The notes under the pieces are model-generated. The model saw nothing but the letters and a program-made list of their open reading frames with translations. It searched no databases and was not told the origin of the DNA. From the NCBI RefSeq assembly GCF_013201825.1, contig NZ_CP053836.1, forward strand, positions 1,984,001 to 2,048,000: a stretch of 64,000 nt of DNA, in the 5' to 3' direction. Source of the stretch: Halarcobacter ebronensis. GTDB lineage: Bacteria > Campylobacterota > Campylobacteria > Campylobacterales > Arcobacteraceae. Position 1 is the stretch's first letter; the number at the start of each line of letters is the position of its first letter. Positions 1 through 64,000 of the stretch are shown piece by piece. The translations under genes were made by a program, and so were the position numbers.

Positions 1-558
1 AAAAGCATAACAGTTTATAAAGATACACAAATTCAAATGCTTGCAATTGCTTATCATATACCAAATTATGAGCATGAAGATCAACTTGCTCTTTCTGCAC
101 TTAGTGAACTTCTAAGTTCAGGGAAAAGTTCGTATCTTCAAAAAAAGCTTATTGATGAAAAAAGATTAGTAAACTCAATCTATGCTTATAATATGGAGTT
201 AACTGATCCAGGAGTTTTTATCTTTATGGCTGTTTGTAACGAAGGTGTTAAAGCAAAAGATGTTAAAAAAGAGATTGACAAAATAATAGCTGAAATAAAA
301 GATGGGAAGATAAAAGATTCTGAAATCGAAAAAATTAAGATAAATACAAAGGCTGATTTTATCTTCTCCCTTGAAGATTCAAGTTCAGTTGCTTCACTAT
401 ATGGAAGCTACTTTGTAAGAGGAAATATAAAGCCCCTATTTGAGTATGAAAAGAAAGTATCAAAACTCAAAAAAGAAGATATTGTAGAAGTTGCGAAAAG
501 ATATTTAACCAAAGGAAACTCTACAACTGTTATTTTGAAAAAAGGGGAAGAGAATTAA
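1..558 (+). CDS. M16 family zinc protease, C-terminal part (cut by window edge)
   Basis: The reading frame is open from base 1, so the gene begins upstream of the window and only about 185 C-terminal residues are seen. They match the second, non-catalytic half of a bacterial M16 (insulinase/PqqL-like) peptidase: a conserved ALSALSELLSSGKSSYLQKKL stretch, an acidic/basic helical middle and a short Lys-rich end. The HxxEH zinc motif would lie outside the window. In Campylobacter and Helicobacter an M16 protease also precedes dapA, which supports the call. The stop codon overlaps the next start (TAATG), indicating translational coupling. The substrate is unknown. Confidence 0.85.
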   Translation, partial: KSITVYKDTQIQMLAIAYHIPNYEHEDQLALSALSELLSSGKSSYLQKKLIDEKRLVNSIYAYNMELTDPGVFIFMAVCNEGVKAKDVKKEIDKIIAEIKDGKIKDSEIEKIKINTKADFIFSLEDSSSVASLYGSYFVRGNIKPLFEYEKKVSKLKKEDIVEVAKRYLTKGNSTTVILKKGEEN

Positions 559-1022
559 TGGATTATAAAATTACAAAAACAGAGTTTGGAGAGAGACCAG
601 ATTATGAACTTCCAAAGCCTATTTTTCTTGAAGAGATGGGTGAAGAAGGATTGGTAAAACTTTTTGATGAATTTTATGATTTAGTTGCACAGAGTGATAT
701 TGGAAACTTCTTTCCACAAGATGAAGAGGAGTTGCAAAAGATAAAGAGTCACAATGTGAAGTTTTTTATTGAAGCTTGTGGTGGACCTAAATACTACTCT
801 GAGGCTGTTGGACATTTTGATATGATAAAGGCACATGAGCCTTTTTCAATCACAGAAAAAGCTAGAACAGAGTGGTTGGGATGTATGGAAGAAATTTTAA
901 GAAAATCTACTATCTCAGATGAAGCAAAAAAGAGCTTTTGGGACTATTTAGAGAGATTTTCTAAACATACAGTTAATGTTAATACTGGTTTAAAACTACC
1001 AGAAGATATAGTAAAAGTTTAA
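558..1022 (+). CDS. Truncated hemoglobin, group II-like
   Basis: This 154-residue globin-fold protein probably binds heme and O2 or NO in the cytoplasm. It shows a FYDLVAQSD..NFFP segment (helix B to CD region), a GGPKYY turn, the likely proximal His in MIKAHEPF (F8) and a Trp in EWLGCM at the G8 position typical of group II (trHbO) globins. About 25 extra N-terminal residues precede the core. Start overlaps the protease stop by 1 nt. Its place between a protease and dapA gives no functional clue; NO or O2 chemistry is inferred from the family only. Group III, as in Campylobacter Ctb, fits less well. Confidence 0.85.
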   Translation: MDYKITKTEFGERPDYELPKPIFLEEMGEEGLVKLFDEFYDLVAQSDIGNFFPQDEEELQKIKSHNVKFFIEACGGPKYYSEAVGHFDMIKAHEPFSITEKARTEWLGCMEEILRKSTISDEAKKSFWDYLERFSKHTVNVNTGLKLPEDIVKV

Positions 1023-1038
1023 GAGTTAAAGGAAGATT

Positions 1039-1926
1039 ATGGAGATTATAACGGGTGCAATGACTGCACTAATTACGCCATTTAAAAATGGTAAAGTAGA
1101 TACTTTAAAATATGAAGAGTTAATCAAAAGACAAATTGCGCAAGGCATAGACGTAGTTGTACCAGTTGGTACTACAGGAGAGAGTGCTACACTATCAGTT
1201 GATGAAGATAAAGAGTGTATAGAAATAGCTGTTGCAACTTGTAAAGGAACTGGGGTGAAAGTAATTGCTGGAGCTGGTTCTAATGCAACACACGAAGCTT
1301 GTAATATTGCAAAACATGCACAAGCAGTTGGTGCAGATGGACTTTTATCAGTTGCACCATATTATAACAAACCTTCTCAAGAGGGAATTTATCAACACTA
1401 TAAAGCAATTGCACAATCTGTAGAGATCCCTTTTGTACTTTATAATGTTCCAGGAAGAACTGGTTCAGATATTAGTGCAGCAACTGCTATTAGACTATAT
1501 GATGAAGTAAAAAATATATATGCAATTAAAGAGGCAACAGGTTCAATTGAAAGAGCAATAGAGATAAACTCACAAAGACCAGATTTTTGTGTAATTTCAG
1601 GAGATGATGCAATAGATTTTCCTATGTTAGCAAATGGAGCAAAAGGGATTATCTCTGTTACAGCTAACTTACTTCCTAATTTGAAATCTAAACTTGTTCA
1701 CTCTGTTTTTGAAGGAGATTATGACACATCAAGAGAGATAAATAACAAATTGTATGAACTAAATAAAAATCTATTTATAGAGCCAAATCCTATTCCTATA
1801 AAAGCTGCAATGTATCTTGCAGGTTTATTGGATACTTTAGAATATAGACTTCCTTTAACAGCTCCTAGTGCTGAAACAATGAAAAAACTAGAAAAAGTAT
1901 TAACTAAATATGAGGTGATAAAATAA
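1039..1926 (+). CDS. dapA: 4-hydroxy-tetrahydrodipicolinate synthase
   Basis: This cytoplasmic enzyme condenses pyruvate with aspartate semialdehyde, the first committed step to diaminopimelate and lysine. At 295 residues it is the usual family length. Visible hallmarks are TTGES at 45-49 (pyruvate carboxylate binding and proton relay), Tyr135 in VLYNVPGRTG and the Schiff-base Lys164 in AIKEATGS. An AAGGAAG ribosome binding site lies just before the ATG. Its stop overlaps the start of the following reductase (TAATG). The order protease, dapA, reductase is conserved in Campylobacterota. Confidence 0.97.
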   Translation: MEIITGAMTALITPFKNGKVDTLKYEELIKRQIAQGIDVVVPVGTTGESATLSVDEDKECIEIAVATCKGTGVKVIAGAGSNATHEACNIAKHAQAVGADGLLSVAPYYNKPSQEGIYQHYKAIAQSVEIPFVLYNVPGRTGSDISAATAIRLYDEVKNIYAIKEATGSIERAIEINSQRPDFCVISGDDAIDFPMLANGAKGIISVTANLLPNLKSKLVHSVFEGDYDTSREINNKLYELNKNLFIEPNPIPIKAAMYLAGLLDTLEYRLPLTAPSAETMKKLEKVLTKYEVIK

Positions 1927-2705
1927 TGAATGAATTCATGAAAGGGAAAACATTAGTAATTAGTGGTGGAACCAAAGGTATTGGAAAGCAATGTGTTTAT
2001 AAATTTGCAAGCAATGGTGTAAATGTTGCATTTACATATAATTCAAATGCACAAGTTGCAGAAGATATTTGTAAAGATGTTGAAGAGAAATTTGGTGTTA
2101 AATGTAAATGTTATCCATTTAATATCTTAGAACCAGAGAAATACAAAGAGCTTTTCGAAGAGATTGACAAAGATTTTGATAGAGTTGATTTCTTTATCTC
2201 TAATGCTATGATTTATGGTAGAGCAGTTGTTGGTGGATATGGTAAATTTATGAAATTAAAACCAAGAGGGTTAAATAACATCTATACTGCTACTGTTAAT
2301 GCTTTTGTTTGTGGTGCACAACAAGCTGCAAAAAGAATGGAAAAAATTGGTGGTGGTTCAATTGTTTCTCTAAGTTCTACAGGAAACTTGGTTTATATTG
2401 AAAATTATGCTGGTCATGGTACAAATAAAGCAGCTGTTGAAGCAATGGTAAGATATGCAGCAACAGAACTTGGAGCAATGGGAATTAGAGTAAATGCAGT
2501 ATCTGGTGGTCCTATTGATACTGATGCACTTAAAGCATTTACAAACTATGAAGAGGTTAAAGCAAAAACTGCTGAATACTCTCCATTAAACAGAATCGGT
2601 CAACCTGAAGATTTAGCACAATCTTGTTTCTTCTTATGTACACAAGATGCTTCTTGGATTACAGGTCACACACTAATTGTTGACGGTGGGACAACTTTTA
2701 AATAA
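1926..2705 (+). CDS. Short-chain reductase, FabL-like enoyl-ACP reductase candidate
   Basis: This 259-residue Rossmann-fold oxidoreductase has a GGTKGIG cofactor loop (14-20) and a C-terminal TGHTLIVDGG. It lacks the standard SDR Tyr-x3-Lys; instead it has Tyr161-x6-Lys168 within ENYAGHGTNK, the spacing of enoyl-ACP reductases (FabI/FabL). The stretch RVNAVSGGPIDTDALKAF closely resembles Bacillus FabL as I recall it. Homologues in Helicobacter and Campylobacter are often labelled hydroxysteroid dehydrogenase or oxidoreductase. The likely role is the last reduction of fatty acid elongation with NAD(P)H; this is inferred from motifs. It is coupled to dapA and pgsA by 1-nt overlaps, which fits an envelope-building operon. 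Confidence 0.8.
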   Translation: MNEFMKGKTLVISGGTKGIGKQCVYKFASNGVNVAFTYNSNAQVAEDICKDVEEKFGVKCKCYPFNILEPEKYKELFEEIDKDFDRVDFFISNAMIYGRAVVGGYGKFMKLKPRGLNNIYTATVNAFVCGAQQAAKRMEKIGGGSIVSLSSTGNLVYIENYAGHGTNKAAVEAMVRYAATELGAMGIRVNAVSGGPIDTDALKAFTNYEEVKAKTAEYSPLNRIGQPEDLAQSCFFLCTQDASWITGHTLIVDGGTTFK

Positions 2706-3247
2706 TGAAAAAGAGTCTAAATCTTCCTAATTGTTTAGCCCTTTTTAGAGTAGCATTAGCTCCACTAATGCTGCTTTTCCTTATGGAAAGAGACTCTCTT
2801 CTTTTTCAAGGATGGCATGCAAGCTGGCTTGACTACTTTGCAGGACTAATCTTTGTAATAGCTTCAGTAACTGATTTTTTTGATGGATATATAGCAAGAC
2901 AATGGAACCAAATGACAAAATTGGGTGCAATTTTAGACCCATTAGCAGATAAAATGCTTATGTTAGCTGGTTTTTTAGGTCTTATGTTAATAGATAGAGC
3001 TTCTGGATGGGCTGTATTTTTGATTTTATCAAGAGAGTTTTTCATAACAGGACTTAGAGTTGTAGCAGTTGCTGACGGACAGAATGTTGCTGCTTCAATG
3101 GCAGGAAAAGTAAAAACTGTATTTCAAATGATAGCAATTGGTTTTCTAATTATGAATTGGCCTTTTGCAACTATTTTACTCTGGATTGCAGTAGCTTTAA
3201 CGCTATATTCAGGATATGAATATACAAGAGATTATTTTAAAAATTAA
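2705..3247 (+). CDS. pgsA: CDP-diacylglycerol-glycerol-3-phosphate phosphatidyltransferase
   Basis: This integral membrane enzyme of phosphatidylglycerol synthesis has 180 residues, normal for PgsA. The CDP-alcohol phosphotransferase signature is complete: Asp57, Asp60-Gly61, Ala64-Arg65, Gly74, Asp78 and Asp82, in the spacing DxxDGxxAR-x8-GxxxDxxxD. Several hydrophobic segments follow. Start overlaps the preceding reductase stop by 1 nt. It links the fatty acid-type gene before it to membrane lipid assembly. Confidence 0.95.
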   Translation: MKKSLNLPNCLALFRVALAPLMLLFLMERDSLLFQGWHASWLDYFAGLIFVIASVTDFFDGYIARQWNQMTKLGAILDPLADKMLMLAGFLGLMLIDRASGWAVFLILSREFFITGLRVVAVADGQNVAASMAGKVKTVFQMIAIGFLIMNWPFATILLWIAVALTLYSGYEYTRDYFKN

Positions 3248-3256
3248 GGGTTTTTT

Positions 3257-4318
3257 TTGGGTACAATTACTTTTTTACTAGTACTTTCTTTTTTAGTATT
3301 TTTTCATGAACTAGGACACTTTTTAGCTGCACGTTATTTTGGTGTAAAAGTGCATGTATTCTCTATTGGATTTGGTAAAAAACTTTATGCAAAAGAGTAT
3401 AAAGGAACACTTTGGCAGTTTGCATTGATTCCACTTGGAGGATATGTAAAAATGAAAGGACAAGATGATACAAAACCAGGTCTTGTTGAAGAGGGTAATG
3501 ACTCATACAATAATAAAACTCCTTTGCAAAGAATAGTAATTTTATTTGCTGGTCCCTTTGCAAACTTCATTTTAGCAGCAATTTTATATTTTGTAATCGC
3601 CCTTGCAGGTTCAAATTCATTGAGCCCAACAATTGGCAACGTACAAGAGAACTCTCCTGCACAAAAAGCTGGTTTAGAAGTTGGTGATGTGGTTGTAAAA
3701 ATCAATGACAAAGAGATTAAAACTTGGGATGAGATTGGAGCGTATATAGTTTCTTCACAAGGTGCTTTAAAGTTCTTTGTTCAAAGGGAGAATAAAGTTC
3801 TTGTTAAGATAATTAATCCTCATATCTCTGATGCTCAAAATATCTTTAAAGAGAACATCAAAAAAAGAATGATTGGAATCTCTCCTGCACCAAAAATAGT
3901 TACAATATATCATAATCCTCTTTCAGCTTTAACTTATGCTTGGGATAAAACAATTGAATCATCTAAAATGATATTTATGGGTGTTCAAAAACTTATCCAA
4001 GGAATTATTCCTAGTTCAGAAGTTGGAGGAGTTATCTCAATTGGAAAAGTTATCTCTGATGCAAGTCAATCATCAATTGTAGCTCTTCTTGCAATTACAG
4101 CTTTGATTTCTGTAAATTTAGGAGTTCTTAACTTACTGCCTATTCCGGCTCTTGATGGTGGACATATTATGTTTAATCTTTATGAGATTATAACAAGAAG
4201 AAAACCAAGTGATAAAGTATTTATGTATTTAACTCTTGCTGGTTGGATGATTTTAGCTTCACTTATGTTACTTGGTATTTACAACGATATAAATAGAATA
4301 TTTTTAAAGGGAGAATAA
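3257..4318 (+). CDS. rseP: Site-2 zinc metalloprotease RseP (TTG start)
   Basis: Intramembrane protease of 353 residues. The zinc site HELGH is at 17-21 in the first membrane helix, a single PDZ domain covers roughly 125-190, and the second metal-ligand motif is PALDGG with Asp300. The start is TTG, chosen because AAGGG lies about 6 nt upstream and translation from there gives the usual short N-terminus before HExxH; there is no nearby ATG. Only one PDZ domain is present, against two in Escherichia coli RseP. The likely role is cleavage of membrane regulators or leftover signal peptides. Stop overlaps the next ATG. Confidence 0.95.
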   Translation: MGTITFLLVLSFLVFFHELGHFLAARYFGVKVHVFSIGFGKKLYAKEYKGTLWQFALIPLGGYVKMKGQDDTKPGLVEEGNDSYNNKTPLQRIVILFAGPFANFILAAILYFVIALAGSNSLSPTIGNVQENSPAQKAGLEVGDVVVKINDKEIKTWDEIGAYIVSSQGALKFFVQRENKVLVKIINPHISDAQNIFKENIKKRMIGISPAPKIVTIYHNPLSALTYAWDKTIESSKMIFMGVQKLIQGIIPSSEVGGVISIGKVISDASQSSIVALLAITALISVNLGVLNLLPIPALDGGHIMFNLYEIITRRKPSDKVFMYLTLAGWMILASLMLLGIYNDINRIFLKGE

Positions 4319-4995
4319 TGGAAAAAGAGCTTGCCGTTAAAAATTTAGATAGAGTTATTTCAAAGGTAGAAGCAGCAAGACTTCGTGTCTCTGAACATCA
4401 TATTGTTAAAATAATTGGTGTATCAAAATATTCAACTTCTAAAGATGTTGCCATGCTTTACAGTGCTGGACAAAGAGCTTTTGGAGAGAATAAAGTACAA
4501 GATTTAAAACAAAAATCTCAAGAGTTAGAAGAGTTACCTCTTGAGTGGCATTTTATAGGTAGATTACAAAAAAATAAGATAAACAATCTTATAGATTTAA
4601 ATCCCACATTAATGCAATCCCTTGATTCATATGAACTTGCACTGGAATTGGATAAAAAACTAGAATTAAAAAAGAAAAAGATGTCATGTCTTCTTCAAAT
4701 AAACTCAGCTTTTGAAGAGAGTAAAACAGGAGTTGATCCTAAAGAAGCACTTGATATTTATAAAAAGATTTTAGAAAATTGTCCTAATATAAAATTAAAA
4801 GGAGTTATGAGTATTGGCGCTCATAGTGATGACAAAGAAGCAATAAAAAACTCTTTTTTAATTACAAAAAAAATTTATGATGAAGTTGTTTCTTTTGGGG
4901 CTATTTACTGCTCTATGGGAATGAGTTCTGACTACGAATTAGCAATTACTTGCGGTTCAAATATGATAAGAGTTGGGTCCTCTTTATTCAAATAA
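4318..4995 (+). CDS. yggS: YggS/PLPBP family pyridoxal-phosphate homeostasis protein
   Basis: This 225-residue protein has the alanine racemase N-terminal barrel fold. The PLP-binding lysine is Lys37 in IIGVSKYS; FGENKVQD, EWHFIGRLQKNK, GVMSIGAH and the C-terminal MGMSSDYELAI..GSNMIRVGS are all hallmarks of the family. It has no known catalytic turnover and is thought to buffer PLP. It is the last gene of the operon starting upstream of the window. Confidence 0.95.
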   Translation: MEKELAVKNLDRVISKVEAARLRVSEHHIVKIIGVSKYSTSKDVAMLYSAGQRAFGENKVQDLKQKSQELEELPLEWHFIGRLQKNKINNLIDLNPTLMQSLDSYELALELDKKLELKKKKMSCLLQINSAFEESKTGVDPKEALDIYKKILENCPNIKLKGVMSIGAHSDDKEAIKNSFLITKKIYDEVVSFGAIYCSMGMSSDYELAITCGSNMIRVGSSLFK

Positions 4996-5024
4996 GTTTA
5001 TTCTAAAAATTAATTGTTTTTAGG

Positions 5025-5030
5025 TATAAT
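5025..5030 (+). promoter_or_regulatory. Sigma70-type -10 box (TATAAT) of the LRR gene
   Basis: A perfect TATAAT preceded by TTTTTAGG lies in the 86-nt gap between yggS and the leucine-rich-repeat gene. Predicted transcription start is near 5037, giving a leader of about 45 nt with AAAGG before the ATG at 5082. No clear -35 is present, which is common for sigma70 promoters in Campylobacterota. Confidence 0.6.
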
Positions 5031-5081
5031 ACGAATAAATTAATCTAGCAAACATCAGGTAATTTTCCTAAAAGGTATTAA

Positions 5082-6590
5082 ATGAAAAATCTAACAGATT
5101 TAGGTGATATTAGAAAATGGTTAGCTTCAAAAGGTGTAGAAAATTACACTATTTCTGAAGATTTGAATATCACTGTTCATGGCAATGTAAGTTTAGAGGG
5201 GAAAATAGAGGGTAAAGAACTTCCTGTAAAATTTGATGTTGTTGATGGCTTTTTTAATATCTCAAATAATAGCTTGGAGACACTAGAAGGGTGTCCAAAA
5301 AAAGTAGCTAAAGATTTTAACTGTTCTAATAATAAACTTCCAATCCTTTTTGGAGCACCTGCAATTGTTGGAGACTTCGATTGCTCTAATAATGAATTAA
5401 AAAACAATCTTTCATATGGTCCAAAAGAGGTTTATGGATACTATAACTGTTCTAATAATAGATTAACATCAATTGATGGAGCACCAAGAAGTATTGTTGA
5501 ATATTTTAACTGTTCAAACAATCTAATTACAAGTCTAAAAGGTGGACCTAAATATGTAGATGGTTTTTTTGACTGTTCGCAAAATAGACTTGAATCTTTA
5601 AAAGGTGGTCCAATTACAGTTGGACAAGATTATATCTGTTTTTGGAACCAGCTAAAAAACCTAAGTGAAATAGCTGATGAGATTGGTTGGAATCTTATTA
5701 CAGATATCTCTTTAAATCATATTACAAAAAGTTTTGATGAAGAGAAAAAAACTTGGAAATATAGAGGTGAAGAGGTTATTGGTCACATTTTAAAACCTCT
5801 TGTTGACTTAACAGATAAAGAAGATATTAAAAAATGGCTTGGGAAACATGGAGTTAAAGATTACCATATTTTAAAAGACAACTCAGTAAAAGTTCAAGGT
5901 GATGTAAACCTTTCTAAAAAACTAGAAAACCTTTCAAAACTTCCTCTTAGATTTCATGAAGTTTCAGGTGAATTTGATATAAGTGATAATGTTCTAACAA
6001 CTTTGGAAGGGTGTCCAAAAAGAGTTGGAGGAAACTTTTTAGCTTATAAAAATGAGCTAACTACTTTAAAAGGTGGACCAATTGAAGTTGGTAAAAACTT
6101 TATTGTACTTAAAAACAATATTACCTCTTTGGAGTACTCTCCTCTAAAAGTAAAAGAGGACTACATCTGTTCTCACAACCCCCTTAAAAGTTTAGTTGGA
6201 ATTGTTGACGTTGGAGGTTTTGTATTTTCAAATCTATTAATAGAAAATTTAAAACATCAAGAATTTACCTATAACTCAGTAAAAACTTACAAATATCAAG
6301 GTGATAGTGTTTTAGACTATCTAGAAAGAGAGTGTAAGGTTCTAACTGAAGAGGAACAAGTCTTTGAAATGACAAGAAGAAATATACAAAGTGCTATTAA
6401 TAAAATGATAAATAATGATACTTTGAAAAAAGAGATGATAAATGATACTCTTTTAAAGAACCTTACAAAATACAATCTTCATGACTTAAAAGAGATGGTA
6501 CTTATGATTAAGAACCCTCCTAAAGAGAGAGAAAAAAGAGAAATGTCAGAAGAAGAGATACTCCAAAGTGTCTTTGACCAAGAGATATAG
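5082..6590 (+). CDS. Leucine-rich-repeat protein with duplicated module
   Basis: This 502-residue protein has no signal peptide. It is built of two copies of one module. Each starts with a DI+KWL..KGV..Y.I segment (about 8-25 and 248-265) and continues into degenerate repeats of about 20 residues with the pattern V.G.F.CSNN.LTSL.GGP (about six in the first copy, four to five in the second). The C-terminal 100 residues are charged and helical, without repeats. This repeat type is familiar from phage-encoded proteins of T4-like viruses. The biological role is unknown; protein binding is inferred from the fold. It has its own promoter and is followed after 9 nt by a small gene. Confidence 0.85.
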   Translation: MKNLTDLGDIRKWLASKGVENYTISEDLNITVHGNVSLEGKIEGKELPVKFDVVDGFFNISNNSLETLEGCPKKVAKDFNCSNNKLPILFGAPAIVGDFDCSNNELKNNLSYGPKEVYGYYNCSNNRLTSIDGAPRSIVEYFNCSNNLITSLKGGPKYVDGFFDCSQNRLESLKGGPITVGQDYICFWNQLKNLSEIADEIGWNLITDISLNHITKSFDEEKKTWKYRGEEVIGHILKPLVDLTDKEDIKKWLGKHGVKDYHILKDNSVKVQGDVNLSKKLENLSKLPLRFHEVSGEFDISDNVLTTLEGCPKRVGGNFLAYKNELTTLKGGPIEVGKNFIVLKNNITSLEYSPLKVKEDYICSHNPLKSLVGIVDVGGFVFSNLLIENLKHQEFTYNSVKTYKYQGDSVLDYLERECKVLTEEEQVFEMTRRNIQSAINKMINNDTLKKEMINDTLLKNLTKYNLHDLKEMVLMIKNPPKEREKREMSEEEILQSVFDQEI

Positions 6591-6599
6591 GAGAGTATT

Positions 6600-6839
6600 A
6601 TGCAAATATCTAGTGATTATAATAGATATGACTCAGCAATACAACCAAGCTCCTCTTCTCTTCAAAGTATTGCAAATAAAAATAGTGGAAACAAACTCTT
6701 TCAAGAAGCCTATAAAGTTGAATTTAGTGATAGAGCAAAGGCAAGTGCTGAGTTTAATGATCCAACAATAAGCTTCCCTGTACACGATTCTGAAGTTTTA
6801 CAATATAGCCAAAGTCTACGACTTACTTATAAACCTTAA
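6600..6839 (+). CDS. Small hypothetical protein downstream of the LRR gene
   Basis: This encodes 79 residues, hydrophilic, Ser/Asn/Gln rich, with no signal peptide or membrane segment. A good ribosome binding site (TAGGAGAG, 6588-6594) sits 5-6 nt before the ATG, and the spacing from the LRR gene is 9 nt, so cotranscription is likely. The N-terminus (MQISSDYNRYDS) resembles the start of many small Campylobacterota proteins of unknown function. An overlapping frame beginning at 6568 has no such start signals and was discarded. Confidence 0.65.
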   Translation: MQISSDYNRYDSAIQPSSSSLQSIANKNSGNKLFQEAYKVEFSDRAKASAEFNDPTISFPVHDSEVLQYSQSLRLTYKP

Positions 6840-6901
6840 CATATCAAATTTTAAATCCATAAACTCAATAATAAAATTCACTTGAAAAATATAAAATAAA
6901 A

Positions 6902-6923
6902 GCTGTTATAAAACAGCCTTTTT
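6902..6923. terminator. Bidirectional rho-independent terminator
   Basis: The stem GCTGTT (6902-6907) pairs with AACAGC (6912-6917) around a 4-nt loop. It is followed by CTTTTT on the plus strand and by TTTTATTTTAT on the minus strand. It lies between the convergent small plus-strand gene and trpC, overlapping the trpC stop codon. Confidence 0.7.
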
Positions 6924-7697
6924 AAATTTTGTAAGTTCTTCAGCAATAGAAGGCACTCTCATAAAATGCTCCCCTATTAGAAAAGCATCAGCACCAATTG
7001 AATTTAATCTTTTAATCGTTTCAATATTTGAAACTCCTGATTCTGCAACTATAATTTTTCCATTGGGTATCATTGGTATTAATTCATCACAAAGATTCAT
7101 ATCCATCTCAAAAGTCTCTAAATTTCTATGATTTATTCCAATTATATTGGCTCCACATTTCATAGCTTTTTTCAAATCCTCTTTATCATGAATTTCAACT
7201 AAAACTTCTAATCCTAAATGAAGAGCATACTCATATAACTCTTTTAACTCTTTTGTACTCAAACTCTTTGCTATAAGTAAAATAAAATCTGCACCATAAA
7301 CAAGTGCTTCAACAATTTGATATTTATCTAAGATAAAATCTTTTCTAAGAAGTGGTGTTGGGACATATCTTCTTATTTGTGTAAGATACTCCAAATTACC
7401 TTGAAAATAGTGAGGTTCAGTTAGAACAGAGATAGCATTTGCGCCATTATTTGAATACTCTTGAGCAATTATAAGTGGATCAAAATCCTCTTTTATTACA
7501 CCTTTACTAGGACTTGCTTTTTTAACCTCAGCAATAATCCTTATTGGTTCTTCTTTTGTTGAAGTTAAATATGGTTTTACATCTCTTGGAGGAAAAGGAT
7601 TGATACTTAAGCTTCTTCCTAACCAATCAAGTGAGTACTCCTTTTTTCTTCTCTCAACATCTTCTCTTGTTCTTCTATTTATCTCATCTAAAATCAC
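6906..7697 (-). CDS. trpC: Indole-3-glycerol phosphate synthase
   Basis: This is the monofunctional TrpC barrel of 263 residues, the fourth step of tryptophan synthesis. The active-site strand motifs are [10 protein letters not shown] (57-66), PLLRKDFI with Lys119, then [23 protein letters not shown] and FLIGEHFM, all in family order. It is not next to other trp genes; trpF lies 7 kb away on the same strand. Start overlaps the stop of the TPR lipoprotein gene by 4 nt, so it is the last gene of that operon. Confidence 0.97.
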
Positions 7698-8995
7698 TTA
7701 CTACACTCCTTGATTTTTTCCCAGTGAATTCTAATCTCTTCCTCTTCTGTTCCAACTGTATCTACAACTTTTTTCATATTTATATATGCATTCTTACAAT
7801 CTTTTAGTTTATATTGTCCCCAAGCTAAAGAATCAATATATGCAAGGTTGTTTGGAGCTTTCTCTAATGCTTTTTTTACAAACATTATTCCTTTTTTCAC
7901 ATCAATATCAAAATCAATTAAAATATATCCTAAATAGTTTTGATAAACATGATTATCTAATACAGTTAATACATCATTAAATTTTTTTATTACACTATCT
8001 AAAACTTTTCTTTTATCTTTTGCCATTTCAAACTCTAAAATTGCAATTTGCGCTAAATAGTCAATATTTAAACTCTTTTCATAGAGTTTATTTGCTAAAA
8101 AATAAGCCTTTTCATATTGGTTATTGTCCCTGTATAAAGATAATAGTTTTTTATCATTTGCTTTACTCTCTTCCAAAAAGGCTATCTCTTCGTTAATACC
8201 TTTTTTCTCTAAGTAAAACATCAAAAGATTATAGATTTTATTTCTTGTCTCAGTTTCATTGCTCTCTTGAAAATCATAATAGGTTCTTTTTAAAACTAAT
8301 ATAACTCCATCCAAATTATTCTCTTCTTCATAAAATTTTAAAAGTTTTGAACAAACAATATTTTTGCAGCCGTTCATTGTTACATATGTTTGAAGTAGTT
8401 TTGTTGCTTTTTGTTTTTCATTTGTATCATAAAACATAATATTTGCCAAACTAATCAGAGCATTAGCTGACTTTTTCTCTTCATATAATCTTTCAAATAG
8501 TTCTTTTGCTTTTACAAACTCTGCTCTTTGAATATAGATATTACCAAGTAGTTCAAAGTTTGCTTCACTCTCATCTTTTTCTAAAAGTTTTGAGATCTCT
8601 ATTTCTGCTTTTTCATACTGATTCATTTGAAGTAAAGACAAAATATATATTTTTAAAATTGAGTCTTCATTTGCTTTAAGATTCTCTTTATTACTCTCTA
8701 CTAAAGTAACTATGTTCTCATACTCTTTTAATGCAAATTTCAATTTTACAGATTCTAAAAGATATTCATCATTTAAAGTATTTAGGAACAACTCTTCAAA
8801 AAGTAAAGCTGAATCTTTTTGATTACCATTTTTTAAATACTCTAATGCAAAAAGAATATCCCTATCCTCTTGGGCATAAACTTTGTATTTAAAATTTGTT
8901 TTTATCAAATTATTATCTGGCTGTTGCATTAGGCTACAACCTGTAATTAAGAACAATAAAAAAATTATAATTATATATCTAAAATAGCTGGACAC
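7694..8995 (-). CDS. TPR-repeat lipoprotein
   Basis: This 433-residue protein has a lipoprotein signal peptide: hydrophobic residues 8-18 and lipobox LITGC with the lipidated Cys at about 20. The rest is helical with tetratricopeptide-like repeats (for example [22 protein letters not shown] and [16 protein letters not shown]). Anchoring in a membrane, probably the inner leaflet of the outer membrane, and a scaffold role are inferred. It overlaps the Fe-S protein gene upstream by 25 nt and trpC downstream by 4 nt. Partners are unknown. Confidence 0.85.
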
Positions 8996-9351
8996 TCTTT
9001 TTTAACCTCATCCTCTTTTGTTTTAAAGTAATCCCAAAATGGAAAAGTACGGCACTGAACTGGTCTTACTTCATATATTGAACATGCTCTTCTTTCTAAA
9101 TCAAAGAATACACATGCATAATTATTTTCAGCCACTTTTGTTTCTTTAATACTATACTTATACCCTCTTTTTTCTAAAAAACTAAACATTACTTCATCTA
9201 AAGATATTTTTAAATACTCACTTAAGTTTATCATCTCTTCTTTGTTTATCCATATATTGCCACTTTCACCTATACAGCAATTACCTTGGCAACTTTCACA
9301 CCCTTTTGGATCAAAGGCAAAATTAAAACCCTCTTTTTTGATAATACTCAT
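8971..9351 (-). CDS. YkgJ-family cysteine cluster protein
   Basis: This 126-residue protein has Cys18, Cys21, Cys25 and Cys26 (CESCQGNCC) and a later CSIYEVRPVQCRTFPFW motif, the pattern of the YkgJ/CxxCxxxCC zinc- or iron-cluster family. Function is not established; some members are thought to be metal chaperones or oxidoreductase partners. The gene overlaps its upstream methyltransferase neighbour by 4 nt and its downstream TPR lipoprotein by 25 nt in another frame, so the three are cotranscribed. Confidence 0.85.
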   Translation of the reverse strand: MSIIKKEGFNFAFDPKGCESCQGNCCIGESGNIWINKEEMINLSEYLKISLDEVMFSFLEKRGYKYSIKETKVAENNYACVFFDLERRACSIYEVRPVQCRTFPFWDYFKTKEDEVKKECPAILDI

Positions 9352-10058
9352 ATTTCCACTTTTATACTATGTGTTGAACTCTTTTTATAAATCTCTTTAG
9401 CTTTTAAAGAGAAATCATCATTTTCAAATACTATTAAAGGTTCTAAAACTTTTAGTAAAGATTTTGACTCTTTTCTAGCATATACTAAAACTAAAGAAGC
9501 ATCTTTATCCTCTTTTGGATGAACAAATTGTAAAGCCTCTATATTAAGCCTATTATCACTTAAAACTTTAATTATTTCATTTAACTGTTTTACATCATAG
9601 CAGAAAAAAAACTTACCACTGTTAGTTAATATATTTGAAACTTTTTTAACAAACTTATCTAAAGGCAAACTATCATTATATCTTGCAATTTTAAGGTTTT
9701 CATTTTCACTTTTTATTACATCACAGTGATAAAATGGTGGATTTGAAATACATATATCAAACTTTTTATCAAACTTTATGTCTAATAAAGAGCCTTTGTA
9801 CATTGTTGTTTCAATACCATTACATTGTGCATTTTTTACTGATAACTCTTGAAATATATTTTGTATTTCACATTGATTTAGCTTAAGTTTTTTATTATCC
9901 CTTGAAACTAAAAGTCCCAATATTCCACTGCCACTACCAATGTCTAAAAGTTCCCCTTGAATATTTTTAAATTTCTTCAAATTTTCAAGAATAAAGCTAT
10001 ACAAAAAATGGGTATCACTATTGTAGCAGTAACCATTATTTGGCTGATATAAAACCAA
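9348..10058 (-). CDS. SAM-dependent methyltransferase, TrmN6/small-methyltransferase type
   Basis: This protein has 236 residues. It opens with YQPNNGYCYNSDTHFLYSF, as in tRNA1(Val) A37 N6-methyltransferases. The SAM-binding LDIGSGSGILG is at 38-48 and the N6-adenine-type catalytic NPPF at 106-109. The likely target is tRNA A37, but HemK-like or rRNA targets cannot be excluded from motifs alone. It is the first gene of the four-gene minus-strand operon ending in trpC. Confidence 0.8.
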   Translation of the reverse strand: MVLYQPNNGYCYNSDTHFLYSFILENLKKFKNIQGELLDIGSGSGILGLLVSRDNKKLKLNQCEIQNIFQELSVKNAQCNGIETTMYKGSLLDIKFDKKFDICISNPPFYHCDVIKSENENLKIARYNDSLPLDKFVKKVSNILTNSGKFFFCYDVKQLNEIIKVLSDNRLNIEALQFVHPKEDKDASLVLVYARKESKSLLKVLEPLIVFENDDFSLKAKEIYKKSSTHSIKVEI

Positions 10059-10284
10059 AAAAATACCTTCATATAAATTTTAGTGATTATACCTAATATT
10101 TTATTTAAAATAAGTGAGATTAGACTATCATAAGCCAAACAAAAAAATATATTAACTATATTAAATAATTATAGTTTTTTATAACATTTTTTTATATTTT
10201 TTATTGTTCCAGATAGTAACAAAAATGAAATTATACACTTATTATTGAAGATTTAAATTAACTTTAATTAGTTAATTAGTTATC

Positions 10285-10339
10285 ATACTTCAAGAATAAT
10301 TGAGAATTTCTGCTCAACTATCAATATACTTCAAGGGGG
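10285..10339 (+). promoter_or_regulatory. oor leader: direct repeat and strong ribosome binding site
   Basis: The 285-nt gap between the divergent methyltransferase and oorD is extremely AT-rich and codes for nothing visible. Near its end the 10-mer ATACTTCAAG occurs twice (10285-10294 and 10325-10334), 40 nt apart. The second copy runs into the AAGGGGG ribosome binding site of oorD (10333-10339). The TATCAT at 10281-10286 is a possible -10. Whether the repeat binds a regulator is unknown. Confidence 0.35.
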
Positions 10340-10343
10340 AAAA

Positions 10344-10661
10344 ATGGCGATTTTAGAAGCTCCAGAGAATACACCTGTTTGGGTTAATGAAAACAGATGT
10401 AAAGCCTGTGATGTTTGTGTATCAGTTTGTCCAGCAGGAGTACTTGCAATGAGACAAGAACCAACTTCGACACTAGGTGCCATGGTAGAGATTGTTAATC
10501 CAGAATCATGTATTGGATGTACTGATTGTGAATTATCATGTCCAGATTTTGCAATTTATGTTGCAGATAAAAAAGAGTTTAAATTTGCAAAGCTAACTGA
10601 TGAATCAAAAAGTAGAGCAGAAGCAATTAAAAACAACAACTACAGAAAACTTAGTGCGTAA
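10344..10661 (+). CDS. oorD: 2-oxoglutarate:acceptor oxidoreductase, ferredoxin-like delta subunit
   Basis: This 105-residue protein carries two 4Fe-4S motifs: CKACDVCVSVCP and CIGCTDCELSCP. It transfers electrons from the thiamine-dependent complex that converts 2-oxoglutarate and CoA to succinyl-CoA and CO2, the Campylobacterota substitute for 2-oxoglutarate dehydrogenase. Gene order D-A-B-C matches Helicobacter and Campylobacter. A very strong AAGGGGG ribosome binding site precedes it, fitting high expression. Confidence 0.95.
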   Translation: MAILEAPENTPVWVNENRCKACDVCVSVCPAGVLAMRQEPTSTLGAMVEIVNPESCIGCTDCELSCPDFAIYVADKKEFKFAKLTDESKSRAEAIKNNNYRKLSA

Positions 10662-10670
10662 GGAGAAGGG

Positions 10671-11801
10671 ATGGCAAGAGAATTAATTTCAACAGGAAAT
10701 GATTTAGCTGCAATAGCTGCAGTTGATGCTGGATGTGAGTTCTTTGGTGGGTATCCAATCACTCCATCAAGCGAAATAATGCATACTATCTCTGATTTAC
10801 TGCCTAAAAATGGTGGAGCATCTATTCAAATGGAAGATGAAATAGCAGGTATTTGTGCAGCACTTGGTGCAGCAATGAGTGGGAAAAGATCTCTTACTGC
10901 AACCTCAGGACCAGGGATTTCATTAAAATCAGAAAATATTGGTCTTGGATATATTGCAGAAGTACCTTTAGTAATTATAAATGTAATGAGAGGTGGACCA
11001 TCAACTGGTCTTCCAACTAGGGTACAACAAGGAGATATTAATCAAGCAAAAGCTCCAACACATGGAGATTATAAATCAATTACTGTTTGTGCTTCTAATT
11101 TAGAAGAGTGTTATACAGAGACTGTAAGAGCATTTAATCTTGCAGATAGATTTATGCAACCAGTATTTGTACTTTTAGATGAAACAATAGGACATATGTC
11201 TGGACGTGCAGTACTTCCAGATTTACAAGATGTAAAAGATAGTATCAAACCAAGAAAAATATTTGAAGGTAATCCAAAAGAGTATGAGCCATATAATGTA
11301 GCAAAAGATGAAGCTGCTGTTTTAAACCCAATGTTTAAAGGTTATAGATATCACTATACAGGACTACATCACGATTTTAATGGACATCCAACAGAAGATG
11401 CGACTCTGTGTCAAAATCTAATTGAAAGATTATTTAATAAAGTTGAAGCTCATCTTGATGAAATTGAATCATATGAAGAGTATATGTTAGAAGATGCAGA
11501 GATTATGATAATTGCATATGGTTCTTTAGCTCTATCTGTTAGAGAAGCTGTAAATAGATTAAGAACTGGGGGGATAAAAGTTGGTATGTTTAGACCAATT
11601 ACCCTTTGGCCAAGTCCAGAAGCAAAAATCAAAGAGCTTTGCGATAAATTTAAAAAAGTTTTAGTTACTGAACTTAATATGGGGCAATATATCCAAGAGA
11701 TTGAAAGAGCAAGTGGAAGAAGAGATTTTGAAACTCTATTTAGAGCAAATGGTAGACCAATTGCACCACTTGAAATTATGGAAAAAGTGAAAGGAATGTA
11801 A
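10671..11801 (+). CDS. oorA: 2-oxoglutarate:acceptor oxidoreductase, alpha subunit
   Basis: This 376-residue subunit has the pyruvate:ferredoxin oxidoreductase domains I and II. It begins ELISTGNDLAAIAAVDAGCEFFGGYPITPSSEI, the substrate/CoA domain, followed by GAAMSGKRSLTATSGPG and the central NVMRGGPSTGLPT. The C-terminal MIIAYGSLALSVREAV and GMFRPITLWP form domain II. It lies 9 nt after oorD with a GGAGAAGGG ribosome binding site. Confidence 0.96.
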   Translation: MARELISTGNDLAAIAAVDAGCEFFGGYPITPSSEIMHTISDLLPKNGGASIQMEDEIAGICAALGAAMSGKRSLTATSGPGISLKSENIGLGYIAEVPLVIINVMRGGPSTGLPTRVQQGDINQAKAPTHGDYKSITVCASNLEECYTETVRAFNLADRFMQPVFVLLDETIGHMSGRAVLPDLQDVKDSIKPRKIFEGNPKEYEPYNVAKDEAAVLNPMFKGYRYHYTGLHHDFNGHPTEDATLCQNLIERLFNKVEAHLDEIESYEEYMLEDAEIMIIAYGSLALSVREAVNRLRTGGIKVGMFRPITLWPSPEAKIKELCDKFKKVLVTELNMGQYIQEIERASGRRDFETLFRANGRPIAPLEIMEKVKGM

Positions 11802-11802
11802 G

Positions 11803-12636
11803 ATGGCTTTTAATTATGATGAATATTTAAGAACAAACAAAATGCCTACACTTTGGTGTTGGGGATGTGGTGACGGAGTTATCTTAAAAGCACTAATTAG
11901 AGCTATTGATAAACTTGGTTGGAATATGGATGATGTTTGTGTAGTATCTGGTATTGGATGCTCTGGAAGATTCTCTTCATATATCAATTGTAATACAATC
12001 CATACAACTCATGGTAGAGCAATTGCCTATGCAACTGGTGTAAAAATGGCAAATCCAGATAAAAAAGTTATCTGTATTACAGGAGATGGAGATGGCTTGG
12101 CAATTGGAGGAAACCATACTATTCATGGATGTAGAAGAAATATTGATATAAATCATATTGTGATTAATAACTTCATTTATGGTCTTACAAACTCTCAAAC
12201 TTCACCAACAACTCCACAAGGGATGTGGACAGTTACTATGAAAAGAGGAAATATTGATCCTACTTTTAATGCTTGTGAATTAGCAGCTGCTGCTGGAGCT
12301 TCTTTTGTAGCAAGAGAGACTATGTTGGATCCAAAAAAATTAGAGAAAGTTTTTGTAAAAGGATTAGAACATAAAGGATACTCATTTTTTGATATTTTCT
12401 CAAACTGCCATGTAAATCTTGGTAGAAAAAATAAGATGAATTCAGCTATGGCAAACTTAGAGTGGATTGACTCAATTACAGTACCAAAAACTAAATATGA
12501 CAAAATGGAAGAGAGTGAGAAAAAAGGACTTTTTCCTACAGGAGTATTAAAAGAAGATACTGAAGCAAGGGAGTATACTGATATGTATGCAAAAGTTAAA
12601 GAAGCTCACCAAAATAAAACAATGGTACAATTTTAA
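11803..12636 (+). CDS. oorB: 2-oxoglutarate:acceptor oxidoreductase, beta (TPP-binding) subunit
   Basis: This 277-residue subunit binds thiamine pyrophosphate and an Fe-S cluster. LWCWGCGDG near the N-terminus contains cluster cysteines. The TPP motif is GDGDGLAIGGNH through NNFIYGLTNSQTSPTT. It is separated from oorA by a single base and is clearly part of one operon. Confidence 0.96.
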   Translation: MAFNYDEYLRTNKMPTLWCWGCGDGVILKALIRAIDKLGWNMDDVCVVSGIGCSGRFSSYINCNTIHTTHGRAIAYATGVKMANPDKKVICITGDGDGLAIGGNHTIHGCRRNIDINHIVINNFIYGLTNSQTSPTTPQGMWTVTMKRGNIDPTFNACELAAAAGASFVARETMLDPKKLEKVFVKGLEHKGYSFFDIFSNCHVNLGRKNKMNSAMANLEWIDSITVPKTKYDKMEESEKKGLFPTGVLKEDTEAREYTDMYAKVKEAHQNKTMVQF

Positions 12637-12647
12637 GGAGGAACATC

Positions 12648-13205
12648 ATGGCTAGAACATTAATGAGATTTACAGGTGTTGGTGGACAAGGTGTACTTCT
12701 TGCAGGCTCTATTTTTGCAGCTGCTAAAATAAAAGCTGGAGGGTATGGACTTAAAACTGCAACTTATACTTCACAAGTAAGAGGTGGAGCAACTGTTGTT
12801 GATATTACTTTAGAGGATGATCCAATTTTATATCCATACGCAAATGATGGTGAGATTGATTTTATGCTCTCTGTTGCACAAGTTTCATATGACCAATTTA
12901 AAAAAGGGGTTAAACCAGGAGGAACAATTGTTATTGAACCAAATTTAGTAACTCCTACAGATGAAGATAAAAAAACATGGAATATCTATGAGATTCCAAT
13001 TATTACAATAGCTAAAGAGGAAGTTGGAAATGTTATCACTCAATCTGTACTTGCTCTGTCTATTGCAAACTATATGACAGGACATACTGTTGATGATGAA
13101 ATTTTAAGAGCTGCAATGCTTTCAAAAGTACCTGAAAAAGTTCATGATATAAACAATAAAGCTTTTGATTTGGGTATAGAGTACGCTAAAAAAGCTGTTG
13201 CTTAA
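12648..13205 (+). CDS. oorC: 2-oxoglutarate:acceptor oxidoreductase, gamma subunit
   Basis: This 185-residue gamma domain has the family opening RFTGVGGQGVLLAG and TYTSQVRGGATVVDI. The start is an ATG with an AAGGAGG ribosome binding site 6 nt upstream. It completes the oorDABC operon and is followed directly by a hairpin. Confidence 0.96.
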   Translation: MARTLMRFTGVGGQGVLLAGSIFAAAKIKAGGYGLKTATYTSQVRGGATVVDITLEDDPILYPYANDGEIDFMLSVAQVSYDQFKKGVKPGGTIVIEPNLVTPTDEDKKTWNIYEIPIITIAKEEVGNVITQSVLALSIANYMTGHTVDDEILRAAMLSKVPEKVHDINNKAFDLGIEYAKKAVA

Positions 13206-13211
13206 TTTTTA

Positions 13212-13246
13212 TAACCTCTTCATTTGAAGAGGTTATACTCTATTTT
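13212..13246 (+). terminator. Terminator hairpin after oorC
   Basis: A perfect 10-bp stem, TAACCTCTTC (13212-13221) with GAAGAGGTTA (13226-13235) and an ATTT loop, follows the oorC stop. The downstream tract TACTCTATTTT is only moderately T-rich, so termination may be partial. The convergent HD-domain gene ends at 13240 within this region. Confidence 0.65.
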
Positions 13247-13782
13247 ATATAAACTATATAATTACCTATTTTCTCTTCTAATCTTTTTGATAAATACAAA
13301 TTAGAATTTTTTAGGCATGAATGGATAAACTTTGCCTCTTTGTGATAATTAAGTATTTTTAAACCATCCCAATGTTCAGGTGGCCTTTGTAGGTTTGTAA
13401 TTCTATCTGCTAGTTTTACCATTTGTATCTCATAGGGTTGCATTAAAAGTCTATTTATACTATCTTGCATCTGCTCTTTTTTACTTGGAAGAGTTTTATC
13501 TTTTGTTAAAGCATCAACTCCTTCAGCAATTTCAGCTCCAAACTCACTATAAAGTTCATCGTATGTTGTATTTGTATCTTCGGTAGTATCATGCAAAAGA
13601 GCTACTGCTATTGCTATATCACTCTTTTTTTGTTCAAGTTTTGACTCTTCACAAGCGTGTATTATTTCCATGGCAACACAACAAAGGTGAGTAAGATATG
13701 GCAAACCATTTGGCGTCTTTTGTTCACCATGAACTTTTGCTGCAAAATTTAGTGCTTTTAGGTATTTTTCTTGGGTAAACAT
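13240..13782 (-). CDS. Stand-alone HD-domain (p)ppGpp hydrolase-like protein
   Basis: This 180-residue protein matches the hydrolase domain of RelA/SpoT and nothing more: His18 in AAKVHGEQ, PYLTH with His32, ALLHDTTEDT with His64-Asp65 and Glu68-Asp69. Synthetase, TGS and ACT domains are absent, so it resembles MESH1-type small alarmone hydrolases. (p)ppGpp breakdown is inferred; other nucleotide pyrophosphates, or NADPH as reported for MESH1, remain possible. Start overlaps the stop of the upstream exonuclease gene by 1 nt. Confidence 0.8.
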   Translation of the reverse strand: MFTQEKYLKALNFAAKVHGEQKTPNGLPYLTHLCCVAMEIIHACEESKLEQKKSDIAIAVALLHDTTEDTNTTYDELYSEFGAEIAEGVDALTKDKTLPSKKEQMQDSINRLLMQPYEIQMVKLADRITNLQRPPEHWDGLKILNYHKEAKFIHSCLKNSNLYLSKRLEEKIGNYIVYIK

Positions 13783-14621
13783 TAGTTTGTCTCCTCCTCT
13801 TTACTCTCTTTTTTTGCTCCAGTATTTACCTCTAATTTAGGCATAACAGGTTTTGCATTTTTAGAAAAATCTATCAAATCTTCTACTGTTTTAACACTTT
13901 CATCTAAAGATTTAAGAGATTCTTGTAAAATATATGTGGTACTTAAAGCATCACTATAGGCTCTATGATGGTTTTTTATATCTATATTTAAAAGCTCTTT
14001 TAAAAAACTTAAACCATACTTTTCTGCTTTTATTGTTCGTCTTGCTAAATCTATTGTACAGAGTTTTCTATTTTCAAGTTTTCCTAAATCATATTTGTTA
14101 AAGGAACTTGAGATAAAGTTATAGTCAAATTTTATATCATGGGCAACAAAAACATCATCTTCTAAAAAGAGTTTAAACTCTTTTAAAACTTTCTCAATAA
14201 CAGGTGCATTTTCCAACATCTTAGGTGTTATATTTGTTATTTCTTGAATATTTTCAGGGATATTTTTTGCATAAACTAGGGATTCAAAACTATCTATAAT
14301 CTTACCATTTTTATATTTTACAGCCCCAATTTCAATTATTTGATGACCTTTATTAACATTTGAACCATTTGTCTCTATATCAACAATACAAAAAGTCTGT
14401 TCATCAATCAGAGTCTTTGAAGTTTTTAAATAGACTCTGTCCTCTTCAATTTCCAAAGGCAATCCATTTGTAATTAGAAGTTCAAACTCTAACTCAGGAG
14501 AGTCAAAAAATCTCTCACCATTTTTTGAAATTTCTTCCAAAAAATCATTAAATAGTATTGGCTCTTTTTTTAGTTTAGTTATGAGTTTTGATGAGAAAGA
14601 GGGAATTTTCTTAGATTTCAT
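13782..14621 (-). CDS. DnaQ-like DEDDh 3'-5' exonuclease
   Basis: This protein has 279 residues. An N-terminal region of about 75 residues of unknown role precedes the exonuclease domain with Asp81 and Glu83 in FCIVDIETNG, then VAHDIKFDYNF and HHRAYSDALST carrying the last His and Asp. It resembles the epsilon proofreading subunit of DNA polymerase III, but the extra N-terminal domain and acidic C-terminal tail are like the PolC-type exonuclease proteins of Campylobacterota. It overlaps trpF by 11 nt. Confidence 0.85.
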   Translation of the reverse strand: MKSKKIPSFSSKLITKLKKEPILFNDFLEEISKNGERFFDSPELEFELLITNGLPLEIEEDRVYLKTSKTLIDEQTFCIVDIETNGSNVNKGHQIIEIGAVKYKNGKIIDSFESLVYAKNIPENIQEITNITPKMLENAPVIEKVLKEFKLFLEDDVFVAHDIKFDYNFISSSFNKYDLGKLENRKLCTIDLARRTIKAEKYGLSFLKELLNIDIKNHHRAYSDALSTTYILQESLKSLDESVKTVEDLIDFSKNAKPVMPKLEVNTGAKKESKEEETN

Positions 14622-15201
14622 TGGCAGCTTTTACAAAGTTAAACATTTTTTGTTTATCTTTTTTTCCCTTGCTAATTTCAACCGCTGAACTTACATCCAC
14701 CCCATAAAAATTAAAACCTTTTAGTTCTAAAAGATTATCTTCACTTAATCCTCCTGCAAGGATAAATTTTGAACAATCTAAATCTTTAAACCACTCCAAT
14801 GCAACTCTTTTTCCTGCACCACCAAAACTTTCTACAAAAGCATCAACTAAATAATAATTATCTAAAGAGTTCAAAATATCCTCTTTTGTTTCTGCACGAA
14901 TAACTTTTAAGGCTTTTATTTCAAGCAGGGTAAAATCAGTATAACTGTTATCATCAATAATTTGTGCAAGTTGCATTAAAGCTTTTTTACAAATATAATT
15001 TATTGTAGATGAGTTTTCATTTACAAAAAGTCCAACTGTTTGTATAAAAGGGGGAAGAGTCTCTACAATTTTTCTAGCTTCATTGGGAGTTATATATCTT
15101 GGGCTTTTTTCATAGAATACAAAACCTAAAGCATCTGCACCAGCTTCTATTGCATTTAGTGCATCTTCAAGATTTGTAATTCCACAAATTTTAACTCTCA
15201 T
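14611..15201 (-). CDS. trpF: Phosphoribosylanthranilate isomerase
   Basis: This is a monofunctional TrpF barrel of 196 residues catalysing the Amadori rearrangement before TrpC in tryptophan synthesis. MRVKICGITNLEDA carries the catalytic Cys6, GADALGFVFYEKSPRYI is the next strand, and FILAGGLSEDN plus YGVDVSSAVE form the phosphate site. One base separates it from rpe, so they are cotranscribed. It is unlinked to trpC, which is common in this phylum. Confidence 0.96.
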   Translation of the reverse strand: MRVKICGITNLEDALNAIEAGADALGFVFYEKSPRYITPNEARKIVETLPPFIQTVGLFVNENSSTINYICKKALMQLAQIIDDNSYTDFTLLEIKALKVIRAETKEDILNSLDNYYLVDAFVESFGGAGKRVALEWFKDLDCSKFILAGGLSEDNLLELKGFNFYGVDVSSAVEISKGKKDKQKMFNFVKAANEI

Positions 15202-15202
15202 C

Positions 15203-15844
15203 TTAAACCTGTAGCGATTTTATAGCTTTAGAGTAATCTTCATTTCCAAAAACATAAGAACCAGCCACAACAACATCAACACCTGCTTGTTTTAGTTCAA
15301 GAATGTTTTTATCATTTACTCCTCCGTCTACTTGGATTAGACATGAAGGGTTTCTTTTCTCTATTAGCTCTTTTAATTTACTAGCTTTTTCAATAACATT
15401 TGTAATAAATTTTTGTCCACCAAAACCTGGATTTACTGACATTAAAAGAACCATATCCAAATCTTCTAAAAGATACTCAATAGCCTCTGGAGCTGTATGT
15501 GGATTTAAAACAATAGCTGGTCTAATTCCATAATCTCTTATTTTTTGAATAAGTCTGTGGGGATGTTTCTCACTCTCTATATGAAAAGAGATATACATTG
15601 GTTTCAAAGGGGCAAAAAGCTCCACAAAAAAAGTATTGTTTTCAACCATTAAGTGTACATCCAATGGTTTTGTTGCAGCCTTTGCAACTGGAGCTACTAC
15701 TACTGGACCTAATGTCATATTTGGAACAAAATGTCCATCCATAACATCTACGTGGATTAAATCACATCCACCATCGCAAATAGCTTTTATCTCCTCATTT
15801 AACTTTCCAAAATCTGCTGATAATATCGAAGGCGCTACTAACAT
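15203..15844 (-). CDS. rpe: Ribulose-phosphate 3-epimerase
   Basis: This 213-residue pentose phosphate enzyme interconverts ribulose 5-phosphate and xylulose 5-phosphate. The family motifs are all present: APSILSADF, DLIHVDVMDGHFVPN (metal and catalytic residues), HLMVENN, LLMSVNPGFGGQ and IQVDGGVN. An AAAGG ribosome binding site precedes the ATG. It is first gene of the rpe, trpF, exonuclease, HD operon. Confidence 0.97.
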   Translation of the reverse strand: MLVAPSILSADFGKLNEEIKAICDGGCDLIHVDVMDGHFVPNMTLGPVVVAPVAKAATKPLDVHLMVENNTFFVELFAPLKPMYISFHIESEKHPHRLIQKIRDYGIRPAIVLNPHTAPEAIEYLLEDLDMVLLMSVNPGFGGQKFITNVIEKASKLKELIEKRNPSCLIQVDGGVNDKNILELKQAGVDVVVAGSYVFGNEDYSKAIKSLQV

Positions 15845-15942
15845 CTAAAACCTTTTTATTTAAAAATTATCGCGATTATACTATTTTATAGTTTTATTTT
15901 CCTTTTTATGATACCATTTGACAAAATTTATTAGGAAAAGTT

Positions 15943-16929
15943 ATGAAATTTATTAAAAAACTAATAATATTATCTATATTTTCATCACTTTTATCTGCTC
16001 AAACTTTAGATGAATTGTATGAAAAAGCCTCAAAACTTGAATCCCAAAACAGATATAAAGAGGCAATGGAAATCTACAAAGAGATTGCTCTAAAACAGAA
16101 AGAGAACAGTAGAATATATTATGATGAGAACAAAGAAATTGCACAAGAAGTTGCAAACAATACCTTAGATAAAATAGAGGATAAAGAGACAAGATCAACA
16201 ATTGAACAAATCCTTGCTAGCTCTTTTGATTTATACCCTTATGAAGAGAACTATCTTCTTCCTTTCTCTTATGACAATAAAAAGAAAAGTGATAGAAAAA
16301 GTACAGAAGTTAAATTTCAAATCAGTGTAAAAAAACCTATATTAACAAACTTCTTTAAAATGAATGAGACAATCAACTTTGGATATACACAAACTTCTTG
16401 GTGGCAACTATATGATGATTCTTCTCCATTTAGGGAGACAAATTATAGACCTGAAATCTTTGTTGAAGTTCCTTATGGGAAAAGAGATGAAACCTCTTTA
16501 AAAGGTTTTAAATTTGGTCTTTTACATGAATCAAATGGTTTAGCAGGTGCTGATTCTAGATCTTGGAATAGAATATATCTAACAAGTTATTTTCAAATGG
16601 GTAACTTATTCTTAGCTCCTAGAGTTTGGTATAAACTTCCAGAGAGTGAAGCAGAAGATGATAATCCAGATATTCAAAAATATTTAGGGTATGGGGATAT
16701 TACTCTTCTTTTCCCATATAAAGACCAAACTTTCAAACTTCTTCTTAGAAATAATCTTAGAACAAATGGAGACAATAAAGGTTTTACTCAATTTGATTGG
16801 ACTTTTCCATTTTTTGGTTCTAAAACAACTTTTGGATATGTTCAGCTCTCAAATGGATATGGAGATAGTTTGATTGATTATAATAAAGAGATAAATAGAT
16901 TTAGTTTTGGGATATCTCTATCTAGATAA
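15943..16929 (+). CDS. pldA: Outer membrane phospholipase A
   Basis: This 328-residue outer membrane barrel enzyme hydrolyses acyl esters of phospholipids. It has a signal peptide cleaved near LLSAQ (about residue 19), a helical region at 21-80 with a short TPR-like element, then the barrel. Active-site residues are His195 and Ser197 in LLHESNG and Asn209 in SRSWNR, matching the His-Ser-Asn triad of E. coli PldA. The protein ends in a beta strand with a terminal Arg. The N-terminal helical extension is absent in the E. coli enzyme. It is a monocistronic gene divergent from rpe. Confidence 0.93.
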   Translation: MKFIKKLIILSIFSSLLSAQTLDELYEKASKLESQNRYKEAMEIYKEIALKQKENSRIYYDENKEIAQEVANNTLDKIEDKETRSTIEQILASSFDLYPYEENYLLPFSYDNKKKSDRKSTEVKFQISVKKPILTNFFKMNETINFGYTQTSWWQLYDDSSPFRETNYRPEIFVEVPYGKRDETSLKGFKFGLLHESNGLAGADSRSWNRIYLTSYFQMGNLFLAPRVWYKLPESEAEDDNPDIQKYLGYGDITLLFPYKDQTFKLLLRNNLRTNGDNKGFTQFDWTFPFFGSKTTFGYVQLSNGYGDSLIDYNKEINRFSFGISLSR

Positions 16930-16935
16930 CTAAAT

Positions 16936-17082
16936 CTATTTTTCAATTAACCTTTTTTTCTTTAGGGTAAGTAGATATATTACAAGGGCAATTAGAGTTG
17001 AAACAACTGCTAAATTTAAAATAAACTGTATAGAAAAAATATTAATACAAACTACGCCAAGGATTATAAATATCGTAGATAT
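16936..17082 (-). other. Open frame for a two-helix membrane peptide after the mobA-like stop
   Basis: Directly after the TAG stop of the mobA-like gene, and in the same frame, 48 codons stay open to a TAG at 16936. The translation starts ISTIFIILGVVCINIF, continues with a second hydrophobic stretch and ends LKKKRLIEK, so it would form two membrane helices with a basic end. There is no ATG, GTG or TTG at the 5' end. It could be a remnant, a gene with an unusual ATA or ATT start, or a readthrough extension. I cannot tell which. Confidence 0.3.
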
Positions 17083-17664
17083 CTAAAGATTTAAAAACTT
17101 ATTTACATCCTCTTTAGTATCAATATCTACAGTAAAGCTCTCTTTTAGTAGAACATCTATTGTTTTATTATCTTTTAATAGGAATTTCGCACCAAAATCT
17201 TTGTCTAATTTTTCTAACTTTTCATAATACTCTTTTGGGAAAAGAGCAGGAACTGATTTTTTTGAATTGTGTTCGTATAAAGAACAGATTATATTCTTAC
17301 TATCTGCTTTCTCTATTAATGCCTTAAAATGTTCAAGGGGAATAAAAGGTTGATCACACAACATAATCAAAGTATTATCAAAATCTTTTGTATGTTTAAT
17401 ACCAAAAGAGATTGATGTTCCCATTCCAAACTCATAATCTCTGTTAAAAACAGTATTTACACTATATTTTTTTATCTCTTCCTTACACTCTTTCTTTTTG
17501 TGTCCTAATACAACAAAAACATTTTTAGTTAGATTTAGAGCATTTTTTACAGATAATTCTAATAGAGATGAGCCTTCATGTTTTAGTAACTGTTTAGGTT
17601 CACCTAATCTATTAGAACTTCCTGCAGCTAAGATTAAAACTGCTAGAGATTTATATTTTTCCAT
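17083..17664 (-). CDS. MobA/MocA-like molybdenum cofactor nucleotidyltransferase
   Basis: This nucleotidyltransferase of about 193 residues has the glycosyltransferase A-type motif LAVLILAAGSSNRLGEPKQLL followed by LIMLCDQPF (metal Asp) and GMGTSISFGIKH. The start was placed at the ATG at 17664; a longer frame to 17724 adds 20 unconvincing residues inside xdhC. The most likely role is transfer of CMP to molybdopterin (MocA type), since the neighbouring hydroxylase is of the family using the cytosine dinucleotide form. It overlaps xdhC by 14 nt and is the last gene of that operon. Confidence 0.85.
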   Translation of the reverse strand: MEKYKSLAVLILAAGSSNRLGEPKQLLKHEGSSLLELSVKNALNLTKNVFVVLGHKKKECKEEIKKYSVNTVFNRDYEFGMGTSISFGIKHTKDFDNTLIMLCDQPFIPLEHFKALIEKADSKNIICSLYEHNSKKSVPALFPKEYYEKLEKLDKDFGAKFLLKDNKTIDVLLKESFTVDIDTKEDVNKFLNL

Positions 17665-18439
17665 TCTTTTTTGCCTCAATTTGAGCACAAATAGACAATG
17701 CAATGGATTGAGCAGTATTCCCACCTATTTTAAGTCCAACAGGAGCAAAAAATCTATCATCATCTATTAAGTTAAATATCTCTGCTTTTTTTTGCATATT
17801 TTTTCTATTTCCCATCATTCCTATATAATTCATATTAGTATTAAGCAAAGCTTGCAAATATTTATCATCTGTTTTTGGGCTATGACTTAATATTACACTG
17901 CCATTATATGAGCTTAAATCCATTGTAAAAACATCTTCTAATTTTTCTAACTCAATTAAAACATCAGCTTGCCCTACAAACTCTTTTTTTATCTCTACAT
18001 CAATAACTGTTGTTCTCCATCCCATTAGATTTGCCATTAAAACAAGTGGTGTAACATGAGAATCTGAACCAAAAATCAAAAGAGAATATACTAAATCAAT
18101 ATTTAACAACTCTTCCAAGTTTGAATAGTTTTTATCAAAAAAATATGGTTTAATCTCATACTTACTTGTACCATGCCCAGAAGATTCATCTTTTGGTATT
18201 GATTCAAAAGTATAACTTTCCCCATCAATCAAAGCTTTTTTAGCCTCTTGAAAAACTTTTTCATGAAGATATTTACTACCTAAAACGCCTATAGACTCCC
18301 CATTGGAATCAATAAGCATCATATTGCCTACTTTTGAAAAAGTTGAGCCTTTAGTTTCAATAACAGTTGCAACTGCAATATCCAACTTTTTCTCTTTTTT
18401 GTTTTCAAAAAACTCAATAAAATGTTTATCCAAAAACAT
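17651..18439 (-). CDS. xdhC: XdhC-family molybdenum hydroxylase maturation factor
   Basis: This protein of 262 residues has an N-terminal XdhC/CoxI domain (AVATVIETKGSTFSKVGNMML) and a C-terminal Rossmann domain (SLLIFGSDSHVTPLVLMANLMGW, later YIGMMGNRKN and GGNTAQSIALSICAQIEAKK). Family members bind and sulfurate the molybdenum cofactor and deliver it to xanthine dehydrogenase-type enzymes. It follows the large subunit gene by 2 nt and overlaps the mobA-like gene. Confidence 0.9.
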   Translation of the reverse strand: MFLDKHFIEFFENKKEKKLDIAVATVIETKGSTFSKVGNMMLIDSNGESIGVLGSKYLHEKVFQEAKKALIDGESYTFESIPKDESSGHGTSKYEIKPYFFDKNYSNLEELLNIDLVYSLLIFGSDSHVTPLVLMANLMGWRTTVIDVEIKKEFVGQADVLIELEKLEDVFTMDLSSYNGSVILSHSPKTDDKYLQALLNTNMNYIGMMGNRKNMQKKAEIFNLIDDDRFFAPVGLKIGGNTAQSIALSICAQIEAKKNGKI

Positions 18440-18441
18440 TT

Positions 18442-20580
18442 TTACCCCAATTTTATAGGGTATTTTGTATATCTTTTACCTGTTACATCAAATAGTGCAT
18501 TTGTTATTGCTCCAAATGCAGGTGGAACTCCAGGCTCTCCAATACCACCAATTTTTGCTCCTGAATTTATAATCTCAACATAAATTTCAGGGGTATCACT
18601 AATTCTATTTACAGAATAGTCATAAAAGTTGTTTTGTACTGTACTACCATTTTCTATTGTTATCTCTGCATATTTTGTATAACCAATAGCAAAGTTAACA
18701 GCACTTAAAATTTGGTTTTCAACATTAAAAGGATTAAAGGCATAACCACAATCAACTGCACCCCAAACTTTTTCAACCTTGTAATCATTGTTCTCTACTT
18801 TTACTTTTGCCACATAAGCTACTATAGAGCCAAAAGATTCAGCAATAGCTACACCATAACCACTATTTTTTTCTCTTTTGTACCAATTTGATTGTTTTGC
18901 CACATTTTTAAGAAGATTTATAAATCTCTCATCTTTTAGATTTTTAATTCTAAAATCAATTGGATCCATATTTGCTGCAATTGCACCTTGATCTACAATT
19001 GTTTCAATTGCTGGAGCTGTAACAGTATGCCCAACAGAACGCAACCATAAAACAGGAATTGGTGATTCAGGACAAAAGGCTTTTAAATCATTACTTGGCA
19101 CACTATAGGGGTGATTTTGAAAACCTTCCCTTTGAGAGGCATCAATTCCATCTTTAAACATAAAAGCTTCAAATATTGTTCCTTTTACAAGGGATTGACT
19201 TACAATACTACCTTTAAGACCTGTAATATTACCCTTACTATCAATAGATAGTTTTGTTTTTAGTCTGGTCATTGGTCTATAGTTACCCATTTTAATATCA
19301 TCTTCTCTAGTCCAAAGTGTTTGAATAGGCCATAACTCATCTTTTGCAACATAAATTGCATCTTTTACATAGTCAAAATTAGCTGGCCCTCTTCGTCCAA
19401 AACTGCTACCTAAATAGTTATTATAGTACTCAACATTTTGTTGTTCAACACCTAAAATTTCTGCACAAAGATCTCTTACATTTGTTTGAAATTGACTTCC
19501 AAGTGAGATAAAGGCTTTCTCTTTATCGTGATGAACAGTACAGTTAAGTGGTTCCATCATACCATGAGCCAAAAATGGAAAATGAAAATCAGCTTCAACA
19601 GTTTTATAGGCCTCATCAAAAGCTTTATTTATATCTCCATCTTTTCTCATAACAGGGATATCTTCAGCATTAACTTTAGCCTCATACTCTTTTTCTAAAT
19701 CTTTTGAACTGATATTTTTAAACTCACCCTCATCCCATACAACAGAAACAAGCTCACTTGCTTTTTTAGCTTGCCACCAATAATTAGCAATTACAGCTAT
19801 TTTTTCATTTGGAAGTTGCTTTATTTTTAAAACTCCTGGCATATTTTTTGCTTTTGAATCATCAAAACTTTTTATTTTTGCCCCAAATACTCTTGGTTGA
19901 ATTAGACAAGCATATTTCATATTTTCTAATCTAACATCAATACCAAATTTAGTTTTTCCAGTAATTTTCTCTTCCACTTCTTTTGGATGTCTTTTTATTG
20001 GTTTACCAATTAATGTAAATTCGCTCTCTTTTTTAAGTGTTACATCATTTGGTATTTTCATAGATTTAATATCTTCTACCAAATCCCCATAAGATAACTT
20101 TTCATTGGTTTTTTTATTTATCACATATGAGTCTTTTGTTATTACATCATAAACTCTTACTTTCCATCTTTTTGCAGCTGCTTTTTTCAACATACTATTA
20201 ACTGTAGCACCAACTTTTCTAATACTTTCTTGATGATTTGTAATAGAACCTGAACCACCTGTTAGCATGATGCCCATTCCTGGTCTATTATAAATAGGAT
20301 CTACAGGAGCTGGAACAAAAACAATATCTTCCCAAGCAGCATCTAATTCATCTGCAATACACATTGACATTGTTGAGTAAACACCTTGACCCATTTCTGC
20401 TTGCCCAATCATAAAAGTAATAGTATTATCACTATCAATCTTTATAAAAGCATTTGGTTCTAAGATATTAGTTTTTTCTGCCTCTTTTGCTCTACCTTTA
20501 ATAGGAGCATAAAATCCAATTATAAAAGCAGAACCTACTAATGATGTATTCTTTAAAAAATCCCTTCTTGAAACATTCAT
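18442..20580 (-). CDS. iorB: Molybdenum hydroxylase large subunit, isoquinoline 1-oxidoreductase beta type
   Basis: This 712-residue molybdopterin-binding subunit has a Tat signal (SRRDFLKNTSLVGSAFIIGF), so it is folded in the cytoplasm and exported. Aldehyde oxidase/xanthine dehydrogenase domains follow: GQAEMGQGVYSTM, MLTGGSGSITNHQESIRKVGA, LGSSFGRRGPANFD and the C-terminal IGGIGEPGVPPAFGA, whose Glu is the expected catalytic base. Members oxidise N-heterocycles or aldehydes; the substrate here cannot be read from the sequence. It overlaps iorA and forms a four-gene operon with xdhC and the nucleotidyltransferase. Confidence 0.88.
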   Translation of the reverse strand: MNVSRRDFLKNTSLVGSAFIIGFYAPIKGRAKEAEKTNILEPNAFIKIDSDNTITFMIGQAEMGQGVYSTMSMCIADELDAAWEDIVFVPAPVDPIYNRPGMGIMLTGGSGSITNHQESIRKVGATVNSMLKKAAAKRWKVRVYDVITKDSYVINKKTNEKLSYGDLVEDIKSMKIPNDVTLKKESEFTLIGKPIKRHPKEVEEKITGKTKFGIDVRLENMKYACLIQPRVFGAKIKSFDDSKAKNMPGVLKIKQLPNEKIAVIANYWWQAKKASELVSVVWDEGEFKNISSKDLEKEYEAKVNAEDIPVMRKDGDINKAFDEAYKTVEADFHFPFLAHGMMEPLNCTVHHDKEKAFISLGSQFQTNVRDLCAEILGVEQQNVEYYNNYLGSSFGRRGPANFDYVKDAIYVAKDELWPIQTLWTREDDIKMGNYRPMTRLKTKLSIDSKGNITGLKGSIVSQSLVKGTIFEAFMFKDGIDASQREGFQNHPYSVPSNDLKAFCPESPIPVLWLRSVGHTVTAPAIETIVDQGAIAANMDPIDFRIKNLKDERFINLLKNVAKQSNWYKREKNSGYGVAIAESFGSIVAYVAKVKVENNDYKVEKVWGAVDCGYAFNPFNVENQILSAVNFAIGYTKYAEITIENGSTVQNNFYDYSVNRISDTPEIYVEIINSGAKIGGIGEPGVPPAFGAITNALFDVTGKRYTKYPIKLG

Positions 20581-21032
20581 TATATCTCCTTTGCTGCTTT
20601 TGCAATTGCTATTTTAATTCTATTATAAGTACCACATCTACAGATATTACCATCCATAGCATCAACTATCTCTTGCTCAGTTGGTTTGTTATTTTGTTTT
20701 AATAAACCAGCAGCATTAATAATCTGTCCTGGTTGACAATACCCACATTGGGCAACATCTTCCTCTTTCCAATATTTTCTTAAAGTATTAATTACCCTAT
20801 CTTCACTATTTTCAATAGTGGTAATCTCTTTTCCTATAGCCTCTTTTATAGATGTTTGACACCCTCTAACTGCTTTTCCATCTAGCAAAATAGTACAGGC
20901 ACCACACATTCCAACACCACATCCAAACTTTACCCCAGTAATATTTAGATAATCTCTTAAAGCCCATAAAACAGGAGTATCATCAGAGATATCCTTTAGT
21001 TTATATTTTTTCTTATCTACGATTAATTCCAT
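20580..21032 (-). CDS. iorA: Molybdenum hydroxylase small 2Fe-2S subunit, isoquinoline 1-oxidoreductase alpha type
   Basis: The small subunit of 150 residues carries two 2Fe-2S clusters: CGVGMCGACTILLDG...C (plant ferredoxin type) and CGYCQPGQIINAAGLL with GNICRCGTYNRI. The start was set at the ATG at 21032 because GGAGG lies 5-6 nt upstream; a GTG at 21044 would overlap that site. It has no export signal and presumably travels with IorB through Tat. It is the first gene of the operon. Confidence 0.9.
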   Translation of the reverse strand: MELIVDKKKYKLKDISDDTPVLWALRDYLNITGVKFGCGVGMCGACTILLDGKAVRGCQTSIKEAIGKEITTIENSEDRVINTLRKYWKEEDVAQCGYCQPGQIINAAGLLKQNNKPTEQEIVDAMDGNICRCGTYNRIKIAIAKAAKEI

Positions 21033-21181
21033 TTGTACCTCCACAAATTTGATATTAAACCAGTATTAATTATATATTAATATAGAAGATTCCTGTAGAT
21101 TGATTCTCTAAATTTTTTGCCTAATTCTGTAAATATTTTTATTTTGTTTCTAAATCTTTAACAATTTTAAAACAGAAGAGA

Positions 21182-21209
21182 TTAGATATTCTATTAATAA
21201 AATATCTAA
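21182..21209. repeat. AT-rich inverted repeat downstream of the Nudix gene
   Basis: TTAGATATT (21182-21190) is repeated inverted as AATATCTAA (21201-21209) around a 10-nt spacer, in the 191-nt gap between iorA and the Nudix gene. There is no T-tract directly next to it, so it is a weak terminator at best; an operator for the iorA operon is an alternative. No gene is visible in this gap. Confidence 0.35.
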
Positions 21210-21223
21210 ATTGAAAGAGATAT

Positions 21224-21799
21224 CTAGTTTTTTGTTTTATTTTTCATAAACCACATAAAAGAGAACATAAGTCCTGGAGTTTTTGCTTTACTTTCATCAA
21301 AAATAAACTCTTCATAATCTTTTAATGGAAGATACATAAGTTCTATTAACTCATCTTGTATTCCACCACCTTCATGTATTTTCATTGAATCATCTATTTT
21401 TGCATAAAAAAGTGTTTGACACCCTCCACTTACTCCCACATTTGTATAAAAAGAAGTAATCTTTTCAATATTTTCTAAAGAAACATCAAAACCACACTCC
21501 TCATCAATCTCCTCTTTTGCAATCTCTTGAAGTGTTTTATTTTTATCAACAATTCCTGCACAAAGTTCATAGGTACAAAGTTTTGATTTATCATTTAAAT
21601 AGACTGGTGCCCTAAACTGCTTTACTAATAAAAATGCATTTTTTGTCTCATGATAGAGTAAAATAGCAACAGAATCAAAGCTCTTTACAGCTTCCCAACT
21701 TTTATTAATCCCATTTTGTTTATAGGTTATTTTTACTGGATGGACAAATTTTGTGTTGTCCAATTTACTTATTTTAAACTCTTCAATTTTATTATTCAT
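21224..21799 (-). CDS. Nudix hydrolase, nucleotide-sugar diphosphatase type
   Basis: The start at 21799 gives 192 residues and has AAAGG 6 nt upstream; a longer frame adds 23 residues rich in Leu/Asn/Lys and is not credible. The Nudix box appears as GIVDKNKTLQEIAKEE followed by IDEECGF, with the EExxxEE and Gly positions present but Lys where the first Glu usually stands. The FVHPVKITYKQNG opening and AFLLVKQFRAPVY resemble ADP-ribose/UDP-glucose diphosphatases (NUDT14-like). The exact substrate is uncertain. Confidence 0.8.
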   Translation of the reverse strand: MNNKIEEFKISKLDNTKFVHPVKITYKQNGINKSWEAVKSFDSVAILLYHETKNAFLLVKQFRAPVYLNDKSKLCTYELCAGIVDKNKTLQEIAKEEIDEECGFDVSLENIEKITSFYTNVGVSGGCQTLFYAKIDDSMKIHEGGGIQDELIELMYLPLKDYEEFIFDESKAKTPGLMFSFMWFMKNKTKN

Positions 21800-21880
21800 T
21801 ATAAACCTTTTGTTTATTTTATTTATATTTGAATAAAATAAGAGTAAATTTAATTTTTTCGAATTCATAAAGGTTTTAAC

Positions 21881-22489
21881 ATGATACTAAAATATACAGG
21901 TCCAAAAGAGATTATCTCCGCACATGGAATAAGTTTTAAAAATGGAAAAGATGACAAATACGTATATATCTATCCAGCATATCAATTATATAAAGCAATT
22001 CACCACGAGTATGAGAAGGGTCATATCTATTCACACAATATTGATGGCAAAAGAATAAATGATGAAGCTTTAGTAAATGAGATTTTAAAGTTAAGACCTG
22101 AATTAAAAAAGAGTTGTGAAGAGGAGCTTGAGAAAATCAAAAGTTTTCTTGATAGTGAAATTGAAAAAGTAGAAGAGCATAAAGATTATAATGAGGAAGA
22201 GAAAAAAGTTTTTAAAAACAATCTTTTGATTATGAAAGACTATAGAGTCCAAAGGGAGACTAATAAAATCATCTATTATGAACTAATCAAAATTATAGTT
22301 GATGATATAATTGAACATAAATTAAAAGAGATCAATTCCCCTTTCAATGAAAGATATTGGCATATTTTACAATCAATTCAAGGGGAACTTTCAAACCATA
22401 ATCACAAATCAATTGGTTCAAATTTAGATACAAATCATAATAGTGAAGATATTAGAATTATTTTAAAAATAAACTCTATTGGGAAATAA
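21881..22489 (+). CDS. Hypothetical protein, 202 residues
   Basis: No family was recognised. The first 60 residues look like a small beta domain (KYTGPKEIISAHGISFKNGK..KYVYIYPAYQL), followed by a long charged helical region (about 70-160) and an Asn/His-rich end. There is no signal peptide or membrane helix, so it is probably cytoplasmic. An AAAGG ribosome binding site precedes the ATG. It is divergent from the Nudix gene and its last 14 nt overlap the convergent histidine kinase. Confidence 0.65.
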   Translation: MILKYTGPKEIISAHGISFKNGKDDKYVYIYPAYQLYKAIHHEYEKGHIYSHNIDGKRINDEALVNEILKLRPELKKSCEEELEKIKSFLDSEIEKVEEHKDYNEEEKKVFKNNLLIMKDYRVQRETNKIIYYELIKIIVDDIIEHKLKEINSPFNERYWHILQSIQGELSNHNHKSIGSNLDTNHNSEDIRIILKINSIGK

Positions 22490-23648
22490 TAATTTTATTA
22501 AAATCAACAATGAAGGTAGAACCTTCATTTGGTTTTGACTCTAACATTAACTCCAAGTTATAATCTTTGCAAATACGATTTACAATATCTAAACCTATAC
22601 CAAAACCACCTTCAACATTTTTACCCCTTTTATATCTTTTAAATATCTCTTTTTGTTCCTCTTTAGAGATTCCAATTCCAAAATCTTGAACTTTTAAAAA
22701 ACCTTTTTCTAAAGATACAACTATTTTAGAGTTATTTTTGCTATATTTTATAGCATTTGATAAAAGATTATTTATCAACTTTTGGGTTTTTGTTCTATCC
22801 ATTAATACTTCACATATTTCTAAATTAGCTTCAATTATTATACTTTTTGTTACAGAGATATCTCTAAAAAAATCTACACTTTCTAAAATAAGCTCGTTAA
22901 GATTAAACCTCTCATCCAAATTCTCTCCAAAATTATTAAAAGCAGAAAAATGAATATCATTGTAAATATGTGATATTTGTTTACTGCTACTTAAAATATA
23001 TTTCATCATCTTTTCTGGATTTTTACCCCTTTTTAACATACTAACAGAGGTCATTAATACAGAGATTGGAGTATTTAATTCATGGGCTGAATCTTTGATA
23101 AAATTATCAAGTTGCAAAACTTTTTGTCGTACAGGTTTTAAAAGAAGTTTGGCAAGAAAAAAAGCAATAAAGCCAACAAAAATTGCACTCAAAAAGAAAG
23201 CCAAAATAGTATAAACAACTAATCTATCTTTATTTACAACCCCTTGACAAGTCTCTAAAACAATATATTTTATTGGTATTCCCACTTCATTTAACTCATC
23301 AATGAAGTAGTGATTAAGTCTATTTTCATAAAATTTTTTATCTAAATCAACTGACTCTTTACTATCTAGATTTGAAAAAATAAGTTTTCTTTTCTCATCA
23401 TATAAACCATATCTTAACTCTTTTTTATCCAAATTTTTGGGTATAAATTTTTTATTGTGCATATATGAGTTTAAAATATCAGTTTTTATTTTCATTGAAG
23501 CATTATTTAGCTCCATGCTACAACTCTTTTCTAAAGATTCAACCTCATCTTGATAATAAACATAAAGAAGCATTCCAATTAAAAAGATTGCAGAGCAAAT
23601 ATAGATAGATAAGAAACTAAAAAGTGCTCTTTTTTCATCACTATTCAA
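22476..23648 (-). CDS. Membrane sensor histidine kinase
   Basis: This 390-residue kinase has one membrane helix at about 10-30, a short periplasmic sensor of about 100 residues, a second helix at about 135-160, HisKA with the phosphoacceptor in DSAHELNTPISVL, and a catalytic domain with LLSNAIKYSKNNSK (N box), VQDFGIGISKEEQ (G1) and GGFGIGLDIV (G2). The sensor domain is not recognised. It overlaps its response regulator by 8 nt, so they form one two-component system. Confidence 0.92.
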   Translation of the reverse strand: MNSDEKRALFSFLSIYICSAIFLIGMLLYVYYQDEVESLEKSCSMELNNASMKIKTDILNSYMHNKKFIPKNLDKKELRYGLYDEKRKLIFSNLDSKESVDLDKKFYENRLNHYFIDELNEVGIPIKYIVLETCQGVVNKDRLVVYTILAFFLSAIFVGFIAFFLAKLLLKPVRQKVLQLDNFIKDSAHELNTPISVLMTSVSMLKRGKNPEKMMKYILSSSKQISHIYNDIHFSAFNNFGENLDERFNLNELILESVDFFRDISVTKSIIIEANLEICEVLMDRTKTQKLINNLLSNAIKYSKNNSKIVVSLEKGFLKVQDFGIGISKEEQKEIFKRYKRGKNVEGGFGIGLDIVNRICKDYNLELMLESKPNEGSTFIVDFNKIIISQ

Positions 23649-24300
23649 ATTTATAGCCTACTCCTCGTATGGTTTGAATTACCTCTTTTCCTAGCAACTC
23701 TCTTAGGTTTTTTATATAAACTCTGATTGTAGCTTCTGTTGGCATCTCTTCATAAGCCCAAATATTTTGTAAAAGCTCTTCACTTGAGATTACCCTTTTT
23801 TTATGTTTTATAAAATATTTTAGAATATCTCTCTCTTTTAAAGCTATACTTTTTACTCTATTATTTATCTTAAGTTGACAAAATTCAGGCAAAAATATTG
23901 TATCTTTGCAAATTTGAATCTCATGGGAGTTTTCAATAAAAAACTGTTTTGAAAGCTTTCTAACTCTTTGATCTAACTCTTCTAAATCAAAAGGTTTTTT
24001 AATATAGTCATCAACACCATTCTCAAAAGCCTCTTTAAGATGTTTTGTATCTTGGTATGCTGTTAAAATTATTATTGGTGTTTTATTTTTATAATCATCT
24101 CTTAGGGTTCTTAAAACTTCAAGTCCTGACATTAAAGGAGTATTTATATCTAAAAGAGCCAAATCAAAAACTTCATCAAGAAGAGTTTCCAAAGCCTCTT
24201 GCCCATTATTGCAAAGGGTTACATCATACCCTTTGTCTTGTAGGTGTTCATTTAATAAATCACTTAATGCAGGATCATCTTCTAGTAATAAAACTTTCAA
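23641..24300 (-). CDS. OmpR-family response regulator
   Basis: This 219-residue regulator has a receiver domain (LLEDDPALSDLL; phosphoacceptor Asp in LALLDINTPLMSG; IILTA; KKPFDLEEL) and a winged-helix DNA-binding domain ending EATIRVYIKNLRELLG and IRGVGYKFE. The partner kinase starts within its last codons. Targets are unknown; the nearby unknown gene and aldolase-like gene are candidates only by proximity. Confidence 0.94.
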   Translation of the reverse strand: MKVLLLEDDPALSDLLNEHLQDKGYDVTLCNNGQEALETLLDEVFDLALLDINTPLMSGLEVLRTLRDDYKNKTPIIILTAYQDTKHLKEAFENGVDDYIKKPFDLEELDQRVRKLSKQFFIENSHEIQICKDTIFLPEFCQLKINNRVKSIALKERDILKYFIKHKKRVISSEELLQNIWAYEEMPTEATIRVYIKNLRELLGKEVIQTIRGVGYKFE

Positions 24301-24357
24301 TATAACTCCTTTTTGAAACTAAGTCATTATACTAAAAGTTTGTTTACCAAGTGTGTA

Positions 24358-24954
24358 TTAACTCTTTAGTACTTTTTTTATTATGTTATACAAAGCCTTT
24401 TCTGTTTCACTTAAACTCTTTCCAAAAGCAACAATTGAGAAATCATTACCATCAATTAAAAAAGAGTTATTTAAGAAACAATCAATATTTTTATATATAT
24501 CCTCAACAGCTTTACAATTTTCTAAATTACTATAATCTATTTTAAGAAACTCATTATTTATCATATAATCCCACACTCTTTCATTATTTATTATAATTAC
24601 TGCTTTTATTTGAGAATCTAAATCATATAAGTAAGAGTGAAGAAGCCACTGATTTGAAGGTTTACTACTTCCAATACAAAACATCTTTTTTCTCTCGTAA
24701 TCAAACTTTTTTACAAAAGAGTAGTAGTTTGGATTTAGTTTGGGAAACTCACCTGTATTAATTCCAGTTATAACAAACGAGCTTTTGTTTTTATTGTATC
24801 TTGTTGAGATACTGCCAAAACAATTTCCATTTGTGTGTGCACCTATTAGACCCAAAGAGTAGAGTCTAGCTCGAATTTTTTCAATCTTATTGCACTCTTT
24901 GACTGCAATCTCTTCTGTTTCTGTATATTTAATTGAGTAATCAAAATCTTCCAT
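24358..24954 (-). CDS. Degenerate class II aldolase/adducin-like protein
   Basis: This 198-residue protein has the class II aldolase fold outline: RARLYSLGLIGAHTNGNCFGSISTR, then SFVITGINTGEFPKL, then PSNQWLLHSYLYDLDSQIKAVIIINNE. In active enzymes the last stretch carries a metal-binding His-x-His; here those positions read Ile-x-Asn, so zinc catalysis is probably lost. An AAGGAT ribosome binding site supports the start. It may be a regulator or binding protein, or use another chemistry. Confidence 0.7.
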   Translation of the reverse strand: MEDFDYSIKYTETEEIAVKECNKIEKIRARLYSLGLIGAHTNGNCFGSISTRYNKNKSSFVITGINTGEFPKLNPNYYSFVKKFDYERKKMFCIGSSKPSNQWLLHSYLYDLDSQIKAVIIINNERVWDYMINNEFLKIDYSNLENCKAVEDIYKNIDCFLNNSFLIDGNDFSIVAFGKSLSETEKALYNIIKKVLKS

Positions 24955-25014
24955 TGTATATCCTTAAGTTGGAAAATATTATCAACTTAAGGTATCAATT
25001 TGATTTCAATAAAA

Positions 25015-25515
25015 TTATTTGAAGTTATCAAAAACCAATGGAGATTTAAAATCTAGGGATTTTAGGTGTTTCATAATAGTTTGTAAATCATCAATATTTT
25101 TCCCAGTTACTCTTATTTCATCCCCTTGATTTACAGCTTTTACTTTTAGTTTTAGATTTTTAATCTCTAGCTGTATCTTTTTTGCTTCATCAGCTTTTAT
25201 AGAGTCAACAATTGAGTAAGTGAATTTTCTATTTCCACCAGAACTATCCTCTTTTTTTAACTCTTCTAATGAGTTAATAGAGATTCCTCTTTTATTCATT
25301 TTAGAGATTAAAATATCATACATAGCTTCAACTTTATTATCACTTGAAGAGTTTAAAACTAAAGTCTTTGCTCCTTGATTAAAATCTATCTCTTTTGCAA
25401 TTCCTTTAAAATCATATCTTGTTTCAATCTCTTTTTGAGCTTGAACTACAGCATTTTTCATCTCTTGTAAATCTAATTTTGCAGAGATATCAAAACTATG
25501 TTCTTTTGCTGCCAT
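25015..25515 (-). CDS. yajQ: YajQ family nucleotide-binding protein
   Basis: This 166-residue protein begins KEHSFDISAKLDLQEMKNAV and contains ETRYDFKG, the family hallmark, then KKIQLEIKNLKLKVKAVNQGDEIRVTGKNIDDLQ. Some members bind cyclic di-GMP and act as effectors; others only nucleic acids. A diguanylate cyclase lies elsewhere in the window (57100-59247), but a link is speculative. Confidence 0.95.
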   Translation of the reverse strand: MAAKEHSFDISAKLDLQEMKNAVVQAQKEIETRYDFKGIAKEIDFNQGAKTLVLNSSSDNKVEAMYDILISKMNKRGISINSLEELKKEDSSGGNRKFTYSIVDSIKADEAKKIQLEIKNLKLKVKAVNQGDEIRVTGKNIDDLQTIMKHLKSLDFKSPLVFDNFK

Positions 25516-25580
25516 ACATACTCCTAATTTTTCTCTTATTATAGGAAATTCAAAGTTTTATAACTATTAAAAAGTAATAA

Positions 25581-25604
25581 AAAAGGGAATTAATTCCCTT
25601 TTTT
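25581..25604 (-). terminator. Rho-independent terminator after uraA
   Basis: AAAAGGGAAT and ATTCCCTTTT (25581-25602) form a strong palindromic stem with T-tracts on both strands. It sits 2-4 nt downstream of the uraA stop on the minus strand and separates uraA from yajQ. Confidence 0.8.
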
Positions 25605-25605
25605 A

Positions 25606-26856
25606 TTAAAGAATATGATCATCTTTTCTAGGTTGTGGTAAGATAATATTTAAGATAATTCCAGTAATTGCTCCAAGACCAATTCCTGAAAATGGTACTC
25701 CTCCAAAATTAAAAGTCATACCACCAATTGAGAATACTAAAATTGTTGAAACAAGAATCAAGTTTCTTGGACAATTGAAGTCAACATCTGCTCTAACAAG
25801 GGTAGAGATACCAACACTTGCAATAATACCAAATAGTAAAAGCATAATTCCACCCATAACTGGAACAGGAATTGTTGCTAAAAGACCACCAAGTTTTCCA
25901 ACAAAAGCAAGAACTATTGCAAAAATTGCAGCCCATGTCATAATTGCAGGATTATAAGCTTTTGTAACTGTAACTGCACCTGTAACTTCTGAGTAAGTAG
26001 TATTTGGTGGTCCACCAAATAGTGCAGCAACTGAAGTTGCTAATCCATCACCTAAAAGAGTGTTTTTAAGGCCTGGTTTTTTTAGATAATCTTTTTTAGT
26101 TACATTTGAAATTGCTAACATATCACCAATATGTTCAATAGCAGGAGCTATTGCAATAGGTAAAATAAAGATTATTGCTTCCCAACTAAATGTTGGTGCA
26201 ACAAAGTTTGGCATTGCAAACCAAGCTGCATTTTTAACTGCACTAAAATCAACAATTCCTAAAAAGATAGATACAATATAACCCACTAAGATTGCACCTA
26301 GAATTGGAATTAATCTAAAAACTCCTTTTCCTAAAAGAGAGATTAACATCATTGTAAATAGTGAAAGCATTGAAACTGTAATAGCTGTTCCAAATGGCAC
26401 TAATTGAATTGCTCCATCCCCTGTTTTACCCATTGCCATATTAACTGCAACAGGAGACAAAATAAGACCAATAGAGATAATTACAGGTCCAACAACAACT
26501 GCTGGCAAATATTTATGAATAAACTGATCTCCTCTTACTCTAATAATAGAGCTTAAAACCACATATAAAAGCCCAGCTGCCACAAGCCCTGACATAGTTG
26601 CAGCAATTCCCCAAGTTTTAACACCATATGAAATTGGAGCAATAAAGGCAAAAGAAGAAGCCAAAAAGATTGGTGGTACAGCACTTCTATTTATAAATTG
26701 AAATAATAAAGTACCAACACCAGCAGTAAATAGTGCCACATTTGGGTCAAGTCCAGTTAAAATAGGAACTAAAACTAACGCTCCAAATGCAACAAACAGA
26801 AACTGTATACCGATTATTGAGTCTTTGACTCTAAAGTTGTAATCTGTAGGTTTCAT
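25606..26856 (-). CDS. uraA: Uracil permease, NCS2 family
   Basis: This 416-residue inner membrane transporter has about 14 hydrophobic segments. The NCS2 signature SVAALFGGPPNTTYSEVTGAV and the earlier PIAIAPAIEHIGD carry the substrate-binding Glu residues of UraA. A GAGGA ribosome binding site precedes the ATG. It is divergent from upp, which supports uracil rather than purine as the substrate. Confidence 0.93.
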   Translation of the reverse strand: MKPTDYNFRVKDSIIGIQFLFVAFGALVLVPILTGLDPNVALFTAGVGTLLFQFINRSAVPPIFLASSFAFIAPISYGVKTWGIAATMSGLVAAGLLYVVLSSIIRVRGDQFIHKYLPAVVVGPVIISIGLILSPVAVNMAMGKTGDGAIQLVPFGTAITVSMLSLFTMMLISLLGKGVFRLIPILGAILVGYIVSIFLGIVDFSAVKNAAWFAMPNFVAPTFSWEAIIFILPIAIAPAIEHIGDMLAISNVTKKDYLKKPGLKNTLLGDGLATSVAALFGGPPNTTYSEVTGAVTVTKAYNPAIMTWAAIFAIVLAFVGKLGGLLATIPVPVMGGIMLLLFGIIASVGISTLVRADVDFNCPRNLILVSTILVFSIGGMTFNFGGVPFSGIGLGAITGIILNIILPQPRKDDHIL

Positions 26857-26983
26857 ACGTCCTCACTTTGTAGAAATAAATACCAAGATAATATCCAAAG
26901 TAAGATAAGATGGGCGTAAATAAATGTGTAATTTATAAGCAATTTTACGATAACATAATTTCAAAAAGATAAAGAGAGTATTT

Positions 26984-27604
26984 ATGTATAAAGAGAGTAC
27001 AAATGTAGTTGTAAAACATCTTGTAAATAGATTAAGAGATGTAAGAACAGCTCCAAATGAATTTAGATTAACAATTGAAGAGATTTCAAGAATTATTGCT
27101 TCAGAAGCATTAAGTGATTTTAAAACTATTACTACAAATATTGAGACATGGCAAGGACCACTTGATGTTCAAGTATTAGAGGTTCAAAAACTTGTACTTG
27201 TTCCTATTTTAAGAGCTGGTGAGCCTATGTTAACTGGTATTTTAAGAACTCTGCCTTATGCAAGAAGTGGTTTTTTAGCAATGAAAAGAGATGAAAAAAC
27301 AGCAGAAAGCAAACTATTTTATGAAAATATTCCACACTTAGAAGATAAAACTGTTTTACTTTTAGATCCAATGGTTGCAACAGGTGGTTCACTAATTGAT
27401 GGAATTACTTACTTAAAATCAAAAGGTGCAAAAAAGATTATTTCACTTAATATTTTGGGGGCTCCTGAGGGAATTGATGCAGTCCAAAAAGCTCATCCTG
27501 ATGTAGATATTTTTATAGCACAAGTTGATGAGAGACTAGATGATAAAAAATACATTAGACCTGGTCTTGGTGATGCTGGAGATAGAGCATTTAATACAAA
27601 CTAA
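26984..27604 (+). CDS. upp: Uracil phosphoribosyltransferase
   Basis: This salvage enzyme of 206 residues makes UMP from uracil and PRPP. The motifs are VPILRAGEPML, the PRPP loop LLLDPMVATGGSLIDGI and the uracil-binding C-terminus YIRPGLGDAGDRAFNTN. It is transcribed divergently from uraA across a 127-nt gap that presumably holds both promoters. Confidence 0.97.
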   Translation: MYKESTNVVVKHLVNRLRDVRTAPNEFRLTIEEISRIIASEALSDFKTITTNIETWQGPLDVQVLEVQKLVLVPILRAGEPMLTGILRTLPYARSGFLAMKRDEKTAESKLFYENIPHLEDKTVLLLDPMVATGGSLIDGITYLKSKGAKKIISLNILGAPEGIDAVQKAHPDVDIFIAQVDERLDDKKYIRPGLGDAGDRAFNTN

Positions 27605-28365
27605 AAATACTCTATTGGATTTGGATATTTATATCTAAATCCTAAGCTTTCAATTTTACTTCCATCTATAATTCTATTTTCATAACTTTTTCTATTTTTG
27701 AATATTGGCTCTTCAAAACCAAACCTTTTTGCATTGTATGTGTAAATCTCTTTTTTAGTTGGATGAATTTTAGAACATAAATTAAATACTCCACTAATAT
27801 CATTTTCAATTACAAACTTTGTGGCATTGATTACATCATCCCTATGGACATAATTTATTTTTGAATCTTCACAATCTAAACTTTTTCCAGCAAAATATTT
27901 ACCTGCAATCCTATTATAACCCATAAGTCCAGAACATCTAAAGATTATATCTGTTTTGTTTTTTATTAAATTTTCTGCTTTAAAAACCAAAGAGTTTGAG
28001 TTGTTAAGAGGTGAATTTTCATCAAAAACTCCTTCCTCATTTTTATATATTGAAGTGGAACTAATAAATATAACTTTTTTATTTAACATATTTTTATTTG
28101 AATATATATTCTCTAAAAAAGTTATATAATCTTTTGATTTTTTAGGTGGGAAATTTATAAAGATAAAATCACTATTTAGTAATGAGTCCAAGTTTTGTAA
28201 ATTGTTTTCATCTAATAAGTAAGGGTCTAATCCCTCACTTATCATTTGATTCTCTTTTTCCAAGTCTCTTATGCTTACTTTAACAGAATAATCTTTTTTC
28301 AACTCTTTTGCTAAAGCAAAACCTAACCAACCTGTGCCTAATATAGAAAAAGTTTTCATTATCAT
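27601..28365 (-). CDS. NAD(P)-binding epimerase/dehydratase-like protein
   Basis: This 254-residue Rossmann protein starts with FSILGTGWLGFALAKELKK (nucleotide-binding Gly cluster) and contains VIFISSTSIYKNEEGVFDE, as in YeeZ-type extended SDRs, and YVHRDDVINATKFVIE. A Tyr-x3-Lys is not evident: the Tyr in SIYKNEEG is followed directly by Lys. The substrate is unknown. It converges on upp (4-nt overlap) and overlaps the ion channel gene upstream by 4 nt. Confidence 0.8.
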   Translation of the reverse strand: MIMKTFSILGTGWLGFALAKELKKDYSVKVSIRDLEKENQMISEGLDPYLLDENNLQNLDSLLNSDFIFINFPPKKSKDYITFLENIYSNKNMLNKKVIFISSTSIYKNEEGVFDENSPLNNSNSLVFKAENLIKNKTDIIFRCSGLMGYNRIAGKYFAGKSLDCEDSKINYVHRDDVINATKFVIENDISGVFNLCSKIHPTKKEIYTYNAKRFGFEEPIFKNRKSYENRIIDGSKIESLGFRYKYPNPIEYF

Positions 28366-29162
28366 TTTTTTATTTTTAATTCTTTCACTTCTTGTTTTAA
28401 ATCTTTTATCTCTTCAAGTAACAAATCTAATTTTTTGCTATCTTCATGGATTTCATTATGAAAATCTGATTCTTGAATTTTTTGCATCTCTCCAATAATA
28501 ACCGCAACAAAAAGATTAAAAAACACAAAAGCAGCAATAATAACAAAAGAGACAAAATATATCCATGCCCAAGGATAAACCTCCATTGCTTCATACATAA
28601 CATCTGTCCAATCCTCAAAAGTTAGTACTCTAAAAAGAGTTAACATTGAGATTAAAAAATCTTTCCAAAGTCCAGAAGGTAACTCATGGAAATAAAAATT
28701 TCCTACAATAGCATAGATATAAAAGATTATAAACATAAGTATTACAATATCAATAATTGAAGGTATTGCTTTAATTAACATATCAATTATTGCTTTTAGT
28801 TCTGGACGTGCAGTAAAAAGTCTTAAAACTCTAAATACCCTTAAAACCCTAGCAACTGCTGCAAAACCTGATTGTTCTAAAGGAAGTAGTGTCACAACTA
28901 CAATAGTAAAGTCAAAAACATTCCATCCAGATTTAAAGAAGTTTAAAAATCTCTTTTCTGCCACCATCTTGATAGCTATTTCAAAGATAAAATATATTGT
29001 TACAAAATAATCAGCAAGTTTTAAAAACAGCGTATAATTTTGTTCAACTTCACCTAAAGTTTTAAAACCCAACACCGAAGCGTAAGCAATAATAATAAAA
29101 GTGGTTAAATTCGAAAACCACCTGGAATCTCTTATTTGTTCAATTTTTTGAATAAGTGTCAC
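28362..29162 (-). CDS. Voltage-gated-type one-domain cation channel (NaChBac/NavAb family)
   Basis: This protein of 266 residues has six membrane helices. S4 carries Arg105, Arg108, Arg111 and Arg114 at every third position (RVLRVFRVLRLF). The pore loop reads LFRVLTFEDWTD; the filter residues are T181-F-E183-D184-W185-T-D187. S6 (FFNLFVAVIIGEM) is followed by a C-terminal coiled coil (about 240-266). NavAb has TLESW at this place and is Na+ selective; the additional Asp residues here recall Ca2+-selective variants. It probably forms a homotetramer in the inner membrane. It overlaps the downstream oxidoreductase gene and follows a DUF423 gene by 3 nt. Confidence 0.9.
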   Translation of the reverse strand: MTLIQKIEQIRDSRWFSNLTTFIIIAYASVLGFKTLGEVEQNYTLFLKLADYFVTIYFIFEIAIKMVAEKRFLNFFKSGWNVFDFTIVVVTLLPLEQSGFAAVARVLRVFRVLRLFTARPELKAIIDMLIKAIPSIIDIVILMFIIFYIYAIVGNFYFHELPSGLWKDFLISMLTLFRVLTFEDWTDVMYEAMEVYPWAWIYFVSFVIIAAFVFFNLFVAVIIGEMQKIQESDFHNEIHEDSKKLDLLLEEIKDLKQEVKELKIKK

Positions 29163-29165
29163 TAT

Positions 29166-29552
29166 TTATGCCTTAAGTATTGAGTAAGCCAGTAATAGCC
29201 ATCCAATTATCATTAAAGTTCCACCAATTGGAGTAATTGCACCTAAAACAGGCATATTTAAAATTACTAATAAGTATAAAGAAAAAGAGAAAATAATCAT
29301 ACCTATAAAGATAAGCCAAGCAGCAATTACGCTCTTTTTTGAATCAGGTTTTAAATAGATTACAAATGAAACTGCAAAAAGTCCTAATGTATTATAAAAC
29401 TGATACTCCACGCCTGTATGGTAAACCACAAGCATATTTGGTTCTACAATAGCTTTTAATCCATGAGCTCCAAAAGCACCTATTGCAATAGCTAAACCCA
29501 TCATAACTGAAGCAATAAATAAAAAAGTTTTTACATTGTTGTTAATTGTCAT
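29166..29552 (-). CDS. DUF423 membrane protein
   Basis: This small inner membrane protein has four hydrophobic helices and the family pattern GLAIAIGAFGAHGLK near the N-terminus and PIGGTLMIIGWLLLA at the C-terminus. An ATG at 29561 is also possible; 29552 was preferred because AGGGAT is then about 8 nt upstream (128 residues). Function of the family is unknown. It directly precedes the cation channel gene, likely in one transcript. Confidence 0.8.
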   Translation of the reverse strand: MTINNNVKTFLFIASVMMGLAIAIGAFGAHGLKAIVEPNMLVVYHTGVEYQFYNTLGLFAVSFVIYLKPDSKKSVIAAWLIFIGMIIFSFSLYLLVILNMPVLGAITPIGGTLMIIGWLLLAYSILKA

Positions 29553-29610
29553 ATTATACATCCCTATTTTTTTGGGAAGTATATCTAAAAAATATTAATG
29601 GAAATTTTAA

Positions 29611-29871
29611 CTATTTTTTCTTTTTTGAAGAGAAACCTGCACCTTTTTTCTCTTTTTTCTGTAAATCAAGTTCATCAATTATCTCTTTATAATCGATACC
29701 TTCTGTATTCATATAAGCAAAACAAGCTGCAACTGCTGCAATAGCATTTGGAACTTCCTCTTTTTTCTTATAGGATTGAATATTCTTCTCACTAACTTTG
29801 ATTAATGCAGTAAATTTTGGGATTGTAAGTTCTGCGTCAAGCAATAATTTTTTAAACTCGATAAATGTCAT
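29611..29871 (-). CDS. Small helix-turn-helix-like protein with basic tail
   Basis: This encodes 86 residues. The N-terminal 55 (FKKLLLDAELTIPKFTAL..VSEKNIQSYKKKEEVPN) have the spacing of an XRE-type helix-turn-helix, and the C-terminus is a Lys-rich tail (KKEKKGAGFSSKKKK). It is likely a DNA-binding protein, although target and role are unknown. It stands alone upstream of the DUF423 and channel genes on the same strand. Confidence 0.6.
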   Translation of the reverse strand: MTFIEFKKLLLDAELTIPKFTALIKVSEKNIQSYKKKEEVPNAIAAVAACFAYMNTEGIDYKEIIDELDLQKKEKKGAGFSSKKKK

Positions 29872-29975
29872 TTTTTAGTCCATATAAAAATTTATTATTT
29901 ATTATACACTAACAAGACTTGATTTTTTCAAAAAATAGTATTCATATATGGTTTTTATATATATTTTATAGAGTA

Positions 29976-30001
29976 GTGTAAAGGTTATGAAACCTTTACA
30001 C
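29976..30001 (-). terminator. Hairpin ending the purine salvage operon
   Basis: An 11-bp perfect stem (29976-29986 with 29991-30001, loop 4 nt) overlaps the stop codon region of the phosphoribosyltransferase. Downstream on the minus strand the sequence is TACTCTATAAAAT, so the T-tract is weak, as in the oorC hairpin. Confidence 0.55.
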
Positions 30002-30445
30002 AGGATCAACTTCCCAGAAGAAATCTATCCATTTATTAGACTCTTTAACAGCAAAATCAGGTTGAATTACTGCTGTTTTTTTATAAAAAAGTGATGCTAA
30101 TTTAAAATCCACTTTGGGAAACTTTTTCTCTAAAATCTTTATTATTTCTCTCATTGTTTCACCAGAATCAATAATGTCATCTATTAGTAAAACTCTTTTT
30201 GCATGGGAAACATCTGGGATATTAAAGATATTAAAAGTGTCAAGCTTTAACTCTCCCTCATAATGAATTGAGTTAAGGGTATAAAGATTTCTCATATCTA
30301 AACCATGTGCCATCAAGTGTCCTAACGTAAGTCCACCCCTTGCTACAGCTAAAAGAATATCAGGTTCATAATCCCTACACTTCTCTATTAAAACTTTTGT
30401 ATCTTTTAAAAACTCATCATAACCGTAATAATACTTTTCCAACAA
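29996..30445 (-). CDS. Purine phosphoribosyltransferase (TTG start)
   Basis: This protein of 149 residues has the PRPP motif RVLLIDDIIDSGETM and an early LLAVARGGLTLGHLMA. It resembles xanthine-guanine or hypoxanthine phosphoribosyltransferases (Gpt-like). There is no ATG; TTG at 30445 has AAGGA 5 nt upstream. It lies 6 nt after the purine permease gene, so uptake and salvage are coupled. The choice among guanine, xanthine and hypoxanthine is not decidable here. Confidence 0.85.
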   Translation of the reverse strand: MLEKYYYGYDEFLKDTKVLIEKCRDYEPDILLAVARGGLTLGHLMAHGLDMRNLYTLNSIHYEGELKLDTFNIFNIPDVSHAKRVLLIDDIIDSGETMREIIKILEKKFPKVDFKLASLFYKKTAVIQPDFAVKESNKWIDFFWEVDPV

Positions 30446-30451
30446 TTTTCC

Positions 30452-31738
30452 TTATAGTACAAATGCCAAAGCACTTATAAATGTAATAACTAAAATACCG
30501 ATATTTAAATCAGCTGTTTCTTTTTTTGCTATTTTTATAATGGTATAAATTAAAAATCCAGCAGCTATACCATTTGTGATTGAATATGTAAGAGGCATAA
30601 AAATAACCATTAAAAAAGCCCCTGCACTTGTTGCTAAATCTGAGTCTTCAAAGTTAATTTTACCTAACTCTGTAAACATCAAAACCCCAACTACAACTAA
30701 AACTGGATAAATTGCATTTGAAGGAATTGCTTTAAAAAGTGGAAGCATAAACAAAGTTGCAATAAAAAATAGAGCTGTAAATACAGCAGTTAATCCTGTT
30801 CTACCACCCTCTTCTACTCCTGATGCACTCTCAATAAATGAAGTCGTTGTTGAAACTCCAAGAAGTGAACCTGCTGTTGTTGCAATAGCATCAGCTTCAA
30901 GTGTTCTTTGTAAAGATTTGTCATCTTTATTATTCTCTTGAAATAGATTTGCTCTTGTTCCAACTCCTGTTAAAGTTCCAAGAGTATCAAACATATCTGT
31001 AATTAAAAATGTAATAACAACAGGAAGTAAAGATAGTGTTAAAGCACTAGGGATATCAAGCTCAAAAGCAATTGGTGCAATTGAAGCAGGAGCTGACAAA
31101 ATACCTTCAGGAAGATTTCCAATACCTGAAATCCATCCAACAATAGAAGTGATTGCTATAGCTAAAATAAAAGAACCTCTAATTCTATAAGCATAAAAAG
31201 AGAATGCCAAAACAAGACCTAAAACACCAAGTAAAACCTCAGGTTTAGAAAAATCTCCAATTGATACAAGAGTAGCTTTATTATCTACAATCATACCCAT
31301 CTGTTTTAGTCCAATAAATGCAATAAATGAACCAATACCAGCACTAATTGCCCTTCTTAGATTCATAGGAATTGAGGTCATTACCCAAACTCTAAAATTG
31401 GTAAAAGAGAGAATTACAAACAAAATACCTGATAAAAATACTATTCCTAAAGCAGTTTGCCAAGGAATATTCATTCCAAGAACCAACCCAAAAGAGAAGT
31501 AAGCATTTAAGCCCATACCAACAGACATTGCAATTGGAGTGTTTGACCATAAACCACTAAAAAGTGTAGCTAAAATAGTGATAAGTGCCGTTGCAGTTAC
31601 AACTGCATCCATTGGAAGTCCCGCATCTGATAGAATAAATCCATTAACAGGGACTATATACATCATAGTTAAAAATGTAGTAAACCCTGCGCTAAGCTCG
31701 GTACCTACAGTAGTGTTATGTTCTTTTAGTTTAAACAT
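30452..31738 (-). CDS. AzgA-type purine (guanine/hypoxanthine) permease
   Basis: This inner membrane transporter of about 428 residues has 12-14 hydrophobic segments. Family motifs include SVGMGLNAYFSFGLVLG, TDMFDTLGTLTGVGTRANLF and TSFIESASGVEEGGRTGLTA. Three in-frame ATGs occur close together; 31738 was chosen because AAGGAT then sits about 7 nt upstream (31753 is the longest option). The next gene is a purine phosphoribosyltransferase, consistent with purine uptake. Confidence 0.9.
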   Translation of the reverse strand: MFKLKEHNTTVGTELSAGFTTFLTMMYIVPVNGFILSDAGLPMDAVVTATALITILATLFSGLWSNTPIAMSVGMGLNAYFSFGLVLGMNIPWQTALGIVFLSGILFVILSFTNFRVWVMTSIPMNLRRAISAGIGSFIAFIGLKQMGMIVDNKATLVSIGDFSKPEVLLGVLGLVLAFSFYAYRIRGSFILAIAITSIVGWISGIGNLPEGILSAPASIAPIAFELDIPSALTLSLLPVVITFLITDMFDTLGTLTGVGTRANLFQENNKDDKSLQRTLEADAIATTAGSLLGVSTTTSFIESASGVEEGGRTGLTAVFTALFFIATLFMLPLFKAIPSNAIYPVLVVVGVLMFTELGKINFEDSDLATSAGAFLMVIFMPLTYSITNGIAAGFLIYTIIKIAKKETADLNIGILVITFISALAFVL

Positions 31739-31849
31739 AAGCATATCCTTCATATCGATATAAAAAAAATATTTTACATAATCTAAGGTTTATTTATACT
31801 AAAAAATTGTATAAAATGTACAACTTAAATCTAAGAAAAGAGTAACTTT

Positions 31850-32707
31850 ATGAATATTACTAATGAGTGTGTCAAATGTATAACTGGACAAATTGAAAAA
31901 GCAACAAAACTTCTATGCCTAAATGAAGAGATATCAATAACTATTATGGAAGAGGTAAAAAGAAGAGCAAAAAATTTCTCTTATAATGAAACTCCACCTT
32001 TTGTGGCAAAAGATGTTTATGAATATTTAGCAAAAATGGCAAAATTAGAAGATCCTTTGGAAAAATTAAAACAAGAGTCTATAAAAAAAGCAACAACTTA
32101 TCTTCCTTTTATTGAAGAGAAACTAGAAAAAAGTAAAGATAAACTCTTTACAGCAATAAAAGCAGCAGTTGCGGGAAATGTTATTGATTTTGCCACAACA
32201 AAAGAGTTTTGTTTAGACAATGAGATAAACTCAATATTTGAAACAGATTTTGCAATAAACGATTATAATAAATTTAAAGAGGAGTTAGAAAAAACCAATA
32301 GACTAATAATTCTATCTGATAACGCAGGTGAGAATGTTTTTGATAAAGTATTGGTTAAAACTATTAAAAAACTCTACCCTACTTTAGAGATATATTATGC
32401 AACAAGAGGGAAACCTATAATCAATGATATAACAACAAAAGAGGCTTTTCAAGTAGGTATTGATAACTATTGCAAAGTAATTAGTACAGGAGTAGATACA
32501 CCAGGATTAGAGAAAAAACAAGCTTCAAAAGAGTTTTTAGAACTTTTTGAATCAACACAACTAATATTATCTAAAGGGATGGGAAATTTTGAGTGTTTAG
32601 AGGCTACAAATGACTCTAAAATTTTCTTTTTATTTAAAGTTAAATGTGAAGTTGTTGCAAATACAATTTCAAGAAATCTTGGTGAAATTGTCTTAAAAAG
32701 AGGATAG
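31850..32707 (+). CDS. DUF89 (damage-control phosphatase family) protein
   Basis: This 285-residue protein has the family pattern: N-terminal CVKCITGQIEKATKLL, then ILSDNAGENVFDKVLVK with the metal-binding Asp-Asn, ATRGKPIINDITTKEA, and LILSKGMGNFECLEA. DUF89 proteins are metal-dependent phosphatases acting on damaged sugar phosphates or metabolite by-products; the substrate here is unknown. It is a single gene divergent from the purine permease, with a terminator hairpin at its end. Confidence 0.88.
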   Translation: MNITNECVKCITGQIEKATKLLCLNEEISITIMEEVKRRAKNFSYNETPPFVAKDVYEYLAKMAKLEDPLEKLKQESIKKATTYLPFIEEKLEKSKDKLFTAIKAAVAGNVIDFATTKEFCLDNEINSIFETDFAINDYNKFKEELEKTNRLIILSDNAGENVFDKVLVKTIKKLYPTLEIYYATRGKPIINDITTKEAFQVGIDNYCKVISTGVDTPGLEKKQASKEFLELFESTQLILSKGMGNFECLEATNDSKIFFLFKVKCEVVANTISRNLGEIVLKRG

Positions 32708-32730
32708 CCTTAGGCTATTTTCTCTTTTTG
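32704..32730 (+). terminator. Terminator after the DUF89 gene
   Basis: ATAGCC (32704-32709) pairs with GGCTAT (32713-32718) around TTA, followed by TTTTCTCTTTTT. The stem overlaps the stop codon. Confidence 0.7.
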
Positions 32731-32736
32731 TACTTA

Positions 32737-33834
32737 CTATTTATTTAAAAGCTCAGATAGTTTTTTAACTCCTCTTTCTATTTGTTCAAAAGTTGAGTTT
32801 GTAAAGTTAAATCTAGCCTCAGTAGATTTTCTATTATCATGGAAAAATACTTGCGCTGGAACAAAAGCAATATCATTTTCCAAAGCTTTTTTTGCCAAAG
32901 TAAAAGAGTCCTCTTCAAAACTTCCATATATAAACATACCACCATTTGGTCTTTTAAACTTAAAACTAGGAATATATTTCTCAAAACACTCAGCCATAAA
33001 GTTCATTTTTGATCCATACTCTTTTCTAACTTTTTTTATATGTTCAAAAACATCAAATTCATTCATATATTCATCTAAAATCATCTGGTTAAATGTTGAA
33101 GTATGTAAATCAATTGCCTCTTTAGAAACAATTATTTGATCTATTAACTCTTTTTTTGCTCTAATCCAACCAACTCTAAATCCAGGTGCAACTATTTTTG
33201 AAAATGAACCCAAATGGAAACTATTTTCATATAAAGCAGCAACTGGTTTTCTAATAGTCCCTTCAAAATCTATTAAAGAATAGGCACCATCTTCAATCAA
33301 AAATGTATCTGTTTTATTTAATAATGAAGCAACCTCTTCTCTTCTTTCATTACTTAAAACTCTTCCTGTTGGATTTGTAAAATCACTCATCATATAAAAA
33401 CCATTTTGAGGATTTAGTTTGCTCTCCAACTCTTTTAACTCATCAAAAGATTTAATATCTAAATTTAAAACCTTATATGCACTAAGTGCCCCTATATATG
33501 TTGGACTTTGAACATATAACTCCTCTTTTAAAAAAGTTTTAGCAATAATATCAAAGGCTTGTTGGCTCCCTGTTGTTATTAATATTTCATCTTTATTTGT
33601 AGGAAAATCAAATTTTTCACAATAAATTTTTGCAATTTTTTCTCTAAGGCTAAGGACTCCTTGTGATTTTGAGTATTGTAAAGATAGAGGGTTTTCCAAT
33701 ACTCTATTTGTTGCTTTTTTTATATCTTGAATTGGAAACAAATTTTCATTTGGCAATCCGCCTGCAAAAGAGATTGTTCTCTCATTTATTGCATCTAAAA
33801 TCTCTCTTATATATGATCTTTGAAGCTTTCTCAT
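32737..33834 (-). CDS. PLP-dependent aminotransferase, 2-aminoadipate/aromatic type
   Basis: This 365-residue fold type I aminotransferase contains FAGGLPNENLFPIQ, TTGSQQAFDIIAKTF, MSDFTNPTGRVLSNERR and the PLP lysine in LGSFSKIVAPGFRVGWI. It resembles LysN-type 2-aminoadipate aminotransferases and MocR-like transaminases without the DNA-binding domain. The amino donor and acceptor are not predictable. It is divergent from the AraC-type regulator (112 nt apart). Confidence 0.88.
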   Translation of the reverse strand: MRKLQRSYIREILDAINERTISFAGGLPNENLFPIQDIKKATNRVLENPLSLQYSKSQGVLSLREKIAKIYCEKFDFPTNKDEILITTGSQQAFDIIAKTFLKEELYVQSPTYIGALSAYKVLNLDIKSFDELKELESKLNPQNGFYMMSDFTNPTGRVLSNERREEVASLLNKTDTFLIEDGAYSLIDFEGTIRKPVAALYENSFHLGSFSKIVAPGFRVGWIRAKKELIDQIIVSKEAIDLHTSTFNQMILDEYMNEFDVFEHIKKVRKEYGSKMNFMAECFEKYIPSFKFKRPNGGMFIYGSFEEDSFTLAKKALENDIAFVPAQVFFHDNRKSTEARFNFTNSTFEQIERGVKKLSELLNK

Positions 33835-33933
33835 CTTGTATGTCCTTAAAAAAAATACAAGATTTTACTCTAATAAAAAAAATAAATCTTTATCCTAAAT
33901 TGCAAAATAATTGTTTTAAATTGCTTTTTTTGC

Positions 33934-33939
33934 TAAAAT
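33934..33939 (+). promoter_or_regulatory. Extended -10 box adjoining the araC-type start
   Basis: TGCTAAAAT (TGn plus TAAAAT) ends 6 nt before the ATG at 33946, so transcription would start at or next to the start codon. No ribosome binding site precedes the ATG. This suggests a leaderless mRNA. Confidence 0.45.
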
Positions 33940-33945
33940 TAAATT

Positions 33946-34800
33946 ATGAAAAAAGATACCATTCACCAAAGAGAAGATATTGTAAATAGAACTTTTTATT
34001 ATATTTACAAAAATTTAGAGTTTAAAATTACTTTAGATGAACTTGCTAAAATCAATCATGTAAGTAAATTTCACTATCATAGAATAATAAAAGAGTCAAC
34101 AGGTAAAACACTTTTTGAAATCATTTGTGATGAAAGACTTAAAAAAGCAGCAAATTTACTTATTACAAATACCCACTCAACAATTAGTGAAATAGCAAAT
34201 AAGTGTGGTTATATTTCTCACTCCTCTTTTATAAAAGCTTTTAAAGCAAGGTATCAATATACGCCAAAACAATGGAGAAATGGAAAATATAAAGAGTTTT
34301 CAAAATCTATTTTAGAGGATTTTACTTCAAACAAAAAATTTAGTGATATTGAACCTCAAATAAAAGTTTGTAAAGAGATTCACTGTGCTTATATAAGGCA
34401 TAAAGGCTATAACAAATCCATAAAAAAATGTTGGGACAAACTTAGTGCCATTGCATATACTTATTCAATAAAGGAGTATAAGGAGATAGCACTATTTCAT
34501 GATAATCCAGTAATAACGCCACAAGATAATTGCTCATATGTGGCATGTATTAGTGTAGACAAAGATTTTAAAGCAATTAGCACCTTTGATATTCCCGAAT
34601 CCCTTTATGCAGTTTTTTATCTAAAAGGAGTATATGGAGATGTTTTAAACCTAATTAGATATGTTTATCACTATTGGTTGCCAAACTCAGGTTATGAAGC
34701 CAAAACAATTCCAGCTTATGCAATATATCATAAAAACTACTTTTTAACTGGAATGAAAGATTTTGAAATAGAACTCTTTATCCCAATAAGTGTTGAATAA
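33946..34800 (+). CDS. AraC-family regulator with GyrI-like effector domain
   Basis: This 284-residue protein has two AraC-type helix-turn-helix motifs at about 25-105 (LDELAKINHVSKFHYHRIIKESTG; ISEIANKCGYISHSSFIKAFKARYQYTPKQWR) and a C-terminal GyrI-like/effector-binding domain at about 130-284 (CAYIRHKGYNKSIKKCWDKL to the end). This is the Rob/SbmC-type layout, which binds small hydrophobic or drug ligands in some members. No efflux gene is adjacent; the divergent aminotransferase is a possible target. Confidence 0.9.
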   Translation: MKKDTIHQREDIVNRTFYYIYKNLEFKITLDELAKINHVSKFHYHRIIKESTGKTLFEIICDERLKKAANLLITNTHSTISEIANKCGYISHSSFIKAFKARYQYTPKQWRNGKYKEFSKSILEDFTSNKKFSDIEPQIKVCKEIHCAYIRHKGYNKSIKKCWDKLSAIAYTYSIKEYKEIALFHDNPVITPQDNCSYVACISVDKDFKAISTFDIPESLYAVFYLKGVYGDVLNLIRYVYHYWLPNSGYEAKTIPAYAIYHKNYFLTGMKDFEIELFIPISVE

Positions 34801-34868
34801 TTATCTATTATTACGTTATTAATTATAAATAAATAATTTTGTGAAAATAAAATAATTATTATGTTTAT

Positions 34869-34896
34869 GATAATAAATATCATTACCCTTTATAAT
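34869..34896 (+). promoter_or_regulatory. Fur-box-like operator with adjacent -10 box
   Basis: The 17 bases 34869-34885 (GATAAT-AAATA-TCATTA) match the core of the classic 19-bp Fur box at 14 positions, by my count. Six bases downstream lies TATAAT (34891-34896), so the box would cover the -35 region of a promoter whose transcript leads into the chemoreceptor at 35055 with a leader of about 150 nt. No gene is seen in the 254-nt gap. Confidence 0.5.
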
Positions 34897-35054
34897 AGCT
34901 ACCAAAAACAAGGAATAAATAACCATTCAATGAAAAAAATAACCATATCATAATATTTTATTAATTTTGTAAAAATAACTTTTCATTTTTATGCTACATT
35001 TAATAATTGAGGAGTAGAATAGTGAAATAAATCTGCAACTAAAAGGAAAAAAAG

Positions 35055-37421
35055 GTGCTAAAAAACATTTCAATTAAAGCCAAATTGCTTTCAACAGTTA
35101 TAGGTTCTATTGTTTTGATTGCATTAATCTTATTAGTAGAAATGACTATTTCAATTAATAATGAAGTAACAACACTAAGCAAGGAGAGTGCAAAAGCTGC
35201 ATACAATGCAAAAGAGAAGGAACTAGAAAATTATGTCTCGTTGGCATATAAAACAGTTGAATCATATTATGCAAGAACAGCTGAAGATAAAATTCAAGAG
35301 GAAGTTGAAAGTTATTTAAAAGAACAAACCAATTATATTTTTTCTATTATAGAGGGGGAATATAATAAATATAAAAACACTTTATCTACAGAAGAGATGA
35401 AAAAAAGATTAAAATCGATTTTAAATGATGCAAAATTTGGTAAATCTGGCTATTTTTTTGTTTATGATCCAAATGGTGTAAATATATCATTGCCACCAAA
35501 ACCAGAATTAGAAGGGAAAAATCTATCCCATGTACAAGATAAGAATGGAGTATATATTATAAAAAGTTTGGTTGAACTTGGATTATCACCAAAAGGGGAA
35601 GGTTTTTTAAAATATTTATGGGATAAACCAGGGTTTAATAATCCTCAACCAAAAGTCTCTTATGTAAAAATGTTTAAACCTTTTAATTGGATTATAGGAA
35701 CAGGGGAATATATTGATAATGTTTCTGAAAAGATGAAACAAGAAGCTTTAAAAGCAATTACAGATATGAAATATGGGACAAATGGATATTTCTGGATAAA
35801 TGATTCTAACCATGTGGTAACAGCTCATGGAGCAAAGCCTGAACTTGTTGGGAAAAATATGTATGACCTAAAAGATTCAAAAGGAACATACCTATATAGA
35901 GAGATTGTAAAAGCAGGGAATGAGAACAAAAATGGTGGTTTGGTTAAATATTATTGGAGTATGCCAGAAAAAAAAGGAGATTTCTTAAAATTTTCATTTG
36001 TTAGAAAATTTGAACCTTGGGATATGATTATAGGTACAGGAGCTTATGTCTTTGATGTTGAAAATACAGTTAAAGAGATGAGAAAAACAACCGATGAAAA
36101 CCTAAGTGCCTTGATAATGAGAAATATAATTGCCATTTTTGTTATTATTGCTATTATCTCAGTTTTAGCTGTAATATTAATGAAAAAACTACTCTTTAAC
36201 CCATTGGAAAATTTCCAAGTGGGATTATTAAACTTCTTTAAATATATAAATAAAGAACAAAGTCATATAGATCTATTAAAAATTGAAGCAAATGATGAGA
36301 TAGGAAAAATGTCTGCAATTATAAATCAAAATATTGATAAATCAAAAACAATAATTGAACAAGATAATAAATTGATTGGTGAAGTAAAAGAGATTGTTAA
36401 TCATGTTGGAAATGGTTATATTGATAAAAAAATCAAAGGTTCAACAAATAATGAATCTTTAGAGGAGTTAAAATCTCTACTTAATAATATGCTTGAAAAC
36501 CTTCAATCACTTGTTGGAACAAATATTAATGCACTAACAGAAGTATTAGAAAAATATGCTTCTAGAGATTTTACTCAAAAAATCAACTCTAAAGATAGTG
36601 GTAAGATTGGTACAAGTATTATTAATATGCATGATATGATTACAAAAATTTTGCAAGATAATCAAAAAGATGGTCTTCTATTAAAAAATAAATCTGAAGA
36701 GTTAAGTTCAAATGTAAAAACTTTAAGTGACAATGCAACTTCTCAAGCTGCTTCACTTGAAGAGACTGCTGCCTCAATAGAAGAGATTACAGGAAATATT
36801 AAACAAACAAATGAAAAAGCACAACAGATGTTAAATATTTCAGCAGAAACAAAATCTTCTGCTAATACAGGTAAAGATTTAGCAAGTAAAACTGCAAAAT
36901 CAATGGATGAGATAAATGAAACAGTTATGAATATTAACGAAGCAATTACAGTAATTGACCAAATTGCATTTCAAACAAATATTCTTTCACTTAATGCAGC
37001 TGTTGAAGCTGCAACTGCTGGTGAAGCTGGAAAAGGTTTTGCTGTTGTTGCCCAAGAGGTTAGAAATCTAGCAAGTAGATCTGCTGAAGCAGCTAAAGAG
37101 ATTAAAGATTTAGTTGAAAATGCTACAGTTAAAGCAGCAGAAGGTAAAAATATTAGTTCATCAATGATTAAAGGATTTACAGAACTTGAATCAAAAATTG
37201 CAAATACAAACAATCTAATTGATGATGTTACAAATGCAGCAAAAGAGCAAAATCTAGGGATGACACAAATTAGTGATGCAATAAATCAACTTGATAGATT
37301 TACTCAAGAAAATGCTGCTATTGCAGACAAAACAAATACTATTGCGCAAGAGACAAATAGAGTCTCTTTAGATATAGTAGATAATGTAAATATGAATGAT
37401 TTTGAAGGGAAAGTTGAATAA
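35055..37421 (+). CDS. Methyl-accepting chemotaxis protein with double Cache sensor (GTG start)
   Basis: This 788-residue chemoreceptor starts at GTG with AAGGA 8 nt upstream. It has a membrane helix at about 10-30, two tandem Cache_2 modules ([21 protein letters not shown] and [21 protein letters not shown]), a second helix at about 355-375, a HAMP-like linker and the signalling domain with the hairpin tip [17 protein letters not shown]. It ends FEGKVE without a CheR-binding pentapeptide. Cache_2 sensors usually bind small organic acids; the ligand is unknown. A Fur-box-like site lies upstream. Confidence 0.93.
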
Positions 37422-37430
37422 ACTTTCTCT

Positions 37431-37436
37431 TATAAT
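37431..37436 (+). promoter_or_regulatory. -10 box directly before the aat start, with hairpin over the receptor stop
   Basis: TATAAT ends 5 nt before the aat ATG (37442), so the transcript would have essentially no leader; no ribosome binding site is visible. Just upstream GAAAGTT (37409-37415) pairs with AACTTTC (37421-37427) across the chemoreceptor stop codon, which may act as a weak terminator. Confidence 0.45.
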
Positions 37437-37441
37437 AAGCA

Positions 37442-38110
37442 ATGGAATTATTAGATAAAAAAAACAAAATCTATTTATTAGATGACAACAACCACGATTT
37501 CCCTACACTTGAAATGATGAAAGATGATTTAGTTGCAGTGGGTGGAGATTTCCATCCACAAAGATTGATTAATGCATACAAAAATGGAATATTCCCTTGG
37601 TTTATTGATGATTACAACTACATTCATTGGTTCTCTCCAAAAAAAAGAATGGTTCTTTTTCCAAATGAATTCAAACTCTCAAAAAGTCTTAAAAGAACAA
37701 TCAATAACAAAGGTTATATTGTAAAAACAAATGAAAACTTTGAAGAGGTTATGCGAAACTGTTCAAATATAAAAAGAAAACATGAAGATGAAACATGGAT
37801 TGATGAGAACTTCATAATAGCCTATACAAATCTTAATAAACTTGATTTTGCATACTCAATTGAATGTTATTTAGATGAAGAGCTTGTTGGGGGACTTTAT
37901 GGTGTTATGATAAATGACATTTTTTGTGGAGAGAGTATGTTTGCAAAACAAAAAGATGCTTCCAAAGTAGCTTTGTATCATCTATGTAATCAAGCTGAAC
38001 AAAATGGAATAAAATTAATAGACTGTCAAGTTTATAACAAACATTTAGCCTCTTTAGGAGCAAAAGAGATTCCTAGGGAAGAGTATATAAAACTACTAAA
38101 AAACTCTTAA
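37442..38110 (+). CDS. aat: Leucyl/phenylalanyl-tRNA-protein transferase
   Basis: This 222-residue N-end-rule enzyme transfers Leu or Phe to proteins with N-terminal Arg or Lys, marking them for ClpS/ClpAP. Family motifs are LVAVGGDFHPQRLINAYKNGIFPWF, HWFSPKKRMVL, DETWIDENFIIAYTNL, SIECYLDEELVGGLYGV and FCGESMFAKQKDASKVAL. The start appears leaderless. Confidence 0.95.
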   Translation: MELLDKKNKIYLLDDNNHDFPTLEMMKDDLVAVGGDFHPQRLINAYKNGIFPWFIDDYNYIHWFSPKKRMVLFPNEFKLSKSLKRTINNKGYIVKTNENFEEVMRNCSNIKRKHEDETWIDENFIIAYTNLNKLDFAYSIECYLDEELVGGLYGVMINDIFCGESMFAKQKDASKVALYHLCNQAEQNGIKLIDCQVYNKHLASLGAKEIPREEYIKLLKNS

Positions 38111-38155
38111 ACCATTTAATTTTTTTCTTTTGCAAAAATTTTATTTAACAGTAGT

Positions 38156-38161
38156 TATAAT
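38156..38161 (+). promoter_or_regulatory. -10 box upstream of the methyltransferase gene
   Basis: TATAAT at 38156-38161 predicts a transcription start near 38168. A GAGAG ribosome binding site then precedes the ATG at 38185, so this is a conventional short leader, in contrast to the aat promoter. Confidence 0.5.
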
Positions 38162-38184
38162 AGAAAAAACTACAAAGAGAGAAA

Positions 38185-38757
38185 ATGGCACTAGAAGATA
38201 GACTTAAATGGGATAAAAAATACGAAACAACTCCTGCTCTACTTGAAAAAAGAGAGGCAAGTGCAAAACTTAAAGAGATTATTGATCTTGTAAAAGGTAA
38301 CAAAGCTTTAGATGTTGCATGTGGAACAGGAAGAAACTCAATTTTTCTAGCAAGTAAAGGGTTTGTTGTAGATGCAATTGATATTTCTGAAGTTGCTTTG
38401 GAAAATTTAAATAGAAAAGATTATAGAAATATTACTACAAAACAAGTTGATTTAGATGAATTTACACCTGCAAAAGAGAGTTATGATTTAATAGTTCAAA
38501 CAAATTTTTTGGATAGAAAACTTATTCCTAGCCTTGCAAAAGCATTGAAAAAAGAGGGAATTTTGCTAATTGAAACCTATATGGAAGATGAGATTAATGA
38601 AAAACCACCATCAAACTCTGAATTTTTATTAAAAAAAGAGGAGTTGAAATCTTTTTTTGATGATAATTTTGAAGTTTTAGATTATGTTGAATTTTTAAAC
38701 GAAAGTCATGAAATTTATAAAATGATGAAACAATTAATTGTAGTAAAGAGAAAATAA
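38185..38757 (+). CDS. Class I SAM-dependent methyltransferase, TehB-like
   Basis: This 190-residue enzyme opens with RLKWDKKYETTPALLEKREAS, as in many small-molecule methyltransferases, and has the SAM-binding ALDVACGTGRNSIFLASKGF followed by acidic VDAIDIS. It resembles TehB/thiopurine-type enzymes; detoxification of tellurite, thiols or halides is possible but unproven. It converges on the chemoreceptor gene. Confidence 0.82.
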   Translation: MALEDRLKWDKKYETTPALLEKREASAKLKEIIDLVKGNKALDVACGTGRNSIFLASKGFVVDAIDISEVALENLNRKDYRNITTKQVDLDEFTPAKESYDLIVQTNFLDRKLIPSLAKALKKEGILLIETYMEDEINEKPPSNSEFLLKKEELKSFFDDNFEVLDYVEFLNESHEIYKMMKQLIVVKRK

Positions 38758-38770
38758 TTCTCTATTACTA

Positions 38771-41023
38771 CTAAAAACTTTCCCACTCATCATCTTTGTT
38801 ATTGATTGGTTCAAATTTTTTATCTTTGTTATTTACCTTAGTATTTTCTTTGTTTTTTTCTTTATGAGTCTCTTTTAGCTCTTCTTTTTTAGGTGTTTTT
38901 GTGCTAACACTTTTTTTACTCTCATGTATAGTGTTTTTCCCTTCAAACTCTTTTTTATTTGCATCTTCAATAATCTCTTTTGCAATAACAGCAGTTGCAC
39001 TTGCAATCTCTTGTGTTTGTCCTGCAATTACAGCATTTTGTTGAGTTTGTTGATCTAAAGAGTTAATTGCATCATTTATTTGTCTTATTCCTGTTAATTG
39101 CTCTTTACTTGCTGTTTCAACACTAGAGATTAAAGAGATTGTTTTTGATACATTCTCATTTAAACTGTTATACCCTTTTATCATAGTATCTGCAATTGAT
39201 TTACCGCTGTTTGCTTTAATATTTGCATTTTCAACAAGATTTTTTATCTCTTTAGCTGCTTCAGCAGATCTACTTGCTAGATTTCTAACCTCTTGGGCAA
39301 CAACAGCAAAACCTTTTCCAGCTTCTCCAGCAGTTGCAGCTTCTACAGCCGCATTAAGTGAAAGAATATTTGTTTGAAATGCAATTTGGTCAATTACTGT
39401 AATTGCATCATTTATTGCTGTTACTTCATTGTTTATTTCATCCATAGAAATAGTTGTTTGTGTTGCAAGTTTTTCCCCTTGAGAGGCTGCACTATTTAAC
39501 TCATTTGCATATTTTGCCATTTGTGCTATTGTTTCTGTATTGTGTGTCACATTACTAGTAATCTCTTCAAGAGCTGCTGCTGTCTCTTCAAGTGCAACTG
39601 CAGCTTTATTTGAGTTAGTATTTAATATTTTTGTATTCTCAAAAAGTATGTTACTAGAGTCATTAATTTGAACACCATTTTTTTTGTTATCCACTAAAAT
39701 AGCAGTAATTGCATTACCTAAAGAGTTAACTCCAGTTGCCAACTCTAATATATGCTCTTTTAAACCTTCCATTGGGACTCTATTTAAAAAATTACTATTA
39801 GAATATTGCTCTAAAATATCCAATATTGTTGTAATATTTCTTTCTAAATTTGTACCCATTTTGTTTATTAAAGTAGTAAGCTCTTTTAATGATGGGTTTG
39901 AAGATGAAACTTCAACTTTTTTTGCAAAGGCACCCTTTTCAAACTCTGATAATACTTCAATTGTATTATTTATTGTTTTTCTGTCTTCTTCTATAGATGC
40001 TTTTATCTTATTAATATTTTCATTAACTACAGTTGACATTATTCCAACCTCATCATAGTTATTTGCATCTAAAGGTTTAACTTCATGTATCTCTCTATTT
40101 AAGTATTTAAAGAAAGTCAAAAGTCCACTTTGGAAATTTTCCAATCTATGTGCAACACTTCTTGAGATTATCAAAGAGAAAATAACAATTAATAAAATTA
40201 CAACAAAAGAGACGACCAAAGCTACAATTTTTGTTTTATCAATTGCTTTTTCGACTACAATAGTAACTTCATCACTCATTTTAACAAGTAACTGCTCTGT
40301 TTTATGAATAGTTTGTCTCATTTTTCCTTGGATTCCAACTTTGCTATTAAGCCCTAACTCTTTTTCTGCTTCAACCAATGAAATAAAATCTCTTTTATAA
40401 TTAACCAAGAAACCCTTAATATCTTCATCAAGCAAATCACTTCTATTTAATAGTCCATCAACTATTTGGGTAAACTTATCAACATATTTTAAATCTTTTC
40501 TTAGCATAAAATCTTTCTCTTGTTTCCTTAAGTCATAAACTATTGACAACAATTCATGATTTTTTGATTTTTTTGCACCCTCTTGAACTTTATGTACTGC
40601 ATCCCTTAAACTTCCATATAGTCCATCATTATGAGTCAAACCTATTTTTTGTTGCATTGCAATTAATTCAAAAAATATACCTTTGTACTCTTCAATTACT
40701 TTTTTGAAATTTTCAACTTCAGCTATATCAATAGAGTTTTCTTTTAAATCTTTTTCCAAAAGAGCTATATTTTGCTCTAATTGTTTAACATTTGTAGAGA
40801 ACTCCTCTTTATACTTTAACTCTTTTCTAGCAAGGAAATCCTTCTCATTTCTTCTTAACATCAACATACTAGTATCTAACTCTTCAATTAATGTTTTTGA
40901 GCTACTTAATGAATATATTGTTGAAACTGATTGAAAAAGAAGTAAACTCAAAACAATTAAACCAAAAATTGAGAGCCCAGCTAGTATGTACAGCTTGATT
41001 TTTATCGAGATTTTGTTTAACAT
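38771..41023 (-). CDS. Methyl-accepting chemotaxis protein with helical-bundle sensor and C-terminal docking tail
   Basis: This 750-residue receptor starts at the ATG at 41023, with AAAGG 6 nt upstream; a TTG two codons earlier would sit on that site. It has a membrane helix at about 8-30 and a helical periplasmic domain in which the motif [12 protein letters not shown](E/D)LKY appears twice (second copy [16 protein letters not shown]), as in HBM sensors. A second helix (about 265-290) and a signalling domain with the same tip as the receptor at 35055 follow. A Lys/Glu-rich linker leads to the terminal EWESF, like the NWETF CheR/CheB tether of E. coli Tar. Confidence 0.92.
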
Positions 41024-41236
41024 TATCAACCTTTTTAATTTTTCTTAATTTTACCTGAATTCTTAATATTTTTTTTTAAAATACTGTTTAATATTTATAA
41101 TTTATTATACTTTTATAATTTCTTACTTATTCGATATATATGGCTTTTATGCGGTATTAAAAAATAATAATTAACTTTCAATTTACCAGTTATTTTTACA
41201 ATTTCATTATCAATGATTTTAATAAAAAGGTGGATT

Positions 41237-43033
41237 ATGTTAAAGGATCAACTATTTGATATATCTCATATTCATGAAGCATACAAAAAAGGTATAAAAG
41301 CTGAAGAGATTATTCAAGAAGTATATAGAAGAATAGAAGAGATTGCTGATAATGGGATTTTTATCTATCTAAACTCTAAAGAGGAAGTTTTAAAAGAAGT
41401 TTCATCTTTAGAAGAGATGGATTTAACAAAAAAACCATTATGGGGGATCCCTTTTGCAGTAAAAGATAATATAGATGTAAAAGATTTACCTACAACAGCT
41501 GCTTGTCCAGAGTATGAATATATAGCAAAAGAGGACGCTTTTGTTGTTAAACTTCTAAAAGAAGCGGGAGCTATTTGTATTGGTAAAACTAACCTTGACC
41601 AATTTGCAACTGGATTAGTGGGGGTTAGAACTCCTTATGAAGTTCCAAAAAATGCTGTTGATTCATCTATTGTTCCTGGTGGTTCAAGCTCTGGTTCTGC
41701 TGTTTGTGTATCACATCAAATTGTTAGTTTTTCGTTAGGAACAGATACAGCTGGTTCAGGTAGAGTTCCTGCTGCACTTAATAATATTGTAGGATTTAAA
41801 CCAACTTTAGGAACCTTATCAAAACAAGGTGTAGTTCCTGCTTGTCTTACTTTGGATACAATTTCCATCTTTGCTCTTACAATCGATGATGCAACAAAAC
41901 TATTTGATATTACTTCAAAATATAATGTAAAAGATCCCTACTCTATAAAAAAAGAAGAGAAATATCCTAAAAACTCTTCAAATCTTACAGTCGCAATTCC
42001 AAATAAAAACTCAATGATTTTTTATGAAGATAGTTTTGAAGAGAAATCTTATAAAAAAACTGTTGAACTAATTAAAAAAAGAGGTTTTTTTATAAAAGAG
42101 ATAGATTTAGAACCATTTTTTGAAGTGGGTGAACTTTTATATGAAGGTTCTTGGGTTGCAGAGAGATATACAGTTATAGGAAATCTAATAGAGAGTTCTC
42201 CTGAAAAAATTCTTGAGATAACAAGAAACATCATCTCAAAAGCAAAAAACTTTTCATCTAGTGATGTTTACAGAGATATTTATAAATTAAACAAACTAAA
42301 AAGAGAGATTGAGCTTATTATGGAAGATGTTGATCTTTTAGCTCTTCCAACTATTCCAAGACCTTATAGTGTACAAGATTTAAAAGATGAACCTATTGTT
42401 GCAAACTCAAGATTAGGTTTATATACAAAATTTGTAAATTTATTAAACTTTAGCGCCATAGCTTTTCCTGTTGAAAAAAGAGAAGATGGTTTTGCAAGTG
42501 GAATAACAGCAATGTCAACTGCACATAAAGAGTCAGTTTTGGTTGAGTTTTCAAAAGAGTTACAAGAAGAGATGACTCTTTATTATGGAAATTCTAATCA
42601 AAAAATAGTGACAAAAAGAAAAGAGGAAAAAACTCTAAAAAACAATGAAATAGAGATTGCAGTTGTTGGTGCACATATGAGTGGTATGGCACTAAATGGT
42701 GAACTTCTAAAACTAAATTCAAGATTTTTATACAAAACAAAAACAGCTAAAAAATACAAATTTTATAAACTTCAAGGGGATTTGCCAATAAGACCAGGAC
42801 TTGTAAAAGTAAAAGATGGTGTTGCTATTGAGTTAGAAGTTTGGGCAATGCCTTTGGAAAACTTTGGAGCTTTTGAAAAAACTATTCCTTCCCCTTTGTG
42901 TATTGGAACAATTGAGCTTGAAGACTCAAAAGAGGTAAAAGGGTTTTTATGTGAATCATATGCAATTGAAACTGCAACTGATATTTCACAATTTGGTGGT
43001 TTTAGAACTTATTTAAATTCAATTTCAAAATAA
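41237..43033 (+). CDS. atzF: Allophanate hydrolase
   Basis: This is a two-domain enzyme of 598 residues. The start at 41237 follows AAAGGTGG by 3-4 nt; an earlier in-frame ATG at 41213 has no ribosome binding site. The amidase-signature domain has the triad Lys76 (FAVKDNID), Ser150 (GGSSSGS) and Ser174 (DTAGSGRVPA), with the 74/24 spacing of known AtzF. The C-terminal domain (from about 475: IAVVGAHMSGMALNGEL, EVWAMPLENFG, VKGFLCESYA, ISQFGGFRTYL) is the AtzF-specific one. The reaction turns allophanate into ammonia and CO2. It heads an operon with a family 5 ABC importer. Confidence 0.93.
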   Translation: MLKDQLFDISHIHEAYKKGIKAEEIIQEVYRRIEEIADNGIFIYLNSKEEVLKEVSSLEEMDLTKKPLWGIPFAVKDNIDVKDLPTTAACPEYEYIAKEDAFVVKLLKEAGAICIGKTNLDQFATGLVGVRTPYEVPKNAVDSSIVPGGSSSGSAVCVSHQIVSFSLGTDTAGSGRVPAALNNIVGFKPTLGTLSKQGVVPACLTLDTISIFALTIDDATKLFDITSKYNVKDPYSIKKEEKYPKNSSNLTVAIPNKNSMIFYEDSFEEKSYKKTVELIKKRGFFIKEIDLEPFFEVGELLYEGSWVAERYTVIGNLIESSPEKILEITRNIISKAKNFSSSDVYRDIYKLNKLKREIELIMEDVDLLALPTIPRPYSVQDLKDEPIVANSRLGLYTKFVNLLNFSAIAFPVEKREDGFASGITAMSTAHKESVLVEFSKELQEEMTLYYGNSNQKIVTKRKEEKTLKNNEIEIAVVGAHMSGMALNGELLKLNSRFLYKTKTAKKYKFYKLQGDLPIRPGLVKVKDGVAIELEVWAMPLENFGAFEKTIPSPLCIGTIELEDSKEVKGFLCESYAIETATDISQFGGFRTYLNSISK

Positions 43034-43043
43034 AGGAAAAATT

Positions 43044-44657
43044 ATGGAAAGAAGAGATTTTATGAGAGTAGCGGCAGCAGCTTCTGTATTGCCATTTTTA
43101 AGATATTTACCAACAGAAGCACATGCAGCTTCTAGAGATGGAGTTTTAGTTATTGTTTCAGGACATACAATTAATAGTTTAGATTTACATAGACAAGGTA
43201 CAAATAGACCTAGTTATGAAGTAACAGTAAACATCTATGATAGACTTGTAAGATTTGGTCTTAAAACATTAGCAGATGGAACAATCTCTTATGACTCAAC
43301 AAAAATTGAACCTCAAATTGCAAAATCATGGGAGTTTTCAGAAGATAGAAAATCAATCACATTTAAAATTGATGAAAGGGCAAAATTTTGGGATGGAACA
43401 CCAGTAACTGCCCATGATGTAAAATGGTCATTTGATAGAGCTGTAAGTTTAGGTGGTTTTCCAACTGTACAAATGAAAGCTGGTTCTATGAGTGATCCTA
43501 AACAGTTTGTTGTTGTTGATGATATGACTTTTAGAATTGATACACTAATTGCTTCTAAACTAACACTTCCAGATTTAGCTGTTCCAATTCCATTTATTAT
43601 TAATTCAAAAGTAGCTAAACAACACGCAACTGCAAAAGATCCTTGGGCAACTGAGTATCTACACAAAACTCCTGCTGGTTCAGGTCCATATAAAATTGCA
43701 AGATGGGATGCTGGGCAACAGTATGTTTATGAGAGAAATGACGACTATGAAGTAGGTACAAAACCTGCAATTAAAAGAGTAATTGTAAGGGAAGTTCCTT
43801 CAGCTTCTACAAGAAGAGCTTTACTTGAAAGAAAAGACGCTGACCTTTATACAGATGTTCCGCCAAAAGATGTAAAAGAGTTTAAAGAGCAAGGGAAAAT
43901 AAAAGTTTCAGGTGCTCCTGTTGATAACTGCTTACATGTTTTAGGATTAAATGTAAAATATAAACCCTTTGACAATAAAAAAGTTAGACAAGCTATTGCT
44001 TATGCACTTCCATACAAAGAGATTTTATCTTCAGGAGCTTATGGCAGAGGGGAAGTTATGTTTGGAGCAAAAGAGACAAAACCTTCAACAATAAAATGGC
44101 CACAACCTTTCCCTTATGATACAAATATAGAAAAAGCTAAAAAACTACTTGAAGAGGCTGGATTTAAAGATGGTTTTGAAACAACACTATCTTATAACCT
44201 TGGAATGGCTGATTGGGAAGAACCAACTGCTCTTTTAATTCAAGAAGCACTCAAAAAAATCGGTATAAAAGTCAAACTTGACAAAATCCCTGGGGCAAAT
44301 TGGAGAACAGCAGCTTTAGTTGAAAAAAGACTTCCAATGCACTTAGAGAATTTTGGTGGATGGTTAAATTATCCTGATTATTACTTTTTCTGGGCATATC
44401 AATATGGACATCTATTTAACTCATCAAACTATAAAAATGAAGAGATGGAAACCCTTGTTGAAAAAACACTTCATATGGAAGTAAATAATCCAGAGTACGA
44501 AAAACTAATTAAACAGATGATAGAGATTGCATTCGAAGATGTTCCTAGAATTCCCCTTTATCAACCATATTTAGATGCTGCAATGCAAAAAAATGTTGAT
44601 GGATACTCTTCTTGGTTCCATAGACAATTGGATTGTAGTACATTAACAAAATCGTAA
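43044..44657 (+). CDS. Tat-exported family 5 solute-binding protein of the atzF locus
   Basis: This periplasmic binding protein of 537 residues belongs to the peptide/nickel class. It starts with a Tat-like signal (MERRDFMRVAAAASVLPFL, cleavage after AHA), unusual since most such proteins use Sec. SBP_bac_5 motifs follow: PQIAKSWEFSEDRKSITFKI, AKFWDGTPVTAHDVKWSFDRA, GSGPYKIARWD and KVRQAIAYALPYKEIL. It lies 10 nt after atzF with AAGGAAA as ribosome binding site. The ligand is probably the source compound for AtzF or another amide-containing solute; this is inferred from context. Confidence 0.9.
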   Translation: MERRDFMRVAAAASVLPFLRYLPTEAHAASRDGVLVIVSGHTINSLDLHRQGTNRPSYEVTVNIYDRLVRFGLKTLADGTISYDSTKIEPQIAKSWEFSEDRKSITFKIDERAKFWDGTPVTAHDVKWSFDRAVSLGGFPTVQMKAGSMSDPKQFVVVDDMTFRIDTLIASKLTLPDLAVPIPFIINSKVAKQHATAKDPWATEYLHKTPAGSGPYKIARWDAGQQYVYERNDDYEVGTKPAIKRVIVREVPSASTRRALLERKDADLYTDVPPKDVKEFKEQGKIKVSGAPVDNCLHVLGLNVKYKPFDNKKVRQAIAYALPYKEILSSGAYGRGEVMFGAKETKPSTIKWPQPFPYDTNIEKAKKLLEEAGFKDGFETTLSYNLGMADWEEPTALLIQEALKKIGIKVKLDKIPGANWRTAALVEKRLPMHLENFGGWLNYPDYYFFWAYQYGHLFNSSNYKNEEMETLVEKTLHMEVNNPEYEKLIKQMIEIAFEDVPRIPLYQPYLDAAMQKNVDGYSSWFHRQLDCSTLTKS

Positions 44658-44661
44658 AACA

Positions 44662-45684
44662 ATGAAAACAAAAATTGGACAAATAGTAAATAGATTATTA
44701 CAAGCAATACCCTCTATTATAGGTATTGTAATAATCTCATTTTTATTGACCAGATCTTTGCCAGGGGATCCAGCAGTATATTTTGCTGGAGCTATGGCAG
44801 ATGAAGAGTCAATACAACAAGTAAGAGTTGCTTTAGGTTTAGATAAGGGTTTGATTGAACAGTTTTTTATCTATATTCAAAATCTGACTCAAGGTAATTT
44901 AGGACTCTCTTTAAATACAGGTGTTTCTGTGCTTGAAGAGATTACAACAAGACTACCTGCCTCTTTGGAGTTAACATTTATTGGACTTGGTTTTGCAATT
45001 TTAGTTGCAATTCCTTTAGGTATTTTATCAGCAACAAAACCTGGCAGTTTTATTGATCATTTTACAAGAGTATTAGTAACAATGGGAGTATCTTTGCCAA
45101 CCTTTTTTACAGGATTGTTTTTGATATATGTTTTCTATTTTCTTTTAGGTGTAGCGCCCTCTCCTATTGGAAGACTTGATATTATATATCTATCTCCTCC
45201 ACATGTAACAGGATTTTATACTATTGATTCTTTACTAGCAAATGATATGGAGACTTTTATGGCTAGTGTTAAACAGCTTATTTTACCCTCTATTACTTTG
45301 GGAATATTTGCTTTAGCTCCAATTGCAAGAATGACAAGAGCTTCAATGATAAATGCTCTTTCAAGTGATTATGTAAGAACTGCAAAGGCAAATGGACTTC
45401 CACAAGGAATGATTTTAGTAACTTATGCCCTTAGAAACTCTTTGTTATCAATATTAACAACCCTTGGAATGGTTTTCTCATTTTTATTGGGTGCAAATGT
45501 TTTAGTTGAAAAAGTATTTTCATGGCCTGGTATTGGTTCTTTTGCTATAGAAGCTTTAGTTGCTTCTGATTATGCTGCTGTACAAGGTTTTGTCTTAACA
45601 ATGGCAATGCTTTTTGTGGTAGTAAATTTAATAATAGATATTGTTTTAACTCTTATTGACCCAAGAGTATCAATAGATAATTAA
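44662..45684 (+). CDS. ABC transporter permease, DppB type
   Basis: This 340-residue inner membrane permease has about six helices, the conserved SLPGDPAVYFAGAMADEES and GLDKGLIEQFF segments after the first helix, and the EAA loop ARMTRASMINALSSDYVRTAKANGLP that contacts the ATPase. FSWPGIGSFAIEAL near the end is typical. It follows the binding protein by 4 nt. Confidence 0.93.
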   Translation: MKTKIGQIVNRLLQAIPSIIGIVIISFLLTRSLPGDPAVYFAGAMADEESIQQVRVALGLDKGLIEQFFIYIQNLTQGNLGLSLNTGVSVLEEITTRLPASLELTFIGLGFAILVAIPLGILSATKPGSFIDHFTRVLVTMGVSLPTFFTGLFLIYVFYFLLGVAPSPIGRLDIIYLSPPHVTGFYTIDSLLANDMETFMASVKQLILPSITLGIFALAPIARMTRASMINALSSDYVRTAKANGLPQGMILVTYALRNSLLSILTTLGMVFSFLLGANVLVEKVFSWPGIGSFAIEALVASDYAAVQGFVLTMAMLFVVVNLIIDIVLTLIDPRVSIDN

Positions 45685-45693
45685 GGAATAAAT

Positions 45694-46539
45694 ATGAATC
45701 AATTCTTAACTCATTTTAAATATATATTAAAAGAAAACTTAGTAACAGCACTCTCTTTTTTTATGTTTTTTGTAATAGTTTTTTTATCAATATTTGGCTC
45801 ATACCTTGCCCCTTATGATCCACTTTTAACAGACGCAACAGCTGTTTTATCTCCCCCTTCATTAGCTCATCCATTTGGGACTGATAATTTAGGAAGAGAT
45901 GTATTAAGCAGAGTAATTGTTGCCACAAGACTTGATTTATGGATCGCTTTTTCTGCTGTATTTTTATCATTTTTTATTGGTAGTGCCTTAGGTGCAATTT
46001 CAGGTTTTTGGGGAGGATGGCTTGACAAAATTATAGGAAGATTTTGTGATGCTATTATGGCATTTCCCCTTTTTGTTTTAGCAATGGGAATAGTTGCAAC
46101 ATTAGGGAATTCAGTGGAAAATATCATCTACGCAACAGCAATAATCAATCTTCCTTTTTATGCAAGAGTTACAAGATCTGAAGTTCTAATTAGAAGAGAT
46201 GCAGGTTATGTACAAGCAGCAAAATTAAATGGAAACTCTGATTTAAGAATCTTAGCTCTACAAATTTTTCCAAACTCTTTGCCCCCTATGATGATTCAAG
46301 TATCTCTTAATATGGGATGGGCAATATTAAATGCCGCTGGACTTTCGTTTATTGGTCTTGGTGTTAGACCTCCTGATGCAGAGTGGGGAATCATGGTAGC
46401 TGAAGGCGCAACATATATTGTTTCAGGTGAGTGGTGGTTAGCACTCTTTCCAGGACTTGCTCTAATGCTTGCAGTTTTCTGTTTTAACCTCTTAGGTGAT
46501 GGTCTAAGAGATTTAGTTGACCCTAAAAAAAGAACATAA
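45694..46539 (+). CDS. ABC transporter permease, DppC type
   Basis: This second permease of 281 residues carries HPFGTDNLGRDVLSRVIVATRLDL, the EAA loop YARVTRSEVLIRRDAGYVQAAKLNG and LSFIGLGVRPPDAEWG, all typical of DppC/OppC proteins. It pairs with the preceding permease and lies 9 nt downstream with AAGGA as ribosome binding site. Confidence 0.93.
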   Translation: MNQFLTHFKYILKENLVTALSFFMFFVIVFLSIFGSYLAPYDPLLTDATAVLSPPSLAHPFGTDNLGRDVLSRVIVATRLDLWIAFSAVFLSFFIGSALGAISGFWGGWLDKIIGRFCDAIMAFPLFVLAMGIVATLGNSVENIIYATAIINLPFYARVTRSEVLIRRDAGYVQAAKLNGNSDLRILALQIFPNSLPPMMIQVSLNMGWAILNAAGLSFIGLGVRPPDAEWGIMVAEGATYIVSGEWWLALFPGLALMLAVFCFNLLGDGLRDLVDPKKRT

Positions 46540-46548
46540 GGATATAAA

Positions 46549-48270
46549 ATGTATTCATTTTTAAATATTGATAAACTAAGTGTCGATTTCAAAACAAGAA
46601 ATGGAATTGTTCATGGGGTTAAAGAGGTATCTTTTGAGATAGATAAGGGTCAAATTTTAGGTGTTATTGGGGAGAGTGGTTCTGGGAAATCGGTAACTGC
46701 ATTTACTGTTTTGGGACTTCTTGATAGTGCTGGATATGTAAGTAATGGAGAGATTAAATATGAAGGTTTTTCCCTTACAAAAGCAAAAGAGAAAGAACTA
46801 AGAGAGTATAGAGGTAGAGAAATCTCTATGATTTTTCAAAATCCAAGGGCTGCACTAAATCCAATTAGATGTGTAGGTAAACAAATAGAAGATGTACTTA
46901 TTTGCCATAAACAAGCTACAAAACAGGATGCAAAAGAGAAAGCTATTAAAATGCTTGAAAAAGTAAAAATAGTAAATGCAAAACAGAGATATTGGTCATA
47001 CCCTTTTGAACTATCAGGAGGTATGTGTCAAAGGGTTATGATTGCAATTGCAATTGCTTGTAATCCAAGACTATTAATTGCTGATGAACCAACAACAGGG
47101 CTTGATGTTACTACTCAAAAAGTAATTATGGATTTAATAAAAGAGTTAGCAAAACAACACAATATGTCAGTTATGCTTATTACCCATGACTTAGGGATGG
47201 CAGCACTATATTGTGATAATATTTGTGTTATGCAAAAGGGTGAAATAGTTGAAAAAAACTCTGTTTTTAATCTTTTTAGAAACCCTACCCATCCTTATAC
47301 AAAAAAACTAATCGCAGCCTCTCCTGGACCTAAATCAAAACTTGAAGATTTAACTGCAATTCCAGATGAGATGGAGAATGAAACTATAAAAATAGTAAAA
47401 AAAGAGGAGAAAAAAAAGCTAATTAAATCAAATGAGATAGTACTTGAAGTTATAGATTTAGTTAAAAAATTTCCTATTGGTAAAAAAGCACTTTTTTCTT
47501 TTTCAAAAAAAGATGAAGAGGAGGTTTTTACAGCTGTAAATGGTATATCATTTTCTTTAAAAAGAGGTGAAAGTCTAGGTTTGGTTGGAGAATCAGGTTG
47601 CGGAAAATCAACAACTTCAAATATGATAACAAAACTTTTAGAACCAACCTCAGGTGATATTATCTTAGAAAATGAAAATATAACCCCTTATAGTGCTACA
47701 GCTTTTGCCAAAATGAAACAAAGAAGTAAAATTCAAATGGTTTTTCAAGACCCAACTGAGAGTCTAAATCCTAGATTTACAGCCTTTGATTCAATCTCTG
47801 AGCCTTTAAAAAGATTACTTAATATGAAAAACAATAAAGAGATAAAAAAAAGAGTTGAAGAGTTAAGTTTAATGGTTGGACTTCCTATTCATCTTCTTTC
47901 TAGATTTCCCCACCAATTATCTGGTGGACAAAAAGCAAGAGTTGGAATAGCAAGAGCAATATCAGTAAATCCAAAGGTTTTAATCCTTGATGAACCAACC
48001 TCAGCTTTGGATGTATCTGTACAAGCAGTTGTTTTACAACTTTTAGACAAATTAAAAAGAGAGTTACAAATGAGTTATATTTTTGTATCTCACGATTTAA
48101 ATGTGGTTAAACTGCTTTGTGAAAGGGTTATTGTGATGAATAGAGGAGAGATTATTGAACAAGGAAATGTTTATGATATTTTAGAAAATCCCAAAGAGGA
48201 GTATACTAAAAAACTTATTGCATCAATACCTCATTTTGAGCCTGAGAAACTAGCTCTTGTTGAGGAATAA
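46549..48270 (+). CDS. Fused double ABC ATPase, DppD-DppF type
   Basis: Two ATPase domains are joined in one 573-residue chain. The first has GVIGESGSGKSVTA (Walker A), FQNPRAALNPI (Q loop), LSGGMCQRVMIA (signature) and LLIADEPTTGLD (Walker B); the second has GLVGESGCGKSTTSN, FQDPTESLNPRF, LSGGQKARVGIA and LILDEPTSALD. The linker at about 270-300 is Glu/Lys rich. The first signature Gln-Cys (GMCQR) and the second Lys-Ala (GQKAR) depart slightly from GGQ(Q/R). It energises the permeases encoded upstream. Confidence 0.93.
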   Translation: MYSFLNIDKLSVDFKTRNGIVHGVKEVSFEIDKGQILGVIGESGSGKSVTAFTVLGLLDSAGYVSNGEIKYEGFSLTKAKEKELREYRGREISMIFQNPRAALNPIRCVGKQIEDVLICHKQATKQDAKEKAIKMLEKVKIVNAKQRYWSYPFELSGGMCQRVMIAIAIACNPRLLIADEPTTGLDVTTQKVIMDLIKELAKQHNMSVMLITHDLGMAALYCDNICVMQKGEIVEKNSVFNLFRNPTHPYTKKLIAASPGPKSKLEDLTAIPDEMENETIKIVKKEEKKKLIKSNEIVLEVIDLVKKFPIGKKALFSFSKKDEEEVFTAVNGISFSLKRGESLGLVGESGCGKSTTSNMITKLLEPTSGDIILENENITPYSATAFAKMKQRSKIQMVFQDPTESLNPRFTAFDSISEPLKRLLNMKNNKEIKKRVEELSLMVGLPIHLLSRFPHQLSGGQKARVGIARAISVNPKVLILDEPTSALDVSVQAVVLQLLDKLKRELQMSYIFVSHDLNVVKLLCERVIVMNRGEIIEQGNVYDILENPKEEYTKKLIASIPHFEPEKLALVEE

Positions 48271-48281
48271 GCCTTTTTGGA

Positions 48282-48287
48282 TATAAT
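48282..48287 (+). promoter_or_regulatory. -10 box directly before the response regulator start
   Basis: TATAAT ends 7 nt before the ATG at 48295, with no ribosome binding site between, so a promoter here would give a leaderless transcript for the two-component genes. They may also be read from the atzF operon, since the ATPase stop is only 24 nt upstream. Confidence 0.4.
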
Positions 48288-48294
48288 TTTTACC

Positions 48295-48975
48295 ATGAAA
48301 AATATACTAAAGTATTTAACAATTTTATATGTTGAAGATGATGACGAAGTAAGAATAAATATCTCAAACTCCATAGCAAATATGGTAAAAAAAGTATATA
48401 CTGCATCAAATGCAGTAGATGCTTTGGAACTTTATGACAAATATAAACCTGATATTATCTTTACAGATATTGATATGAAAGGTATGAACGGTTTAGATTT
48501 TGTTAAAGAGATAAGAGAAGAGGATAGTTTAACTCCAATTGTTGTATTAACAGCTTTTAAAACTGAAAGATTTTTAATGCAAGCTGTCTCTTTACACCTT
48601 GAATCTTATATTATAAAACCTATCTCTTACAAAGATTTAAAAGAGGCACTGTTTAACTGTTCAGAAAAACTTTTAGAGAGAAACAAATTTGAGATTATTT
48701 TTCCAAATAATGCAAAATATAATATTCATACAACAATTTTTACAAATGAAAAAGGCGAAATTGAAAAACTTCAAAACAAAGAGAAACTTCTTTTAGAGAC
48801 ACTAATTGAGTTTAAAAATGAGCTTGTCTTTTATGATATTATTGAAGAAAATGTTTGGGAAGGTGATAGTTTAAATAAAGGTACCCTAAAAGTGCTAATA
48901 GGAAAACTAAGACATAAAATTGGTAAAAATACCATAGTTAACGAAAATGAACAAGGATACAGGCTTTTACTTTGA
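48295..48975 (+). CDS. OmpR-type response regulator of the atzF locus
   Basis: This regulator has about 226 residues. The receiver domain shows ILYVEDDDEVRINI (acidic pocket), the phosphoacceptor in IIFTDIDMKGMNGLD, VVLTAF and IIKPISYKDL. The C-terminal half ends GTLKVLIGKLRHKIG and NEQGYRLLL, a winged-helix domain. The start was set at the ATG at 48295; a TTG six codons upstream is possible but weaker. The stop overlaps the kinase start (TTGA). Confidence 0.9.
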   Translation: MKNILKYLTILYVEDDDEVRINISNSIANMVKKVYTASNAVDALELYDKYKPDIIFTDIDMKGMNGLDFVKEIREEDSLTPIVVLTAFKTERFLMQAVSLHLESYIIKPISYKDLKEALFNCSEKLLERNKFEIIFPNNAKYNIHTTIFTNEKGEIEKLQNKEKLLLETLIEFKNELVFYDIIEENVWEGDSLNKGTLKVLIGKLRHKIGKNTIVNENEQGYRLLL

Positions 48976-50681
48976 TAAAAAATAGATATAAACTTCACGT
49001 CTCTTCTATAATAATAATTGGTCTTTTACTCTCTTTAGCTGTAGGTTATATTATTTATAGTATGGAAGAAAAAGCAATTAAAAATAGCTTTGAAAATATT
49101 GTTGATAATAAGATGAAATCTTTTTATAGAGAGATTTTAGTAAACCTAGAAACACTTTATACCCTCTCAATTTTGTTTAATGACAATAAAACACCTTCAA
49201 AAGAGGAGTTCGCTAAAGAGGCAAAAAAGATTATCAAAAGACATAATGCAATTCAAGCTTTAGAGTGGATTCCTAAAGTTGAAAACAAAAATAGAAAAGA
49301 GTTTGAAAAAGAGTTTTTCTTTACTAAACAACTTCCAAATAAAAGTATGCAAAGAGTTGAAGAAAAAGAGTTTTATTTCCCTGTTTATTATGTGGAGCCA
49401 TATAAAAACAATGAAAAAGCCTTGGGTTTTGATCTATCAAGTAATCCAAGTAGAAATCAAACAATTCAAGCTGCACTAAAAACAAAAAGTCCTCAAATAA
49501 CGCAAGCAATAGAGCTTGTACAATACAATAATAAAAAAGGATTTTTAGCTTTTTTACCAATATTTGACAAAAAAGAAGAGATACGAGGTTTTGTTCTTGG
49601 AGTTTTTGTTATTGAAGATATTTTTGAAAAATCAGTTTTAAATGATGACTTTTCTAAAGATACTAGCTTTAAAATCTTTGACCATAATAGCAGTAAAAAA
49701 GAGCCTATTTTCACATATAATTTAGAAAATAAAAACTATAAACATATAAAATATAAAAAAGATTTGCCACAAATGTGGTCAAGACAATGGAATTTTGAAG
49801 CAATACCAAATGTTAATTATATTATTCAAAATAGAAGTATTGCCTTTGAATTAAGCCTTATTGTTGGAGTTTTACTAACTATTATAGTCTCTTATAAAAT
49901 TAATAGAGATCATAATCAAAAACTAGAATCAATACAACAGCTAAAAAACAAAGATGATATTTTATATATTCAATCAAGATATGCAACCATAGGAGAAACC
50001 CTTTCAAATATTGAACACCAGTGGAGAAGTCCACTTTCAAAACTCTCTTCAAATGTGATTGCCATACAAAGTGAATTGGAGTTTAAAGGGATTCCTACAA
50101 AACAAAAACTTTTAAACTTTTTAGATAATATGCAAAATACTTTGAACTATATGGGTAATTTGGTTGATGAATTTAAAAATTTTCATATCCAAGATAAAAG
50201 TAAAGAGAGTTTTCTTTTTAGTAATACTTTAGATGTTGCACTAAAACTTTTAGAACATGATTTTATTAAATTGAAAGTTGAAGTAATAAGAAATAAAAAA
50301 GATAATATGCAGCTTTTTGGATATCAAAATGAGTTTTCACAAGTTCTAATAAATATCCTTTCAAACAGCAGAGATGCCTTTATTGGAAGAAAAATATCTA
50401 ATCCAATAATACAAATACAAACCTATACAAAAGAATCAAAAAACTATATAAAAATAAGAGACAACGCAGGAGGAATAGAAGAGGAACATATAGAAAATAT
50501 TTTTGAACAGTTTTACTCTACAAAAGATAGTTCAGGAATTGGTCTACACCTTTCAAAAATGATTATTTCAGAACATATGGATGGAAATATAGAGGTTGAA
50601 AACTGCAAATTCTCCCTACTCTCAAAAAGACATAAAGGTACAACTTTTATTATAGAACTTCCAATTGTAAACCTAGTCTAA
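48972..50681 (+). CDS. CHASE-domain sensor histidine kinase (TTG start)
   Basis: This 569-residue kinase starts at TTG within the TTGA overlap with the regulator. A helix at 9-30 and one at about 291-309 enclose a periplasmic CHASE domain (about 50-275; ALEWIPKVENKNRKEFE, FPVYYVEPYKNNEKALGFDL, FLPIFDKKEEIRGFVLGVF). CHASE domains bind small ligands; the plant cytokinin receptors use it for adenine derivatives. The dimerisation domain has His349 in NIEHQWRSPLSKL, and the catalytic domain has NILSNSRDAF, IRDNAGGIEEEH and SSGIGLHLSKMI. It presumably senses the compound handled by the locus. Confidence 0.88.
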   Translation: MIKNRYKLHVSSIIIIGLLLSLAVGYIIYSMEEKAIKNSFENIVDNKMKSFYREILVNLETLYTLSILFNDNKTPSKEEFAKEAKKIIKRHNAIQALEWIPKVENKNRKEFEKEFFFTKQLPNKSMQRVEEKEFYFPVYYVEPYKNNEKALGFDLSSNPSRNQTIQAALKTKSPQITQAIELVQYNNKKGFLAFLPIFDKKEEIRGFVLGVFVIEDIFEKSVLNDDFSKDTSFKIFDHNSSKKEPIFTYNLENKNYKHIKYKKDLPQMWSRQWNFEAIPNVNYIIQNRSIAFELSLIVGVLLTIIVSYKINRDHNQKLESIQQLKNKDDILYIQSRYATIGETLSNIEHQWRSPLSKLSSNVIAIQSELEFKGIPTKQKLLNFLDNMQNTLNYMGNLVDEFKNFHIQDKSKESFLFSNTLDVALKLLEHDFIKLKVEVIRNKKDNMQLFGYQNEFSQVLINILSNSRDAFIGRKISNPIIQIQTYTKESKNYIKIRDNAGGIEEEHIENIFEQFYSTKDSSGIGLHLSKMIISEHMDGNIEVENCKFSLLSKRHKGTTFIIELPIVNLV

Positions 50682-50709
50682 TTGATTCTACTCACACAAT
50701 AAAATAATT

Positions 50710-50752
50710 TTAGCACTCACACTTGACAAGTGCTAATTTTATGTGTTATAAT
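50710..50752 (+). promoter_or_regulatory. CIRCE (HrcA) operator overlapping a sigma70 promoter
   Basis: TTAGCACTC (50710-50718), a 9-nt spacer and AAGTGCTAA (50728-50736) match the CIRCE consensus TTAGCACTC-N9-GAGTGCTAA with one mismatch. A consensus -35, TTGACA (50723-50728), lies inside the element, and TATAAT (50747-50752) follows after an 18-nt spacer. HrcA bound here would block the promoter, so the downstream gene should be induced by heat. No chaperone gene is near. Confidence 0.88.
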
Positions 50753-50781
50753 GAGTGAAATTTAATAAAGGATGTAAGGTT

Positions 50782-51342
50782 ATGAAAGATTTCAATAATT
50801 TGACAACAACAGAATCTTTTATAAACTATTATAAAAAAGATTCAAACAATATTTATAATAATTTTTTTCAAAAAAATAAAATAGTTGATTTAATCACAAA
50901 ATATGAATTGTATTATCAAATCTCATTAGGTAATTTTATTTTTGAAACCTTTTTAGATCAAGAGAGTACAGTAAAAAAACTTGAAGAATTAAATCTATAT
51001 ATTACCCCTGAAATTGCACTATTTAATATTTATAAAATAATAGAAGAGAACCAATTTAGTAACTCTATGGAAAAAGAGTTGGAAAATTTGATTAAAAGAG
51101 ATGCTTCTTTAAAAGCATTAGAAGATTTTGTAACAAAAGATAAAGATTTATTAGGTGCTAAATATTACATATCAGTAAAAAAAGAGGATATTTTAAAGGA
51201 TAAATTCTTTAATAAAATAATGCAATATAATTTCGAATCTAACTATCAAAGAACTTTTGAGCACTATAACTTAGTTGTAAGTGATAAGTTTATACAAAAT
51301 CTACAAATAAAAATATTGGAGTATGCTAAAGAGACTATTTAA
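50782..51342 (+). CDS. Hypothetical protein under CIRCE/HrcA control
   Basis: No known family was recognised. The start was placed at the ATG at 50782 because a GTG at 50755 lies upstream of the predicted transcription start. The product has 186 residues, is rich in Asn, Lys, Glu and Phe/Tyr, mostly helical, without signal peptide or membrane helix, and has no J domain, alpha-crystallin or zinc motif. It is not chaperone-like in any way I can see. The operator before it points to a role in the heat-shock response. It stands alone, convergent with a tiny possible gene. Confidence 0.8.
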   Translation: MKDFNNLTTTESFINYYKKDSNNIYNNFFQKNKIVDLITKYELYYQISLGNFIFETFLDQESTVKKLEELNLYITPEIALFNIYKIIEENQFSNSMEKELENLIKRDASLKALEDFVTKDKDLLGAKYYISVKKEDILKDKFFNKIMQYNFESNYQRTFEHYNLVVSDKFIQNLQIKILEYAKETI

Positions 51343-51506
51343 TATAGTCTTGCATACTCGACCTCTTCTTTTCTTTTTTTAATCTTTAAAAAGATAAACA
51401 TTAAATAAAAACCCAAAACACTCTTTATTATCAATGACATATAATAATAAATAATAAGTTTTTTATATTTTAGTTCCAATAATACATAAGTAAATAAAAA
51501 AATCAT
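51339..51506 (-). CDS. Possible small membrane protein
   Basis: Fifty-five codons encode two hydrophobic helices (MIFLFTYVLLEL and SLIIKSVLGFYLMFIFLKI) and a charged C-terminus (KKRKEEVEYARLY). The positive-inside pattern is sensible, but there is no good ribosome binding site and the region is AT-rich, so it may be a chance frame. A GTG at 51524 is an alternative start. It overlaps the stop of the CIRCE-controlled gene by 4 nt. Confidence 0.35.
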   Translation of the reverse strand: MIFLFTYVLLELKYKKLIIYYYMSLIIKSVLGFYLMFIFLKIKKRKEEVEYARLY

Positions 51507-51561
51507 CGTAATATAATAATCCACTTAATAGAATTCAATAAAAATTTTAAGGAGATTTTTA

Positions 51562-53145
51562 ATGACAAGATTTTTAAATATTTTAATTTTTATATTAATA
51601 ATAACTTTTTTTGCAGCTTGTAGCACAGATAAAAAAGAGCCAAAAAATAAAAATCAACTTATTTTTGCTAGTACAAAAGATATTAGAGATATCAACCCTC
51701 ACCTTTATAGAGGAGAGATGGCAGCCCAAAATATGGTTTTTGAATCTTTAGTTATAAACACAGAAGAAGGAATTAAACCTTGGCTTGCAAAAAGTTGGGA
51801 TATTTCAAAAGATGGAAAAAATTATACTTTTCATCTAAGAGATAATATCTTTTTTTCCGATGGAACTGCTTTTACAGCAGAAGTAGTAAAAAAGAATTTT
51901 GATGCTGTTATGGAAAATAGAATAAGGCACTCATGGATGGAATTAATAAATGAGATAAATTATACAGAAGTTATTGATCCTTATACTTTTAAAATTAATT
52001 TAAAAAATGCATATTATCCCACCCTTATTGAACTATCTCTAACCCGTCCTTTTAGATTTATTTCACCAAATTGTTTTAAAAATAATAAGACTAAAGATGG
52101 TGTAAATTGTTATATAGGAACTGGTCCTTGGATTTTAAAAGAACATAAAAAAAATAATTATACACTTTTTGAAGAAAATAAAAATTACTGGAATATAAAA
52201 CCTAAAATAACTTCAGTTAAATGGAGAGTAATCCCCGATCATCAATCTTTAATTTTTGCCTTAGAAAAAGGTGAAATTGACCTTATTTTTGGTTCTGATG
52301 GAGATATGATTGATTTAAATGTATTTACAATGTTAGAGAAAAATAAAAAATATTCTACTATTTTAAGTAATCCAATTGCCTCAAGAACTATCGTTATAAA
52401 TACGAACAGAGAAATTACAAAGGATATAAAAGTCAGAGAAGCATTAGAGTATGCAATTGACAAAAAAAGTATTGTTTCAGGGATATTAAATGGAACTGAA
52501 AAGATTGCAGATACTCTTTTTTCAAAAAATATACCATATTCAAACATCCCTTTGAGCATAAAAGAGTATGAAACAAAAAAAGCAAATGAAATTTTAGAAA
52601 AAGATGGTTGGATTCTTAACAAAGAGACAAAAATAAGAGAAAAAGATAATAAACAATTACATATAAAGCTCTACTACAATGCAAAAAATGCACAAGAAAA
52701 GATTATTAGTGAATATATCCAAAGTAATCTAAAAGATATTGGTATTAAACTATCTATTATAGGAGAAGAGAAACAAACATTTTTGGATAGACAAAGAAGT
52801 GGTGATTTTGATTTAGTTTACTCTTTGTCTTGGGGAGCACCATATGATCCTCAATCTTATATCTCTTCTTGGAGAGCACTTTCACATAGTGATTATCAAG
52901 CACAATTAGGTTTAGCAAAAAAAGAGTGGTTAGATAATCAAATAAAAGCTATTTTACTAGAAACCAATGAAAAAAATAGAGAGAGGATGTATTATGAAAT
53001 ATTTAAATATATTCATGATCAGTATGTCTACATCCCTTTAAGTTACTCAAGAACAAAAGCAGTATTTAATCCAAATCTAAAAGGGGTAACTTTTAATATT
53101 TCACAATATGAGATACCATTTGAGAAATTTTATTTTGAAGAGTAA
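51562..53145 (+). CDS. nikA: Nickel-binding lipoprotein, NikA type
   Basis: This 527-residue family 5 binding protein has a lipoprotein signal (lipobox FAAC, Cys at 20), so it is tethered to the inner membrane rather than free as in E. coli. It aligns well to E. coli NikA throughout: INPHLYRGEMAAQNMVFESL, KPWLAKSWDISKDGKNYTF, RPFRFISP, GTGPWILKEH, WGAPYDPQSYISSWRA and SHSDYQAQLGL, retaining the Arg and His regions that line the nickel site. A strong AAGGAG precedes the ATG. It is the first gene of nikABCDE. Confidence 0.9.
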   Translation: MTRFLNILIFILIITFFAACSTDKKEPKNKNQLIFASTKDIRDINPHLYRGEMAAQNMVFESLVINTEEGIKPWLAKSWDISKDGKNYTFHLRDNIFFSDGTAFTAEVVKKNFDAVMENRIRHSWMELINEINYTEVIDPYTFKINLKNAYYPTLIELSLTRPFRFISPNCFKNNKTKDGVNCYIGTGPWILKEHKKNNYTLFEENKNYWNIKPKITSVKWRVIPDHQSLIFALEKGEIDLIFGSDGDMIDLNVFTMLEKNKKYSTILSNPIASRTIVINTNREITKDIKVREALEYAIDKKSIVSGILNGTEKIADTLFSKNIPYSNIPLSIKEYETKKANEILEKDGWILNKETKIREKDNKQLHIKLYYNAKNAQEKIISEYIQSNLKDIGIKLSIIGEEKQTFLDRQRSGDFDLVYSLSWGAPYDPQSYISSWRALSHSDYQAQLGLAKKEWLDNQIKAILLETNEKNRERMYYEIFKYIHDQYVYIPLSYSRTKAVFNPNLKGVTFNISQYEIPFEKFYFEE

Positions 53146-54076
53146 ATATATTCAGAACTTAATAGTAAAAAGAATAGTTACGTTACCTCTCTTATTACTA
53201 TTAATCTCTTTTGGTTCATTTTTTTTAGCTAATTTGTCACCAAGTGATCCAGCGGAGGTTACACTTAGAGTCAATGATATTGTTCCTACAAAAGAAGCAA
53301 TTGAAGAAACAAGAAAAGAATTAGGCTTAGATAGACCTTTTTTGGAGCAATACATGACTTGGGTGTCAAATATTGTTTTAAAAGGAGATTTTGGATTTAG
53401 TTATGAATCAAAAAAGAGTGTATTAAAAGAATTATTACAGGCTACTCCTATAACTTTTTATCTTACAATTTTTGCTTTAGGATTAATAGTATTTTTTAGT
53501 TTTTTCTTTGGAATTCTTTGTGCAGTTTATGAAAATCATTGGTTTGATAAAACAATAAGGAGTCTTATCTTTATTACAACAGCAACTCCAAGTTTTTGGT
53601 TAGGATTACTTCTTATTTGGTTTTTTTCCCTTAAGCTTAATCTTTTACCCTCAGGAGGCTATGATTCAATATATTCATTAATCTTGCCAGCTTTTACTTT
53701 GGCAATTACCTATATATCAACTTTTATAAGAATAATAAGAAATTCGCTAATAGAGATAAAAGATGCTCCTTTTATAATCTATGCAAAACTAAGAGGATTG
53801 AAAAAAAGTAAAATATTAAAACACCAAATTAAAAATATCATACCCCCTTTTATTGTGGCTTTAAATATGTCAATACCTAGACTATTTGCAGGAACTATTA
53901 TTGTTGAAAATGTTTTTGGATTGCCAGGACTAGGAAGAATCTGTATACAAGCAATTTTTAATAGAGACTTTCCCATAATCCAAACATATATTCTTTTTAT
54001 GGCAATTCTTTTTATAGTTTTTAATCTAATAGCAGATCTTTGGATTGTAATAAAAGATCCAAGAAAAAGAGTATAA
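53108..54076 (+). CDS. nikB: Nickel ABC transporter permease NikB
   Basis: This permease has up to 322 residues. Motifs are LANLSPSDPAEVTLRVND, ELGLDRPFLEQYMTW and the EAA-like ARLRGL equivalent AKLRGLKKSKILKHQIKN, plus FGLPGLGRICIQAIFNRDFPIIQ. The start is uncertain: the ATG at 53108 overlaps nikA by 38 nt without a ribosome binding site, and a TTG at 53135 would give a length closer to E. coli NikB. The nickel assignment rests on the neighbouring NikA. Confidence 0.85.
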   Translation: MRYHLRNFILKSKYIQNLIVKRIVTLPLLLLLISFGSFFLANLSPSDPAEVTLRVNDIVPTKEAIEETRKELGLDRPFLEQYMTWVSNIVLKGDFGFSYESKKSVLKELLQATPITFYLTIFALGLIVFFSFFFGILCAVYENHWFDKTIRSLIFITTATPSFWLGLLLIWFFSLKLNLLPSGGYDSIYSLILPAFTLAITYISTFIRIIRNSLIEIKDAPFIIYAKLRGLKKSKILKHQIKNIIPPFIVALNMSIPRLFAGTIIVENVFGLPGLGRICIQAIFNRDFPIIQTYILFMAILFIVFNLIADLWIVIKDPRKRV

Positions 54077-54925
54077 ATGAGAAAAGATTTTTTAAATAAA
54101 CTCTTCAAAGAGCCTCTTAGCCTAATCTCAATACTTTTTATATTAATAACCATAATCTTAGGAATTTTTGCACCTTTTTTTGCACCAAATAATCCCTATG
54201 AACCTAACTTAATAAATAAACTTCAATCTTTTAGTTTACAATACCCTTTAGGAACAGATTATCTAGGTAGATGCATCGCCTCAAGATTAATCTATGGAAT
54301 AAGAATTACCCTTTTTTATTCATTTCTTGCTATGACAATTACTGTATCTATTGGTCTATTTTTTGGTCTTTTAGCAAGTTTTTTTAAAAAAAGTAGTGAC
54401 TATATATTAAGAGTGTGTGATATTATGTTAACTTTTCCTAGTGAATTGATTATGATTACAATTGTAGGTGTATTGGGAACTGGTATAGAGAATATTATTA
54501 TTGCAAACATAGTTGCAAAGATTGCTTGGTATACTAGAATGACCTATATTTTTACAGAAAAACATGTAAATAAAAATTATATACAATTTGCAAAACTTAT
54601 GGGGACCCCTTCAAAAACCATACTTAAAAAACATCTTTTGCCTCTTATAATAAGCGATATAATAATGCTTGCAACACTAAACATTGGAACTGTAATCTTA
54701 AGTATTTCTGCTTTATCTTTTTTAGGTTTAGGTGTACAGGCCCCTAGTTGTGAATGGGGAATAATGTTAAATGAAGCAAAAAATGTAATGAGTATATCTC
54801 CTTTTCAGATGATAGCGCCAGGAGTTATGATTCTTTTTAGTGTTGCTGCTTTTAACTTTTTAGGAGATAGTATTAGAGATGCTTTAGATCCAAACTTTTA
54901 TAGGATTGAAAAGGAGAAGATTTGA
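54077..54925 (+). CDS. nikC: Nickel ABC transporter permease NikC
   Basis: This second permease of 282 residues contains YPLGTDYLGRCIASRLIYGIRITL, the EAA loop TRMTYIFTEKHVNKNYIQFAKLMG and ISALSFLGLGVQAPSCEWGIMLNEAKN. It starts directly after the nikB stop and its stop overlaps the nikD TTG start. Confidence 0.9.
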   Translation: MRKDFLNKLFKEPLSLISILFILITIILGIFAPFFAPNNPYEPNLINKLQSFSLQYPLGTDYLGRCIASRLIYGIRITLFYSFLAMTITVSIGLFFGLLASFFKKSSDYILRVCDIMLTFPSELIMITIVGVLGTGIENIIIANIVAKIAWYTRMTYIFTEKHVNKNYIQFAKLMGTPSKTILKKHLLPLIISDIIMLATLNIGTVILSISALSFLGLGVQAPSCEWGIMLNEAKNVMSISPFQMIAPGVMILFSVAAFNFLGDSIRDALDPNFYRIEKEKI

Positions 54926-55683
54926 GCACTATCCTAGAAGTAAAAAATCTAACTATAAAAGATAGAAATAGAGACTTAACTATAGTAGAAAATATAAACT
55001 TTACCCTAAATAATAAAGAGATATTAGGAATTGTAGGAAAGAGTGGAAGTGGAAAATCTCTACTTTGTAAAGCTCTTCTTCAAATACTTCCTGCAACTTT
55101 TAAAAAAGAAGGTGTAATAAAATTTAACAATTCAGATGAAAACTTTATTTTAGGTAGAGATGTCTCTGTTATTTGGCAAGATGCATTAAATGCCTTTGAT
55201 CCCCTTTGTACAATTAAAGAGCATATGTGTGAAAGTTTTTTATATAAGATTGATAAAAATGAGGCTCAAAAAATAAGCCTCTCTTTATTAAAAAGAGTTG
55301 GTATAACAGATTGCAAAAGAACTTTTTTTAGTTATCCAAATGAGTTAAGTGGTGGAGAGTTACAAAGAGTTATGATTGCAATTGCCTTACTTCAAGAAAC
55401 TAAACTTATAATTGCTGATGAACCGACTTCGTCTTTGGATTTAATAACTCAAAAACAGATTATAGATTTAATAAAAGAGTTAAACAAAACACTAATTTTT
55501 GTTACTCATGATTTAGCACTTATCTCAAAAATTGCACATAAAATTCTAATTTTAAATAATGGTAAAGTTGAAGAGTATGGTGTATCAAATGAAGTTTTCG
55601 CCACTCCTAAAACTTCCTATACAAAAGATCTTCTTTTAAAAAGAGAAAGATTATCTAAAAGGTTTTTAGAATGCTTAAAATAG
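54922..55683 (+). CDS. nikD: Nickel ABC transporter ATPase NikD (TTG start)
   Basis: This ATPase of 253 residues has GIVGKSGSGKSLLCKALL (Walker A), IWQDALNAFDPLCTIKEHM (Q loop), LSGGELQRVMIAIAL (signature) and LIIADEPTSSLD (Walker B). It starts at TTG in a TTGA overlap with nikC, supported by AAGGAGA upstream. It works as a pair with NikE. Confidence 0.9.
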   Translation: MSTILEVKNLTIKDRNRDLTIVENINFTLNNKEILGIVGKSGSGKSLLCKALLQILPATFKKEGVIKFNNSDENFILGRDVSVIWQDALNAFDPLCTIKEHMCESFLYKIDKNEAQKISLSLLKRVGITDCKRTFFSYPNELSGGELQRVMIAIALLQETKLIIADEPTSSLDLITQKQIIDLIKELNKTLIFVTHDLALISKIAHKILILNNGKVEEYGVSNEVFATPKTSYTKDLLLKRERLSKRFLECLK

Positions 55684-56399
55684 AAAATGTTTATAAAATG
55701 TATAATAAAAATAGTATAGCCTTAAAAAATATAAATTTTAATGTAAAAAGAGGAGATACCGTTGGAATAATAGGTGAGAGTGGAAGTGGAAAAAGCTCTT
55801 TAGGAAAATTGATTTTAGGGCTGGATAGAGTTACAAAAGGTAAAATCTTAATAGAGAATAAAGACTCTTCTTCATGGCACAAAAACAATTTAGGAGAAGT
55901 AAGCTTTGTATTTCAAAATTACAAAGAGTCTCTAAATCCTTTTTTTACAATAGAAGAGTCCATCCAAGAGATATTTTGGAAAGAAAAAAAGAGAACAAAA
56001 AGTGAGTTGGAATCTTTTTTAAAAATGATCAATTTAGAAAAAATTATTTTAAGTAGATTTCCCCATGAATTAAGTGGAGGAGAATTACAAAGAATAGCTA
56101 TTTTAAGAGCTTTGTTAACAGATCCTACCCTTCTTGTTTTAGATGAAGCTTTAAATGCTTTAGATATATCAAACCAAATTTTAATAACTAATCTTTTGAA
56201 AAAGAAAAAAGAAAAAAAAGCTATGACAACAATACTAATCAGCCATGATTTGGAAATTGCAACAATGTTCTGTGATAAATTGATTATCCTAAAAGAAGGA
56301 GAGTTAATAGAGATATTAAACAGCGATTTTTTAAAAGATGCCAAACACTCATATACAAAAACATTGTTAGATGCAGTGATTCCATTAAATTTAGACTAA
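55671..56399 (+). CDS. nikE: Nickel ABC transporter ATPase NikE
   Basis: This second ATPase of 242 residues has GIIGESGSGKSSLGKLI (Walker A), FQNYKESLNPFFTIEES, LSGGELQRIAILRALL and LLVLDEALNALD (Walker B; Ala where most have Pro-Thr). It overlaps nikD by 13 nt. An acetyltransferase gene follows after 12 nt, probably in the same transcript. Confidence 0.9.
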   Translation: MLKIENVYKMYNKNSIALKNINFNVKRGDTVGIIGESGSGKSSLGKLILGLDRVTKGKILIENKDSSSWHKNNLGEVSFVFQNYKESLNPFFTIEESIQEIFWKEKKRTKSELESFLKMINLEKIILSRFPHELSGGELQRIAILRALLTDPTLLVLDEALNALDISNQILITNLLKKKKEKKAMTTILISHDLEIATMFCDKLIILKEGELIEILNSDFLKDAKHSYTKTLLDAVIPLNLD

Positions 56400-56411
56400 A
56401 AAGAGAAAAAA

Positions 56412-56927
56412 ATGATAAATGAAATTGATTTTAAATATGTAACACCAGACTTAGAAAAACAGACAAAAGATTTTATTATTGGGGAGTATATAAAACATTA
56501 TGATACTTATTTTCCTAAATCTCAATATGAAATTTTATACAAAAAAATGGATTTACTTTTATTAAAAAGAAGCCATAATGCTTTTTTTATTGCCCAATAT
56601 AAAAATAAAACTATAGGAGCGATAAGTATTTGTGAATATGATAATCGTATTAAAGCTTTACAAAAAAGATATCTAAATAGAAATATTGCAGAAGTGGGAA
56701 GATGTTATATAGAAGAGAGTTTTAGAAAAAAAGGGATTGGCTCAAAACTCTTTGAATTAGCCTATGATTTTGCCAAAAATAAAGAATATGAAAGCCTCTA
56801 TTTACATACACAGTACTTTTTGCCAGGAGGTTATCAATTTTGGAATAAAATGGGTTTTTACAATACATTAGATGAAAAAGACTATCTTCAAACTGTACAT
56901 ATGGAGAGAAAAGTAAACCCATTTTAA
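56412..56927 (+). CDS. GNAT-family N-acetyltransferase
   Basis: This 171-residue protein has the GNAT core: AQYKNKTIGAISICEYD, then VGRCYIEESFRKKGIGSKLFELAYDFAK, where (R/K)KKGIGSKL forms the acetyl-CoA pyrophosphate loop, and SLYLHTQYFLPGGYQFWNKMGFYN. The substrate is unknown. Its position 12 nt behind nikE suggests cotranscription; a role in nickel handling, such as modifying a nickel ligand, would be speculation. Confidence 0.85.
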   Translation: MINEIDFKYVTPDLEKQTKDFIIGEYIKHYDTYFPKSQYEILYKKMDLLLLKRSHNAFFIAQYKNKTIGAISICEYDNRIKALQKRYLNRNIAEVGRCYIEESFRKKGIGSKLFELAYDFAKNKEYESLYLHTQYFLPGGYQFWNKMGFYNTLDEKDYLQTVHMERKVNPF

Positions 56928-57099
56928 TATCTCTTCCAAAACTTTATATATTCCTATTTTATAGCTTAAACCTGCCAAAATAAAACATTACAATATAGAA
57001 ATTTCATAATTTTGTATTATTAAGTATATTTTATAATCTTTTTTCAATAAAATAAAACTTATTATTTAGTTATTATTTTAATATACTACAAGGAAAACA

Positions 57100-59247
57100 A
57101 TGAAAAAAATAACATTTTTAAAAATATTATTACTATTTTTTATTCCTATTTCACTGCTTTCAATTGATTTTACCGAAGAAGAAAAAGAGTTTATTTCAAA
57201 TAATAAAAATATTAAAGTTGCCCTTATGCCAGATTTCTCACCTTTTTCTTTTATTGAAGATAATAAAATTATAGGTTTTGAGCAAGATCTTCTCTCTTTA
57301 TTATCACAAAAAAGTGGTCTTAATTTTGTAAATAATTATGGGGTTTGGAATAAAATCCTTTATAAATTTAAAACAAAACAAGTTGATATGATTGCAAGTA
57401 TCTCATATAAAGAGGAGAGGGAACCTTATACACTATATACTAAACCTTATTATGAGATCCCTATTATGATTTTTGTTAGAGACACTTTTGGTGAATATAA
57501 AAACTTAGATAGCCTAAAGGGTAAAAAAGTTGGTATTTTAAAAGATGTCTTTTATTATAAAGAGCTAAAAGAGATGAATAGTATGAATCTTGTTGTTTAT
57601 GAAACCTATGAAGAGATTACCCAAGCTTTGGTTTTTGGAAAAATTGATGCGCTAATCCAAAACCTTCCAAATATCAACTATCTAATCAAAAAAAATCTTT
57701 ATACAAATCTGAAATTAGCTGGTGAATTAAAACTTCCAGATATAAAAAAAGAGGATTTACGATTTGGAATTAGAGAAGATAAACCAATTCTTCACTCTAT
57801 TATACAAAAGAGTTTAAATGCTATACAAAAATATGAGTGGGATGTTCTAATTGATAGATGGATAGATGTAAAGTATAATTTGGGACATAAAAAATATACC
57901 TCATTGACAATAAATGAGAGTAAATATTTAAAAGAGAAAAAAGATATAACAATGTGTATTGACCCAGATTTAATGCCCTATGAAGGGTTTGATAAAAATG
58001 GGAATTATACAGGGATAAGTGCAGATTATTATAAACTCTTTGAAGATATGCTCTCTATTAAATTTATCCCTATTAAAACCAATTCTTGGAGTCAAACTTT
58101 ACAGTTTGCAAAAGAGAAAAAATGTGATATTGTTTCTCTAATCATGGAAACACCCCAAAGAAGAGAATATCTTAATTTTACAACTCCTTATTTAACTATT
58201 CCTCTTGTTTTAACTACAAAACTTGATAAACCTTTTATTAATAATTTTAAAGATTTAGCAGGTAAAAAAGTTGGAATTACAAAAGGTTATGCTTATGTGG
58301 AACTATTTAAAAAAGAGTATCCTAATATAAATATAATTGAAGTTAACAATGTAAAAGATGGATTAGAAAAAGTTAACAAAGATGAACTTTATGCTTACCT
58401 TGGAACACTTGTTACAGTTGGTTATAATCTCCAACAAGATTATATTGGTAAATTAAAAATATCAGGAACAATGAGTGAAGATATAAAACTTGGTATTGGG
58501 GTAAGAAATGATGACCCAAAACTACTTAATATCTTGCAAAAAAGTGTAAATAGTATCACTTCTGAACAACACAGAGGGATAATCAATAAATGGTTATCTA
58601 TAAAATATGAAAAAAAACCAGACTATTCATTATTTTGGAAAACACTTCTAATTGCAATCATTTTTATTTCATTTTTTGGATACTGGAATAGAAAAATCTC
58701 AAAAACAAATAAACTTTTAAAAGAAGCAAAAAAAGAGATTGAGCAAAAAAATATGGAACTTCAAAGACTTGCCATAACAGATAAACTAACAGATATTTAT
58801 AATAGAGCTAGACTGGATGAACTCTTAGATAGAGAGATTGAAAGAAGTAAAAGATTTAACCACACTTTTGGAATAATCTTTTTTGATATTGATTACTTTA
58901 AAAAAGTCAATGATACCTTTGGACACCAAGCAGGAGATGATGTCCTTGTTGAAATTACAACAAAAATAGGTGAGCTTATTAGAAAAACCGATATTATTGG
59001 AAGATGGGGTGGAGAAGAGTTTTTAATTATCTGCCCAGAAACACAAAAAGAGGCAGTGGAAATAATTGCAGAAAATATTAGAAAACATATAGAAGAACAT
59101 AAATTTCCAAAAATATCTAATCTTACTATTAGTTTAGGAGTTACAGTATATACACCAGAAGATAGTGTAACAACTATTGTTAAAAGAGTCGATGATGCTT
59201 TATATGAAGCTAAAAAAGGCGGAAGAAACAGAGTAGTTTTCAACTAA
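57100..59247 (+). CDS. Diguanylate cyclase with two tandem SBP_bac_3 sensor domains
   Basis: This 715-residue protein has a signal peptide (1-22), then two periplasmic amino-acid-binding-type domains (about 38-260: IKVALMPDFSPFSFIEDNKI to WDVLIDRWI; about 290-510: ITMCIDPDLMPYEGFDKNG to IINKWLSIKY), one membrane helix (about 513-530), a short coiled coil and a GGDEF domain. The active site reads GGEEF (637-641) with an upstream RKTD (628-631) at the inhibitory-site spacing, so it should make cyclic di-GMP under product feedback. Ligands of the two sensors are unknown. It is a single gene behind its own promoter region. Confidence 0.93.
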   Translation: MKKITFLKILLLFFIPISLLSIDFTEEEKEFISNNKNIKVALMPDFSPFSFIEDNKIIGFEQDLLSLLSQKSGLNFVNNYGVWNKILYKFKTKQVDMIASISYKEEREPYTLYTKPYYEIPIMIFVRDTFGEYKNLDSLKGKKVGILKDVFYYKELKEMNSMNLVVYETYEEITQALVFGKIDALIQNLPNINYLIKKNLYTNLKLAGELKLPDIKKEDLRFGIREDKPILHSIIQKSLNAIQKYEWDVLIDRWIDVKYNLGHKKYTSLTINESKYLKEKKDITMCIDPDLMPYEGFDKNGNYTGISADYYKLFEDMLSIKFIPIKTNSWSQTLQFAKEKKCDIVSLIMETPQRREYLNFTTPYLTIPLVLTTKLDKPFINNFKDLAGKKVGITKGYAYVELFKKEYPNINIIEVNNVKDGLEKVNKDELYAYLGTLVTVGYNLQQDYIGKLKISGTMSEDIKLGIGVRNDDPKLLNILQKSVNSITSEQHRGIINKWLSIKYEKKPDYSLFWKTLLIAIIFISFFGYWNRKISKTNKLLKEAKKEIEQKNMELQRLAITDKLTDIYNRARLDELLDREIERSKRFNHTFGIIFFDIDYFKKVNDTFGHQAGDDVLVEITTKIGELIRKTDIIGRWGGEEFLIICPETQKEAVEIIAENIRKHIEEHKFPKISNLTISLGVTVYTPEDSVTTIVKRVDDALYEAKKGGRNRVVFN

Positions 59248-59253
59248 ACTACT

Positions 59254-60048
59254 CTATTCTAAAGGATAAGGTCCCTCAAACTTTTCTATAAAACTTACAT
59301 GGGTTGTAACTCTTTTATTATTGTAATGATGCAATGCAACAGAAGGTGGTTCAAGTATAAAATTTGCTGCTGCACCCTCTTTTAAATCAAGTGTAAATTG
59401 ATGAGATGATGAAGCTGCTGTTGTAACTAAAACCCTACCCCATAAACTACAAGTTGTACGATGCACATGCCCACAAGCAAGTGCAACAACTTGAGAATTT
59501 TTTTCAAAAATCTCTTTTAACTCTTTTGAACCTTTTGAAAGATTTAGTTTATCTATATGTTCTATTCCTATCTCAATTGGAGGATGATGAACAAAAAGTA
59601 GTGTCTCTTTAGAAGGAAACTCTTTTAACTTTTCATCAAGCCAATTTAATCTTTTCTCACACAAAGCACCATAAGGTTTTTCTAAAACAATAGAGTCTAA
59701 ACCAATAACTCTTAAAGGAAAATTTTCAAGGCTAAAATGAAGGAATTCACCATCCTTATACCAACCATACTCTTTAAAACTCTCTCGTAGATTATCTCTG
59801 TTATCATGGTTTCCAGGAATTATATAAAAAGGAATCTCAAGAGAAGTAACTATATTTTTAAAAATCTTATACTCTTCTTTGCTACCACTATCAGTTATAT
59901 CTCCTGAAAACATAACAAAATCAGGTTTTGGTTTTAAGTTATTTATATGATTAACACACTTTATAAGTGCTTTAACTGTATCTACTTTATTATATGCTAA
60001 TTGGTCATTAGCTTTAATATGAGTATCAGAGACTTGTACAATAGTCAT
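59254..60048 (-). CDS. Calcineurin-like metallophosphoesterase, CpdA-like
   Basis: This 264-residue phosphoesterase has all metal motifs: VSDTH near the N-terminus, MFSGDITDSG, IIPGNHDNRD, FVHHPP and CGHVHRTT. It resembles CpdA-type 3',5'-cyclic nucleotide phosphodiesterases. Since cAMP signalling is not general in this phylum, another phosphodiester substrate is possible. A good AGGAG ribosome binding site precedes the ATG. It ends 6 nt from the stop of the convergent diguanylate cyclase gene. Confidence 0.85.
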   Translation of the reverse strand: MTIVQVSDTHIKANDQLAYNKVDTVKALIKCVNHINNLKPKPDFVMFSGDITDSGSKEEYKIFKNIVTSLEIPFYIIPGNHDNRDNLRESFKEYGWYKDGEFLHFSLENFPLRVIGLDSIVLEKPYGALCEKRLNWLDEKLKEFPSKETLLFVHHPPIEIGIEHIDKLNLSKGSKELKEIFEKNSQVVALACGHVHRTTCSLWGRVLVTTAASSSHQFTLDLKEGAAANFILEPPSVALHHYNNKRVTTHVSFIEKFEGPYPLE

Positions 60049-60075
60049 AGTTTTTCTCCTAAAAAGAGAATTATA

Positions 60076-60681
60076 CTATTGCAATAACTCAAAAGTCTTT
60101 AAAACTGTTCTTGTTCCACCTGCAGCTATTGTCTGCTCTGCTCTAAAAGTTAAATCTGAAATATCTTTTAATAGTCCATTAATAAGTTCATCATAACTAA
60201 AATCAGGATAATTACTTTGCAATGCAAGTTTATTAAAATCAACATCTGTAATACCCTTTTTAGTCCAATCTTTAAGGGAATCATGGGAAATAGAGTAGGC
60301 AAATTTTTCTAATTTTGTATCACTCTGTTTTGCATCTAAAACAACACCTCTATTTATCCTACTATTTAGCGCCAAAATAAAGCTTTCATTTAAACAATTT
60401 GATTCTACAACCAAAGGAATATTCTCTACTAAATCCAACTCTTCTTCTTTTGTAACTTTGTAAGCAACACAGTTTTTATCCATCTTCTCTCTAAACGCTA
60501 CAGGAAGTGTATATTTAAATCTTCTATATTTTTTGCAAAGCTCTAAAGTCTCTTCTAACTCTATTTCACTCTTTGGATTTATTATAAAATACTCTACTCT
60601 TGTATCTTCTATTAGTTCATCTAGCTCATTTAAAAACTCTTCATTAATACCAGAAAGTTTTATATTCATATCTAAAATCAT
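60076..60681 (-). CDS. TatD-like protein lacking metal ligands
   Basis: This 201-residue protein has the outline of a small TIM-barrel hydrolase: a segment per strand, and a C-terminal TEQTIAAGGTRTVLKTFELL-like end (FRAEQTIAAGGTRTVLKTF). The HxH and other metal residues of TatD nucleases are missing, so catalytic activity is doubtful. The start at 60681 has AAGGGTG upstream. It lies 28 nt upstream of the CpdA-like gene, likely cotranscribed. The family link is tentative. Confidence 0.55.
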   Translation of the reverse strand: MILDMNIKLSGINEEFLNELDELIEDTRVEYFIINPKSEIELEETLELCKKYRRFKYTLPVAFREKMDKNCVAYKVTKEEELDLVENIPLVVESNCLNESFILALNSRINRGVVLDAKQSDTKLEKFAYSISHDSLKDWTKKGITDVDFNKLALQSNYPDFSYDELINGLLKDISDLTFRAEQTIAAGGTRTVLKTFELLQ

Positions 60682-60751
60682 AATGCACCCTTAGTAAAAT
60701 TATTAAATAATTTTTATGCAATTTTTATTCCTATGAATAAGAGAGAAAAGA

Positions 60752-61087
60752 CTACATAAACTCTTTTTCGTAAATAAACTCAGCAATCTGCTCTAAAGTA
60801 TCTATATCATAACCCAACTCAGGCATAAGTTTATACTCTTGTATAGCCTTTTGCATTATAGATTTCTCTTCATTTGGTCTATAAACCCATTGACTTAAAT
60901 GTTTAACAAACTCCTCTTTTTTGGGGAATACTTCAATATATCTTTTTCTAATTTCAATAATAGTTGGTGCAGATTTATTTAGTTCATCTGTCCTATGACA
61001 AGTAATACAATTACCATTAAAAAGAAGCTCTTTATAATCTGCATAAAGGGCATTAAGTAGAGTTAAAATAATTAGTATCTGTTTCAT
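60752..61087 (-). CDS. Small periplasmic c-type cytochrome
   Basis: This 111-residue protein has a short signal peptide (1-16) and one heme motif CITCH (Cys27, Cys30, His31), with Met in LMPELGY as the likely second axial ligand. It is typical of monoheme electron carriers in Campylobacterota respiratory chains. It is the first gene of a possible operon with the TatD-like and CpdA-like genes. Redox partners are unknown. Confidence 0.85.
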   Translation of the reverse strand: MKQILIILTLLNALYADYKELLFNGNCITCHRTDELNKSAPTIIEIRKRYIEVFPKKEEFVKHLSQWVYRPNEEKSIMQKAIQEYKLMPELGYDIDTLEQIAEFIYEKEFM

Positions 61088-61159
61088 AGTTTAATTCTAT
61101 TACTTTATAAGTTAAATATTGGAACTTTCAAAAACGTTTACATATATTAGAGAACTTAC

Positions 61160-61181
61160 AAAATTGATAAATATCAATTTT
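61160..61181. promoter_or_regulatory. Perfect palindrome between the cytochrome c and peroxiredoxin genes
   Basis: AAAATTGATA (61160-61169), two bases, then TATCAATTTT (61172-61181) form a 22-bp palindrome in the 201-nt divergent region. The TTGATA/TATCAA arms recall Fur/PerR-family operators, which control peroxiredoxins in Campylobacterota. It lies about 75 nt upstream of a TATACT -10 candidate (61244-61249) for the peroxiredoxin and about 73 nt from the cytochrome start. The regulator is not established. Confidence 0.5.
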
Positions 61182-61288
61182 CAATAAAGGATAATTTTTT
61201 TCCTTTAGTAAAATTTATTAATATTAATTTAAATTAATCTATGTATACTTTCACCATCACAAAAAATAATTAAATAAAAGGATATAAA

Positions 61289-61885
61289 ATGTTAGTAACA
61301 AAAAAAGCTCCAGATTTTACAGCAACAGCTGTATTAGCAGATGGTCAAATCGTTGAAGATTTTAATTTATATAAAAATATTGGTAAAAAAGGTGCAGTAT
61401 TATTTTTCTGGCCATTAGATTTTACATTTGTTTGCCCATCAGAAATTATTGCTTTTTCAAAAAGAGTTGAAGAGTTTGAATCAAGAGGTATTCAAGTTAT
61501 AGGTTGTTCTGTTGATTCAGAGTTTTCACACTTTGCTTGGAGAGAAACACCAGTAGAAAATGGTGGTATCGGAAGAGTTAAATTCCCAATGGTTGCAGAT
61601 AAAACTAAACAAATTTCAAGAGACTATGATGTTCTTTTTGGAGAATCAGTTGCATTAAGAGGATCTTTTTTAATAGACAAAGATGGAACAATTAGACATG
61701 CAGTTATCAATGACTTACCATTAGGAAGAAATATTGATGAAATGATTAGAATGGTTGATACTATGATTTTTACTAATGAACATGGTGAAGTTTGTCCTGC
61801 TGGTTGGACTAAAGGTGACGAAGGTATGAAAGCTTCAACTGCTGGTGTTGCTGAATACTTGGGAAAACACGAAGCAAATTTATAA
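61289..61885 (+). CDS. ahpC: 2-Cys peroxiredoxin (AhpC/TsaA type)
   Basis: This 198-residue peroxidase reduces H2O2 and organic peroxides. The peroxidatic Cys49 is in DFTFVCPSE and the resolving Cys169 in GEVCPAGW. A GGIG loop (92-95) is present, but the C-terminal YF motif reads Tyr190-Leu191, so sensitivity to overoxidation may be intermediate. A thioredoxin gene follows after 12 nt, the expected reductant. Confidence 0.96.
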   Translation: MLVTKKAPDFTATAVLADGQIVEDFNLYKNIGKKGAVLFFWPLDFTFVCPSEIIAFSKRVEEFESRGIQVIGCSVDSEFSHFAWRETPVENGGIGRVKFPMVADKTKQISRDYDVLFGESVALRGSFLIDKDGTIRHAVINDLPLGRNIDEMIRMVDTMIFTNEHGEVCPAGWTKGDEGMKASTAGVAEYLGKHEANL

Positions 61886-61897
61886 GAGGAGATTTAA

Positions 61898-62215
61898 ATG
61901 TCAAAATATATTGAACTAGATCAAAATAGTATAGAAGATACTGTAAGTAGTGGCATTAGTTTAGTTGACTTTTGGGCTCCTTGGTGCGGTCCTTGTAGAA
62001 TGATTGCTCCTGCAATTGAACAATTAGCACAAGAGTTTGAGGGAAAAGCAAAAATTTGTAAAGTTAATACTGAAATTGAACAAGAGTTAACAGTTAAGTA
62101 TGGAATTAGATCAATTCCTACCATTCTGTTTTTTAAAGATGGAGAGATAGTTGATCATGTAATTGGAGCTACAACAAAAGCAGCCCTTGCTGATAAACTT
62201 AATGGTTTATTATAA
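61898..62215 (+). CDS. trxA: Thioredoxin
   Basis: This 105-residue thioredoxin has the active site WCGPC (Cys30, Cys33), cis-Pro74 in RSIPTI and the usual FKDGE turn. An AGAGGAG ribosome binding site precedes it. Its cotranscription with the peroxiredoxin points to a role as electron donor in peroxide reduction. Confidence 0.97.
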   Translation: MSKYIELDQNSIEDTVSSGISLVDFWAPWCGPCRMIAPAIEQLAQEFEGKAKICKVNTEIEQELTVKYGIRSIPTILFFKDGEIVDHVIGATTKAALADKLNGLL

Positions 62216-62241
62216 AAAAAGAGGTTCTTCCCTCTTTTTTT
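62214..62241. terminator. Bidirectional terminator between trxA and the LysE-type gene
   Basis: The A-run plus GAGG (62214-62224) pairs with CCTC plus a T-run (62231-62241) around a 6-nt loop. T-tracts on both strands let it serve both convergent genes; it overlaps both stop codon regions. Confidence 0.8.
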
Positions 62242-62860
62242 AATCAATTGCCAACTTAAGACCTAAAACAGCCAACAAACTTCCGGCAACTCTATCTATA
62301 TATTTTTTAAATCGTAAGTAGACTTTCTGAGATTTTTTTGTAGAGAGTAAAAATACTACAATACAGTACCAAAAAGCATCTATAGTAAAAGCTAAAAGGC
62401 AAAGTAATATTTCTCCGTATTCAGGCATAGTTTTTGGCAAAAGTGCTGCAAAAATTGAACCTAAAATAATTGCTGTTTTTGGATTACTAATTTGTGTTAA
62501 AAAACCAAAAACCAAAGCTTTTAAAAAACCCTTTGAGTTTTTTTCTAATTTCATATTCATCTCTAAAGGTTCATTTGAGTGTTTTAAAATTTGATAAGCT
62601 AAATAAAGAAGATATAAGCCCCCTAATATTTTAAAAAGTGCATATAAAAAAGGTACTGCTTCAAATAGTGCATATAGTCCTAAAATTGCTAAAATTGTAA
62701 AAAATACAGCACCTAAAGCCAAACCTATAGAGATACCTATACCTTCATTAAGAGGTCTTGATACTGCAGTTTTTGCAACTAAAATAAAACTAGGACCTGG
62801 ACTCATACTTCCAAAAATAAATACAACTGCAATTGCCAATAAAAATGAATACTCTGACAT
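62240..62860 (-). CDS. LysE/RhtB-family amino acid exporter
   Basis: This 206-residue inner membrane protein has about six helices and the family signature SPGPSFILVAKTAVSRPLNEGIGISIGLALG near the N-terminus, then FLTQISNPKTAII in the middle. Members export basic amino acids, homoserine or threonine; the substrate is not predictable here. It converges on trxA. Confidence 0.88.
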   Translation of the reverse strand: MSEYSFLLAIAVVFIFGSMSPGPSFILVAKTAVSRPLNEGIGISIGLALGAVFFTILAILGLYALFEAVPFLYALFKILGGLYLLYLAYQILKHSNEPLEMNMKLEKNSKGFLKALVFGFLTQISNPKTAIILGSIFAALLPKTMPEYGEILLCLLAFTIDAFWYCIVVFLLSTKKSQKVYLRFKKYIDRVAGSLLAVLGLKLAID

Positions 62861-62967
62861 AAATAATCCCTTTAAAAAAAGAGAAAATTATACTTTAAGT
62901 TAAATAACAACTTTGTAAAAGCTTAATTTTGCTTTCATAAAAAGTTTACTTTCTCTATAAAATATAG

Positions 62968-62973
62968 TATAAT
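62968..62973 (+). promoter_or_regulatory. -10 box directly before the secreted protease-like gene
   Basis: TATAAT ends 8 nt before the ATG at 62982. The intervening bases (TCTATATT) hold no ribosome binding site, so the mRNA would be leaderless or nearly so. Confidence 0.45.
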
Positions 62974-62981
62974 TCTATATT

Positions 62982-63815
62982 ATGAAAAAGCGTTATGTAA
63001 TTTTTTTGATTTTACTAATGAGTTCAACTCATATTTATGCTTTTACATGGGACGAGTGTATTGAAAAATATGAAAAGGCAAGAGAGTTTAATGACTATAC
63101 AAGATTGTCATATATCTATTTAAAATCGACAAAAAATTGTTTAGTCAAATTTAGAAATTTTTTAATACAAAATCCAGACCCAGAATTTACTGTAAAAGCA
63201 ATGAGCGACAATATCATTTTGCTTGAAAAGTATATGAATAATTTAATACCTAACTACTCTTTTCCAAAAAATAGTTTAGAACAAATACCGAAATATTTGG
63301 AGATGAACTCTTCAAAACCAATTTTAAATAAAGAGTATAACTATTTTGTAAAGTTTGATAAGAGTTGCAATGGAGTCCATGCAAAAAATAGAATCTATAC
63401 AGCAAAACATTGTAATATAAAAGAGTCAAAAAACCTTCATTTTGATTTAAACTATATAGAGACAAAAGATAGTTCAAAACTAAAAGTTGCAAAACTTAAC
63501 TTAAATAAAAAAGGGGTTTTTAAATACTACTCAATGTCAAAAGAGGGAATGTTTTATGATGTTCTTTTAGAGGAAAAAAATTGTAAATTTTATAAAGTTA
63601 AAAACAACCCAACAGGGATCAATCTAAGCCTTGATTTAGCAGATTTAAATAAAAAAGATGAGATCAGAAGCACTTGTTTGGCAATTCCATCAAATAGTGG
63701 TGGTGGAGTTTTCCAAGATGGTAAACTTGTTGCTATTATCTCTAAAACTGTTTTTAGTAAAGAGAAATTTTTATATAGTATTGTTGAACCAATTTTAGAA
63801 GTTGATGAACAATAA
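62982..63815 (+). CDS. Secreted trypsin-like (S1 fold) serine protease homologue
   Basis: This 277-residue protein has a signal peptide (cleavage after YAF region, about residue 20) and an N-terminal helical part of about 90 residues. The C-terminal half has the elements of a trypsin-like protease: His143 in IYTAKHC, a candidate Asp193 in FYDVLLEE and Ser239 in PSNSGGGVFQDG. Several Cys could form disulfides. It is divergent from known families by eye; activity is likely since the triad is kept, but unproven. The promoter lies 8 nt before the ATG. Confidence 0.65.
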   Translation: MKKRYVIFLILLMSSTHIYAFTWDECIEKYEKAREFNDYTRLSYIYLKSTKNCLVKFRNFLIQNPDPEFTVKAMSDNIILLEKYMNNLIPNYSFPKNSLEQIPKYLEMNSSKPILNKEYNYFVKFDKSCNGVHAKNRIYTAKHCNIKESKNLHFDLNYIETKDSSKLKVAKLNLNKKGVFKYYSMSKEGMFYDVLLEEKNCKFYKVKNNPTGINLSLDLADLNKKDEIRSTCLAIPSNSGGGVFQDGKLVAIISKTVFSKEKFLYSIVEPILEVDEQ

Positions 63816-63924
63816 AATATAAATAGAGTTCTCCTCACTTCCTAATCTAACACAAAGCCTATAATATAAGCTCAAATTTGATAAAATTCAAACCAATAAG
63901 AGTTAGAAAAAAGGTTTAATAATA

Positions 63925-64000
63925 ATGAGTGAAAACAAAGATTTTTTACGTGTAATAGTTGAAGAGGATATAAAAAAAGGTACTTATAAAGAGATTGTTA
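63925..64000 (+). CDS. glnS: Glutamyl/glutaminyl-tRNA synthetase, N-terminal start (cut by window edge)
   Basis: Only 25 codons are inside the window. The translation MSENKDFLRVIVEEDIKKGT followed by YKEIV fits the start of glutaminyl-tRNA synthetase, where FIR.I..EDL..GK...V.TRFPPEPNG is typical. The HIGH motif would lie outside. An AAAAGG ribosome binding site lies about 10 nt upstream. A related synthetase cannot be fully excluded from so few residues. Confidence 0.65.
   Translation, partial: MSENKDFLRVIVEEDIKKGTYKEIV

Follow-up and report, generated by a model that had tools for sequence, protein, structure and literature searches.

In Campylobacter jejuni and Helicobacter pylori, the main heat-shock operons are shared by two regulators, HspR and HrcA (PMC7464140; PMC6843607). 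The HrcA repressor acts there on CIRCE-like operators at heat-shock promoters, with groESL and the hrcA operon among its targets, and Halarcobacter ebronensis resembles both species in these respects (PMC7464140). Direct binding of HrcA to Pgro and Phrc is described for C. jejuni, where the repressor works together with HspR on multiple HAIR sites. In contrast, CIRCE in H. ebronensis is also found before htpG, clpB, hsp20 and a gene encoding a 186-residue protein, while a single good HAIR precedes cbpA-hspR. The HrcA regulon is a kind of system already described, and what is new in it is the 186-residue protein. In the literature searched, neither a paper dealing with the Arcobacteraceae HrcA regulon nor a relevant heat or hrcA-mutant transcriptome was found.

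This study indicates that the gene encoding the 186-residue protein belongs to the HrcA heat-shock regulon. We assign this reading a probability of about 0.88. Relatives have kept CIRCE, whereas the remainder of the region has diverged. The gene lies in a 64-kb stretch of the H. ebronensis genome, hereafter the window, and its features are given in Table 1. The operator reads TTAGCACTC-N9-AAGTGCTAA (complete letters TTAGCACTCACACTTGACAAGTGCTAA), the consensus used being TTAGCACTC-N9-GAGTGCTAA. At a threshold of three mismatches or fewer it was the sole match in the window, where 0.03 matches were expected from shuffled sequences. A weight matrix built from 47 unique CIRCE sites of other genes gave it 32.7 bits, which is above the median of the known-gene sites, and the runner-up in the window scored 6.5. 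The promoter hexamers match at all 12 positions, and the start codon follows CIRCE by 46 nt. At the other end, a hairpin with a folding energy of -19.8 kcal/mol (z -5.0) overlaps the stop codon and the following same-strand gene begins about 220 nt after the gene, which points to a unit of one gene. The initial annotation had proposed a near-perfect CIRCE/HrcA operator overlapping the -35 of a well-formed sigma70 promoter with a single gene behind it; the operator and the promoter overlap were borne out, and the claim of a single gene proved well founded, given the hairpin and the T-rich tract at the stop codon. The wider surroundings comprise two peptide-type ABC transporter clusters (window positions 43044-48270 and 51562-56399), which flank a response regulator gene, a histidine kinase gene and the 186-residue gene.

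Table 1. Features of the CIRCE-controlled gene, numbered from the first letter of the window.
Feature	Position	Strand	Remarks
CIRCE operator	50710..50736	+	arms 50710-50718 and 50728-50736, 9-nt spacer; one mismatch to consensus
-35 hexamer TTGACA	50723..50728	+	in the CIRCE spacer plus first base of the right arm, offset +13
-10 hexamer TATAAT	50747..50752	+	18-nt spacing
Likely ribosome-binding site AAAGGA	50767..50772	+	putative, read from the sequence
CDS, 186 residues	50782..51342	+	ATG at 50782, stop at 51342; family apparently restricted to Arcobacteraceae
Terminator	51319..51380	+	hairpin 51319-51359, then T-rich tract; overlaps the stop codon

With regard to the rest of the genome (3.17 Mb, one contig), nine CIRCE sites were found at three mismatches or fewer, as compared with none for the reversed pattern that served as control. 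These sites precede groES-groEL, the 186-residue gene, htpG, clpB, hrcA and two hsp20 genes; of the two remaining matches, one falls between recR and dnaJ and the other within the soxC coding sequence. Besides the window site, seven of the eight thus adjoin chaperone genes or hrcA. The soxC match was rejected as a chance occurrence. The recR/dnaJ match is weak, with three mismatches, and was not seen in the other genomes examined, and we do not count on it as an operator. The repressor itself is encoded in the genome (NCBIfam equivalog NF003033, 250.5 bits against a cut-off of 248, at L008), and its gene has a CIRCE of its own upstream. The initial annotation had named groESL and hrcA-grpE-dnaK as what CIRCE normally controls; the set proved wider here, as it includes htpG, clpB and hsp20. 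In 17 relatives, the CIRCE sites whose flanks were fetched precede groES, htpG, clpB, hsp20, hrcA or the orthologue of the 186-residue gene. Summed over 18 genomes (these 17 and that of H. ebronensis), 113 sites were counted against 5 in the controls, a figure in which the sites with three mismatches were partly inspected and some with poor arms resemble chance matches.

Two other modes of heat-shock control were considered and rejected. HAIR, the operator of HspR, is not enriched in the genome as a second operator (111 sites against 106 in the control), and an RpoD profile found one sigma factor in the genome, so that control by another heat-shock sigma factor was set aside. HspR is encoded in a cbpA-hspR pair (L183:570-1851), and a single HAIR with one mismatch (C1:1793787-1793807) lies 50 nt before cbpA. 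As HAIR is otherwise not enriched, HspR may control little beyond its own operon in this organism.

The arrangement of operator and promoter differs among the CIRCE-bearing genes. In the promoters of groES, clpB and hrcA, the -10 is closely followed by CIRCE, whereas in those of hsp20 and of the 186-residue gene the -35 lies within CIRCE, exactly at offset +13. Searching for this composite pattern (TTAGCACT-N5-TTGACAASTGCTAA) in 104 Arcobacteraceae genomes returned 42 sites, and none with the reversed control. Among 25 composite sites that were inspected, the genes behind were exclusively hsp20, a cbpA-like DnaJ gene (in five genomes) or the 186-residue gene. The Arcobacteraceae hsp20 promoters are like that of the window gene, with the same composite operator, TTGACA at +13 and TATAAT 17-18 nt further on; the products differ, as the 186-residue protein is not an alpha-crystallin protein and has no family match. 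The obvious mechanism at such an operator would be steric exclusion of RNA polymerase.

Two further observations were made on composite operators. In genera g8 and g9 (L201-L205), the operator precedes the cbpA-like DnaJ gene instead of hsp20, which may represent a hand-over of cbpA from HspR to HrcA. In many hsp20 promoters, including those at L112, L115, L132, L148, L151, L154 and L161, the composite copy is accompanied by another CIRCE-like copy at a distance of 32 or about 90-98 nt, and these pairs suggest that HrcA binds cooperatively there.

Homologues of the 186-residue protein were found in 43 of the 104 Arcobacteraceae genomes by protein search. The six closest orthologues, five from the same genus and one from another, share 46-73% identity with it, and all six have CIRCE upstream, 30-46 nt before the ATG. 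Together with the window gene they form the closest clade, in which CIRCE is present in seven of seven genes from two genera. The most divergent orthologue (L017) possesses two CIRCE copies, 30 and 250 nt before its ATG. At L071, the orthologue of the 186-residue gene has its two CIRCE copies at 7192-7218 and 7412-7438, about 220 nt apart, with a further half-site between them. The 48 more distant homologues (L018-L065) showed no CIRCE, every match within 350 nt upstream having at least six mismatches. Conservation of the operator upstream of orthologues, whose absence the initial annotation had named in advance as a refutation, was thus found in the six closest orthologues, which span two genera, and did not extend to the more distant homologues. 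A maximum-likelihood tree placed the CIRCE-bearing homologues in a single clade with support of 100/99, so a single gain accounts for the pattern. Within its own genus the gene is patchy: of 16 genomes examined, 10 are without the CIRCE-bearing form.

Mean pairwise identity over six alignable promoters, including that of the window, was 0.92 and 0.94 in the two CIRCE arms, 1.0 in the -35 and 0.94 in the -10. Outside these elements, the values were 0.46 for the upstream flank, 0.38 for the free spacer positions and 0.58-0.64 for the stretches that separate the elements. Judged from this alignment, the pattern is a phylogenetic footprint of what is probably a working operator-promoter. The genes adjoining the orthologues vary among genomes, and the operator stays. 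HrcA control of the 186-residue gene is strongly supported by these comparisons, and its product is very probably a real heat-shock protein. The suggestion that it might be a new member of the heat-shock regulon has gained support from the conserved operator, from the HrcA encoded in the genome and from the other CIRCE sites, nearly all of which precede chaperone genes.

On this reading, the gene would form a transcription unit by itself within the HrcA heat-shock regulon. While the temperature is normal, HrcA would sit on the CIRCE that contains the -35 and keep the sigma70 RNA polymerase off the promoter. Upon heat or another protein-folding stress, HrcA would lose its binding to DNA and the gene would be derepressed, together with groESL, hrcA-grpE-dnaK, htpG, clpB and hsp20. 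The product would be a small soluble protein, probably helical.

The 186-residue protein has a pI of 5.2 and contains neither cysteine nor tryptophan. As the initial annotation had stated, it is uncharacterised and has no chaperone domain: nothing significant was found in Pfam, NCBIfam, PHROGs, PADLOC or the PDB sequences, and no Pfam or NCBIfam model of the known chaperone families (Hsp60, Hsp70, Hsp90, Hsp100, DnaJ, GrpE, Hsp20, Hsp33) scored above its cut-off. A family profile of 39 homologues likewise gave nothing significant against the PDB sequences. In a 397-genome sample of the phylum, the family profile was positive in 14 genomes, all of them Arcobacteraceae, and no relatives were found in plasmid and phage records (tblastn) or in a scan of viral contigs. 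By these searches, the family appears to be found only in Arcobacteraceae. AlphaFold2 returned mostly helical models of low confidence, with a pLDDT of 43.6 from two sequences and 40.3 from one. In the family alignment, Y45 is invariant and Y41, F116, I137, F143 and M147 are nearly so. The homologues without CIRCE (L018-L065) belong to the same family and are alignable over about 150 residues, but mostly share 20-39% identity with the window protein; those whose pI was calculated are more acidic (about 4.1-5.0 versus 4.7-6.0). Distant short homologues of about 155 aa at L080, L082, L083 and L084 adjoin a gene whose uncharacterised product, about 190 aa long, carries a conserved TRHD motif. This product was considered as a partner of the 186-residue protein and rejected: two copies are encoded in the genome of the window, but elsewhere, and it too lacks a family match.

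As for the role of the protein, we tentatively favour, at close to an even chance, an accessory factor of protein homeostasis, such as a holdase, a co-chaperone or an adaptor of a disaggregase or protease. The argument for such a role is one of co-regulation, that is, guilt by association. The more tentative proposal, which we consider possible but rather doubtful, is that the protein is the founding member of a lineage-specific class of heat-shock chaperones or chaperone adaptors, recruited once into the HrcA regulon within Arcobacteraceae with an operator architecture of the hsp20 type. A serious contender, though we place it somewhat short of probable, is an HrcA-regulated stress effector outside protein quality control, for instance a modulator of growth, envelope or signalling, brought under HrcA by promoter capture. 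Knockout of HrcA in H. pylori also changes genes unrelated to stress, chaperones aside (PMC6843607), so that membership in the regulon is no proof of a chaperone role. Moreover, CIRCE is missing from homologues outside the clade, which occur in unrelated contexts, and the ancestral role of the family therefore need not be heat-related. Against this, the CIRCE sites with fetched flanks point to chaperone genes or hrcA, the 186-residue gene aside, and control has persisted as identity falls from 73% to 46%, which speaks for the importance of heat control to the function.

Membership in the HrcA regulon, for its part, faces two much weaker alternatives. It is very improbable that CIRCE serves a neighbouring gene: a histidine kinase gene upstream and the peptide ABC transporter cluster downstream do lie on the same strand, but the promoter is directed at the 186-residue ORF, the unit ends with the hairpin over the stop codon and, where neighbours vary in other genomes, the operator remains with the ORF. 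Least probable of all is a chance or non-HrcA palindrome, since the repeat, although a scanner also classes it as a terminator-like minus-strand hairpin, is kept in six orthologues with drifted flanks, outscores the median known-gene site and has no control matches, either in the genome or, as the composite pattern, in the 104 genomes.

The HrcA operators of Arcobacteraceae extend to htpG, clpB and hsp20, an arrangement unlike the wiring shared by HspR and HrcA that is described for Campylobacter and Helicobacter. CIRCE is highly selective, and in the genomes examined it precedes almost nothing except chaperone genes. Given this near-exclusive association, a conserved orphan gene behind CIRCE makes a strong lead in the search for components of protein quality control that have yet to be described.
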